This document shows, one piece after another, positions 1-36,011 of a stretch of DNA of 36,011 nucleotides. A model generated the notes under the pieces. The model did not search any database. It was not told the DNA's origin and saw nothing but the letters and a program-made list of their open reading frames with translations. Numbering within the stretch: position 1 is the stretch's first letter; every line of letters begins with the position of its first letter. The position numbers and the translations under genes were made by a program. The DNA is from a virus: IMG/VR virus record IMGVR_UViG_3300046169_000092, positions 1 through 36,011 of that record. One strand, 5' to 3'.

Positions 1-167
1 CAATCGGCTTCAAGTTCCTGCGCTCGCAATGGATCGAAACCGGCAAGTACATAACAGTAGTATGTATATGCACCGCCAATTTCAACCACTAGGTCATTAG
101 GTGCGAGCAAGTCTAATGACTCTAAAGTACTCCGACTCCATTGGAAGGTACTTGTCGCCTGTTCGTA
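1..167 (-). CDS. Frameshift extension of the tail assembly chaperone (GT-like), runs off the window start
   Basis: This frame is open from the T-run slip site (167-173) to base 1 and has no ATG of its own, so it is probably read only by -1 slippage from the ORF at 122-523. Joined to the other end of the window it continues in the same frame and ends with TAA at 35945-35947. The extension would be 77 residues, beginning YEQATSTFQW and ending AYHKPKDK, and the fusion would be 196 residues (119+77). Siphoviruses commonly make a G and a GT chaperone this way just upstream of the tape measure, which is exactly where this lies. The frame, slip site and join are seen directly; the chaperone role comes from gene order. 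Confidence 0.72.
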
Positions 168-523
168 AAAAAATCCCACGCTTCCTCAAGCGTCCCAAGC
201 TCCAAGTCATCCGATTTCCAAGTGGCATCAGTAATTTTCTTATCTAGCTTCAAGCAGTGTTGCGCTGTGTACTTACAGTATTTAGCTCGAAACTCTTCGT
301 CTAAACGCCAGGCGTTCAGTGCATCAAGATCTTCCATCGTGTAATCATCAACAGAAGCCTTATCGTCTTCTAGCTTCTCATGAAGTTTAGGATGGTTTTC
401 CTTGTACCAGCCCAAGAGCATTTGTCTGCGCTCTTCGACTACCTTATCAAAACGAATAGGGGTCGGCTTGACTTCAAACCGAACCCCCATAAATTCGCCT
501 GTTACTTTTGTAATACGTCCCAT
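122..523 (-). CDS. Tail assembly chaperone (G-like, short frameshift partner)
   Basis: This is a 133-residue charged, mostly helical protein with ATG at 521-523 and TAG at 122-124. It lies between the tail-tube-like genes and, through the joined ends, the tape measure gene, which is the usual place for the tail chaperone that holds the tape measure protein before the tube polymerises. Residues 117-119 (DFF) are encoded across GAT TTT TTT, a perfect slippery run; 14 codons follow in the zero frame before the stop, while the -1 frame stays open. There is no recognisable domain, so the function rests on position and on the frameshift arrangement. Confidence 0.7.
   Translation of the reverse strand: MGRITKVTGEFMGVRFEVKPTPIRFDKVVEERRQMLLGWYKENHPKLHEKLEDDKASVDDYTMEDLDALNAWRLDEEFRAKYCKYTAQHCLKLDKKITDATWKSDDLELGTLEEAWDFFTNRRQVPSNGVGVL
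125..173 (-). promoter_or_regulatory. Programmed -1 frameshift site with downstream stem-loop
   Basis: On the minus strand the heptamer T TTT TTT (173 to 167) lies in phase for simultaneous slippage of the codons TTT TTT. Thirteen bases downstream is a stem-loop: AAGTAC (153-148) pairs with GTACTT (130-125), with a smaller inner CTTCC/GGAG stem. The -1 frame continues for 77 codons and the zero frame stops at 122-124. The site is seen directly; its use and efficiency are inferred. Confidence 0.7.
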
Positions 524-546
524 AAATTGCTCGCTTTATTTTAGGG

Positions 547-1449
547 TTATGTGTTAAATTCTACAAAGTTGTAGGTGCTATCTAGTTGTACTGTTGGGTT
601 CTTGAATGATATGCTATCACTAGCTGCAATCACAATAGATGCTCTTATCATTTTTGAATCAGATGATGGTGTTATACTAACCTGTTTATCACCAGTAGCT
701 GTTATAACCGTTTCTGTTGCTGTTACATCTTCGATTGAGCCAAAATTACTAAATGATTGTAATTTTATTTTAATAGTATTTCCAGAGCCTCCATCTGTTA
801 TTGCTGTAACATGAATATTAAAATAAAAAGTATTAATTCCGTTAGATGGAAGATATAGGTCTCGATGAAGAATGGCTGCACCGCTATGACTAAATGTTTG
901 AGCATTAGTTGAGTTGGAAAATGATACTGTCCCAGCTGATTTTTCCCATCCATAAGCAAGCGCATTAGCACCTGTAGTTGCTGCTGCACCCCACTTATAT
1001 AAACACAACCCGTTAGTGCTGTAAGATAAATTAGAGGTGTGCTTTCCCTCAAAATATCCTCCAGTAGCTTCTCTTGGGCTATTAAACCTAAAAGAAGCTG
1101 TTTCAGTGAAAACTTGACCAAGATTTACAGACCCTTCTGCTTGCAATATTTGACCGCCTAACCCAAATCCACCAAACACAACTTGAGTGCGGTCATCTGA
1201 TAACGTCTGAAGTCCAGAAATAGTGCTTGCCTTAAACAATCCGCTAACAGTTAAATCATAATTTTTGCTAGTTATTAAGGTTTGACCATCCTCTATTATA
1301 GGGGATGATGCTGGCTCTATGCTTAATACTTGCCTAGAAGCCTCATCAGAACCCTCTTGTACTACTGAGAATGTGTTATAATAATCAAATGCACCATCTG
1401 AGCTTGGTACATCCGCAATACTTAGTTTTTCTAATTGACTTCTACTCAT
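547..1449 (-). CDS. Tail-tube-like protein with extra C-terminal beta-rich domain
   Basis: This 300-residue protein is the third of three adjacent proteins sharing the segment around IIEDGQTLITSKNYDLTV (about residues 50-67); the matching segments in its neighbours are VDDGQVINESYTVNIEMR and VEDGQTINESYNVPIEIR. The N-terminal 130 residues look like the tube-protein core. The C-terminal half is Ser/Thr/Gly-rich with alternating hydrophobic residues and resembles a jelly-roll or carbohydrate-binding decoration domain (inference). It starts 4 bases after the stop of the next gene upstream and lies just before the tail chaperone. It may be the major tail protein with a surface domain, or a minor decoration paralogue. 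Confidence 0.55.
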   Translation of the reverse strand: MSRSQLEKLSIADVPSSDGAFDYYNTFSVVQEGSDEASRQVLSIEPASSPIIEDGQTLITSKNYDLTVSGLFKASTISGLQTLSDDRTQVVFGGFGLGGQILQAEGSVNLGQVFTETASFRFNSPREATGGYFEGKHTSNLSYSTNGLCLYKWGAAATTGANALAYGWEKSAGTVSFSNSTNAQTFSHSGAAILHRDLYLPSNGINTFYFNIHVTAITDGGSGNTIKIKLQSFSNFGSIEDVTATETVITATGDKQVSITPSSDSKMIRASIVIAASDSISFKNPTVQLDSTYNFVEFNT

Positions 1450-1453
1450 GTTT

Positions 1454-1951
1454 TTACTCCTGACCTACGCCTGTAGATGCTGTTACTACTTCTATGTTTC
1501 CTTGAAGAACAGTTTCTCGTCTTGTATTTGTAAAGTCTTGATAACAATTTAATATAACTGCTCCAGTTTTCAAGTCAGCCACTCCCGACCCTTCTGTTAC
1601 AAATCTTAAAAATACAGGTGTTTTTGTATCATTGGCTTCATCTTTTAAAAATGGTATGCCTGAACCTGTAAAGAAATTTTCTCCATTAGCTGAGCCAACT
1701 GCTGTTCCAGAGTTATCTGCAACTTGTGTGCCCGACTCAAATGCTATGTTTCTTGTTCTTATTTCTATAGGAACATTATAAGACTCATTTATAGTTTGTC
1801 CATCTTCAACTACAGCGGTTTGGTTTGGCTCAGGAAAGTATTGTAATCCATCTACAACTAAGTTTTTGATAGACCCAACATAAGAACTTCCAGATGCAGT
1901 ACCAAATGCACCAGTAAAAACATCTATTTGAGATATAATTAACTTTGACAT
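1454..1951 (-). CDS. Tail-tube-like protein, middle paralogue
   Basis: This 165-residue protein shares the order PNQ / EDGQTINESYNVPIEIR / LRFV / TGAVILNCYQDFTNTRRETVLQG with the 141-residue neighbour at 1963-2388, including a closely matching C-terminal block (GYQDYSNGRVETVLTG in the neighbour). It has about 25 more residues in the middle (around 75-100), rich in Gly, Ser and Asn. Position between tail-completion genes and the tail chaperone fits a tail tube subunit. Which of the three paralogues is the main subunit cannot be told from sequence. Confidence 0.55.
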   Translation of the reverse strand: MSKLIISQIDVFTGAFGTASGSSYVGSIKNLVVDGLQYFPEPNQTAVVEDGQTINESYNVPIEIRTRNIAFESGTQVADNSGTAVGSANGENFFTGSGIPFLKDEANDTKTPVFLRFVTEGSGVADLKTGAVILNCYQDFTNTRRETVLQGNIEVVTASTGVGQE

Positions 1952-1962
1952 GATAAGCCTCC

Positions 1963-2388
1963 TTAGCTAGATGTTAAACCGTCAGTAGCTTTAATAACTT
2001 CTAATGTTCCAGTTAATACTGTCTCTACTCTTCCGTTGCTATAATCTTGATAACCATTTAGATAGATAGCACCAGTTTGTATGTTAAAAGAGTTGGTGGC
2101 TCCAACGAATCTTACAAAAGTTTTAGAGGGAAGAGTTCCATTGGTAGAAACATGAGCGCTAGATAATATAGCATCTGTTTTGCTTCCAGTTAAACTTGTG
2201 GATTTGCTTCTCATTTCAATGTTTACCGTATAAGACTCATTTATTACCTGACCATCATCAACTGTTACTTGATTTGGTTCTATAGTTGGTAGAGAAGCCT
2301 CAACGACAACATTTTCTATATCGCCCTCATCAGCGTTATAGTTATTAGCATTTGATAAGGTTACCTTATCTAATATAAATTTTGCCAT
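1963..2388 (-). CDS. Tail-tube-like protein, shortest paralogue
   Basis: This 141-residue, beta-rich protein has the conserved PNQVTVDDGQVINESY segment near residue 38 and the GYQDYSNGRVETVLTG block near residue 114. Both recur in the next gene and the first recurs in the one after. At 141 residues it is within the size range of minimal siphovirus tail tube proteins. It starts 15 bases after the tail-terminator-like gene. The tail-tube assignment is from gene order and the beta-rich composition. Confidence 0.55.
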   Translation of the reverse strand: MAKFILDKVTLSNANNYNADEGDIENVVVEASLPTIEPNQVTVDDGQVINESYTVNIEMRSKSTSLTGSKTDAILSSAHVSTNGTLPSKTFVRFVGATNSFNIQTGAIYLNGYQDYSNGRVETVLTGTLEVIKATDGLTSS

Positions 2389-2403
2389 TGTCTTGTGTTT
2401 GGT

Positions 2404-2859
2404 TTAGGATATTTTAATTATACTTTGAAAATTCACGTTTGTTGATAAGTAGCCATCTTCTTCGTCTATCGTATCAACGCCAGTTATTGTAATGGTATAT
2501 ACGTCGGCTGTTATCGTCGTCGCTGCCGTTGTATCTGCCCAGTCAATAAGCTGATCTGTAAGTTCTAACATTCTGTCGTAGGCAGCATCTTTACCGCTAT
2601 GAGAGTCCGGTTGATCTACGTAGACTTTAGCCTGGAAACTCTGGTTAAGTTCTGTTGGTTTTTCAGCATCTACTTGATAGTCTGTAGATCCGCTCATCAA
2701 CTTGAACATAACCGCTTCGGTTTTAATGTCACCTCTCTTTCTAATATCGAAAGAATCACCACTATATTTCAATACCTTTTCCGCAGTAGGTCTTGCGTCT
2801 GAAGATGAATAGGAGCTGAAGCTGGTTACGTACCCACTAAGTATTGCGTTTCTATCCAT
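2404..2859 (-). CDS. Tail terminator/tail completion-like protein
   Basis: This 151-residue protein begins by overlapping the end of the gpG-like gene by 8 bases. Its sequence shape (N-terminal helix, a beta-rich middle, then LELTDQLIDWADT before a final beta segment that includes TDVYTITITGV-type strands) resembles proteins capping the tail tube, and its position between the virion-morphogenesis protein and tube proteins is the usual one. No specific family was recognised with certainty. Confidence 0.45.
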   Translation of the reverse strand: MDRNAILSGYVTSFSSYSSSDARPTAEKVLKYSGDSFDIRKRGDIKTEAVMFKLMSGSTDYQVDAEKPTELNQSFQAKVYVDQPDSHSGKDAAYDRMLELTDQLIDWADTTAATTITADVYTITITGVDTIDEEDGYLSTNVNFQSIIKIS

Positions 2860-3334
2860 TGACTACGATCCTTCTGTTTTTATTAAGGTGTTCTTCTAAT
2901 GTTTTTTCTACAAATTCTACGTTCTTTTGCTGGAATGACTCATCAGAATCTTCTGTTGTCGGAAATTGTCTACGCTCGGGCATGCCACCGGATCCTGTTT
3001 CATGCAGATACATGTAACTGTCCGATTCAGCGTTGCTATGATACATTTCAAATCCTTCGTTGGTGTTATATACGCCCAGGCTTTGCTCTGCTCGTTCTGT
3101 ATAAATTAAGTTAGGCTCGTCGTTACCAACGTCACGTAACTTGTTTCTAGCATAAAAATATGGAGAGTTATCCGATAATGGATGTCTAGGCGTACCATCC
3201 GGATCTAAAGCATCTCTATTGGTTTTTCTAATATCTTCTCTATAGTGCAAACCAATTTGTTGGTATACCTCTTTTATTACATGAGGTTTAAACCTGGTTT
3301 CTACGTCTAGCTGTATAACTCTACCTAGATCCAT
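2852..3334 (-). CDS. Virion morphogenesis (Mu gpG / HK97 gp10-like) tail completion protein
   Basis: This 160-residue protein has the features of the gpG family: an N-terminal helical part, the segment DPDGTPRHPLSDNSPY (around residues 44-59), then YMYLHETGSGGMPERRQFP (about 107-125), the His-Glu-Gly then Pro-x-Arg-x-Phe-Pro pattern typical of the family. Such proteins finish the head-tail or tail-end interface. The stop at 2852 overlaps the next gene by 8 bases. It begins two bases after the previous gene ends, so the neck genes form one translational unit. Confidence 0.65.
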   Translation of the reverse strand: MDLGRVIQLDVETRFKPHVIKEVYQQIGLHYREDIRKTNRDALDPDGTPRHPLSDNSPYFYARNKLRDVGNDEPNLIYTERAEQSLGVYNTNEGFEMYHSNAESDSYMYLHETGSGGMPERRQFPTTEDSDESFQQKNVEFVEKTLEEHLNKNRRIVVNG

Positions 3335-3335
3335 A

Positions 3336-3791
3336 CTAGTACATACTCATGAAACGAACTCGTGGAGTCGTCTTTGGTTTAGCTAATAAACCACTCAATC
3401 GCCTAAGATTAGCAGTAAGGTATTGGTTGTACATGTTATAGTACTTCATAGCCTTAGAAAAGCTATAGCTATCTTTGTGCGTTGCGTCCTGCGCAAACCA
3501 CAACTCTAAAAATTTGTATGAAAGCAAGTCAACAAGAAGTTCTTCAGAATCTGCTGCATAAATAGCGTCTAACAACGCAGTCTCTGTGGCATACGTAGAA
3601 TCGTTTATATATTCCCGTAAATTCTCAAGAATATCCGTTTTAAGGAGCTTAATTGCTTTACCTAGTATTAGGTTATCCTTCTCTGATAGATTGAGCGTTG
3701 TCGTGCCCGTAGTGACGTTAACGCCCTTAAACGTTAGCTCTTCTAGTGCATCAATATTGTTTCTAGTAAGTGTTAAGTCGCTAAACGCCAT
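3336..3791 (-). CDS. Head-tail connector/adaptor-like protein
   Basis: The start is set at ATG 3789-3791 (151 residues, MAFSDLTLTRNN). An in-frame ATG at 3845 would place 18 extra residues inside the terminator hairpin that follows the capsid gene, so it is unlikely. The protein is mainly helical, with leucine-rich segments and a basic C-terminus (LAKPKTTPRVRF). It follows the major capsid gene and precedes the gpG-like gene, where siphoviruses encode neck adaptors. No family was recognised. Confidence 0.55.
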   Translation of the reverse strand: MAFSDLTLTRNNIDALEELTFKGVNVTTGTTTLNLSEKDNLILGKAIKLLKTDILENLREYINDSTYATETALLDAIYAADSEELLVDLLSYKFLELWFAQDATHKDSYSFSKAMKYYNMYNQYLTANLRRLSGLLAKPKTTPRVRFMSMY

Positions 3792-3812
3792 GAATCTTGT
3801 TTTATGTGTAGT

Positions 3813-3852
3813 TAAAAAATAGGGGGTGACCCCGAAGAGCCACACCCCTTTT
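3813..3852 (-). terminator. Intrinsic terminator or attenuator after the major capsid gene
   Basis: The minus strand reads AGGGGTG ... TTCG ... CACCCCCT followed by ATTTTTT. The outer stem is GGGGTG/CACCCC, with a weaker inner stem closed by TTCG, and a six-T tract ends it. It lies 17 bases after the capsid stop and before the next start at 3791. A partial terminator here would lift capsid mRNA above the neck and tail mRNA (inference). Confidence 0.7.
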
Positions 3853-3868
3853 AATTAGTTACTAGGGC

Positions 3869-5062
3869 TTACGCCTTAGCTACGTTACCACGAATGTATC
3901 GTCCACCTAGATCTGGTCTGAATACTTTAGCTCCGTAAAGAACTTCGATAAGTACGTCAGCACCTGACTTGGTTTCTTCGATAGTCAATGTGTAGTTTAC
4001 GTTGTTCATTGGCTCGAAACCAGCAGCTCTACGCACGCCAGAACCTGAACCGCTATCCACTGAAGGCATAACAGCAGTTACTAAGGCAAGGGCAGATGGG
4101 TCGTAGAAGAACTGCTCACGACCAGTGTCGCCTGAAGCAATATCAACTGGGTTGATAGTATCGTTATTAGCAAGAGCAGCACGTAATGGCTCTTTAATAG
4201 TCAATACAGTTCCAGTTTGAGACTGAACAGTGTAGAAGTCATCAGTGCCTTTAGCAGAACCGAAAGTAACGATGTCACCCTCAGCTAAAGATACAGTTGC
4301 TGCACCACCACTACCATTGTCGATAGTTAGCTCAGTTTGTCCTATAGCTTCAGTAGCTGCGATAGTAGCGTCAGTTACAGTAGCAACAGTGTGGCTAGAA
4401 CCTTCGTTGTCTACGAAGAAGTCAAAACCATAAGCACGAGCCATAGCTCCACCTAACTGAATGTCAGCAGAACCACGAGTGTTGGCTTGTTGGAAGATGT
4501 TCAAAGTAGTAAGGTCTTTCTCTACGAATGGGTCAATAACCATCATTAGGTTATCAGTAGTGAACTTACGAGAAGCCATAATCTTTCTAGCTTCTGCAAG
4601 GTCATTGTCGTCCATTACAGTAGAGTCAGTGTTGTTGTCAGCGAAAGCTACTTCAAAAGCCTTACGAGCCTCAACTTTCACGTCACTATTGATTTGGTCA
4701 ATAAGCTGGTGTAGTCTTGGTACGAAGTGCTGTTGTACTAAGTCAGGAAGTGCAAACTTTTGGTCAGCCTTGTCGATGCTGAATCCAGAGTAGTAATGCT
4801 TGTTGATTACTAATTGCTCTTCGTTAGCGTCAGGAGTACCTAGAGAGTAAGAACCTGAGTAAGAGCTAGGAGCTCCAGTAGGCTTTACTGCACGAGTAAT
4901 ACTTACAGTCTTGTTACGAGCTGCAACGAGACCTTCGATAGATGCGCCAGCTACGTTAGTAACGGCTTTGGATACCATTGGTCGGTTTGGATACTGGTTA
5001 GCTAGTGCAACCTCAACAAACGCCTCTGGTTCATAAATGGAAAAATTACTATTAATTGCCAT
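3869..5062 (-). CDS. Major capsid protein (HK97 fold, P22 gp5-like with inserted domain)
   Basis: This 397-residue protein lies directly after the scaffold gene. The N-terminal segment about positions in folds (E-P-E-A-F near residue 11) and the repeated LVINKHYYSGFSIDKADQKF region (about 84-103) resemble P22-type coat proteins. About residues 215-300 form a Thr/Gly/Val-rich beta segment (AIGQTELTIDNG...) that looks like the inserted I-domain or a similar surface domain. The C-terminus (YGAKVFRPDLGGRYIRG) has the usual final strand. It would assemble the icosahedral shell with the scaffold. The start at 5060-5062 has an A/T-rich leader without a Shine-Dalgarno sequence. Confidence 0.8.
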   Translation of the reverse strand: MAINSNFSIYEPEAFVEVALANQYPNRPMVSKAVTNVAGASIEGLVAARNKTVSITRAVKPTGAPSSYSGSYSLGTPDANEEQLVINKHYYSGFSIDKADQKFALPDLVQQHFVPRLHQLIDQINSDVKVEARKAFEVAFADNNTDSTVMDDNDLAEARKIMASRKFTTDNLMMVIDPFVEKDLTTLNIFQQANTRGSADIQLGGAMARAYGFDFFVDNEGSSHTVATVTDATIAATEAIGQTELTIDNGSGGAATVSLAEGDIVTFGSAKGTDDFYTVQSQTGTVLTIKEPLRAALANNDTINPVDIASGDTGREQFFYDPSALALVTAVMPSVDSGSGSGVRRAAGFEPMNNVNYTLTIEETKSGADVLIEVLYGAKVFRPDLGGRYIRGNVAKA

Positions 5063-5168
5063 GTCTTTATAAAAGTTAAATTATAGGTATAATGTTATAT
5101 TTTAGCTTTTGGGTCGCTATGACCAGAACATGACAATTAAGGTTTTGCCTAACCATAATAAGATGGAT

Positions 5169-5918
5169 TTACGCTTGTTCAGCCCAACCGCCTGCGGCTC
5201 TCATCGCTCCGAAGAGCTCTTCTGCCTTAGCACGATCTGCTGGATTAGACGAGCGCACAAGTTCTTGAAACTCTGCTCGACTAGGTCTTTCACTACTAGC
5301 TGAAGTACCACCAGTTGCTCCGCCAGCACCCACTTTCTTGGGTTTCGCAAATTGTTTAGCAAACTCAACGAGTGAGTTAGCCACTGACTTTCTGTTGCCT
5401 TGTTCGTCTAGGTCAGGAACACCGTCTTTAACGGCATAAAACTCCCCATTAGACTCCTCTATCTCGTACTCGTTATAGAACAGTTGTTCTACATAGTCTT
5501 GGCGTAAAGTCAGTTCATTATCTTGTTGAAGTGCACCAAACGCTGATTGAAACTCAGTGTTTATGCGATTCTCCATTTGAGTCATCATGAGTTGCTCTTT
5601 TGCAGACTCAGCTTCTTGCTGGTACTGTTGCAATAGCTCACGCAACTTTTCAGACTCACCCTTCTCTTCTTGCTTGGGTTGAAGTGTCTGTTGGATTAGC
5701 GAAAAAGCATCATCCAATGACTCAACGTTGTTTCCCAGTAATTCAGAGAACTTTCCTACAACGTCCTTTTCGACCTTACTTTTTCCTTCGTTGTATGCAC
5801 CACGAAAGAACTTGTCTTTGTCGAATTCTGGTTGTTGTGATTGTACGGTGTTTTGTGAGGTTGTCTCCTCTAGTGTTGAATCAGGAGCTTCAACTTGCTC
5901 TATGTTTTGTTCGCTCAT
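5169..5918 (-). CDS. Capsid scaffold protein
   Basis: This 249-residue acidic, Gln/Glu-rich protein has a long predicted coiled coil (about residues 80-135, EKLRELLQQYQQEAESAKEQ and on) and a flexible Gly/Ser-rich stretch (about 196-212) before a helical C-terminus. It lies between portal and major capsid genes, which is the standard place for the scaffold that directs procapsid assembly and then leaves. There is no protease gene next to it, so exit without cleavage, as in P22, is plausible. About 100 bases separate it from the capsid gene, with no clear promoter. Confidence 0.7.
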   Translation of the reverse strand: MSEQNIEQVEAPDSTLEETTSQNTVQSQQPEFDKDKFFRGAYNEGKSKVEKDVVGKFSELLGNNVESLDDAFSLIQQTLQPKQEEKGESEKLRELLQQYQQEAESAKEQLMMTQMENRINTEFQSAFGALQQDNELTLRQDYVEQLFYNEYEIEESNGEFYAVKDGVPDLDEQGNRKSVANSLVEFAKQFAKPKKVGAGGATGGTSASSERPSRAEFQELVRSSNPADRAKAEELFGAMRAAGGWAEQA

Positions 5919-5936
5919 AATGTGATTATAAGTTAA

Positions 5937-7496
5937 TTATTGCTCGCTTTGTGTTTCAATACCAACTTGTGCTTGGCGTTGAAGTTCTTCTTGTGGAAGA
6001 ATATCCACTAAATTCCTTAAGTCAGTAGCCGTTTTGGGCATACCATAATCATCAAAATGTTGCATTACTTCTTCAATATCTTCTTGAGGCATGGAACGCT
6101 TGCGCATATATTCACTGGTCAACTTCTTGATGAGAGGTAGGGACATTGCGTGGTACTGCATTCCCTCGGTAATGTCTTGGAATATCTCATCCGCACTAGA
6201 CAAGTCGTAATGTTTCGAATAGGTTACACCGTATCCTTCGTAGTCCTCATCACGAACCTTAGCCATTCTTCTAAGCACCTGCATCTCTATCATTTCCATG
6301 TCCATAGCGGTAGACGCTAGTAACCCTTGTTCTTCTACGTTATCAAATCTCTTAGCAGAGCCCGATACATTGCTCTTAACAATGGACTTGTCCCGAACCT
6401 GAGCCATAGAGAATATTAATGACATCAAGTCACCAAAAATTACATCTCTAAGGTGTTGCAAGCCCTGCATATCCGCTTGGTACAACATGTTACTAGGTAT
6501 TTGCTGGTCATCAGGAATGATGATAGCCATACCCACACCCTCTTTAATGGTACGTGAATCATATTGATCGTCATCAGCTACACCAGCTAGAGACCGAACT
6601 ATTGAATCTGTGAGAACAGGAATAGGATGCCCGAACAGTTCAGAACCCTTCTTCAGGTCATAGAACAACTCAGAAGAGGCTAGGTACATACCCTTTAGGG
6701 AGTATCTACGGGGCTTACCTACAATGAACGAACTGTTAGCATCCGTTTGACCCTTGAGTAGCGTGGCTGGAACCTCTCCGAATGGATTAGGTATTTCCAG
6801 AGTCTTTTGCTTCTTCCCGTTCTCTTCGATGTACACGCAGATGTACTCGGGTGTGTAGGCAGTCCACTTATGCTTCTTAACGTTGTCTAGGTCGTAATAC
6901 ATTTGCCTAGTAACAAGCAACGTGAGAGCGCCTTGCTTCACTTGAAAGTTCCATATTTCGTGGGGACGCACAACAAAGTTGTAAGGAACTACGTTGCCGT
7001 CTGTGTCGGTAACAGGGTTTCCGTTACCATCTATCATAAGATCGGTTACTACTGCACCGAATCCAAGAACCTCTTTTACGAAGAGAACCTTGTCTCGGTA
7101 AAACTCGGTGATGGAACACCCTGCATCATCAAAATTCGTTTCCTTCCACTTCCAGAAATCCTTATTGTCAGGGTACATTCGGTTGACGTTGTTCTCGTCA
7201 TAAATGCGCTGTTGTGCCGAGAAGAACTTCTGCTCCAGTGGGAACAACTTCATTCGACCTAAACGCTCTCTGTACTCTTCATCCGACTCAATGCTGCTCT
7301 GGTCAATGATATAGGACTTATCAGAAAAGACCGTGCTAGAAATGGCTGTGTACTCGTCATACTCCGCTTGAAACCAACTGTTCATGATTTTGGCTCGGTC
7401 AAGAACCACGCTATAATACGGGTGACGAGTTTCTTTCATTACGATGTCTTCGACAGCGTCTTTGGATACGGAATATAACTTTGAGGTGTCTATCAT
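5937..7496 (-). CDS. Portal protein
   Basis: This 519-residue protein has the length and helical C-terminal half (about residues 340-480) of portal proteins. It carries the typical region where tunnel loops and wing are linked, with GSELFGHPIPVLTD (about 280-293) and the EEQGLLASTAMDMEM segment (about 396-410). It lies between the terminase block and the scaffold gene. Twelve copies would form the vertex through which terminase pumps DNA. The start (ATG 7494-7496) shares its A with the stop of the small upstream gene (TAATG), which implies coupled translation. Family assignment is by overall pattern and position. Confidence 0.75.
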   Translation of the reverse strand: MIDTSKLYSVSKDAVEDIVMKETRHPYYSVVLDRAKIMNSWFQAEYDEYTAISSTVFSDKSYIIDQSSIESDEEYRERLGRMKLFPLEQKFFSAQQRIYDENNVNRMYPDNKDFWKWKETNFDDAGCSITEFYRDKVLFVKEVLGFGAVVTDLMIDGNGNPVTDTDGNVVPYNFVVRPHEIWNFQVKQGALTLLVTRQMYYDLDNVKKHKWTAYTPEYICVYIEENGKKQKTLEIPNPFGEVPATLLKGQTDANSSFIVGKPRRYSLKGMYLASSELFYDLKKGSELFGHPIPVLTDSIVRSLAGVADDDQYDSRTIKEGVGMAIIIPDDQQIPSNMLYQADMQGLQHLRDVIFGDLMSLIFSMAQVRDKSIVKSNVSGSAKRFDNVEEQGLLASTAMDMEMIEMQVLRRMAKVRDEDYEGYGVTYSKHYDLSSADEIFQDITEGMQYHAMSLPLIKKLTSEYMRKRSMPQEDIEEVMQHFDDYGMPKTATDLRNLVDILPQEELQRQAQVGIETQSEQ

Positions 7497-7615
7497 TACT
7501 TTCTTGAGTATTGTAGGGCTATAGCGATAGCTTGTTGCTTCGTATAACCCTCTTTGATAAGTTGTCGAATGTTTTGCTGAATAATATTTGGTGAAGAACC
7601 ACGCTGAAGAGGCAT
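7496..7615 (-). CDS. Small conserved phage protein, 39 residues
   Basis: The ORF reads MPLQRGSSPNIIQQNIRQL, then KEGYTKQQAIAIALQYSRK, and ends in TAATG overlapping the portal start. I recognise the pattern M-P-L-x-x-G-S/K-x2-x-I-x-x-N-I-x-x-L-x-x-x-G-x-x-x-x-Q-A-x-A-I-A-L as a common tiny ORF near portal and terminase genes in marine and other phages. Its function is unknown. It follows the basic protein gene by 4 bases. Confidence 0.7.
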   Translation of the reverse strand: MPLQRGSSPNIIQQNIRQLIKEGYTKQQAIAIALQYSRK

Positions 7616-7619
7616 AACG

Positions 7620-7904
7620 TTACCATTTTACTTTATCCGCCCAATATGCTGCTGACATACGTCCTTTGGCTATGTTCTTTGCGTGTCTAGCCTTGAAGGA
7701 TTTGCGTCTAGCTTTTGCAGCCTTAGTCTTAGGGTTCTTGCCCGCACCTGATACACCCTGTTGACCAAAGCGTATGACCTTTACTTTGTTGCCCACTTTT
7801 GCTACTACAATATGAGACTTAGTAGGATGACTCGGAGTCCTTTTAGGCTTGTTATAGCCACTTACTCCGTACCTTGTAAGTTTTGGGTCTTTTTTGCTAC
7901 TCAT
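7620..7904 (-). CDS. Small basic conserved phage protein (DUF6321-like)
   Basis: The start is set at ATG 7902-7904 (94 residues, MSSKKDPKLTRYGVSGYNKP) because the in-frame ATG at 7931 lies inside a promoter-like sequence. The strongly basic protein has the blocks RTPSHPTKSHIVVAKVG, VIRFGQQGV, RKSFKARHAKNIAKG and SAAYWADKVKW. I recall near-identical blocks from many marine phage proteins of unknown function. It lies first in the left-reading head gene unit, ahead of the 39-residue protein and portal. Possible DNA binding is inferred only from charge. Confidence 0.7.
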   Translation of the reverse strand: MSSKKDPKLTRYGVSGYNKPKRTPSHPTKSHIVVAKVGNKVKVIRFGQQGVSGAGKNPKTKAAKARRKSFKARHAKNIAKGRMSAAYWADKVKW

Positions 7905-7909
7905 GGTGT

Positions 7910-7941
7910 CAAAAATATACGTATATTCCATAAAGATTCAA
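7910..7941 (-). promoter_or_regulatory. Bacteroidota-type promoter for the head and tail genes
   Basis: The minus strand has TTG (7941-7939), 19 bases, then TATATTTTTG (7919-7910), a close match to the Bacteroidota pattern TTG-N19/20-TAnnTTTG. The predicted start of transcription is within a few bases of the ATG at 7904, so the first message would be leaderless or nearly so. It lies where the plus-strand pair 7980-8911 breaks the late minus run. The match is visible; activity is inferred. Confidence 0.5.
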
Positions 7942-7979
7942 TACTAAACTTAATAGACATGAAGTACAGAGAAGTAACG

Positions 7980-8498
7980 ATGGATAATACGTACAAGTTA
8001 CAGATCATTGACTTTGCGGAAAAGTGTTATCGAACTAACAAAGCAGAATATAAAAGACGTGGTCAAGACAATCCTGGTAAGATTAAACAAGATATTTACT
8101 ATGGTAAATTAGCTGAATACGCAGTATGGCTTACGTACACAGAAATGAATCAAGAGTGCACTCAGCCTGACGTAGGCATATACAAAAGCAGAAACAAGTC
8201 TTACGATGCCGACATGATCGTAAATAACGCTCATAACCTTCACGTTAAAAGTCAACTGTTACAAATGGCTAATCAATTCGGTCTTTCATGGATGTTTCAG
8301 AAGAACGATCCATTAGTCAAAAGTCCATTACTATCCGACTACGTCGTATTGTGTTTAACAATAAACACTAACAAAGTTAGGGTGTATGAGCCTATTAAGG
8401 CAAAAGATTTAGTCAAAAAGTACAAAAAACCTAAAAAGAAACAGCTACAGTCTACAAAGTTGGCTTTGTACGGTAAAGATATTGGTATTGAATTTTAG
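7980..8498 (+). CDS. PD-(D/E)XK-like nuclease on the strand opposite the late genes
   Basis: This 172-residue protein (start ATG 7980; an alternative start is 7959) shows YYGKLAEYAVW (about residues 40-50, Glu46), SYDADMIVN (Asp76/Asp78) and NLHVKSQ (Lys90), which is the helix-Glu, Asp, x-x-Lys order of PD-(D/E)XK nucleases. The usual Glu/Gln before the Lys is His here (H-V-K). The C-terminus is rich in Lys (KKYKKPKKKQLQ), suiting DNA binding. It is one of two plus genes set inside the minus late run, which suggests a mobile or accessory nuclease, such as a homing or host-DNA enzyme. The open frame extends upstream to 7761, but that part overlaps the minus gene and reads as non-coding. Confidence 0.55.
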   Translation: MDNTYKLQIIDFAEKCYRTNKAEYKRRGQDNPGKIKQDIYYGKLAEYAVWLTYTEMNQECTQPDVGIYKSRNKSYDADMIVNNAHNLHVKSQLLQMANQFGLSWMFQKNDPLVKSPLLSDYVVLCLTINTNKVRVYEPIKAKDLVKKYKKPKKKQLQSTKLALYGKDIGIEF

Positions 8499-8527
8499 TG
8501 TAATTCAGCCATAAGTTTGACGCAATT

Positions 8528-8911
8528 ATGGCAAACACTCCAGCAAAACCAGCCCTATACAGCCGAGTTAAATCTGAGGCTAAACGTAAGTTCAAGATAT
8601 TCCCTAGTGCGTATGCTTCTGCGTGGATAGTAAAGGAATACAAGAAAAGGGGTGGAACCTATAAAGGCAAGAAGTCAGGTACAACTGGTGTAGCCCGATG
8701 GATGAAAGAAAAGTGGAAGACCCAAGACGGACAGGCTTGTGGCTCTGCTAAATTTAAAGGAGTGAAGAAGTGTCGACCTACCGTTAAGGTTTCCTCTAAG
8801 ACCCCAGTAACGTGGCAAGAACTGCGTAAACGTGGCGAGGGTAAGAAAGCAGTACGTGAAAAGAGACGGGTTGGTATGGGTAAACGAGCTAAATCTATAA
8901 AGAGAAGTTAG
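8528..8911 (+). CDS. DUF5872-like basic protein
   Basis: This 127-residue, very basic protein has the family order: KSEAKRKFKIFPSAYASAWIVKEYKKRGGTY at about 15-45, WMKEKWKTQ, a Cys-containing link, CRPTVKVSSKTPVTWQEL, then an Arg/Lys-rich tail. I recognise this as the DUF5872 type found in marine phages and algal viruses, with no known function. It lies 29 bases after the nuclease gene on the same strand. Its stop overlaps the stop of the minus terminase nuclease gene (TTAG, 8908-8911). Confidence 0.7.
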   Translation: MANTPAKPALYSRVKSEAKRKFKIFPSAYASAWIVKEYKKRGGTYKGKKSGTTGVARWMKEKWKTQDGQACGSAKFKGVKKCRPTVKVSSKTPVTWQELRKRGEGKKAVREKRRVGMGKRAKSIKRS

Positions 8912-9693
8912 CGGAGCACATACATAGGGGAGGCGGAGCCTCTCTCATTACGCCAGATAGCGTAATCAGTAGCATCGGACATGTGACCCCTGTCGCCATT
9001 GTCGATTTTTAGCCCTTTATCATTAACGATGGAATACATATAGTCTTTTATGACGTGTTCGCAGCGTGTGTTTACAAGCAATCTACGCTCCCCATTGGTT
9101 CCAGCGTAAATTACGTTGTTTACCTTGTCTACACGCACTTTTCTCTTAGGATTTTGGATGTCTAGCTCGTTTTTATACAAAATATCGTTCTCCTCAAAGA
9201 CTTCTCGCACGTAGTCCCAGTCATTTTTGCCTACACGACCATAATTGCCACTTTTTTGGTTGGAAGTGTTGTCTCCAGCTAATAAAACCTTTGAGATGCC
9301 CCATTTATTTAGTAATTCTACCGCTTTTAGGGCTTGCTCGGTGGTTAGAGCCTCTTTGGAGAAGATTTCATCGAAAATAAGGTACTGCTTAAGTCCGTTA
9401 CGAGCTCTTTTAACTTGGAGAAGAGCCCAACAATGAGGAGACCTGTTGAAATCAGCACAAAGCCAGACAGGATAGCCAGGATCGTAATCAAGAGCCGTAA
9501 GATTCCCATCAGGGTAGTGATTGTATCCGTCAAAGTGTTTATAAGCCTTTCTCGTTGGGTCATCTGTTTCCTCGCTCATTTCGTATCCAAGTTTATACGA
9601 CAGAAAGTCCATCGCTTCCTCTTGGAGTAGCCGTTGTTTACTGTGATTAGTTTCCCATAAGGGAATGTCCCAGACCTTATCTGGTTCTCTCAT
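8908..9693 (-). CDS. terL: Large terminase, nuclease subunit (C-terminal half)
   Basis: This 261-residue protein has the RNase H-like nuclease order of TerL: VWLCADFNRSP (Asp81), LLAGDN (Asp141) and GHMSDATDYAIW (Asp240/Asp243), the acidic residues that hold metal and cut concatemers. It has no ATPase motifs; those are in the gene at 10019-10831. The two halves are separated by a 115-residue resolvase-fold gene, with 4-base overlap at the upstream end (ATGA). The product may assemble with the ATPase subunit (inference). Ends converge on the plus DUF5872-like gene. Confidence 0.75.
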   Translation of the reverse strand: MREPDKVWDIPLWETNHSKQRLLQEEAMDFLSYKLGYEMSEETDDPTRKAYKHFDGYNHYPDGNLTALDYDPGYPVWLCADFNRSPHCWALLQVKRARNGLKQYLIFDEIFSKEALTTEQALKAVELLNKWGISKVLLAGDNTSNQKSGNYGRVGKNDWDYVREVFEENDILYKNELDIQNPKRKVRVDKVNNVIYAGTNGERRLLVNTRCEHVIKDYMYSIVNDKGLKIDNGDRGHMSDATDYAIWRNERGSASPMYVLR

Positions 9694-10037
9694 AATCTAC
9701 TGAATAATGTTTGCATGACAGCACCGCTTTCAATAAAGTAGACAGGCACACCTGCATCGTCACCCTCCGCTATTAAGGACATTGCACCTGAATGGTGCTG
9801 GTGTAATGTTTTAAGGTCGTATGTCAGGATTGCCCATCCATTTTTTCCGCATTCTTTTATAATTTCGTGTATCGCCTTAGAGTTTTTGTGCTTGGCTAAT
9901 ATTTCCCACTTTTGACCGACAAGTTCAGCTTCTATCATATCCAGAAACTCATCCATCTTATTTTTTATTTGATTTATTTCCTCTTGCTGTACCTTTAGCC
10001 CAAATCTGGCATACATAACTACTTTAGATTGTTCCAT
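9690..10037 (-). CDS. Resolvase-fold protein between the terminase halves, catalytic Ser missing
   Basis: This 115-residue protein looks like the N-terminal domain of serine recombinases: KVVMYARFG at the first strand, QQEEINQIKNKMDEFLD helix, then GWAILTYDLKTLHQHHSGAM with the D-x-L-x-R-like position, and GVPVYFIESG. In true resolvases the first strand is followed by Ser (YAR-V/Y-S); here it reads YARFGL, so the nucleophile is absent. There is no DNA-binding domain. It overlaps the ATPase gene by 19 bases and the nuclease gene by 4. It may be an inactive structural relative, perhaps part of the packaging motor. The fold assignment is moderately sure and the role unknown. Confidence 0.45.
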   Translation of the reverse strand: MEQSKVVMYARFGLKVQQEEINQIKNKMDEFLDMIEAELVGQKWEILAKHKNSKAIHEIIKECGKNGWAILTYDLKTLHQHHSGAMSLIAEGDDAGVPVYFIESGAVMQTLFSRL

Positions 10038-10831
10038 TCTTCCACCTCATATCCTGTTTTGTCTTCTTTTACCGAAATCTGTAACACATTAAATATCCCA
10101 GACTTCATTAATCTACTATTAGCGTCATTAGGATGATATGGGGTGCATACACTCAAAACAATACCTTTATCATGAACTCTCTTAATCCATGTATTAGATA
10201 CTTTGTTCCATACGGTTTCCCTACGAGCAGTGGATATTCTGTCTTCATCGTTACACACATCATCAAGAATAAGAACACCAGCTCGCTGTCCTGTGGTTTG
10301 GGTTAGTACGGCATACGCCTCATAAGTGGGGTTACCTGTGCGGTTACGGCTTTTAACAATAATGCGTTGAGTCGAACCTGTATCGGTGCGGTCAAATTCA
10401 ACAGGATTAAAGTTGTGCTCTTTGCACCAGTACCTGTACATATCACTCTGGAATAGGGCTCGTAGAGACAATATTCTCTTGGTAGAGATGCCACCGTCAG
10501 CCGATACTATTAGGGTTTCTAGCTCGTGCTTACGTGTGGTCATGTATGCAGACAGACCAATGGGAACTTGTTGGGACTTTCCCGTGTTGTAGGGCGCTCT
10601 AATCAATCCATTGAGACGAGCGTTCTTGGATAAGGCTTGTTGCTCCCAGTCGTAGATGCCCTTCTGCATCGTGTGATGAATCTGAGCTTGGGTTACCTTA
10701 AACCCATCTTGATCAGCTAAACAGTTTTCGATAAAAGAATTACGTAGGTCTAGCGAGTCAGGGGGTGGCTCGTGTCCTACGACATTGACTAATAAGTCTG
10801 ACCAGTTATTCTTTTTCGGTTTTTGGCTCAT
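10019..10831 (-). CDS. terL: Large terminase, ATPase subunit (N-terminal half)
   Basis: With the start at ATG 10829-10831 (270 residues; an in-frame ATG at 10891 adds 20) the protein has Walker A APYNTGKS at about 79-86, Walker B VLILDD at about 186-191 followed by VCNDED, and a coupling-motif-like SVCTPYHPNDANSRL near 230. These define the packaging ATPase. There is no RNase H-like nuclease part; it is in the next but one gene. The start overlaps the upstream zinc-ribbon gene by 26 bases. The longer start would overlap by 86 bases, which is why the shorter one was preferred. Confidence 0.8.
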   Translation of the reverse strand: MSQKPKKNNWSDLLVNVVGHEPPPDSLDLRNSFIENCLADQDGFKVTQAQIHHTMQKGIYDWEQQALSKNARLNGLIRAPYNTGKSQQVPIGLSAYMTTRKHELETLIVSADGGISTKRILSLRALFQSDMYRYWCKEHNFNPVEFDRTDTGSTQRIIVKSRNRTGNPTYEAYAVLTQTTGQRAGVLILDDVCNDEDRISTARRETVWNKVSNTWIKRVHDKGIVLSVCTPYHPNDANSRLMKSGIFNVLQISVKEDKTGYEVEEWNNLK

Positions 10832-11003
10832 AGGCTCGTTTGCATATGGGGCACTGCACCTCGCACCGTTTACCAGTAGATACTTCACCAAGACACTTAA
10901 ATATGCGTGCTTTGTTTTTTAGGGGTACGGGCTTAGGTATAAAGTTTTCTTTCATTTCAGGAAATATGTAGCGTTTAATGTTATTTGAGTTTGAGCCGTT
11001 CAT
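10806..11003 (-). CDS. Small zinc-ribbon protein
   Basis: This 65-residue basic protein has Cys37, Cys47, Cys51 and Cys54 (KCLGE ... RCEVQCPICKRAY), a plausible zinc knuckle. An internal Met17 (10955) is an alternative start. It overlaps the coiled-coil gene by 23 bases upstream and the terminase ATPase gene downstream. Position next to terminase suggests a role in packaging or DNA binding, but this is inference. Confidence 0.55.
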   Translation of the reverse strand: MNGSNSNNIKRYIFPEMKENFIPKPVPLKNKARIFKCLGEVSTGKRCEVQCPICKRAYEPKTEKE

Positions 11004-11292
11004 TCTCTTTCTCCAAGAATTCGACTTTAATCCTTAACGCAGATACTTCCTCTGTTAGCTTTAATATTTGACTTCGCAACTCATCCTTTTCATCGGATGA
11101 ATCTTCTAATAAGTTCTCGAGGTTACGAACCCTATTCTTTAGGTCGTCACGATACTGAATCGTGTCACTATTATTGGTTTCGTTTTCTCTTTGCTCAGCC
11201 TTTATTTTAAGCCTAGCTTCAAAGAACTTCCAGACCCCTGCGGAGCCCAGTACGGTTGCGAGCGTAATAACAATTTGCGTGATGTTATCCAT
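10981..11292 (-). CDS. Membrane-anchored coiled-coil protein (i-spanin-like?)
   Basis: This 103-residue protein has a single hydrophobic segment (about residues 5-23, ITQIVITLATVLGSAGVW) followed by a charged region and a long coiled coil with leucine heptads (about 50-102). That layout matches inner-membrane spanins and also many phage proteins of unknown role. A 41-residue hydrophobic peptide and a multi-span membrane protein lie just upstream, so a lysis-related set is possible. The leader is A-rich (AAAAAAAACAATG) with no Shine-Dalgarno sequence. Confidence 0.5.
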   Translation of the reverse strand: MDNITQIVITLATVLGSAGVWKFFEARLKIKAEQRENETNNSDTIQYRDDLKNRVRNLENLLEDSSDEKDELRSQILKLTEEVSALRIKVEFLEKENERLKLK

Positions 11293-11333
11293 TGTTTTTT
11301 TTATATATTTTTTCTCTCGATAGTCTGGACATA

Positions 11334-11666
11334 CTACCGAAAGCAGCTATTATAAATAAGAAGCCACCCGTAGTGTGTTGGACTAGGGAAGCCTATGGTT
11401 ATTAGATACATAACCGCTGACGCTAAGTACACACCTAGGCAAATCATAGAGGCTCGCACTCTACAATCTATCTCGTCAGAAGCCACGCAAATTATTTGAT
11501 GGATACCCGACACAGCAGGTATCAAAGAAAGAAACAAACCAGTGCCAACCTCCATGCTCAATGCAAATGGAACCATAAAGATATTAGCCAGCGCAAGGAT
11601 AATCTCCGTTGGTTGATTGTCAGAGTACATCCATACCTGACGTAGGCGTAATAACTTCATCTTCAT
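11334..11666 (-). CDS. Multi-span membrane protein
   Basis: This 110-residue protein has about three hydrophobic segments (roughly residues 22-38, 42-60 and 73-92) and a basic N-terminus (MKMKLLRLRQ). The start overlaps the stop of the 41-residue gene (TAATG), so translation is probably coupled. A holin or a structural membrane factor would fit the length and topology, but a second holin-like protein exists at 22475-22855, so the role is uncertain. Confidence 0.5.
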   Translation of the reverse strand: MKMKLLRLRQVWMYSDNQPTEIILALANIFMVPFALSMEVGTGLFLSLIPAVSGIHQIICVASDEIDCRVRASMICLGVYLASAVMYLITIGFPSPTHYGWLLIYNSCFR

Positions 11667-11791
11667 TAAGAACAGATTGAGTTGCAGATTGTCGATGGGT
11701 CTGTCGTTAAGGAGTTACAGGATGCGCCTAAGATAAAGCACCCTATAAACTCGGTCAATACGACAATGCACATCGGTACTAACTTTTTCAT
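11666..11791 (-). CDS. Tiny secreted or membrane peptide, 41 residues
   Basis: The ORF starts MKKLVPMCIVVLTEFIGCF, continues with ILGASCNSL and ends CNSICS. It has a basic start, one hydrophobic segment and a Cys after LGAS, a near-lipobox shifted by one from the usual Leu-x-x-Cys. Its ATG overlaps the TerS-like stop (ATGA) and its TAA overlaps the next start (TAATG), so it is wedged precisely between two genes. A small lipoprotein such as an outer-membrane spanin is one possibility, but weakly supported. Confidence 0.5.
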   Translation of the reverse strand: MKKLVPMCIVVLTEFIGCFILGASCNSLTTDPSTICNSICS

Positions 11792-12342
11792 AAAATTTCG
11801 TAGTCCGCTTCTATTGACTCCATACGCTGCGCAAACTCTCTGAGTTGATCTACATCCAAAAAGTCTTGCAACACTTGTAGCGTTTGTTCCCGAACCTTGT
11901 TTTTATACTCAATAATAATGGCTGGTTCGTTACTAAGCTCTTTGCGCACGTCATGTAAATCCTTCATGATCTTGCTTAAATCCTTTGGATGAATCGAGTC
12001 CAGGTCAGGATGGTTCTCTAATAGGCTCGTAATCTTGATGAGCATGAACTCTACCTTTGCTGATAGCTTCTCTTTTCGCTCCTCTAGCGTTCCAATGAGC
12101 TGAAGGGTGTTACGGTATTGGTTTAGGTCTTTTAGGACGTTAGGATCGAAATTTGACTCGCTTCTTACTTGCTGGACTTGTTGTTCTATAACAATCTGCT
12201 TATCCAGCTCTTCACGCTCCGACCTCCAGTTGTAAATGCTTTGTCTAGAAACACCCCATTTTTCAGCTACTTTAGACACATTGCCTAATATGTCTATATC
12301 GTTCAGTATCTGGATCTTTTCTTTGGTCGTAAAATCACTCAT
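11788..12342 (-). CDS. TerS-like small terminase, HTH protein
   Basis: This 184-residue protein has an N-terminal helix-turn-helix (about residues 6-40, with VSKVAEKWGVSRQSIYNWRSE) followed by long charged helices. The layout, an HTH DNA-binding domain then oligomerising helices upstream of TerL, is that of small terminase subunits that select phage DNA for packaging. It overlaps the 59-residue gene by 8 bases and the 41-residue gene by 4. No packaging site was recognised nearby. Confidence 0.65.
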   Translation of the reverse strand: MSDFTTKEKIQILNDIDILGNVSKVAEKWGVSRQSIYNWRSEREELDKQIVIEQQVQQVRSESNFDPNVLKDLNQYRNTLQLIGTLEERKEKLSAKVEFMLIKITSLLENHPDLDSIHPKDLSKIMKDLHDVRKELSNEPAIIIEYKNKVREQTLQVLQDFLDVDQLREFAQRMESIEADYEIL

Positions 12343-12514
12343 CGTTCCATCCGTGTTTTTTAACGTATTCCTTGATTGATTCTATCCTATTAAAGATATA
12401 GTTCGGCAATTTATCCGACATAGAAGGGATCGCATGCAGGCATTCTATGACTACTTTAACCTCCTCCAACAACTCCTCACGACTGCTTATTTCTTGCTTT
12501 TTGTGCCAGGGCAT
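12335..12514 (-). CDS. Small protein, 59 residues, first gene of the late unit
   Basis: The ORF (MPWHKKQEISSREELLEEVK ... VKKHGWNDE) is charged and mainly helical with one Cys. It starts about 20 bases after the late promoter-like element and its end overlaps the TerS-like gene by 8 bases, which supports that it is translated. No family was recognised. Its place at the head of the late operon could fit a packaging or regulatory factor, but nothing in the sequence shows this. Confidence 0.6.
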   Translation of the reverse strand: MPWHKKQEISSREELLEEVKVVIECLHAIPSMSDKLPNYIFNRIESIKEYVKKHGWNDE

Positions 12515-12535
12515 AATGGTAAAAATTTAAGTTGA

Positions 12536-12567
12536 CAAACTATAGATAGAAATTTCTAGAAATGCAA
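12536..12567 (-). promoter_or_regulatory. Late promoter, Bacteroidota type
   Basis: The minus strand carries TTG (12567-12565), 20 bases, then TATAGTTTG (12544-12536), with the first ATG 22 bases beyond. This is close to the TTG-N19/20-TAnnTTTG pattern of Bacteroidota. It follows a terminator for the previous unit (12758-12787), so it is well placed to drive the late genes. Confidence 0.5.
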
Positions 12568-12703
12568 GTCATTACGGCAGAAATCTTTATAGTTGACGGG
12601 TATTGGTGAAAATTTAGTTTTTGCGGAAGAGTTGGTAGTATAGCGCCGTTCCGTCGCCGTTTAATATGGTACCCCTCTTGCCCTGGCTCCTGGTGGCGTG
12701 GCT

Positions 12704-12849
12704 TGGTTGGGTAGTAAAAAAATCCTTATCGGGTCGGGTGGTAAAAAATCCCCAGGTACAAAAAAACCCGGTGTTTTATGCCGGGTTCCTGGTGTCTATT
12801 GTTTACGGTTTTTTGATCGGGTCGGGTCTGGTTGGGTGGTAAAAAATCC
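12704..12849. repeat. Three copies of a 20-base repeat in a GC-rich intergenic region
   Basis: The motif GGTYGGGTRGTAAAAAATCC occurs at about 12705-12725 (one extra A), 12732-12751 and 12830-12849, all in the same orientation. The region also holds CCCTCCTACCCTCCTACCCT at 12850 on. It lies in the roughly 360-base gap between the cro-like gene at 12878 and the late start at 12514, partly overlapping the terminator. Possible binding sites for the adjacent HTH protein (inference). Confidence 0.7.
12758..12787 (-). terminator. Intrinsic terminator of the 14.9-12.9 kb unit
   Basis: The minus strand reads AACCCGG - CATAAAACA - CCGGGTT followed by TTTTT. The 7-base stem and T tract make a clear rho-independent terminator, located 91 bases past the end of the gene at 12878. 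It separates this unit from the late promoter at 12536-12567. Confidence 0.8.
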
Positions 12850-12877
12850 ACCCTCCTACCCTCCTACCCTCGCAAGT

Positions 12878-13138
12878 TTACCATCTGTCCGGGTCTCTAT
12901 AGCTTGGGTCGTTTTGGTTGTCTATACTATTCCAATACAATTTGAGCCGGTGGGCTCGATCCAATATTTCAAGCGCTTCGTTTACCTGGTTGAATTCCTG
13001 GTAGCTTATTTTGTTCGGTAGTATCTCATTCGGGTATAGGCATAAACGGTTTATGCGGTTGTGATTTATCCCGGAAGCTCTCGAAAGTTCCCGCTGTGTT
13101 GTATAGCTTTTTTGTAGTGTTTTGTGTAGATCGTTCAT
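12878..13138 (-). CDS. Small HTH protein, possible regulator
   Basis: This 86-residue protein has a Cro/CI-like helix-turn-helix, TTQRELSRASGINHNRINRL (about residues 13-32), with the typical turn Gly-x-x. The rest (YQEFNQVNEALEILDRAHRL) is helical. It ends the minus unit just before the terminator. There is no clear dimerisation domain. It could bind the repeats at 12704-12849, but this is a guess from proximity. Confidence 0.6.
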   Translation of the reverse strand: MNDLHKTLQKSYTTQRELSRASGINHNRINRLCLYPNEILPNKISYQEFNQVNEALEILDRAHRLKLYWNSIDNQNDPSYRDPDRW

Positions 13139-13142
13139 AATT

Positions 13143-13862
13143 TTATACCGTTGTTTTTTGTGTTGTGTGTTGTGGCGCTTGCTTCTTTCGTACCTGCTCC
13201 CATATAACCGCCTGGAATTGGTACGGCTTCAATCCGACGGAAGCGGCTGCGGTTTTGGTTGCTTCTGTTATATCTGCGTATCTTGCAGCGGTTAAACTTT
13301 TAATGCGCTTCGGATTTTTGAAAAATGCGCTTAGGTGGTGCCGATCAATTGTAACGTATTCGGCGGCGTTTTCTCCCTGGTTTATGTTCTGAAAAAAGGC
13401 GTACGTTTTTAGGGCGGTTTCTCTATTTATCCCAGGGCGTGCGGTTCGTGGCTTTCCGGTCTTGCCGGTATATTCTCCGTTCTTTATTTCCCGGGGTTTA
13501 TATGTGATCGGCTTATCTTTTAGGGTGGCTATCGCTTTGTACTTGTTCCCGTCGTATGTTGAAACAATTACTTTTGCCGGATTGCTTCCGGTGTTGTGCG
13601 CTGCAATTATTGCGGCGGCTTGCTGTTTGTTTAGTTCCCACTCGACCGACGGGCTCAAAATACTAACTATTTTCGCGGCGGTTTCCGTGGTGGTATTGTG
13701 CTCTATTGCAAGCGCTGCGGCGTATTTGTGAGCATCTGAATACCACTTAATCCCGGCGGCTTTTTCTTCCGGGGTTGCTTGGTTGTATAGTTTTAACATT
13801 CTATTAATACCGGTTCTTATATAGTACCGGTTTAATGATCGGTATTTTTTAACTTTTTTCAT
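13143..13862 (-). CDS. Conserved phage protein with ILSPSVEW and VTIDRH motifs (DUF7178-like)
   Basis: This 239-residue protein has an A-rich helical N-terminus, AKIVSILSPSVEWELNKQQA (about residues 64-83), a basic middle, KTYAFFQNINQGEN (about 151-164) and VTIDRHHLSAFF (about 169-180). These blocks resemble the uncharacterised phage family with LSP...W..N and VTID signatures that I link to DUF7178, thought to be helical and glycosylase-like. The start is ATG 13860-13862, overlapping the upstream zinc-ribbon gene by 4 bases (ATGA). The encoded protein is strongly basic, so nucleic acid binding is possible. Confidence 0.5.
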   Translation of the reverse strand: MKKVKKYRSLNRYYIRTGINRMLKLYNQATPEEKAAGIKWYSDAHKYAAALAIEHNTTTETAAKIVSILSPSVEWELNKQQAAAIIAAHNTGSNPAKVIVSTYDGNKYKAIATLKDKPITYKPREIKNGEYTGKTGKPRTARPGINRETALKTYAFFQNINQGENAAEYVTIDRHHLSAFFKNPKRIKSLTAARYADITEATKTAAASVGLKPYQFQAVIWEQVRKKQAPQHTTQKTTV

Positions 13863-14065
13863 TGGTTTGTCTCCTGGTTTGTTGTTTGTTGGTATTGTTT
13901 AATTTGTTCGGGTGTGGCTTCTGTGTTGTCTTCTGCGTTTTGATAACATTCCGGGCAGTATGGAATTTCGTACCCGTGATCGTACCGGGTGTCGTGTATT
14001 ATATTTGTTAGTTCGTATTTATGATCGTATACAGTGTCGCAATGTCTGCAGCTTAGTAAGTACAT
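13859..14065 (-). CDS. Small zinc-ribbon protein
   Basis: This 68-residue protein has two Cys pairs, CRHC (residues 6-9) and CPEC (37-40), with a short strand-rich linker, as in zinc ribbons. The C-terminus is Gln/Thr/Asn-rich and probably disordered. It overlaps both neighbours (4 bases downstream, 13 upstream), consistent with one translated unit. Function unknown. Confidence 0.6.
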   Translation of the reverse strand: MYLLSCRHCDTVYDHKYELTNIIHDTRYDHGYEIPYCPECYQNAEDNTEATPEQIKQYQQTTNQETNQ

Positions 14066-14457
14066 TTTTCCGTGGTTAAATTATATTTTAATGCTTTTTC
14101 TATATGATCATATAATTTTTGCTTATCTATTCCGCCGTGCTTATCAATTACTTTTTTAACTAGTTCAATAGGCACCCTTTCAAGTATCCCGTTTAAAGGG
14201 TCTTGAAGATAGTATTTTTTTTCGGCTTCGTATTCCTCTATAGATCCGCATTGAAAGACGGCTAGAATATCGTCGTAATTAGGGAACCCAATTTCTACGC
14301 TTTTATACTCTTTGGTTTCTTCTCGGGGTTCGCAATGGTATCCGCTTCCGGCTTGTACTGACATTTTAAAACCGTCATTACATATTAAAGCCGGTCTCAT
14401 ATTATTAAACAGTGGTTTTGTGTAGTGTGTTAGTAGTAAATATTCTTTTAAGTTCAT
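14053..14457 (-). CDS. Conserved phage protein of unknown function
   Basis: This 134-residue protein has NDGFKMSVQAGSGYHCEPRE (about residues 27-46), SVEIGFPNYDD (about 53-63) and a C-terminal VPIELVKKVIDKHGGID (about 94-110). I recall this layout (N-G-F-x-M-S-V-Q, C-x-P-R, V-x-V/I-G-x-P, V-I-x-K-H-G-G) from small proteins in phages of Gram-positive and other hosts, without known function. It is probably cytosolic. Overlaps the zinc-ribbon gene by 13 bases. Confidence 0.6.
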   Translation of the reverse strand: MNLKEYLLLTHYTKPLFNNMRPALICNDGFKMSVQAGSGYHCEPREETKEYKSVEIGFPNYDDILAVFQCGSIEEYEAEKKYYLQDPLNGILERVPIELVKKVIDKHGGIDKQKLYDHIEKALKYNLTTEKCTY

Positions 14458-14467
14458 TTGATCGGGT

Positions 14468-14563
14468 TTAGTGGTTAAAAATATGGTGTAAAATGTGAGC
14501 GCTTAAATAAAGAGCTCCAAAAATGATCGTATATTTTTCTAGTATTAAATAGGCTTTTTTCAT
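14468..14563 (-). CDS. Possible tiny membrane peptide, 31 residues
   Basis: The ORF MKKAYLILEKYTIIFGALYL then SAHILHHIFNH has a basic start and one hydrophobic segment. It lies in the 156-base gap between the 134-residue gene (stop 14053, start 14457) and the coiled-coil gene (ends 14614), leaving 10 bases to the next start. A longer overlapping frame from 14681 reads as non-coding. Support is weak: position, start codon and composition only. Confidence 0.35.
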   Translation of the reverse strand: MKKAYLILEKYTIIFGALYLSAHILHHIFNH

Positions 14564-14613
14564 TTGTCCGGGGTTTAAATATTGGGAACCCGTGCCCGGG
14601 CTCCCGTGTTGGT

Positions 14614-14865
14614 TTATTGTGTTTTTTCAATGGCTCTTTGAATGCTGAAGCGCTTATCATGTATGTATTGAAGCGATCCAATGCAGCGCCTCAAGTATTC
14701 TTCGCACGATATTTTATCCTCTTTTAATTCTTTCGGGGTTTCGTTTCCCGTTTTTATTGTGTAGGCTTGAGCTACGGTTAGATTTTTTTTAAGTTCCTCG
14801 GCAACTATCAATAGTTGATCGGCTTTATGTTTTAGTTCTTTTAATGTTTCTCGTGTTGCTTCCAT
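14614..14865 (-). CDS. Helical protein, 83 residues
   Basis: The start is set at ATG 14863-14865 (MEATRETLKELKHKADQLL); the frame extends to 14943 but the added 26 residues look like non-coding sequence next to the repeat region. The protein is charged with helical heptads in the first 35 residues. It is the first gene of the 14.9-12.9 kb minus unit, downstream of the repeat-rich region. Function unknown. Confidence 0.55.
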   Translation of the reverse strand: MEATRETLKELKHKADQLLIVAEELKKNLTVAQAYTIKTGNETPKELKEDKISCEEYLRRCIGSLQYIHDKRFSIQRAIEKTQ

Positions 14866-15049
14866 TGTCTTGTCTCTTAAGTTGTTGTTTTTATTAAACT
14901 TAGCACATTTTATAGGGGGCTTTGCCTCAAGTGCATACATCATGTTACGGCTTTCTGTCTTAAAATCAAAACAAAAAAGTATTTTTTTTTGATCCGGTAA
15001 AAATAGTCGGTTTTGGGTTTTGTTTTGGATCTAATAAATAAAACGGGGC

Positions 15050-15172
15050 GCACATACATTGCACATATACACATATATTGTACATATATCGCACATATAT
15101 TATACATATACACATAAATCATACATGCTTTATACATATATTATACATATACACATATATTGCACATACATC
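15050..15172. repeat. AT-rich array of about twelve ACATATAT-type units
   Basis: Units of 9-11 bases follow one another: gcacatacatt, gcacatatac, acatatatt, gtacatatatc, gcacatatatt, atacatatac, acataaatc, atacatgcttt, atacatatatt, atacatatac, acatatatt, gcacatacatc. The period is close to one DNA turn. It lies directly beside the C-rich repeats (15195-15340) and is easy to melt. An open frame through it (14940-15137, minus) translates to a repeat peptide and is not treated as a gene. Confidence 0.85.
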
Positions 15173-15194
15173 GTGCCAGGGGGGTCACCCTATA

Positions 15195-15340
15195 ACCCCC
15201 GCCGAAAATCCCCCCTAAAAATCTCTTAACCCCCCATAGAAATCCAAACCCGTCTAGCCCCCGTAGAAATCCATAAAAAAAGGGGGGCTGCCATACCCCC
15301 CGTAGAAATCTTCAATCCAATAAACCCCCCGTAGAAATTT
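15195..15340. repeat. Six C-rich direct repeats, iteron-like
   Basis: The core CCCCCCGTAGAAATC recurs with small changes at about 15195-15210 (gccgaaaatc), 15210-15223 (taaaaatc), 15230-15244 (atagaaatc), 15258-15271, 15296-15310 and 15325-15339. Spacing of the last four is about 27, 39 and 29 bases. All run in the same direction. On the minus strand the G runs could also form quadruplex structures. The fifth copy doubles as one arm of a terminator hairpin. Together with the AT-rich array it forms a candidate origin. Confidence 0.85.
15275..15301 (-). terminator. Intrinsic terminator after the O-like operon
   Basis: The minus strand reads GGGGGG - TATGGCAG - CCCCCC followed by seven Ts, a strong rho-independent terminator about 55 bases past the stop of the 76-residue gene at 15355. 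It would end the transcript that starts before 16465 and keep it out of the AT-rich array. Confidence 0.75.
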
Positions 15341-15354
15341 ATCGTATGATCAGT

Positions 15355-15585
15355 TTATAACGCAAAGTTCTCCTCGTAATAGTCCCAATCAATTTCGCCC
15401 TGAGCACTTACTAATCCATTATCGATGTAAGACTTAGCTTCCCTTCCGATGCGCCCTTCAAGACGCCATGCTAAGCCCGTAGCGATCAAATCTGCAAAGA
15501 ACTGTACGTTCCATTCCAGGCTATGATCCTCGGTCTGATATTCAATCACTCTATTCATTAGTCCCATCATCTCTACTTGTCTCAT
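15355..15585 (-). CDS. Conserved small phage protein, 76 residues
   Basis: The protein (MRQVEMMGLMNRVIEYQTED ...) has the segment LIATGLAWRLEGRIGREAKSY and a following GLVSAQGEID, a pattern of Leu-x-x-G-x-x-W-x-L-x-G-x-x-G-R-x-A that I recall from small proteins of marine phages. Function unknown. The start overlaps the stop of the upstream 49-residue gene (ATGA). Confidence 0.6.
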   Translation of the reverse strand: MRQVEMMGLMNRVIEYQTEDHSLEWNVQFFADLIATGLAWRLEGRIGREAKSYIDNGLVSAQGEIDWDYYEENFAL

Positions 15586-15731
15586 TTTGGTTCCTCCAAT
15601 AGTACGCTAAGCATTAGAGCTTTGCTTTGATCTGGGTTTCCGTTTAGGGCTATGTACAATACATTTACTAGCTCGTCTAAGTCTTTGGTTGCAACCTTCT
15701 TTACGTAGGTATTTACGATTCTCTTATCCAT
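15582..15731 (-). CDS. Small helical protein, 49 residues
   Basis: The ORF MDKRIVNTYVKKVATKDLDE and on to LSVLLEEPK is charged and helical. It follows the O-like gene after a 95-base gap that holds a DnaA box and its stop overlaps the next start by 4 bases (ATGA). No family was recognised. Support is the coupled overlap and protein-like composition. Confidence 0.55.
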   Translation of the reverse strand: MDKRIVNTYVKKVATKDLDELVNVLYIALNGNPDQSKALMLSVLLEEPK

Positions 15732-15777
15732 TGTGTCTTTTTGTTAATTAATGTTTGTCTCTATCTATAGTATACAC

Positions 15778-15786
15778 TTATCCACA
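15778..15786 (+). promoter_or_regulatory. DnaA box, perfect TTATCCACA
   Basis: TTATCCACA followed by AT lies in the 95-base gap after the O-like gene. Just before it is AGTATACACT (15769-15778). The same arrangement, AGTATACACT-ATCC, recurs inverted upstream of the O-like gene at 16513-16526. Confidence 0.65.
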
Positions 15787-15826
15787 ATCAATGTCAAATA
15801 AAAAGCGTACATATGTTCTGCACTTA

Positions 15827-16465
15827 CTAAAGTACATCAACGGACTTGAAGCCCTGGGTTGACCAACCGTCCGCACCTTGATCCTTGTGCTCCGGTTTAA
15901 ACCATACGCTTTGAGCCTTCTGCTTCCAACTCTTTACTGCATTGCCCCTACTATCCTTCCAATACTTCTGACGGTTACTAGAAATCGAAGCCTGGTAAAA
16001 ATCGTACATCTTGTTAGCGGCTTCTACCGTGTACCCATTGCTCGTAAAATAAGAGACAACCTCATCAAGAGTGGGGATCATCCTTTCTTTATATATAGTT
16101 TCTTTTAGGGTTTCTTTTGTGTGTGTAGTAATTCCACTAGCATCTTGTGTAGTAGCTCCACTAGGTGGTGTACTGAGTACACTAGTTACGTTATAGTTTA
16201 GGGTGATGTGCGTGGTGGTTCTATTGCTCTTCTGTGTAACAATAAATCCGAACTGCTCTAGGTCTCTAACCGCAGCTATCACGGTCTTGTTAGATACCCC
16301 TGCCAATTCCACGATCTGTGATATGCTTATGTAGTCGGATTGCTTATGCCACCCAATGGTCTTACGGCATATGGCGATAAGAACCTTAAACTGAGCCGGG
16401 CTTAGGCTCTTCATATGTTCGTCTATAATACTATTGGGGATTTGGGTGTGATTTGGAACGTCCAT
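15827..16465 (-). CDS. Phage replication protein O-like, winged-helix
   Basis: The N-terminal part (about residues 5-95) has the pattern of phage replication O proteins and related initiators: TQIPNSIIDEHMKSLSPAQFKVLIAI, then CRKTIGWHKQSDYISISQI and LAGVSNKTVIAAVRDLEQFGFI, a winged-helix that binds origin DNA. The C-terminal part (about 130-195) contains VVSYFTSNGY and the Trp-rich end KSWKQKAQSVWFKPE, resembling a helicase-loading region. It would open the origin and bring in the DnaB-type helicase. It is divergent from the early plus operon and followed by two small genes and the candidate origin. Start ATG 16463-16465. Confidence 0.65.
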   Translation of the reverse strand: MDVPNHTQIPNSIIDEHMKSLSPAQFKVLIAICRKTIGWHKQSDYISISQIVELAGVSNKTVIAAVRDLEQFGFIVTQKSNRTTTHITLNYNVTSVLSTPPSGATTQDASGITTHTKETLKETIYKERMIPTLDEVVSYFTSNGYTVEAANKMYDFYQASISSNRQKYWKDSRGNAVKSWKQKAQSVWFKPEHKDQGADGWSTQGFKSVDVL

Positions 16466-16510
16466 TGTAGTCTCATTTTTATTACTTTATTTAAGAATAT
16501 AAAAATTATT

Positions 16511-16547
16511 TTGGATAGTGTATACTTTTTTATAAATTATATCCACA
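16511..16547. promoter_or_regulatory. Divergent control region with promoter-like and DnaA-like sites
   Basis: In the 109-base gap between the O-like gene and the early plus operon, the plus strand has TTG (16511-16513) then 17-19 bases and TATAAATTAT, a weak promoter match. The minus strand has AGTATACACTATCC (16526-16513), also seen at 15769. ATATCCACA (16539-16547) differs by one base from the DnaA box and is followed by AT as in the other two boxes. The sites are visible; regulation is inferred. Confidence 0.4.
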
Positions 16548-16574
16548 ATACTTAAATTAAGAAACGAGATACAT

Positions 16575-16769
16575 ATGAGACAACACATAGACTTTATGAG
16601 GGCATTCCTATCTGGATTACGCTCCTTACCTAACCCAGACAAGTATACCCAGGCGTACATACGAGCCTTTGAGATTTGCTTGTATAGCGCTGAACGTCAA
16701 CAAAAATCTAACCACAAGACAAATGGAACAAACTTGGAATTACCGGGTACTTTCACAGAAATCCGGTGA
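16575..16769 (+). CDS. Small early protein, 64 residues
   Basis: This ORF (MRQHIDFMRAFLSGLRSLPN ...) is the first of the early plus operon, 60 bases after the DnaA-like and promoter-like sequence. The body (PDKYTQAYIRAFEICLYSAERQQ) is helical and protein-like. It overlaps the next gene by 47 bases, in a different frame. Function unknown. Confidence 0.5.
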   Translation: MRQHIDFMRAFLSGLRSLPNPDKYTQAYIRAFEICLYSAERQQKSNHKTNGTNLELPGTFTEIR

Positions 16770-16950
16770 CGAGACGGTGTACTCTATACACCAGGTATTT
16801 TATGACGAACAAGACATCGTCGTAAGATACGTTAAAGTGCCAATCAGTTTAATAGCTACCGATCTAGAAGATATGGTGGAAGATATGCAGTTGGCTCTTG
16901 AAGCGTTTGATCAACCTATAATAAAAATCGAAACCTTAAATAACTTATAA
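16723..16950 (+). CDS. Small early protein, 75 residues
   Basis: The start is set at ATG 16723 (MEQTWNYRVLSQKSGDETVY); an upstream in-frame ATG at 16669 would add 18 residues inside the preceding gene. The acidic protein has a strand-rich middle (TVYSIHQVFYDEQDIVVRYVKV) and a helical end with LEDMVEDMQLALEAFDQP, a pattern common among small phage proteins. Function unknown. Followed 4 bases later by the 145-residue gene. Confidence 0.6.
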   Translation: MEQTWNYRVLSQKSGDETVYSIHQVFYDEQDIVVRYVKVPISLIATDLEDMVEDMQLALEAFDQPIIKIETLNNL

Positions 16951-16954
16951 TATT

Positions 16955-17392
16955 ATGTCTATTAATTGGAACTATGCACTAAAAACAAAAGTAGGAGGCG
17001 GTGGTGGACACAAAGCCTCAGACGGGGTCGTGCTATTTGGTAAGCGTGGCAAAAAATCCGTTGCGTATAGCGTTCTTTTCTATCAAAAAGGTAGAAAAAA
17101 GATTGGATCACCTGAATCGTTATCCTTTGGGTTTAACGACACAAAGGTATATTGTACGCCCGAACCACTAGGTGAAGCGTTTAATGTGACCGGTCATAGA
17201 GCAGGATGTATGCAGGTATGTGGCAAGGATCTTGCTGAAAAACTAATACAAAAGTTGACCGGTAAAAATCCAACGGGCAATCAAAATGTACTACAAACCG
17301 TGCCTATTTTTCTTGAACGACAAAATAGTTCGCACGAAGTATATGAGATCAAGCCTCATAAAACCGAAGAACAAGAACGATTTGGATTCTAA
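16955..17392 (+). CDS. Hypothetical early protein, 145 residues
   Basis: The basic N-terminal half has a Gly-rich run (KTKVGGGGGHKASDG) followed by strand-rich segments; the C-terminal half is charged (EVYEIKPHKTEEQERF). Two Cys are close together (AGCMQVCGKD). No known family was recognised. It ends one base into the next ORF (TAATG, coupled to the RecE-like gene), so it is part of the recombination unit. Confidence 0.55.
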   Translation: MSINWNYALKTKVGGGGGHKASDGVVLFGKRGKKSVAYSVLFYQKGRKKIGSPESLSFGFNDTKVYCTPEPLGEAFNVTGHRAGCMQVCGKDLAEKLIQKLTGKNPTGNQNVLQTVPIFLERQNSSHEVYEIKPHKTEEQERFGF

Positions 17393-18234
17393 TGAAAGTA
17401 TACGAATCCTTATCCAATAGTGATTACCACGCTCTAACCGACTACGTTTCTAGTAGCTTCGTGAAGGGCGTGGCTAAGCACTCGATCGCAAAGGCGCTTC
17501 AACCCATAGAGCCGAGCCAGGCTCTTCTGTTTGGGGATGCTATGCACACGTACTTTGAGGATAGACAAGCGTTCCATAAACGTTTCAAGGTATTTAAAGA
17601 TGCTGAGATCATAGCACAAATCCTGGAGCGTAGACCGGACATCATGGCTCCGACCATGACCAAAGACTACAAGACCTATAAGAACGACTTTGAGTGTTCT
17701 CTAGGTGAAAATCAGGTGTCTATATCTGAGGCGGACATGGAGCGGATCCAACACATGTACAACTCTGCACTCAGAAACGAAGCGCTAAAAAAGGTGTACG
17801 ACCTATACGATCCGTATGAAGCATGGGACGAATATTCGTTTTTAACGACCGAACCCGATCTGTTTGACCTAATGTATCGAGTCAGACCCGATCGTCTCTT
17901 AGTGAGGAACGAGGAACCCCTAGCTATCATAGATTGGAAGTCTTGCCGGGACGCCTCGCACAAATCCTTTAAGTCTGACTTCTTTAAGTTTAGATATGAT
18001 CTACAAGCTGCTTTTTATTGTGACGTGCTAGAAATCCCTTTATATAACTTCTACTTTGTTGCAATAGAAAAAGAGTTTCCATATAATACTGCTGTATATT
18101 CTCTAGACGAGATGACACAAACAAATGCGATGCAGGAACTAAACGTAATTAAGTACCGCATCGGTGAGTGGAAGAAAAACCCAACACCCGAACTAATCGG
18201 GTTAGAAAACGCAAATGAAATAACACTATTATGA
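17392..18234 (+). CDS. RecE/lambda exonuclease-like PD-(D/E)XK nuclease
   Basis: This 280-residue protein shows the marks of the RecE/exonuclease VIII nuclease family: LLFGDAMHTYFED (about residues 45-57, His52), VRPDRLL with Asp167, AIIDWKSC (Asp181, Lys183) and FRYDLQAAFYCDV (Tyr202-Gln205 helix). Such enzymes digest one strand of duplex ends to leave 3' tails for annealing. It overlaps the neighbouring gene by 4 bases (ATGA) and that gene is a candidate annealing partner, which gives a RecET-like pair. There are no helicase domains, as expected for a phage enzyme. Confidence 0.75.
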   Translation: MKVYESLSNSDYHALTDYVSSSFVKGVAKHSIAKALQPIEPSQALLFGDAMHTYFEDRQAFHKRFKVFKDAEIIAQILERRPDIMAPTMTKDYKTYKNDFECSLGENQVSISEADMERIQHMYNSALRNEALKKVYDLYDPYEAWDEYSFLTTEPDLFDLMYRVRPDRLLVRNEEPLAIIDWKSCRDASHKSFKSDFFKFRYDLQAAFYCDVLEIPLYNFYFVAIEKEFPYNTAVYSLDEMTQTNAMQELNVIKYRIGEWKKNPTPELIGLENANEITLL

Positions 18235-18665
18235 GCACAGAACAAAACACACTAAAATTATTAGCAGAACGGTACCGTCTAACCGGTAAAGACTTCTTCA
18301 AGCACCCGTACCAAGGGTTCATTATCATCACCCGAACCGGTGTAGAAAAGATAATGGCGCACGACAAAATTACCGTAACCTACGAGGTTGTACCCGAACT
18401 AACCGAGGGGCAAGAAAACTGTTGTATAAAGGCTATTGCCGAAAAATTAGATGCTAATGGTGAAGTATACACCGTAGAGTCTTATGGCACGGCCAATCAC
18501 TATAACTGTCCCGTAAAAACCAAGAAAACAGGTGGTTCCCTACCGCATTACCCGGTAGAGACCGCCGAGAAAAGAGCTAAGGCTCGTGCCGTACTACAAA
18601 TAACCGGATTCTACAGCGAAGGGGTCTTCTCTGAAGACGAATCAGACGACTTCAAAAGAAAATGA
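18231..18665 (+). CDS. Possible single-strand annealing partner of the exonuclease
   Basis: This 144-residue protein carries the segment HYPVETAEKRAKARAVLQI then TGFYSEGVFSEDESDDF, a block seen in phage recombination proteins next to RecE-like nucleases, and a strand-rich centre with VESYGTANHYNCPV. It sits directly after the RecE-like gene with ATGA overlap, where RecT/ERF/Sak type proteins are usually found. It is not a clear match to any of those families, so the annealing role is from context. It might also be a modulator of the exonuclease. Confidence 0.45.
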   Translation: MSTEQNTLKLLAERYRLTGKDFFKHPYQGFIIITRTGVEKIMAHDKITVTYEVVPELTEGQENCCIKAIAEKLDANGEVYTVESYGTANHYNCPVKTKKTGGSLPHYPVETAEKRAKARAVLQITGFYSEGVFSEDESDDFKRK

Positions 18666-18748
18666 TCCCAACCCTAATAATAGCCCTTATCATCGTCTCC
18701 GTGGTGGTAGGGGCTTCTTTATCATATGAAAGGAGTCAAAAATTATGA
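18662..18748 (+). CDS. 28-residue membrane peptide
   Basis: The ORF MIPTLIIALIIVSVVVGASL then SYERSQKL is almost entirely one membrane segment with a basic tail. Its start overlaps the stop of the upstream gene (ATGA) and its stop overlaps the methylase start (ATG at 18745), so it exactly fills the gap. The Shine-Dalgarno-like AAAGGAG inside it (18729-18735) serves the methylase. Such a wedge between two genes argues for translation. Function unknown. Confidence 0.5.
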   Translation: MIPTLIIALIIVSVVVGASLSYERSQKL

Positions 18749-19569
18749 TGACACACGGATCATTATTTTCAGGAATTGGGGGCTTTGATTTAGCCTCAGA
18801 GTGGATGGGATGGGATAACCTGTTTCATTGTGAGTGGGAGAGCTTTCCACGTAAAATTTTAAATTATCATTTTCCAAAATCTATATCGTATGGCGACATC
18901 AAAGAAACAGACTTCACTATTTGGCAAAGAAAAATTGACATCCTCACAGGAGGATTCCCATGCCAACCATATTCAGCCGCAGGAAAGCGACTCGGAAAAC
19001 AAGACGAGCGCCACTTGTTCCCAGAAATGCTTAGAGCAGTTCGAGAAATTCAACCACGTTGGGTCGTGGGCGAAAACGTTCGTGGGCTTGTTAGTTGGAA
19101 TGGAGGGTTGGTATTCGAAGAGGTGCAAACTGACTTGGAAGGTGAAGGGTACGAAGTACAACCGTTCCTACTTCCAGCTGCTGGCGTCAACGCCCCGCAC
19201 AAAAGGGACAGAGTATGGTTTATTGCTTACGCCATTGAGGGACGTAGCACAAATGCTTCCGACTCCAACTTGCTCGGACAAGAACGGCTCCGGATCAATA
19301 GAGTCGCTCAAGAAAAGGGGCAGGGGCGAGAACAACGATTTAGCGAGTTGGGCAACTTACAATACAAATGGGAAGAATGCTCAACTCAACCCCCTATTTG
19401 TTGCGGAGATGATGGGATTCCCAGAGAATTGGACTCTATTACCTTTTCTAAATGGAGAAGAGAATCAATTAAAGGATATGGAAACGCAATAGTCCCACAA
19501 GTTGCTTTTCAAATATTTAAAGCAATCAATCAGTATGAGCAAATCCAAAGGCAAAAGAACCGTAACTAA
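18745..19569 (+). CDS. dcm: C5 cytosine DNA methyltransferase
   Basis: This 274-residue protein has the C5-methylase motifs in order: FSGIGGF (I, 8-14), GGFPCQPYSAAGKR (IV, Pro72-Cys73 nucleophile), ENVRG (VI, about 110-114), HKRDRVWFIAY (VIII, about 152-162) and GYGNAIVPQVA (X, about 244-254). It is short, with a small target-recognition region (about 165-235). It probably methylates phage DNA against host restriction. A clear AAAGGAG lies upstream, rare in this genome. A second ORF (18890-19492) overlaps it in the +1 frame and also looks protein-like. The 3' end overlaps the next gene by 35 bases. Confidence 0.85.
   Translation: MMTHGSLFSGIGGFDLASEWMGWDNLFHCEWESFPRKILNYHFPKSISYGDIKETDFTIWQRKIDILTGGFPCQPYSAAGKRLGKQDERHLFPEMLRAVREIQPRWVVGENVRGLVSWNGGLVFEEVQTDLEGEGYEVQPFLLPAAGVNAPHKRDRVWFIAYAIEGRSTNASDSNLLGQERLRINRVAQEKGQGREQRFSELGNLQYKWEECSTQPPICCGDDGIPRELDSITFSKWRRESIKGYGNAIVPQVAFQIFKAINQYEQIQRQKNRN
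18890..19492 (+). CDS. Alternate-frame ORF inside the methylase gene, conserved type
   Basis: This 200-residue ORF lies wholly inside the methylase gene in another frame. It reads as a real protein: Ser/Gln-rich start (TSLFGKEKLTSSQEDSHANH), CSQKCLEQFEKFNHVGSWAK, MEGWYSKRCKLTWKVKGTKY, YGLLLTP..., CSDKNGSGS and LNPLFVAEMMGFPENWT near the end. I recall very similar proteins (EDSHA..., CLEQLEKFN, MEGWYST-RCKLTWK, LLPTPTASD, LNPLFVEEMMGFP) overlapping methylases in Bacteroides and phages, and the last block is a known C-terminal piece of some C5 methylases. Dual coding is likely, but translation is unproven; the memory-based similarity needs a search. Confidence 0.5.
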   Translation: MATSKKQTSLFGKEKLTSSQEDSHANHIQPQESDSENKTSATCSQKCLEQFEKFNHVGSWAKTFVGLLVGMEGWYSKRCKLTWKVKGTKYNRSYFQLLASTPRTKGTEYGLLLTPLRDVAQMLPTPTCSDKNGSGSIESLKKRGRGENNDLASWATYNTNGKNAQLNPLFVAEMMGFPENWTLLPFLNGEENQLKDMETQ

Positions 19570-19957
19570 AGCCATGGCATTCTTTCACGATAAAGGGATG
19601 ATCGTGGATGAAGTAGAGCTTGGTGGTCGCTTTAGAAAATCTAAAGACCTATTCGCTGGGTTATGCACTAAATGCTGGAAGCTAGATTGCTCGTGTAACG
19701 AGCCTAGGTTTGATGGATTCGACATCATAGCCATGGACGGTAGTAACGTTTGGCTAGTACAAATTAAGACGAACCGACCACCCACACAAAAACCCTACAT
19801 TCGTTTTGCTAAGAAGTTTGCTAGTAGGTATATTCGCATCCTTGCAATGACGTGGTACGACCGCAAAGGTTGGGTCACTCACACATTCAACAAAAATGGA
19901 ACCGTAACTAAAAGAGATTTAAGAAAAACTAATGAGAAAAAAGATGACAATAAATGA
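19535..19957 (+). CDS. PD-(D/E)XK-like endonuclease with zinc insert
   Basis: The start is set at ATG 19535 (140 residues); an in-frame ATG at 19502 overlaps the methylase more. The protein has a basic N-terminal helix, DLFAGLCTKCWKLDCSCNE (Cys44, 47, 52, 54, a small zinc knuckle), FDGFDIIAMDGS (Asp63) and VWLVQIKTN (Gln76, Lys78), the D-QxK core found in Hjc-like junction resolvases and related nucleases. A role in branched DNA resolution before packaging, or in repair, is possible (inference from core and place in the recombination module). Overlaps the next gene by 26 bases. Confidence 0.5.
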   Translation: MSKSKGKRTVTKAMAFFHDKGMIVDEVELGGRFRKSKDLFAGLCTKCWKLDCSCNEPRFDGFDIIAMDGSNVWLVQIKTNRPPTQKPYIRFAKKFASRYIRILAMTWYDRKGWVTHTFNKNGTVTKRDLRKTNEKKDDNK

Positions 19958-20171
19958 ACTGCACATACTAAAATTATTACAAGAGCAAGGAAAGGCTTCG
20001 TATAAAGACATAGAGCCTATCATGAAGATAGAGGGGCACGACAAGTATTGGACGACCTTTTCAACGATATGTAGCTTAATACAGTCAGGTGTAATGGTCT
20101 CCGATAACAAGCACCCATCTACCTATTCACTAACCTCATACGGAAGAGTTAAGGCTAAGGAAGTGATATGA
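19932..20171 (+). CDS. Winged-helix-like small protein, 79 residues
   Basis: The protein (start ATG 19932; 19944 is an alternative) has MTINELHILKLLQEQGKASY and WTTFSTICSLIQSGVMVSDN, then YSLTSYGRVKAKEVI, which matches a short winged helix with a final strand and helix. It overlaps the helicase gene by 4 bases (ATGA). It could load or regulate replication proteins; this is from position only. Confidence 0.55.
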   Translation: MRKKMTINELHILKLLQEQGKASYKDIEPIMKIEGHDKYWTTFSTICSLIQSGVMVSDNKHPSTYSLTSYGRVKAKEVI

Positions 20172-21403
20172 GCGAATTAGACCAAAGGCACTTAGAGGAA
20201 GTGCTGGTTGGTACGCTCATTGCTAATAGAGAATATAGAGAGATTATATTCAATGTAACGGACGCTACCCACTTCCCTAATCTACATCCTATTTATTTAG
20301 AAGCGTGTCAACAACACGCAGAAGGGATCTTATTTAACGAGGATACCCTGGCGGCTAAATTAGATAACTATAGCTGTGACTATCTACTTGAGCTTCAGAT
20401 GCACCAACGCACCTCTGAGCACGACATCAAAGGGTACGCTCGTATCCTGAAAGATACGGCTGATAGGCGAAGGCTAACCAAGTCCTTGACCGAGGCTACC
20501 CAGCTCGCTCATAACCCGTCCACTACGATGGATCAGTTAATGATGCAGATAGATAAGCTAAGTGGCGAGCTAGATGAGGCAACTCCAGTAGATGCTTTAA
20601 CTCCAACACAGATCTTCGAACGAGAGCAGTCTCAGCCCAAGAAAGAAAAGCTAGTAACGGGTGAATCTAAAGTGGATGACCAACTGTATCAGCACGTGGG
20701 TCTACACAAGGGCGATATAAACGTAATACTAGCCGACTCCGGGCACGGAAAGACCCAATGGTCAACGTTCCTAGCCTCTAGATTAGCGGTACAAGGCTAT
20801 CAAGGTCTGTGGTTCCAAATGGAGGATTATGACGTGAACACGGCTACACAGCTCGCTATGCAAGCGGTAGCTCACGCTGATAACGTTCGTATCGTAGATA
20901 CCACCGATGACATAGACGAAATCAAACGTCTGTGCCGTCTAGCAAAAATTGAGGGTGGTCTAGACTTCGTGGTCATTGACTACGTGCAAGAGGTCTACGC
21001 CCAGGGTAGATACGACTCGAGAACCCTGGAAATAAACTACGTAACCAAAATACTAAAGCAGATAGCCAAAGAACTTAACGTGCTGGTCATCGTGCCTAGC
21101 CAAGTTACTATCTCTGAATACAACCGATCCGGATGGCAGCTAGAGCCTAAGTATAAGGACGCTCAATGGGCACAAGTTATTAAGAACGTGGCTCATTGTA
21201 TGACCTCAGTGTTCCGACCCAACATGGTTGAGTCCCTTATCCTGATGGATGCACTTGGAAATCTAAAAGTAAAAGGGTGGAGAGATGGTGACGTTCACGC
21301 CTATGAGAGTGTGTTCGTTAAGGTTGTGAAGAGCAGGCGAGGTCAGCTTACACATGAACGCATTAAAATGATGCACCATAAAGATCTAGGGCTAAAAATT
21401 TAG
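20168..21403 (+). CDS. dnaB: DnaB-type replicative helicase
   Basis: This 411-residue protein has a DnaB N-terminal-like domain (about 1-115, MSELDQRHLEEVLVGTLIAN...) and a RecA-fold C-terminal domain: Walker A ADSGHGKT (189-196; the first Gly of the usual motif is Ala), a helicase H1a-like LWFQMED, Walker B VVIDYVQ (268-274) and VLVIVPSQV (about 306-314). It would unwind phage DNA as a hexamer, loaded by the O-like protein. It ends the overlapping early run; the SSB gene follows after 64 bases with its own promoter. Confidence 0.75.
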   Translation: MSELDQRHLEEVLVGTLIANREYREIIFNVTDATHFPNLHPIYLEACQQHAEGILFNEDTLAAKLDNYSCDYLLELQMHQRTSEHDIKGYARILKDTADRRRLTKSLTEATQLAHNPSTTMDQLMMQIDKLSGELDEATPVDALTPTQIFEREQSQPKKEKLVTGESKVDDQLYQHVGLHKGDINVILADSGHGKTQWSTFLASRLAVQGYQGLWFQMEDYDVNTATQLAMQAVAHADNVRIVDTTDDIDEIKRLCRLAKIEGGLDFVVIDYVQEVYAQGRYDSRTLEINYVTKILKQIAKELNVLVIVPSQVTISEYNRSGWQLEPKYKDAQWAQVIKNVAHCMTSVFRPNMVESLILMDALGNLKVKGWRDGDVHAYESVFVKVVKSRRGQLTHERIKMMHHKDLGLKI

Positions 21404-21406
21404 TTA

Positions 21407-21437
21407 TTGACTTTATTCATTTACTCATCTATATTTA
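21407..21437 (+). promoter_or_regulatory. Promoter for the SSB gene, Bacteroidota type
   Basis: TTG (21407-21409), 20 bases, then TATATTTA (21430-21437), a match at 7 of 8 to TAnnTTTG. The SSB ATG is at 21468, about 25 bases past the expected start of transcription. This would give SSB extra mRNA beyond the early operon transcript. Confidence 0.5.
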
Positions 21438-21467
21438 AACTTCAATTATAACATAATCAAAAGAAAA

Positions 21468-21788
21468 ATGGCGACAATAATCAATGCGTCTATAGACGTA
21501 ACAAAAATTCCAAAAGAATCGTTAGTAGTAGGTAAAAAAGGCACATACGCCAACGTTACCGTGTTTATTAACGATGAAACTAGGTTCGGAAACAATGCGA
21601 GTATTGCTATGAGCATGTCCAAAGAAGAGCGAGAAGCTGGAAAGGAAAAAATTTGGCTTGGTAATGGTAAGGTAGTATTTACTGAGGGAGCTGTAACCGT
21701 AGCGGAGCGAGAAGACAATTCATCATCTAAAGTAATGACAGGTTCTGAATTATTTAAAGAACCTAAAGAAGCGGCATTACCGTTTTGA
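21468..21788 (+). CDS. ssb: Single-stranded DNA-binding protein, crAss-like phage type
   Basis: This 106-residue protein opens with INASIDVTKIPKESLVV, KKGTYANVTVFINDETRFGN and NASIAMSMSKEEREAGKEKI, and LGNGKVVF. This order (NASIDLTK..., Y-x-N-x-T-V-F-I-N-D, GNNxSI..., S-K-E-E-R-x-A-G, LGNGKVV) is one I recall from SSBs of crAss-like and other Bacteroidota phages. The tail EAALPF resembles the acidic SSB tip that recruits partner proteins. It coats single strands during replication and recombination. It has its own promoter and is followed by terminators. Confidence 0.7.
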   Translation: MATIINASIDVTKIPKESLVVGKKGTYANVTVFINDETRFGNNASIAMSMSKEEREAGKEKIWLGNGKVVFTEGAVTVAEREDNSSSKVMTGSELFKEPKEAALPF

Positions 21789-21865
21789 GTAAAGGACGAT
21801 GAGATTGCTATGATGATATATAAAAAACTTTGTTGATAGCAGTTTTCATTTGTCTCTTAATACAT

Positions 21866-21897
21866 GGATAGTGGGTGTGAAAGCCTCTATCCTTTTT
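21866..21897 (+). terminator. Hairpin terminator after SSB
   Basis: GGATAG (21866-21871) pairs with CTATCC (21887-21892), with a small inner GG/CC stem, followed by TTTTT. It lies about 80 bases after the SSB stop. Confidence 0.55.
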
Positions 21898-21964
21898 CGG
21901 TAGGGATACCGATACCTTAACTTAACTATATTTATAACTTTTTAGTTTTTCGCTTCAAGTTATA
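21898..21964. other. Two further hairpins in the 297-base gap between SSB and endolysin
   Basis: CGGTA-GGGA-TACCG (21898-21911) and TATAACTT (21933-21940) with AAGTTATA (21957-21964) form two inverted repeats between the two terminator-like hairpins. With them there are four consecutive hairpins over 21866-22025. No ORF was seen. It may be a structured leader, a small RNA or stacked terminators (inference). Confidence 0.5.
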
Positions 21965-21988
21965 GGAATAGTACTGTTAGGATGATAT

Positions 21989-22025
21989 GAAAGGGGGACT
22001 TGTGCGAGCAATGTCCCTTTTTTTA
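21989..22025 (+). terminator. Intrinsic terminator before the lysis genes
   Basis: GGGAC (21995-21999) pairs with GTCCC (22013-22017), followed by a run of seven Ts (22018-22024). Extra A-T pairs at the base may extend the stem. It ends the early operon ahead of the endolysin. Confidence 0.65.
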
Positions 22026-22039
22026 TTGGTATTGATATT

Positions 22040-22070
22040 TTGGTGGTAACTACCTAGATTTTATCATTTA
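22040..22070 (+). promoter_or_regulatory. Possible promoter for endolysin and downstream genes
   Basis: TTG (22040-22042), 19 bases, then TATCATTTA (22062-22070), similar in shape to the TATAGTTTG of the late promoter. The ATG at 22086 follows after about 10 bases of leader. Weaker than the other candidates. Confidence 0.35.
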
Positions 22071-22085
22071 ACTAACAAAATACGT

Positions 22086-22502
22086 ATGTACTACGATTAT
22101 TTTAGCATTAAAGAATTTCTAGTGGATCGAGTTATGGTGGATGTTCCGATTCACGTAGTTGATAAAATAGAGAAGCACCACAAGCCCATAATTAACCCTA
22201 TACGCCACAAGATAGGTCAACCCATACAAGTATCCCAGAACAGTGGGTATCGCTCGAAAGATTGGGAACTGTCGCACGGCAGAAGCGGAACTAGCGAACA
22301 TACCTTTACTGGTCTAGGAGCCGTAGATTACACGTGCGCTAACATGGAGCTACTTTTAGAAGAGCTTAGAGCGTCCGACTACAAGCGCATCTGTTACTAC
22401 CCAGAGCAGAAGTTTATACACTGTGACCATAAAGGCGACAGATACCACGAATTCGAAGTAGACGAGGACGGAAAATGGCAATACAAGGGCGAAAGAAAAT
22501 AA
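22086..22502 (+). CDS. Endolysin, M15-type peptidase
   Basis: This 138-residue protein has the M15 metal-site order: SGYRSKDWELSHGRSGTSEH (His72), GLGAVDYT (Asp81) and FIHCDHKGDRYHEF (His112, Asp114). M15 enzymes in phages act as L-Ala-D-Glu or D-Ala-D-Ala peptidases that cut peptidoglycan peptides at lysis. There is no signal peptide, so export would depend on the holin encoded just downstream. The size matches single-domain M15 lysins. The first bases of the holin-like gene overlap its end by 28 bases. Confidence 0.75.
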   Translation: MYYDYFSIKEFLVDRVMVDVPIHVVDKIEKHHKPIINPIRHKIGQPIQVSQNSGYRSKDWELSHGRSGTSEHTFTGLGAVDYTCANMELLLEELRASDYKRICYYPEQKFIHCDHKGDRYHEFEVDEDGKWQYKGERK

Positions 22503-22855
22503 AGGCGGTTACCATAGATAACCGTAATGTACCACAGGGTAAGATAAAGGGCGTTAAGCAAACCAAGATGCCCGAAGTGATCCGACGTAAAAAGGTATTG
22601 AGTAGGGAGCGTATCGTTCCTATTATTGATTTCACCGTATATTTAATTAACAAAAGAGCCGTAACTATGACTTGGACTTGGTTAAAATCCCGATTAAAAG
22701 AACCCTCAACGTATCAAGGTGTAACCGCTATAGCTGGTGCTATTGGTGTAAGTATACAACCTGATCTATACGAATCCATTGCAGCATTGATGGTAGCCAT
22801 CATTGGTGTGATACAAACCATCAAAAAAGAGAAGCCTGAACCAGAGGCAAAATGA
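22475..22855 (+). CDS. Holin-like membrane protein, two possible starts
   Basis: From ATG 22475 the protein is 126 residues; from the internal ATG 22667 (MTWTWLKSRLKEPSTYQGVT) it is 62. The C-terminal part has two hydrophobic segments (about residues 77-90 and 97-115) and a charged end (KKEKPEPEAK), as in small holins of Bacteroidota phages (KEPSTYQGVTAIAGAIG). The basic N-terminal 64 residues are unusual for a holin, and the long form may be an antiholin-like variant, as in lambda's dual-start holin (inference). It follows the endolysin directly. Confidence 0.55.
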   Translation: MAIQGRKKIKAVTIDNRNVPQGKIKGVKQTKMPEVIRRKKVLSRERIVPIIDFTVYLINKRAVTMTWTWLKSRLKEPSTYQGVTAIAGAIGVSIQPDLYESIAALMVAIIGVIQTIKKEKPEPEAK

Positions 22856-23202
22856 CTCTTGAAGAAATTAAGGATGCAGTCAAAAAGAGTCCCTACTCAA
22901 TGGTCGACTTTTCAAAGCACATTGCCATCTACATGGGCATGGAGTGGTCAAACAAGTTCAAGGAACGAATCTATCAGCTTCTCTCCCCAAAGGGGCACGG
23001 TAAGCCCTCCGAAGACGAACTATCAGCAATGGTGTTCTGGTGTGAGGTACAGAACGACCCACACTGGTATGCCCACAGATACTACCGTTCTAAAGACCTA
23101 CCCAAAAAATATCTCTTGCTAAGAGATTGGCTTACTGGGCGAAGAAGCTACAATCGCCTACAGGCTAAAAAAATGCTTGACTATATATCTCGACTTCTGT
23201 AG
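22852..23202 (+). CDS. Hypothetical protein, 116 residues
   Basis: This charged, aromatic-rich protein (LEEIKDAVKKSPYSMVDFSK, then NDPHWYAHRYYRSKDLPKKY, LRDWLTGRRSYNRLQAKKML) overlaps the holin-like gene by 4 bases (ATGA). No family was recognised. A small lysis-module or regulator protein is possible. A second frame in the same place (22859-23122) reads as a shadow. Confidence 0.55.
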   Translation: MTLEEIKDAVKKSPYSMVDFSKHIAIYMGMEWSNKFKERIYQLLSPKGHGKPSEDELSAMVFWCEVQNDPHWYAHRYYRSKDLPKKYLLLRDWLTGRRSYNRLQAKKMLDYISRLL

Positions 23203-23204
23203 AT

Positions 23205-23213
23205 TGTGGATAA
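23205..23213 (-). promoter_or_regulatory. DnaA box, perfect, beside the DnaA-like gene
   Basis: The minus strand reads TTATCCACA (plus TGTGGATAA), 30 bases before the start of the DnaA domain IV gene. The flanks are the same as in the boxes at 15778 and 16539 (AAT after CAC). It may be an autoregulatory site. Confidence 0.6.
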
Positions 23214-23242
23214 CCAATCACAATTAAACAGAAAGGATACAA

Positions 23243-23587
23243 ATGATAGCGGAAGATATTATAGATGCGGTGTGCCAAGAAACCGCCGTAACTAAAAGTT
23301 TACTATTATCTAAAGATAGAAGGCAATTTATAGTGGATGCCAGGCAAATTATTATATTTGCTATGACTCAACTTGGCTTTACTCAACAATTTATTGCAAG
23401 ACAGTTAAATTACAAGGATCATACTACTGTTCACCACCATTTAAAGAAAGATTGCTCTATTTCGCACGAGAATCGTCTTAGAGCGACTCGAATAGTAAAG
23501 CAATGTGATTATATGGCTTCTATTGAGATAAAGCGTCAGAAGTCAAATATAGAAGAGTTTTTAGAGCTAGTACAAAAAATAAATTAA
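23243..23587 (+). CDS. DnaA domain IV-like DNA-binding protein
   Basis: This 114-residue protein has the DnaA domain IV signature: DARQIIIFAMTQLGFTQQFI then ARQLNYKDHTTVHHHLKK, matching the ARQIAMYL... and GRDHTTVLHA pattern with the DHTTVHH block at 59-65 that contacts DnaA boxes. It lacks the AAA+ ATPase of true DnaA, so it can bind boxes but not oligomerise by ATP. A perfect box lies just upstream and others flank the O-like gene. It may compete with or guide host DnaA (inference). Leader has AAAGGA. Confidence 0.75.
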   Translation: MIAEDIIDAVCQETAVTKSLLLSKDRRQFIVDARQIIIFAMTQLGFTQQFIARQLNYKDHTTVHHHLKKDCSISHENRLRATRIVKQCDYMASIEIKRQKSNIEEFLELVQKIN

Positions 23588-23591
23588 TATT

Positions 23592-23801
23592 ATGGAAATA
23601 GTAACGATTTTATTCTTTGTCTCTAGTATGACCTATGTAGGGTGGCTCTTCGGGATCGCCCAAAAGATAGAAGCCTCAGAGAAGTCAACCACTGAGGCAT
23701 TTAAGGAAGGATACATAAAAGGGTATATTGATGGACACGCTAATGCCACCAAAAAAGAAAAGCCCTACTATGAGGACTTTCCTGAAATGGGGATAAACTA
23801 G
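23592..23801 (+). CDS. Small membrane protein, 69 residues
   Basis: An N-terminal membrane segment (about residues 3-24, IVTILFFVSSMTYVGWLFGI) is followed by a charged, helical stretch and an acidic/tyrosine-rich end. It starts 4 bases after the DnaA-like gene. Its stop overlaps the stop of the minus gene at 23798 in one CTAG (23798-23801), where the rightward and leftward units meet. Function unknown. Confidence 0.55.
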   Translation: MEIVTILFFVSSMTYVGWLFGIAQKIEASEKSTTEAFKEGYIKGYIDGHANATKKEKPYYEDFPEMGIN

Positions 23802-23908
23802 CCTTTCTTACTGCGACCAGTTTTTTTCATAAAAGCCATTCTGCCGTTTTGAGCGTTTGGCTTTTTCTTTTTATTGTCGTTAGACTTCTTCTGCTTGTTC
23901 TGATACAT
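23798..23908 (-). CDS. Tiny basic protein, 36 residues
   Basis: The ORF MYQNKQKKSNDNKKKKPNAQ then NGRMAFMKKTGRSKKG is extremely basic. It begins inside the 50-residue gene (29 bases overlap, different frame) and ends in the CTAG shared with the convergent plus gene. Similar Lys-rich tiny ORFs occur at the ends of phage tail operons. Support: start, coupled overlap and composition. Confidence 0.45.
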   Translation of the reverse strand: MYQNKQKKSNDNKKKKPNAQNGRMAFMKKTGRSKKG

Positions 23909-24032
23909 CTTCAACCTCTTCGTTTTGTTGTTTGATAGTGTCCTCGTATCCTTTTATAAGAAAATTAAGTTCACTGATTTGAGTGCTTAGAGCGTCTCGT
24001 TGTTGTACTAGTTGTTGGAGTCGTTCTTCCAT
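23880..24032 (-). CDS. Small coiled-coil protein, 50 residues
   Basis: The ORF MEERLQQLVQQRDALSTQIS ... VSEQAEEV is a predicted coiled coil with an acidic end. It follows the paralogue at 24087 after a 54-base gap containing GTTAACGTTACGTTAC and a possible TTG-N18-TAATTTAT promoter. It may be a tail or lysis accessory; the role is unknown. Confidence 0.55.
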   Translation of the reverse strand: MEERLQQLVQQRDALSTQISELNFLIKGYEDTIKQQNEEVEDVSEQAEEV

Positions 24033-24086
24033 TGTGTTTATATAAATTAGTTAACGTTACGTTACTGCAATATACAAAATCTGTAC

Positions 24087-24353
24087 CTATTCGCCACCCT
24101 CTGACTCTTCGACAGGTGCCTCTTCTTCTACTGGCTCCTCTATAGCAGGTAACCCTGCCCAAAAAGCGTTGATAGCTGACTGGTAGTGATCTGGTAAACC
24201 TGTGATCGTAGCATCCCTCTGAAAGTATTGCTTCTCTCTAGCGGTTGCTACTTCTACTTCATTATCGTCAACAAATATCTTGCTGACTCGTACTGATACT
24301 GATCCGCTAGGATCAATACTTACTGTTTCGTATTGGGTGGTTATATGGCTCAT
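24087..24353 (-). CDS. Small tail-associated protein, paralogue of the next gene
   Basis: The start is set at ATG 24351-24353 (88 residues, MSHITTQYETVSIDPSGSVS), overlapping the stop of the preceding gene (ATGA). The protein shares the order Y-x-x-x-x-ID-x-x-G-x-V-S-x-R-x-x-x-x-x-x-DD-x-x-V, RE, D-x-x-ITxLP-x-H-x-Q-x-x-INA-x-W with the 84-residue protein at 24350. The C-terminus is acidic (EEPVEEEAPVEESEG). It lies after the tail fibre gene and could be a fibre assembly factor or adapter (inference). Confidence 0.55.
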   Translation of the reverse strand: MSHITTQYETVSIDPSGSVSVRVSKIFVDDNEVEVATAREKQYFQRDATITGLPDHYQSAINAFWAGLPAIEEPVEEEAPVEESEGGE

Positions 24354-24604
24354 TGTGATTCTTCGTTTATTTGTTGTTGTAAATCGTTCCACGCATCTAT
24401 GACATCTTGAGTCCAGTATGCGTTGATGGTGTTCTGCACGTGCTGTGGCAGATCCGTAATGTCTTGGTTAGGAACCCTAACCTCTCTGTGATGGCTTTCG
24501 GATATGACCGTTCCATCGTCAGTTACTCGTGTCGTTTTTCGTAAGGACACTTGCCCAAGTTCTTTTATGTCTATAGACGTATATGATTCTTTTTTTTCTA
24601 GCAT
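24350..24604 (-). CDS. Small tail-associated protein, 84 residues
   Basis: It has KESYTSIDIKELGQVSLRKT and HHREVRVPNQDITDLPQHVQ, NTINAYWTQDVIDAWNDLQ, matching the 88-residue paralogue in the conserved positions. It starts 4 bases after the fibre stop. Small proteins at this place in other phages help fibre folding, but nothing specific is recognised. The pair arose by tandem duplication. Confidence 0.55.
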   Translation of the reverse strand: MLEKKESYTSIDIKELGQVSLRKTTRVTDDGTVISESHHREVRVPNQDITDLPQHVQNTINAYWTQDVIDAWNDLQQQINEESQ

Positions 24605-24608
24605 AAGT

Positions 24609-27600
24609 TTAAACGTGATAAGTTATTTGAAATACAATAGAGTGTGCGCCAGTTCCAAAGTCGTTGCCCTTTAAATTACTAATTCCTAGGCTTGAGTTCT
24701 GAAAATATAAGAAAGCATTTGTTTCACCATCTCTAATTTGCATCATAGTTGGTGCTTCGCCTGCAAACCCACTCGCAAACCCTATGCTACCTGCAACAGC
24801 TCCTGTGCTCGTACCAAGAGGTGTGTTAGCGGCAAATGGAAGCCCACCCAGTTCTACGTTGGTACTTGAACTTCCAGCTGTAATTGAAGTTACGCTAAAT
24901 CTACCTGAACAATGCACTACGTTACCTATCTTAGTGTATTTGCCATAGTTATTAGAGTTAAAAGAAGTGTTACTAGCCCCTGCATGAATCTGTGGTGTAA
25001 ACGTTCCTTCTTCGTAATCATCAAGGGCATTAGCAGCTGCTGTATCTCCATTGAAGGTGATACCACCACTTGATAAAATGCGCATTTTTTCGCTACCGCC
25101 ATCTAAACGGAATAGTATAGCACTATTACTACCTGCATTACCTAAATCAGCATCAATATATAAAGTACCACTATCTGTATTTAGTATTCTTGAATATGCA
25201 GAAGCATTAACGGTATCGGTAAATTGTATTTGAGGAGAAACATCTGCTACTTCTAATATAGCCGAAGGAGAAGTCGTACCAACACCTACGTTACCAGAAG
25301 TATCTATAGTTAAGCTCCCACCACTTCCGTTTAATCCAAAATCAATACCACCCGAATAGGAAGTAATAAGTAGTTTTCTTCCACCACCTGATTCTATTCT
25401 ATTCGTTGCAGTGTCCCATTGTCCAAAACTCATGCTATTAGTACCGTCTTGAATTTGGAATCGCTTGTCAGTGCCGTTAAGCTCTAATAAACTATTTGGA
25501 CTATCCGTACCAATCCCTACGTTACCTGAAGCATTTAAAACTAACACATTACCCACACCATTAGTCCTAAAATCCATAACACCAGTATCCCTTGTGTAAC
25601 GGATTCTGCCTTCGTATTGACCTGCGCCCGTATTAGCAGATGCAAAATTGATAGTTGCTTGTGCAGAATTGCCCTGCCATAAAGTTAGACCAGGTGATAC
25701 ACCCGATGTTCCTTGACCTATAACTAATGAAGATGATGTGCTAACACTAGCAGAAAAACTGTCAGGTGAACTATTATTAATACCTACTGCACCTGAGCTT
25801 TGGATGCGCATATACTCTGATGAACCTGCAGCATTGTAAAATTCGTGCGTACTACCGAAATAAGTTAAACTAGCATCAGATGCGATAGTAACAGAGCCAC
25901 TACCCTTTGCTCTTACACTAAATGTTCCTGCTCCAGTATCTACTTCTAAAGGATAGGAAGGCGAAGTACCAATACCTACTTTACCGTCATTCTTGATAAT
26001 CATAGCCGATATTGGACTATTTGTATTATCAGTAATAAAATGGAAGTCACCGACATTAGTATTACCCATATACTTATAGGCAATTCTACCATCAGCATTA
26101 TTGGCTCTAAAATCTAAATTAGCATAAACACCTGATGTTGTGTTTGAATTATAAATAAGTACGCCACTTCCTGCCGCACCACCTGCAAGACCATTACCAG
26201 TAAGTACATTGGTATTGTTATTGGCTATATCTATCTGAAGATTTTTGTTAGGACTAGTCGTATCAATACCTACGTTACCAGTAGATTCGATAATCATTTT
26301 TGTGCTACCTGATACTTGAAATTCTATATCTGTTCCAGTAGCGTTATTAATTTGTGCGTTACCTGTGCCTGTAGGACCAATGTTTATACGACTATCAATA
26401 TTAGTTCCTACAGATTTTAACCAAAGTGTATCAGTATAACCAGATGGGGCTTGTAGCGTTAAAGGTGTATTATTAACAGGACTAGTAGTACCAATACCTA
26501 CGTTGCCTCCGTTTGTTATTGTGAGTCTTTCAGATGCTGAAGTATTGTCGTAGATTCTAAATCTATTATTAGAATCCATAGTAGTTAAAGAATAGCTCTT
26601 AGTAGAAGATGTATTATCTATACGAACAGAACCATTACTTCCAACAATATGTAGCTTATCACTAGGACTAGTAGTACCAATACCTAGCCCTGTAGTTGTG
26701 AATGTTGCTGTGTTTGCACCACCGTTATCCGTTCTTATAAAAATATTATCTGCATCGAAATAAATATCTGAAGTTCCGCCATATCCAAATCTATAAGAAC
26801 TCCCATCATTATTAGCAATTTGTAGAATTGCATCAGGACTAGTAGTACCAATACCTACGTTACCTATATAATCAATGGTTACTTGGTCTGTTCCTGACGT
26901 TTTTAGGTGTAAGTCAGCGGCAGTATCTGCGCCTATACTAACTTCACCAGACCTAGCCTCGAAGTTTCCTACAGTTCCTTCATTACCTACATCAAGGTTT
27001 ATTTTAGATACAGTACTTGAGTCTATAGTCAACTTCCTAGTAGCAACGTTAGTAGTAGTACCTATTTCTACGTCACCAGCAGAGTCAATGCGCATACGTT
27101 CTGTGCCGCCAGTAGAAACAGTAACTACACCATTGCCAGATGTAGCATTTAAATCCCAGCCAGCACCAGCAGAAACTGTAGCAAAAGAGGTTATTGCTAG
27201 TGGTCTATTGTCTGTTCCATAGATGTTTACGTTGCCTGTTGAGTCGATGCGCATTTTTTCAGATGTATTTGTACCCGAAGCCCCACTGTTTGTTACAAAT
27301 ACCAAATCACCGTTATAATTAGCACCAGAATTTGTACGGTCTGCATATATGTTAGCTAATGTAGCGTTTGTATCAGAAAACTTAATTCCATGAGACCTAT
27401 CTGCACTAGTAGCTGAAGACCATACTCTTTTCAAGTTTAAAACATCTAAATCATTAGTAGTATTGTCATCTTGACTTATGTCAAGTTTAACAGAAGGACT
27501 AGCAGTACCAATACCTAAATTGCCATTATAATCAAGAGTCATTAGGTTAGCAGAAAAACTTCCTGTACTCCATCTTTGGAATATTAATCCTTCTGTTTCT

Positions 27601-30600
27601 CTGATGTTTAACAACATTTGATAACTACTAGCTTGATCTTCGTGCTGTAATAATAAACCATTGTTGTTGTCATTATGGCTTAAATGCAACATCAAGTCAG
27701 GACTAGCAGTACCAATTCCTACACTGCCATCAACCTCAAGGTCACCATCAACGTCAAGGTCACCTGCAAAAGTTGCGGTGGACCCATTTATCGTTAATTC
27801 AGTCGCAGCTCCAACTTTAAATTGTATATTTGGACTACCGCCTGTATTTTCATTTGAATCTACTTTAAGTACTAAAACATCTCCTACAGAATTAATATTC
27901 GATGCAATAGAATCTGTTCCTAAAGTTAAATCCCCACCTGTTATAGATAAATCTCCTTCAAAAGTCCCATTACCTCCACTTAGAGTCAAGGTAGAAGCTG
28001 ATGCTGCGTCTCCTAAATAGGTAGATGTACCGTTGTGACTCAGTATATTATTGGTATCCCATTTTATAGGTTGAGAATCTTCCAATACTATTGCACCTGT
28101 TACATCTAAGTCACCGCTAAGCGTAGTATCACTATTTAAATATATGCCAGTTGAGCCTTGTATATCTATTCTGCCATCACTGTTCCTGACATACAAGTAG
28201 TTATTGCTTCCACTACCGAATCCTACAAAACCTTTTTCAGAACCTTGCGCCCTATAGCTTGTAAATGCGGTTAAGACAGTGGAATTTGAGGCACTAGTAT
28301 CATTGAGTATTAATACTGGGTCTGACTTACCTAATGTAATATTACCAGTAAGCGTACCACCTGTAATTGGTAAAAAGTCAGAGGCAGTAGGTATCGTGGT
28401 ACTGTTGAACGCATTAGAACCAAGTGTTCTGTATGTAACGTTTTTTCCTTGATCCCACATAAGGGCTACAGTGTTACTAGCACCCTCAGATATACCATTT
28501 AAATTTAGCGTATCTATAAACGTAGTGGAAGGTATCTCTTGAACCTCAAGGTTATTAAACTCTACAGTTCCGTCATAAGCGATGTAACCTACACCACCCT
28601 CTGTAAATGTAGTGTCGTTTATTTCACCATTGATAATCTGGTTTCCATCAATATCTACTCGTATCTTTTGACTAATGACTTGTACGGTAACTCTATGCCA
28701 GTTACCATCATCTATATCTACACCTGAAATAGCAGTACCATTAACACCGCCTATAAGATAAGATTGACCTACATTAGTTTGTCTTTTCTGTACTCTTACC
28801 GTATTTGAACTGCGTATAATTACATTGTAACCATCTTCTGATGGTGAGTTTTGACCATGATAAACTAACCCAAGATGAGTAGCGTTACTAGTCTTAAATG
28901 AGAAGGTAGCTATAAAGTTTTGGTGTTCAGCGTATGGTGTAGTAGCCGCATAAGAACTAGCACTTTTAACAAACTTAACTGTCTTATCATCTATCCAAGT
29001 TGCTGTATATTCATTTCCTGATTTTCTCCAACTAGCGTTACCGTTAGTATTTGTAAAAGACCCATCAATATTAAGGTCATTTGCAACCTCTATATCGCCT
29101 CCTGCTTCTATAGTAAGTCTTGAGGTATTATTAGTTGCGAAGACAAGGTTGCTGTTTTCACGATTCCAAAACACCGCACCTGTAGAGTCATCATACCCTA
29201 TAGCAACACCATCCGTATCATTAAGACCTGTTGCAGTAGTAGTAAACCTTGCTAAGGATAATGATGCTTTATTAATATGAAGTTTTTGAGTAGGAGCATT
29301 TAATCCAATACCTACATTTTGGTTACTTCTTAATATGGTTATAGCATCTAAATCATTTGCAGTATCTGAATCAGTGGCATCGTGCATACCCAAGTGCAAC
29401 TTATTAGCATCACCATCATAATAAATATAACCACCCTGAAAGCCTGAGCTAGTAGATGAACCCTCTGTAAACCTTATTTTTCTATTGCCTGTACCATTTA
29501 CTGCTGCAGCATCTAAAAATAAATCACCACCTCTTAACTTTGTATCGCCAGTAAGAATACCACCTGACAATTCAAGATACCTGCTATCTAAGTCAACAGA
29601 TGTTAAACCAGTAACGTGACCGTAAGTATCTAGCGTTACATCTTGAATAACTGAACCATTACTATTATCAACAGAAGCCTGAGAGCTGGTGTCAGAATGT
29701 GACAGTGTAACCGCCCCTGATGTACCACCACCATCAAGACCTGCACCTGCTGTAACTCCAGTTATGTCACCAGCGCCAAACCCAGCATCATTATTAAAGA
29801 CAGAAATATCTATCTCACTTAAAGCCTTTCTTTTGTTGGTTTCACCATCCAGTATAGCTATTTCATCTATGGCTGCTACGTCCTCTGTCATATCTACCAG
29901 TCTAGATATGTTTAATGATAGAGTAGCCACGCCACTTGTTGTACCCCCACTAAGCCCCGAAGTTGTGCTAGTCGCAATTTCAGTAATATCTCCTGCTGCT
30001 GACGCAGGCGGAATGTACTCAAACTGTTTATTAGTTTGATTGTAGCTTAAACTACCTGTACCACTAGCCGCACTTTGAACAACAAGGTTTGCCTTGTCAG
30101 GGACAAACTCATCAACTAAATTCTTTGAATTTAAACCAGTAACATGACCATAGGTGTCTAGCGTCACATCTTGTATAACGGAAACGCCTGAATTATCTAC
30201 AGATGATTGTGTACTTGTATCTGAATGGGTCAAGGTTACTGTGCCTGACGTTCCGCCACCACCAAGACCTGCACCTGCCGTAACGCCTGTGATTGTACCT
30301 ACGTTTGATGTATAACCAAGACCAGTAACATAAGATGCAATGGCTGAGCTAGTCATTATCATTGCATTACTAGAAACAAACCCTTCTGTACTGTCTAGCA
30401 ACGTAGCAGCACTGAATTGTGATGTTGTTAGCCCAGAAACATCAAGCGTAACTGCGCCACTTGTACCCCCACCAGTTAATCCTGTACCTGCCGTAACGCC
30501 TGTAATGTCTCCTACGTTATTAGTATATCCTGCGCCATTAATAATGTATTGATTGTCTAATGCCCCACCTTGACCTGTATATGTAGATAATGCAGTATTT

Positions 30601-31013
30601 TCAACGTTACCAATGCCTAAACTGGTTCGTGCCGTAGCTCCAGATTCTGCTACAAAGTTAGACCCGTTACCTACAATAAAGTTGCTATTGGTTGGCGTGA
30701 GTCCAGCAATGTCGGCTAGACCAGCATCAAAAGCCTGTACGTTTGTTCCAATAGCTACACCTAAATTAGTTCTTGCTGTAGACTTGTTTGGCAGGTCAGA
30801 TAAGTTATTGGCTTCTAATAAGTATCGTGCATCAGGGGTAGTAAACGTGGCATTGCTAAAGTCAGCCCTTAATAATGGGTAACCATAAGAATTTGTACCG
30901 TCATGCACGTGTACCGTCCAGTCATTGGTGTTTACGGTAAGCTCAGCTACAGCGCCAGTAAATCCTACGTGGTCTGAATCCGAGCCTCTTCTACGTTTTA
31001 CTTCTGTTGCCAT
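24609..31013 (-). CDS. Giant tail fibre with repeated VGIGT motifs and C-terminal binding domain
   Basis: This 2134-residue protein is the largest gene. The N-terminus (SDHVGFTGAVAELTVNTNDW, HVHDGTN near 30-40) resembles tail attachment domains seen in marine phage fibres. Residues about 165-480 contain repeats of GDITGVTAGTGLTGGGTSGAVTL. Residues about 655-830 look like a lectin or laminin-G-type domain (WHRVTVQVISQKIRVDIDGN). From about 565 on, about twelve copies of the motif GNVGIGTTSP-x-x-x-L-x-I occur, spaced irregularly. About 1998-2134 starts DDYEEGTFTPQIHAG and includes YTKIGNVVHCSGRF, a typical tail-fibre tip. It should bind the host surface. It lacks an obvious endosialidase chaperone or peptidase. 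Confidence 0.75.
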   Translation of the reverse strand: MATEVKRRRGSDSDHVGFTGAVAELTVNTNDWTVHVHDGTNSYGYPLLRADFSNATFTTPDARYLLEANNLSDLPNKSTARTNLGVAIGTNVQAFDAGLADIAGLTPTNSNFIVGNGSNFVAESGATARTSLGIGNVENTALSTYTGQGGALDNQYIINGAGYTNNVGDITGVTAGTGLTGGGTSGAVTLDVSGLTTSQFSAATLLDSTEGFVSSNAMIMTSSAIASYVTGLGYTSNVGTITGVTAGAGLGGGGTSGTVTLTHSDTSTQSSVDNSGVSVIQDVTLDTYGHVTGLNSKNLVDEFVPDKANLVVQSAASGTGSLSYNQTNKQFEYIPPASAAGDITEIATSTTSGLSGGTTSGVATLSLNISRLVDMTEDVAAIDEIAILDGETNKRKALSEIDISVFNNDAGFGAGDITGVTAGAGLDGGGTSGAVTLSHSDTSSQASVDNSNGSVIQDVTLDTYGHVTGLTSVDLDSRYLELSGGILTGDTKLRGGDLFLDAAAVNGTGNRKIRFTEGSSTSSGFQGGYIYYDGDANKLHLGMHDATDSDTANDLDAITILRSNQNVGIGLNAPTQKLHINKASLSLARFTTTATGLNDTDGVAIGYDDSTGAVFWNRENSNLVFATNNTSRLTIEAGGDIEVANDLNIDGSFTNTNGNASWRKSGNEYTATWIDDKTVKFVKSASSYAATTPYAEHQNFIATFSFKTSNATHLGLVYHGQNSPSEDGYNVIIRSSNTVRVQKRQTNVGQSYLIGGVNGTAISGVDIDDGNWHRVTVQVISQKIRVDIDGNQIINGEINDTTFTEGGVGYIAYDGTVEFNNLEVQEIPSTTFIDTLNLNGISEGASNTVALMWDQGKNVTYRTLGSNAFNSTTIPTASDFLPITGGTLTGNITLGKSDPVLILNDTSASNSTVLTAFTSYRAQGSEKGFVGFGSGSNNYLYVRNSDGRIDIQGSTGIYLNSDTTLSGDLDVTGAIVLEDSQPIKWDTNNILSHNGTSTYLGDAASASTLTLSGGNGTFEGDLSITGGDLTLGTDSIASNINSVGDVLVLKVDSNENTGGSPNIQFKVGAATELTINGSTATFAGDLDVDGDLEVDGSVGIGTASPDLMLHLSHNDNNNGLLLQHEDQASSYQMLLNIRETEGLIFQRWSTGSFSANLMTLDYNGNLGIGTASPSVKLDISQDDNTTNDLDVLNLKRVWSSATSADRSHGIKFSDTNATLANIYADRTNSGANYNGDLVFVTNSGASGTNTSEKMRIDSTGNVNIYGTDNRPLAITSFATVSAGAGWDLNATSGNGVVTVSTGGTERMRIDSAGDVEIGTTTNVATRKLTIDSSTVSKINLDVGNEGTVGNFEARSGEVSIGADTAADLHLKTSGTDQVTIDYIGNVGIGTTSPDAILQIANNDGSSYRFGYGGTSDIYFDADNIFIRTDNGGANTATFTTTGLGIGTTSPSDKLHIVGSNGSVRIDNTSSTKSYSLTTMDSNNRFRIYDNTSASERLTITNGGNVGIGTTSPVNNTPLTLQAPSGYTDTLWLKSVGTNIDSRINIGPTGTGNAQINNATGTDIEFQVSGSTKMIIESTGNVGIDTTSPNKNLQIDIANNNTNVLTGNGLAGGAAGSGVLIYNSNTTSGVYANLDFRANNADGRIAYKYMGNTNVGDFHFITDNTNSPISAMIIKNDGKVGIGTSPSYPLEVDTGAGTFSVRAKGSGSVTIASDASLTYFGSTHEFYNAAGSSEYMRIQSSGAVGINNSSPDSFSASVSTSSSLVIGQGTSGVSPGLTLWQGNSAQATINFASANTGAGQYEGRIRYTRDTGVMDFRTNGVGNVLVLNASGNVGIGTDSPNSLLELNGTDKRFQIQDGTNSMSFGQWDTATNRIESGGGRKLLITSYSGGIDFGLNGSGGSLTIDTSGNVGVGTTSPSAILEVADVSPQIQFTDTVNASAYSRILNTDSGTLYIDADLGNAGSNSAILFRLDGGSEKMRILSSGGITFNGDTAAANALDDYEEGTFTPQIHAGASNTSFNSNNYGKYTKIGNVVHCSGRFSVTSITAGSSSTNVELGGLPFAANTPLGTSTGAVAGSIGFASGFAGEAPTMMQIRDGETNAFLYFQNSSLGISNLKGNDFGTGAHSIVFQITYHV
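25270..27720. repeat. Short direct DNA repeats inside the fibre gene
   Basis: The plus-strand sequence ggactagtagtaccaatacc, continuing tacgtt, recurs with few changes at about 26252, 26474, 26664 and 26837, and as ggactagcagtaccaa near 27499 and 27700. They encode the VGIGTTSP repeat. Near-identity at DNA level between copies suggests recent recombination or gene conversion within the gene. Confidence 0.7.
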
Positions 31014-31016
31014 ATA

Positions 31017-31523
31017 TTATACGCTAGGTGATTGGAGTGCTACTGGTATAGTCGTTGCTAGTTCTTGCGCTATCAGTTTAATGTTGGCAGAACCACGACC
31101 TATTTGATTGGTATATGCTGTAGTAATACTAGAGCTGTCTAAGATAAACTTAAAAGCGTTAGCGTTAGCTCCGTTAGTATTGTCAAACAATGTAGTAAAA
31201 GAACCACTAAACGATACTTCTACATACGAATCTCCACCCGTAAATGCGCTAACTAAATCCTGTAAGAAGGCACTGGCTGTGTTACCACCCCCACCACTAC
31301 CAGCAAACGTTGATGATAAAAGTTTAGCCCAGTTCAGATCTAAAGTAAACCGAAAGCCACGAAGGTTTTGTCTTAGACTGGCATCTACAGCCTCATCATA
31401 AGCCGATCCAAAGTTTACCTGACCTATGTCGCTAGTAAAGTTGTTAGTAGTTATCGTGTAACTCCAGCTGCTTCCACCAGCCTTCCTAATGTATATTGAG
31501 CTTATTTTACTAGATAGAGCCAT
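31017..31523 (-). CDS. Distal tail protein, paralogue of the next gene
   Basis: This 168-residue protein (MALSSKISSIYIRKAGGSSW...) shares the block F-G-S-A-Y-D-E-A-V-D-A-S-L-R-Q-N-L-R-G-F-R (about residues 36-56) with the 173-residue neighbour, where it reads STFDEALDGSLRSNFRDFRR. A beta-rich C-terminal half (DSYVEVSFSGSFTTLFDN) follows. It overlaps that gene by 14 bases and ends 3 bases before the fibre start. A tail-tip or fibre-connecting role fits its place. Confidence 0.5.
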   Translation of the reverse strand: MALSSKISSIYIRKAGGSSWSYTITTNNFTSDIGQVNFGSAYDEAVDASLRQNLRGFRFTLDLNWAKLLSSTFAGSGGGGNTASAFLQDLVSAFTGGDSYVEVSFSGSFTTLFDNTNGANANAFKFILDSSSITTAYTNQIGRGSANIKLIAQELATTIPVALQSPSV

Positions 31524-32031
31524 AATCTAATTGTACGGTTACTGGGTCACTAGGGCTTATTAAACCATAGTCTCGATATTCTTCGATGCCTAATGGGTCG
31601 TCTACAAACCGCCAATCTTCAAAGTTTAATGTTATAACCACGCCCAAGTCAAATGCTTTGAACGTAATCTTAGGAACAAACAAACCATGTTGATTTGCGT
31701 ATTGAACACGATGAGCAAAGTCATCCTCTAAAACTACACGAAACAGACTACTAGTATCAATACCGATATATATAAAGGTAGAACCATTAATAAAGTCTGT
31801 GGCTATGTTATTGCAAATTGTTCTGTAATCGTCAGGGGTCGTACACAGGTTATAGGTAAGCTCTACTGTTCTTCTAAAGTCCCTAAAATTGCTCCGTAAC
31901 GAGCCATCTAGTGCCTCATCGAAGGTTGACCCCCAGAACTGGAGTTCGTCCGTCTCAGCGTAATTTTGAATGGTTAGTGTCTCAGTTCCGCCTGCGTCCG
32001 TAACAACTGTGATATCTGTTAGCTTGGACAT
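31510..32031 (-). CDS. Distal tail protein, first of the pair
   Basis: The 173-residue protein has an N-terminal part (MSKLTDITVVTDAGGTETLT), the shared block near 33-56, a central TTPDDYRTICNNIATDFING, and an acidic C-terminus (VTVQLDYGS). It starts 2 bases after the hub-like gene. The two paralogues probably form part of one ring or adaptor at the tail tip. No closer family was recognised. Confidence 0.5.
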   Translation of the reverse strand: MSKLTDITVVTDAGGTETLTIQNYAETDELQFWGSTFDEALDGSLRSNFRDFRRTVELTYNLCTTPDDYRTICNNIATDFINGSTFIYIGIDTSSLFRVVLEDDFAHRVQYANQHGLFVPKITFKAFDLGVVITLNFEDWRFVDDPLGIEEYRDYGLISPSDPVTVQLDYGSI

Positions 32032-32033
32032 GG

Positions 32034-33299
32034 TTAGGCTATCTTATAGGCGTTGAAGTCTACTGTGTCATTAACTAGGTCATAGCTAACCTTGGAAAAT
32101 CTATATGTTCCATCTAGCGGTTTGATTAATCGTGAGGCTCCTATTGTACTACTGGCAAATTCAATCTTTATAACTTGATGTGGTAATATTGAATTTACTC
32201 CAAACACTGTTCCGCTTATGGTTGGTATCTGAGTATCTAAAAATAACTTTTCATAAGACGCTACCCCAAACGCAGCAACGCTATTAGTAAACGCACTAAC
32301 ATTATGAATACTAAAACTACCCGTTCTTAATCTCCTATCAAAATGACCTCTTCTGAATGAAAAATTAGCCGTCTTATCAGCGCTTAAATTTAAAGCAGAA
32401 GATGTTGATGATGAATTAAGATTACCATGAATAACCTTTAGTTCTTTATACTGATTTTTTTTGGATGATTCTAATTTTAGAGATTTAAACTTACTTTCGT
32501 TTAATGTTACTCTTTCATCTATATTTGAATCATCAGGTTGAACAGCTAAATTTCTAGCAAAATATACTTTTTTGCCTAGCATATTACCATATACAGAACC
32601 CTCTACGCCAGCTATGTTAGCCAGAACTTCCGCTGCCGTCATAGTAGTTCCTCCGTCTCGAACATCTTGAAATATATAATCCCCATAACTATTTATAGGT
32701 ACAAGCTGAAATGGAAAATTACTAATAATACTGTTGGTTCCAGAGCCAAATATGTCTGTTAGCATATAATCTATAAAACTATATACTTTAACAGCATCGT
32801 GATTAGAAGGGTCTGTTCTAATTAAGGAGCTACTTAATCCGTTAAAAACAGATGCCATTGTTGTTGAGCTATCGCTAGGTCGAAACGGCTGAAAGTTTAT
32901 TGTGGTCTTGCGTTGATTTACATCATACGTAATATCTTGATTAGAAAATCTACACCTTATAACGTCAGCGCTACCAGCCCCAGATGGGTTGTATATATTT
33001 ATATTAGTGGTAAGCTCAGTTTGTGGGTCTGTAGTATCAAAATACGCATCGTATATGCTTTTATAGCTAGTAGCATCTGGATTATCAAAAAACGATATGC
33101 TTACAGAACCAGCTCGTATGCCCATCTTATCAACGTCATCTATGTTAGTGGTAACCGCAAAGTCATAGGTAAACTTGCCTAAATCGCACATCTCGTACTG
33201 CACCGTTTCAGATACAGTCGTATTACGTATAATAAAATCTACATCTATATCTACAGAACGTAGCGTTACTTTATTTGAGCTGGCTTGTAACTGACCCAT
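32034..33299 (-). CDS. Tail hub-like protein
   Basis: This 421-residue protein follows the tape measure gene and precedes the distal tail proteins. The N-terminal 120 residues are beta-rich (VRLRSVDIDVDFII-type strands), followed by the segment FSNQDITYDVNQRKTTINFQ (about 118-137) and a region with DYIFQDVRDGGTTMTAAEVLA (about 208-228). The layout resembles baseplate hub proteins, but no signature residues were identified. No catalytic residues were seen. Confidence 0.45.
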   Translation of the reverse strand: MGQLQASSNKVTLRSVDIDVDFIIRNTTVSETVQYEMCDLGKFTYDFAVTTNIDDVDKMGIRAGSVSISFFDNPDATSYKSIYDAYFDTTDPQTELTTNINIYNPSGAGSADVIRCRFSNQDITYDVNQRKTTINFQPFRPSDSSTTMASVFNGLSSSLIRTDPSNHDAVKVYSFIDYMLTDIFGSGTNSIISNFPFQLVPINSYGDYIFQDVRDGGTTMTAAEVLANIAGVEGSVYGNMLGKKVYFARNLAVQPDDSNIDERVTLNESKFKSLKLESSKKNQYKELKVIHGNLNSSSTSSALNLSADKTANFSFRRGHFDRRLRTGSFSIHNVSAFTNSVAAFGVASYEKLFLDTQIPTISGTVFGVNSILPHQVIKIEFASSTIGASRLIKPLDGTYRFSKVSYDLVNDTVDFNAYKIA

Positions 33300-33301
33300 T
33301 C

Positions 33302-35938
33302 TTAATCACCTAAGTATGTAGTTCCGCTTTCTATTTTTGCGTTACCGCTTTTGACTTTATATGCCATTACTTCTTCGTCTAACGACCCTTGCAATACAAT
33401 AGTAGGGGCTACTGATCCTGGACTTGATGGCGTAAATCTATCCATGGATGGATCTTGAAAAGATGATCCACCTCTAAAGTCAGTATCAAAAAATCCCCTT
33501 TGTGGTGAAGAAACAGAACCACCACTTCCACCAGCAGAAACGTTTTTATCTCCAGGCTTGGTTTGAACAATCTTTTTAACCTGAGCTATACCGGAAGCAA
33601 TGGTTGCCGCCATCAGTATTTTGTTGAATGGAGGTGGCGCAGCGGTTAGCGCTTTAGTTGCGGCTTCGTATGTGTTCATCACAGCGTTAGCAACAGCTGT
33701 TGCCTTTTGACTATCAAATAACCCTTGAGATATGGTTCCAGCTATTTGCAGAAGATCTTTTGCCTTTTGTATTTTAGCGTCTTTAGCTTTCTGATCTAAA
33801 GCAATTTCCGCATCAGAAGCTTCTTTTTTGTGAGCTATTTCTAACTGATCCATTAACTGACCAAAAAATATTCCTTTTTTATTAAGGGCATCTTTTTTTG
33901 CTTGATACTTATCATCTATTTCGCCTAAAACACGACCCTTCTCGTCTTCACCGGCTAGTTCATTTTCTCGCTTTAACTTATTAAGAAGAAGTTCGTCATC
34001 AATGGTTCCCTGTATAAAGTCTAGCGTCTTTTGATATTCGTCTTGTCTATCTTTTTCTTGTTGTTCGGTTATTCTTTTGATTAAATCTGCTTTTTCCTCA
34101 GCTATCTCTACTTCTCGATCGGCTTGAGCTTCTGCTATAGCCACTAACTCTTGAGCTGTTATTAAGGCTAACTGTTTATCAAACTCTGCTTTTGCTGCGT
34201 CTAACGCACGTTTTATTTGATCTCTGTTTACGTCTGCCTCTATTAATCTATTTTCTAAATCGTCTTTCTCCATATCAAACTGAAGCTGAGCTCTGTCTCT
34301 ATCTAGCTGGGCTTGTGCTGATATTTTAGCTATCTCGTCTTTTTCGTTTAGTATCTCAATTTCTCTAGCTATAAACTCTGCATTTCTTCTACTTAAAAAA
34401 CTTAGTTTGCTAGTATCGCTTATAAGTTGAGCCCTATTTTCTGCTCTCTCTTTTTGCAGCTTATTCTCTTTCTCTATAAGTTCGTTTATCTTTTCCTGGA
34501 ACGATATAAGTCTAACAAGTGTACTTATCTCTGCAGTAGTATTTTCTCCTCTAGACCTAAGAAGCGTTATTTGTTCTTTTAATACGTCTATTTGACCTTG
34601 AGTCGATATTGATAAACTTTGAAGTGTTCGATCCGTTAATTCTATACCAGATTTAGCCTCTAGATTAACAAGCTCTAATGCTGCGGTAAATTCAATGTAT
34701 TTAGACAATGGAGCTGTAGCATCACTAATAACATCAAGAAACGATTCTTGAGCCATTTTAGCCGTTTCTAACTGATCCTCTAGAGCCTCCATACGATCTA
34801 AATGCTTTAGAAAGGCAGCATCATTCTCGTTAAAGGCAGCCCCAATCTCTAATAGTTTTCCTTTGAAAAAGAACGCTCCTGCACCGGTTCTTTCGAAATA
34901 TTCTTTTAATTCATCGTCTCTACTAAAATCACCTATTTGTTGTTCTAAAACCTCTATCTCTATTGCTCTAGCTCTTAACCCAAAAGGGTCTTCAACACCG
35001 GTTTCTAGCTGCGAGAATGACTTTGCTACTTCGCTTATTGCTTCAGCTTGAGCCTTAGCCGAGTCTCTAACCTTTTTTATTTCATCATCTAACTTTTGAA
35101 ATAGGAACTGAGATACAAGTACAACACCGTTAATTGCAATAAGAGCGCCACCAGTACCCTTTAACGATTTTATAATAGCTTCTTGCGTAGTTATTTGCTC
35201 TTCGTTTTTGAGAGTGCCATTTGCTACCAGCTTGTTATGTCGTTCTACATTATTTTGCAAATTTGCAAAAAGTTCTGCGGTAAAACCAACGTTGTTACCG
35301 ATGGCTCGCATACCTTGTGCAAATCCCTGGCTAAACTGAGTTGAATCCTGTACTAAATCACCGAAAGAAAACAGTAATTGATTAGATCCGGAAAATGCTT
35401 TATTCATTGTTCCAGACTGGTGCTCTACAACCTGTAGACCTTCGCTAAAGTTCTTAGAGGCACTAACAGCCGTTCTTTGAACATTAGCTAAAGAGTTGAT
35501 CGTGTTATTTAACTGCTCGGTTTGTTTGTCAGTAAGGTTCTCTTGTTGAGCAGCCTCCTCTAGCTCTTCCCGTAACCTCTGTAGTTGTATAGAGTCTTCT
35601 AGTAACGCTTCAGATTGATTTACAAAGGCGTCTGTACTTTGATCAGTGGTTACAATACTCTTTTTAAATGAAGATGTGTTTTTACGAAGTTCAGAAGTTG
35701 TAGTTTTAACGTTCTGAAGCATATCTAAAAAACCATCAGAAGCACCACCAACAGCTCCGCCAGATCCAGTTCCTTTCTTGAATGAGTTTAGTAGCTCCTC
35801 ATACTTATTCTTTAAATCGTCGTATCCCTTCTCTAGGTTTTGTACTTGCTTCGAAGAACTAGGGTCAATGCCAGACGTTATCTTTTCTAGGTTAGAACTA
35901 TCAACTTCAAACTTGACTTTATATACTAACTCTGGCAT
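33302..35938 (-). CDS. Tape measure protein
   Basis: This 878-residue protein is mainly helical with long coiled-coil stretches (about residues 100-170, 370-420 and 470-700), an N-terminal LEKGYDDLKNKYEELLNSFK, and a small hydrophobic region near 245-275 (GTGGALIAINGVVLVSQFLF). The C-terminus holds a Ser/Gly-rich segment (about 800-830). It sits after the tail chaperone across the joined ends. At about 1.5 Angstrom per residue it predicts a tail of about 130 nm, consistent with a siphovirus. Start ATG 35936-35938. Confidence 0.8.
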   Translation of the reverse strand: MPELVYKVKFEVDSSNLEKITSGIDPSSSKQVQNLEKGYDDLKNKYEELLNSFKKGTGSGGAVGGASDGFLDMLQNVKTTTSELRKNTSSFKKSIVTTDQSTDAFVNQSEALLEDSIQLQRLREELEEAAQQENLTDKQTEQLNNTINSLANVQRTAVSASKNFSEGLQVVEHQSGTMNKAFSGSNQLLFSFGDLVQDSTQFSQGFAQGMRAIGNNVGFTAELFANLQNNVERHNKLVANGTLKNEEQITTQEAIIKSLKGTGGALIAINGVVLVSQFLFQKLDDEIKKVRDSAKAQAEAISEVAKSFSQLETGVEDPFGLRARAIEIEVLEQQIGDFSRDDELKEYFERTGAGAFFFKGKLLEIGAAFNENDAAFLKHLDRMEALEDQLETAKMAQESFLDVISDATAPLSKYIEFTAALELVNLEAKSGIELTDRTLQSLSISTQGQIDVLKEQITLLRSRGENTTAEISTLVRLISFQEKINELIEKENKLQKERAENRAQLISDTSKLSFLSRRNAEFIAREIEILNEKDEIAKISAQAQLDRDRAQLQFDMEKDDLENRLIEADVNRDQIKRALDAAKAEFDKQLALITAQELVAIAEAQADREVEIAEEKADLIKRITEQQEKDRQDEYQKTLDFIQGTIDDELLLNKLKRENELAGEDEKGRVLGEIDDKYQAKKDALNKKGIFFGQLMDQLEIAHKKEASDAEIALDQKAKDAKIQKAKDLLQIAGTISQGLFDSQKATAVANAVMNTYEAATKALTAAPPPFNKILMAATIASGIAQVKKIVQTKPGDKNVSAGGSGGSVSSPQRGFFDTDFRGGSSFQDPSMDRFTPSSPGSVAPTIVLQGSLDEEVMAYKVKSGNAKIESGTTYLGD

Positions 35939-35944
35939 GGTGTT

Positions 35945-36011
35945 TTATTTATCTTTTGGCTTGTGATAAGCCTCACGAGCCATCATTGCTTTGGTTATGT
36001 CTTCTATGGAA
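35945..36011 (-). CDS. C-terminal end of the frameshifted tail chaperone (joins to base 1)
   Basis: The frame is open from base 36011 to TAA at 35945-35947 and matches the frame running off base 1, reading ...ELEADC-SIEDITKAMMAREAYHKPKDK across the join. It ends 6 bases before the tape measure ATG. The shape of this tail (charged helix with Arg-Glu-Ala) fits the T part of GT chaperones. It supports a circular or circularly permuted genome. Confidence 0.7.
   Translation of the reverse strand, partial: SIEDITKAMMAREAYHKPKDK

Follow-up and report, generated by a model that had tools for sequence, protein, structure and literature searches.

Does the gene that immediately precedes the tape measure gene of an uncultured virus of bacteria encode one protein, or is a second, longer product made by a shift in reading frame? 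The window analysed here, by which we mean the whole stretch of 36011 bases (an IMG/VR virus record), poses this question on its minus strand, which was rebuilt across the joined window ends and translated. An ORF of 133 residues (523-122, zero-frame stop TAG at 124-122; denoted G) carries near its 3' end an in-phase T TTT TTT heptamer (173-167, codon phase GAT TTT TTT ACG). A -1 shift at this heptamer adds 77 codons (denoted T), which run from 167 to 1 and continue across the join (36011-35945) to a TAA at 35947-35945, 6 bases before the ATG (35938) of the tape measure protein (878 aa, 35938-33302, minus strand; phrog_9483 tape measure, E 1.1e-12). The predicted fusion has 196 aa and the junction peptide AWDFFYEQATSTFQWSR (DFF-YEQ junction). 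The heptamer, the open frame across the window ends and the position of its stop had been proposed in an earlier sequence-only reading, and translation bears out all three. The same reading stated that the alternate frame has no ATG; this holds over most of the extension, but Met codons occur near its end, and GTG at 179-177 begins a -1-frame ORF just upstream of the slip site.

No terminal repeat was found in the window. Contigs 93-96% identical to it are contiguous at this point, the aligned fusion passing through without a gap, and because these close relatives run through the join we regard it, as that reading had assumed, as sound. Among the 39 in-phase slippery heptamers in the genes of the window (second triplet A or T), the one at 173-167 is alone in being followed by a -1 frame open for more than 24 codons (77 codons versus 24 for the next best).

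The arrangement recurs in related IMG/VR contigs, 49 of which came from a search with the fusion and which number 55 after alignment-based searches. The matched stretches are 3n-1 bases long. All 55 share the break at one place, and the -1 arrangement is thus not due to chance; neither a single-frame fusion nor a premature -1-frame stop, each of which had been named beforehand as evidence against a frameshift, occurred in any of the 55. In the 53 closer relatives T7 lies at the same codon, with identical position and phase, and the -1 frame stays open to just before the tape measure. Two distant relatives (L184 and L123, ∼54% identity) retain the arrangement with T8 and TTTTTTC, respectively, changes solely to other X_XXY_YYZ forms. 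The window and all 55 relatives hence have a canonical in-phase X_XXY_YYZ heptamer, U_UUU_UUU or U_UUU_UUC. Since L123 has retained the arrangement with TTTTTTC, the slip site tolerates U_UUU_UUC, and the ‘all-T slip site’ of the sequence-only reading, correct for the window, the 53 closer relatives and L184, is not obligatory and is better written U_UUU_UUY. One further contig (L249) was rejected as a relative: it matched by chance, in another gene with a frame that resembles a portal protein.

Artefactual frame breaks are common at homopolymers, and a break of this kind would also result from errors in sequencing or assembly, or from gene decay. With 55 contigs from many metagenomes sharing it, assembly error is excluded, and the explanation as a whole, decay included, can for practical purposes be discarded: both G and the T extension are under purifying selection, with dN/dS values (45 distinct fusions) of 0.12 for G before the element described below and 0.10 for T after it.

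Around the slip site the constraint also acts on synonymous positions. The frequency with which the same codon is used is 0.34 at fusion codon 110, 0.87-1.0 for most codons within 111-144, and 0.41 at codon 145. These limits define a block of ∼ 101 nt (193-93, minus strand), and when codon order was permuted 0 of 20000 orderings gave an equally conserved block. Double coding explains the constraint between the slip and the zero-frame stop. It does not explain that past the stop, as only one frame codes there, and this portion is significant on its own (p 5e-5). The likeliest reason for the constraint on either side of the slip-to-stop stretch would be an RNA signal, and we treat the block as a candidate frameshift cassette.

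SD-like motifs upstream of the heptamer are common stimulators at bacterial -1 frameshift sites. In the window, a GAGG (187-184) ends 10 nt 5' of the slip site. L044-like contigs and the two distant relatives have GAGGAGG or AAGGAGG ending 7 nt before the heptamer, so that an SD-like motif (GAGG or AAGGAGG) ends 7-10 nt upstream in all sequences; the duplex energy with the anti-SD is -6.2 for the window, compared with -11.6 to -12.1 for the L044-like contigs and distant relatives. For SD-like stimulators of -1 frameshifting a spacing of 9-14 nt is given (PMC5009743). We suggest that GAGG acts as a frameshift stimulator. The 56 homologous sites show what selection keeps here, namely the heptamer class, the SD-like motif and an RNA block with sharp limits. 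A possible hairpin that encloses the motif, ACGCTT-GAGG-AAGCGT (193-178), was rejected as a stimulator, as L044-L047 and the distant relatives have lost it.

The same GAGG could be read as a ribosome-binding site, with T made as a separate protein from GTG at 179-177 (TTG in other relatives) without any frameshift; the -1 frame does have a GTG or TTG at this spot, closely preceded by an SD-like motif. This codon, however, is a by-product of an Ala-Trp pair (GCN TGG) and is never ATG, and the AAGGAGG of L184 and L123 lies only 1 nt from the TTG, too close for initiation. We therefore disfavour internal initiation, which would in addition leave the conserved heptamer and the downstream constrained block unexplained, and consider it very improbable. 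Slightly more probable, if still quite unlikely, is transcriptional slippage, in which RNA polymerase would add a U on the T7 run and the longer mRNA would be translated normally into the fusion. The coding strand does present a homopolymer of 7, and UUUUUUU may cause mRNA indels (PMC4066793). Run length is not kept, however, since L123 has T6 followed by C; this interrupted run, together with a constrained block that extends 74 nt beyond it, argues against the polymerase, and both the block and the SD-like motif kept upstream point to ribosomes. What the window and its relatives have in common is an extension reached by a -1 shift near the end of G, with no efficient start of its own. We favour ribosomal slipping at the T run, both the event and its efficiency being inferred.

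Canonical X_XXY_YYZ sites have their stimulatory structure ∼ 5-9 nt downstream of the heptamer. A downstream structure of some form is likely at this site. The stem-loop named in the sequence-only reading (AAGTAC/GTACTT, 153-148 with 130-125) exists and begins 13 nt after the slip, but it is not the best-conserved structure: across 22 distinct sequences 91.7% of cells are paired, and four of its six pairs are each broken in two or three sequences. The long spacer to this stem, which that reading stressed, is unlikely to be the one that functions, and the ∼ 101-nt block appears likelier than the stem to be the RNA signal. Better kept is an 8-bp hairpin 3' of the zero-frame stop (GTCATTAG/CTAATGAC, 120-113 with 100-93), which is 100% paired (all 22 sequences). 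It has one compensatory change, in L036, where A-U replaces G-C and both substitutions are synonymous. The strand GCGACAAG (158-151) lies 8 nt past the slip and can base-pair with the loop of this hairpin (CTTGCTCGC, 111-103), giving a possible pseudoknot. No covariation was found for the pairing of GCGACAAG with CTTGCTCGC, which is partly broken in some relatives; the RNAalifold consensus lacks the 120-93 hairpin and prefers another structure, and in the window nested folding of the downstream region yields no better energy than shuffled sequence does. Given this lack of a nested energy excess and the RNAalifold preference, we regard the pseudoknot as a candidate only. In L184 and L123 a strong hairpin starts 6-7 nt past the slip, and a second one comes after it.

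We speculate that slipping is driven by an elaborate, lineage-specific element of ∼ 101 nt, composed of the SD-like motif, the upstream hairpin by which this motif may be masked, the U7 run, and a pseudoknot between the strand 8 nt after the slip and the loop of the hairpin beyond the zero-frame stop. This proposal is tentative, and we think it less probable than not. If true, it would amount to a complexity not usually ascribed to G/GT sites.

What the two products do must be judged mainly from where they are encoded. The lambda-type G/GT -1 frameshift of tail assembly chaperones has been reviewed, and its architecture is widely conserved in long-tailed phages despite low sequence similarity (PMC5009743). 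Neither G nor T was recognised by any model in Pfam, PHROG or NCBIfam, and no chaperone model matched GT. For G, 25 homologues were aligned. Its AlphaFold2 model (pLDDT 84) has a β-hairpin followed by helices, and the T part was modelled poorly (pLDDT 60). Fold matches of G in BFVD are weak, several being named tail assembly chaperone (best such E ∼ 0.1), and a fold search of the PDB gave nothing usable. Since no model matches and the fold matches are weak, the chaperone name rests mainly on gene position and frameshift architecture, and the function is assigned by analogy. On these grounds it is highly probable that the locus encodes a G/GT-type (lambda-type) pair of tail assembly chaperones through a -1 frameshift; the siphovirus G/GT pattern recognized in the sequence-only reading is supported by the -1 arrangement in 55 of 55 relatives and by the position before the tape measure. 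In the G/GT class the major tail protein gene lies upstream of G; in the window the genes at that place (547-1449, 1454-1951 and 1963-2388) match no model. Two of these adjacent tail-region genes (1454-1951 and 1963-2388, minus strand; no PHROG match) look like paralogues and contain a repeat family (D6, 75% identity over 56 nt).

In the mechanism we propose, most ribosomes would read the zero frame and yield the 133-aa G, and a minority would slip back by one base at the codons UUU UUU (172-167), where both tRNA-Phe, one in the P site and one in the A site, could re-pair on U_UUU_UUU. Translation would then go on in the -1 frame for 77 codons to give the 196-aa GT fusion. The SD-like GAGG and a downstream structure (hairpin 120-93, possibly in a pseudoknot with 158-151) would stimulate the slip. 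By analogy with lambda, G would coat the tape measure and the T part would recruit the tail-tube protein. In the G/GT class the fusion is made at a few percent of G and is absent from the virion.

The locus resembles lambda G/GT in that the gene lies directly before the tape measure, the shift is in the -1 direction, the slip is near the 3' end of G and T ends just before the tape measure. It differs in its U-run heptamer, the slip sequence of lambda being GGGAAAG, and in the ∼ 101-nt conserved RNA block that reaches past the zero-frame stop; sequence homology is undetectable. A frameshifted tail chaperone with a U-rich slip is reportedly found also in the FETUD tail operon of phage P2 (Christie, 2002, as cited in PMC5009743). 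The slip sequence there is said to be T_TTT_TTG, and P2 is a myovirus. The frameshift cassette of Escherichia coli dnaX combines an SD-like motif, a heptamer and a 3' stem-loop (PMC5009743); here, too, an SD-like motif ends 10 nt before the heptamer and there is a candidate structure on the 3' side, whereas the slip codons specify Phe and not Lys, the product is longer and not shorter, and the 3' structure is putative. U_UU.U_UU.C, the heptamer class of L123, is among the more efficient frameshift motifs used by IS elements (PMC4066793), in which, however, the genes are those of transposases, proteins unrelated to G/GT. A -1 slip that makes two versions of a tail-building helper is a well-known trick of tailed phages and the principle is unchanged by our analysis. 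The locus is a well-supported addition to the natural frameshift sites, and comes from a phage lineage for which no cultured relative was found: searches for relatives of G/GT gave none in cultured phages or in bacterial or archaeal genomes, and those for the tape measure, portal and capsid gave none in cultured phages. It further indicates that there are tail chaperone genes which escape HMM libraries, and the fusion would escape gene callers.

Elsewhere in the window, an SD-like motif precedes 10 of the 29 gene starts checked, and this low share may point to a host in which SD sequences are little used, as in Bacteroidota. By similarity no host was singled out, the helicase and terminase resembling, at 23-29% identity, phages that infect many different hosts. 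The large terminase (8908-10891, minus strand) is divided into two polypeptides, an ATPase of 290 aa (10891-10019) and a nuclease of 261 aa (9693-8908), which are separated by a 115-aa gene that belongs to no known family; related contigs spanning this stretch preserve the order, additional sequence being inserted in some of them. On the plus strand two frames overlap (18745-19569 and 18890-19492), the 200-aa ORF lying wholly inside the 274-aa one, and most of each is covered by a match to a DNA methyltransferase family (phrog_363, E 1.9e-73, and phrog_1008, E 4.7e-22). At 15052-15173 an A+T-rich unit of 41 nt occurs three times in tandem and may represent an origin or operator.

Follow-up and report, generated by a model that had tools for sequence, protein, structure and literature searches.

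Directional repeats downstream of a phage O-like initiator gene: possible operator/terminator sites, with a candidate origin inside the gene

Do the repeats that follow the initiator gene of this phage form its replication origin, or do they serve another function? The window (the whole stretch of DNA analyzed, a 36,011-base virus record of a tailed phage) contains an O-like initiator gene that is read leftward, and recombination, helicase, and DnaA-domain-IV genes that are read rightward. Downstream of the initiator gene lie, in order, a promoter with a DnaA box, a gene for a 49-aa protein, a DUF7417 gene, a group of repeats (set B) with an embedded terminator, and an AT-rich array. The first-pass annotation took the last two elements (15050-15340) for a candidate origin in which the array melts and the repeats are six iteron-like units. 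The features of the region are listed below; promoters and terminators were called as consensus matches and are predictions.

15050-15173, no strand: AT-rich tandem array of the ACATATAT type (Tandem Repeats Finder)
15196-15210, minus: set B site 6, weak, GATTTTCGGCGGGGG
15210-15223, minus: set B site 5, weak, GATTTTTAGGGGGG, 21 bp from site 4
15230-15244, minus: set B site 4, GATTTCTATGGGGGG
15258-15271, minus: set B site 3, GATTTCTACGGGGG (GATTTCTACGGGGGC from 15271)
15282-15301, minus: intrinsic terminator, GGGGGGTATGGCAGCCCCCC-TTTTTTT, interleaved with the set B sites, at the end of the O/small-gene operon
15296-15310, minus: set B site 2, GATTTCTACGGGGGG, the only full exact 15-mer and the 5' neighbor of the terminator stem
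15325-15339, minus: set B site 1, AATTTCTACGGGGGG, at the same position in loci L003-L006
15355-15585, minus: DUF7417 gene of unknown function (PF24192, E=1e-10), directly before set B
15769-15797, minus: sigma70-type promoter of the small-gene operon, TTGACA-17-TATACT, 11/12 consensus match
15778-15786: perfect DnaA box TTATCCACA, inside the spacer of that promoter
15827-16465, minus: O-like initiator gene (Phage_rep_O, E=2.9e-14; also HTH_36)
20168-21403, plus: DnaB-like helicase gene

Much of what the first-pass annotation described is present. An array with an 11-bp sub-period and an AT content of 74% occupies the claimed place (15049-15173 in Tandem Repeats Finder, period 41 x 3.0, score 159), and the O-like gene and the terminator are where they were said to be. 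The six CCCCCCGTAGAAATC repeats are also present as placed, although they comprise four good copies, only one of them an exact 15-mer, and two weak, degenerate ones; read on the minus strand, they have a GATTTCTAC core, and their spacing is irregular (29, 39, 27, 21, and 13 bp). Four copies of the 15-mer (with two or fewer mismatches) fall within 171 bp, and 200 dinucleotide shuffles never gave more than two. One perfect DnaA box lies in the promoter spacer, and "close by" was generous for a helicase gene about 5 kb from the repeats. A search of open-access full text did not find GATTTCTAC described as a phage repeat.

If the origin were at 15050-15340, the initiator would bind the six repeats and open the adjacent array, and some features agree with this. 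The direct repeats lie near an O-like gene, and of all 100-bp stretches in the window only 16477-16576, upstream of O, is less stable than 15063-15162, within the array. Under the refutation test proposed in the first-pass annotation, the repeats hold up, as they occur in every relative that has the same O-like gene and whose contig includes the downstream gap. The melting array fails the test and is missing from the closest of these relatives. In L003, L004, and L006, whose O proteins are 89-94% identical, the repeats are shared and the sequence matches as far as CCCCCCTGGCACGATG and the array's first base, beyond which they diverge into unrelated, often GC-rich DNA. In L069, alternating GC/GT repeats (CG/GT-rich) stand at the array's place, and ACATATA-dense arrays were found in none of the fetched loci except copies of the window. 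The adjacent AT-rich element is thus not conserved, being absent or replaced by GC-rich DNA in these four loci. On the other side, AT-rich repeats of unrelated sequence occupy the same place after set B in L007, L011, L017, and L224/L225, and in several relatives an unstable element lies within about 100 bp after the repeats. We therefore do not entirely dismiss some role for an unstable element at this position; a promoter region would look alike. The AT-rich array itself is probably a neutral, recent, phage-specific repeat expansion with no conserved role, at what looks like a hot spot where simple repeats grow. Another repeat, GGGAATTTTCCCCGTC / GTGGATTTTCCCCGATCAA, substitutes for it in L003 (1660-1790), in L006 (9500-9580), and after set B in L055/L056.

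The repeat core behaves differently from the array. Our comparison set was about forty related phages; the loci are related, so that counts are not independent, and several contigs end near the region. The core clusters at three places: set A directly follows the initiator gene, set B follows the small-gene operon, and set C lies upstream of terS. In at least seven relatives an array comes right after the initiator stop codon. In 24 partly redundant loci, GATTTCTA[CT] has about 54 occurrences on the O-gene strand against two on the opposite one, and each of the four array-bearing whole records has its sites on one strand (3:0, 0:4, 7:0, and 0:4, together 18:0), with three to seven copies of GATTTYTAC per array-bearing record. 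Spacings are most often 21 bp (18 of 57), with 13, 23, 27, and others also seen; the binomial P calculated for this presupposes an independence that related loci lack. By reading, the sites of several relatives border on terminators or overlap them, and the next leftward promoter follows after about 60-100 bp; in L055-L060 and L069, the sites overlap the terminator stem.

The core is also kept when the initiator is exchanged. In L055-L073, L117, L139, L164-L180, and others, a HTH_36 / DnaD-like initiator gene replaces O, and the recognition helices of the initiators differ strongly among lineage members, yet the core is nearly constant. L223-L225, which have a third initiator type, show the same anatomy with the core shifted slightly to AATTTC[TC][AG]CC. 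Neither 24 HTH_36 relatives from outside the lineage nor five distant O relatives (L047-L051) have such a cluster. Because the core persists through initiator swaps and these out-of-lineage relatives lack it, it tracks the lineage and not the initiator family, which disfavors the initiator as its only binder. Scans for further copies gave little else: exact 15-mers occur in 19 stretches, among them several relatives, and the several single copies in unrelated contexts are probably due to chance. Of the out-of-lineage hits examined from a two-copy scan (GATTTCTAC-N3..33-GATTTCTAC), L088, L096, and L145 are repeats in coding or other contexts, and L111/L132 are a different array near a terminase region. 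The initiator cassette itself has been exchanged among at least three types in one otherwise syntenic lineage (L007 vs L060 vs L225).

A second repeat system, less than 1 kb away, does change with the initiator. The repeats within the initiator gene, like set C below, came to light only after testing of the first hypothesis, binding of the array by O, had begun, and of the many features examined we report those that held up. In the window, the relevant features within the O gene are as follows.

16167-16185, minus: candidate iteron 1, CTAGTGTACTCAGTACACC, a dyad with 14/15 positions self-complementary
16145-16164, minus: candidate iteron 2, CTAGTGGAGCTACTACACAA
16121-16140, minus: candidate iteron 3, CTAGTGGAATTACTACACAC
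16077-16117, minus: candidate unwinding element, the least stable 40-bp step of the O gene, adjoining the in-gene iterons

In nearly every relative, the linker of the initiator gene carries three to four repeats of 21-24 bp, mostly dyads with an AT-rich center; none were detected in L223-L225. Their sequence follows the initiator type: GTGTA..TACAC in O-I, GTGAA..TTCAC in O-II, and TTCAT..ATGAA or TTCGT..ACGAA in the HTH_36 types. The spacing is 21, 21, and 24 bp in the O types and 22 and 23 bp in the HTH_36 types, and as 22 and 23 are not multiples of three, repeats in the protein do not explain the latter. In the linkers of O genes, 51 of 52 serine codons are AGT, compared with 37 of 137 elsewhere. 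The repeat score was reached in three or fewer of 200 synonymous-codon shuffles in nine of 11 genes; the three copies of the window, taken alone, fail this test, as does L060. The window's O protein is 7 aa (21 bp of coding sequence) shorter than those of close relatives, corresponding to the loss of one repeat.

These properties match the layout of a lambda-type origin. In lambda and Stx phages, iterons and an AT-rich tract lie in the middle of the O gene (PMC7466680), and the linker at 16077-16185 likewise combines repeats that covary with the initiator type and an adjacent AT-rich stretch with a winged-helix-turn-helix initiator domain and a copy number that varies by whole repeats. The array at 15050-15340 differs from this pattern, as its sites are asymmetric, lie outside the gene, and do not covary with the initiator, and its AT-rich flank is not conserved. 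The HTH_36 / DnaD-type iteron origins of three out-of-lineage loci (L190, L196, and L197) resemble the in-gene candidates in their 22-24 bp repeat spacing and in lying within the initiator region or at its end; their cores differ, and they have no GATTTCTAC cluster. From these comparisons, the origin most likely lies inside the O gene, about 0.8 kb to the right of the array, and is of the lambda type: O would bind the three to four iterons and the adjacent AT-rich stretch would open, allowing replication to start as in lambda. Between 12 and 20 kb, the minimum of the cumulative GC skew falls at 16066, by the in-gene candidate but also where transcription diverges; the contig end holds the global minimum, and the skew is confounded by gene direction. 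A Foldseek search with a model of O (mean pLDDT 62) returned generic winged-helix matches only. If this assignment is true, then asking which repeats covary with the initiator is a comparative test for phage origins, one that separates initiator-specific repeats within the gene from lineage-wide sites in the gaps, two systems that are easily confused at this distance.

The third group of sites, set C, lies at the late promoter.

12539-12585, minus: set C, with GATTTCTGC at 12577-12585 and AATTTCTAT at 12546-12554
12539-12567, minus: late promoter, TTGCAT-17-TATAGT, upstream of a 59-aa gene and terS

Set C sites are found at fixed distances from terS (-243/-249, -212, and -181) and span the promoter, upstream of and between its -35 and -10 boxes; some members, such as L060, have lost one or all of the good matches. 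Sites within a promoter spacer point to transcription control. Conserved TGTCAA motifs also flank the -10 box of this region (about 12490-12620, minus strand).

Set C also bears on the origin claimed at 15050-15340. What stands of that layout is a conserved, non-random array of the protein-site type, in a replication region and with an AT-rich element beside it. The location of the origin there does not stand as well: the core is unchanged under initiator swap, the same core is carried by a late promoter upstream of terS, and the O gene holds a better candidate. Even with a modal spacing that equals two helical turns and arrays placed directly after the initiator gene in several relatives, we regard an origin at this position as unlikely. 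It is improbable, too, that the sites act in RNA, as an antitermination or mRNA-end signal; such a signal would account for the lock to the transcribed strand and for the overlap with terminator stems, but the placement of set C around the -35 box suits DNA, spacings of 21 and 31 bp are frequent, and Rfam returned no family above its gathering score.

The explanation that we favor, with roughly even confidence, is that the array is a directional operator/terminator array, somewhat stoperator-like, with a candidate binder described below, and that the origin lies inside O. The 9-bp sites, which are asymmetric and read GATTTCTAC on the strand transcribed leftward, are kept after the replication operon and at the late promoter. 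A phage DNA-binding protein on these sites, together with the embedded intrinsic terminator, would limit how far leftward transcripts of the O operon run on into the next genes, and the bound protein may also time the late operon. Against this explanation, arrays of three to seven direct repeats with a mode of 21 bp would suit iterons as well, and a place right after the initiator stop codon is a common one for origins.

The nearest known parallel is provided by the stoperators of cluster A mycobacteriophages such as L5, which are asymmetric, orientation-dependent sites at promoters and in intergenic gaps (PMC9283540, PMC6550527). Like them, the sites described here are short, asymmetric, locked in orientation to transcription, and located in intergenic gaps and at promoters, and by analogy they plausibly work in the same way. 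They differ in forming arrays of three to seven in two or three gaps, where stoperators number more than 20 and are scattered over the genome, in the embedded terminator, and in their unrelated sequence; no immunity repressor was identified. With so few sites, gathered in clusters, and no repressor identified, we do not count them as stoperators. A lysogenic repressor of the kind found in stoperator phages is without support, as no integrase was found in the five records searched.

Which protein might bind the sites? DUF7417 is absent from the array-bearing L042, L206, and L117, and the 49-aa protein was not detected in L072, L117, and L139, and so both were set aside. A further candidate is encoded beside the helicase.

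19932-20171, plus: gp79, a 79-aa winged-helix protein whose ORF overlaps the helicase start, candidate binder

This protein is kept in every lineage locus that covers the region, with a near-invariant third helix, and it is modeled with confidence as a winged helix (mean pLDDT 87.4), whose fold neighbors include MarR regulators as well as AspA and TubR, two partition proteins. On conservation and predicted fold, we nominate gp79 as a binder, which is a guess; the overlap with the helicase gene may instead reflect a helicase-related role. It is disfavored as the sole determinant, because L223-L225 keep gp79 and have shifted sites. In a more specific form of the operator/terminator explanation, which we offer tentatively, a small winged-helix protein encoded with the helicase would read one conserved directional code and couple the end of the replication operon to the late promoter, and the code would be kept while the initiator and its in-gene repeats are swapped as a cassette. 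If so, these observations point to an uncharacterized regulator in uncultured phages.

The same protein figures in two other explanations. The sites could be a control locus, acting by titration or handcuffing, for the initiator or a helicase partner, with the start in the O gene and the same protein repressing the late promoter until copies accumulate. The positions of the sites (following the initiator gene and the small-gene operon, and again at the late promoter) fit this, as do the conservation of gp79 with the sites, its overlap with the helicase start, and its AspA/TubR/MarR-like model, but in L223-L225 a gp79 with the same third helix accompanies shifted sites; we consider this control-locus explanation quite unlikely. 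Least probable, and by our estimate very improbable, is a packaging (pac) or centromere-like partition site array. Set C does adjoin terS, whose product carries an HTH, and TubR and AspA are plasmid-partition proteins, but arrays occur as far as 3 kb from terS, an unsystematic look turned up neither a partition ATPase nor a tubulin, and the gp79 model fits MarR regulators just as well.

Several other features of the window deserve mention. The gene at 3869-5062 (minus) has a P22-like coat protein match (PF11651, E=5.7e-07), which suggests a headful-type tailed phage, and the early rightward operon includes a C5-cytosine DNA methylase gene (18745-19569, plus; PF00145, E=2e-42). A host search gave a sole, partial match in a Bacteroidales MAG, too weak to use. 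The phage encodes a protein that consists of DnaA domain IV only (23243-23587, plus; PF08299, E=1.5e-14), and TTATCCACA-type boxes are found in the window at 15778-15786, 16540-16547, and 23205-23213. In many relatives, such boxes lie upstream of O, in the spacer of the small-gene promoter, and upstream of the DnaA-like gene, and most members of the other clade show this arrangement of promoter and DnaA box downstream of their HTH_36 initiator. The boxes may possibly form an autoregulated control circuit, acting through the phage protein or through host DnaA.
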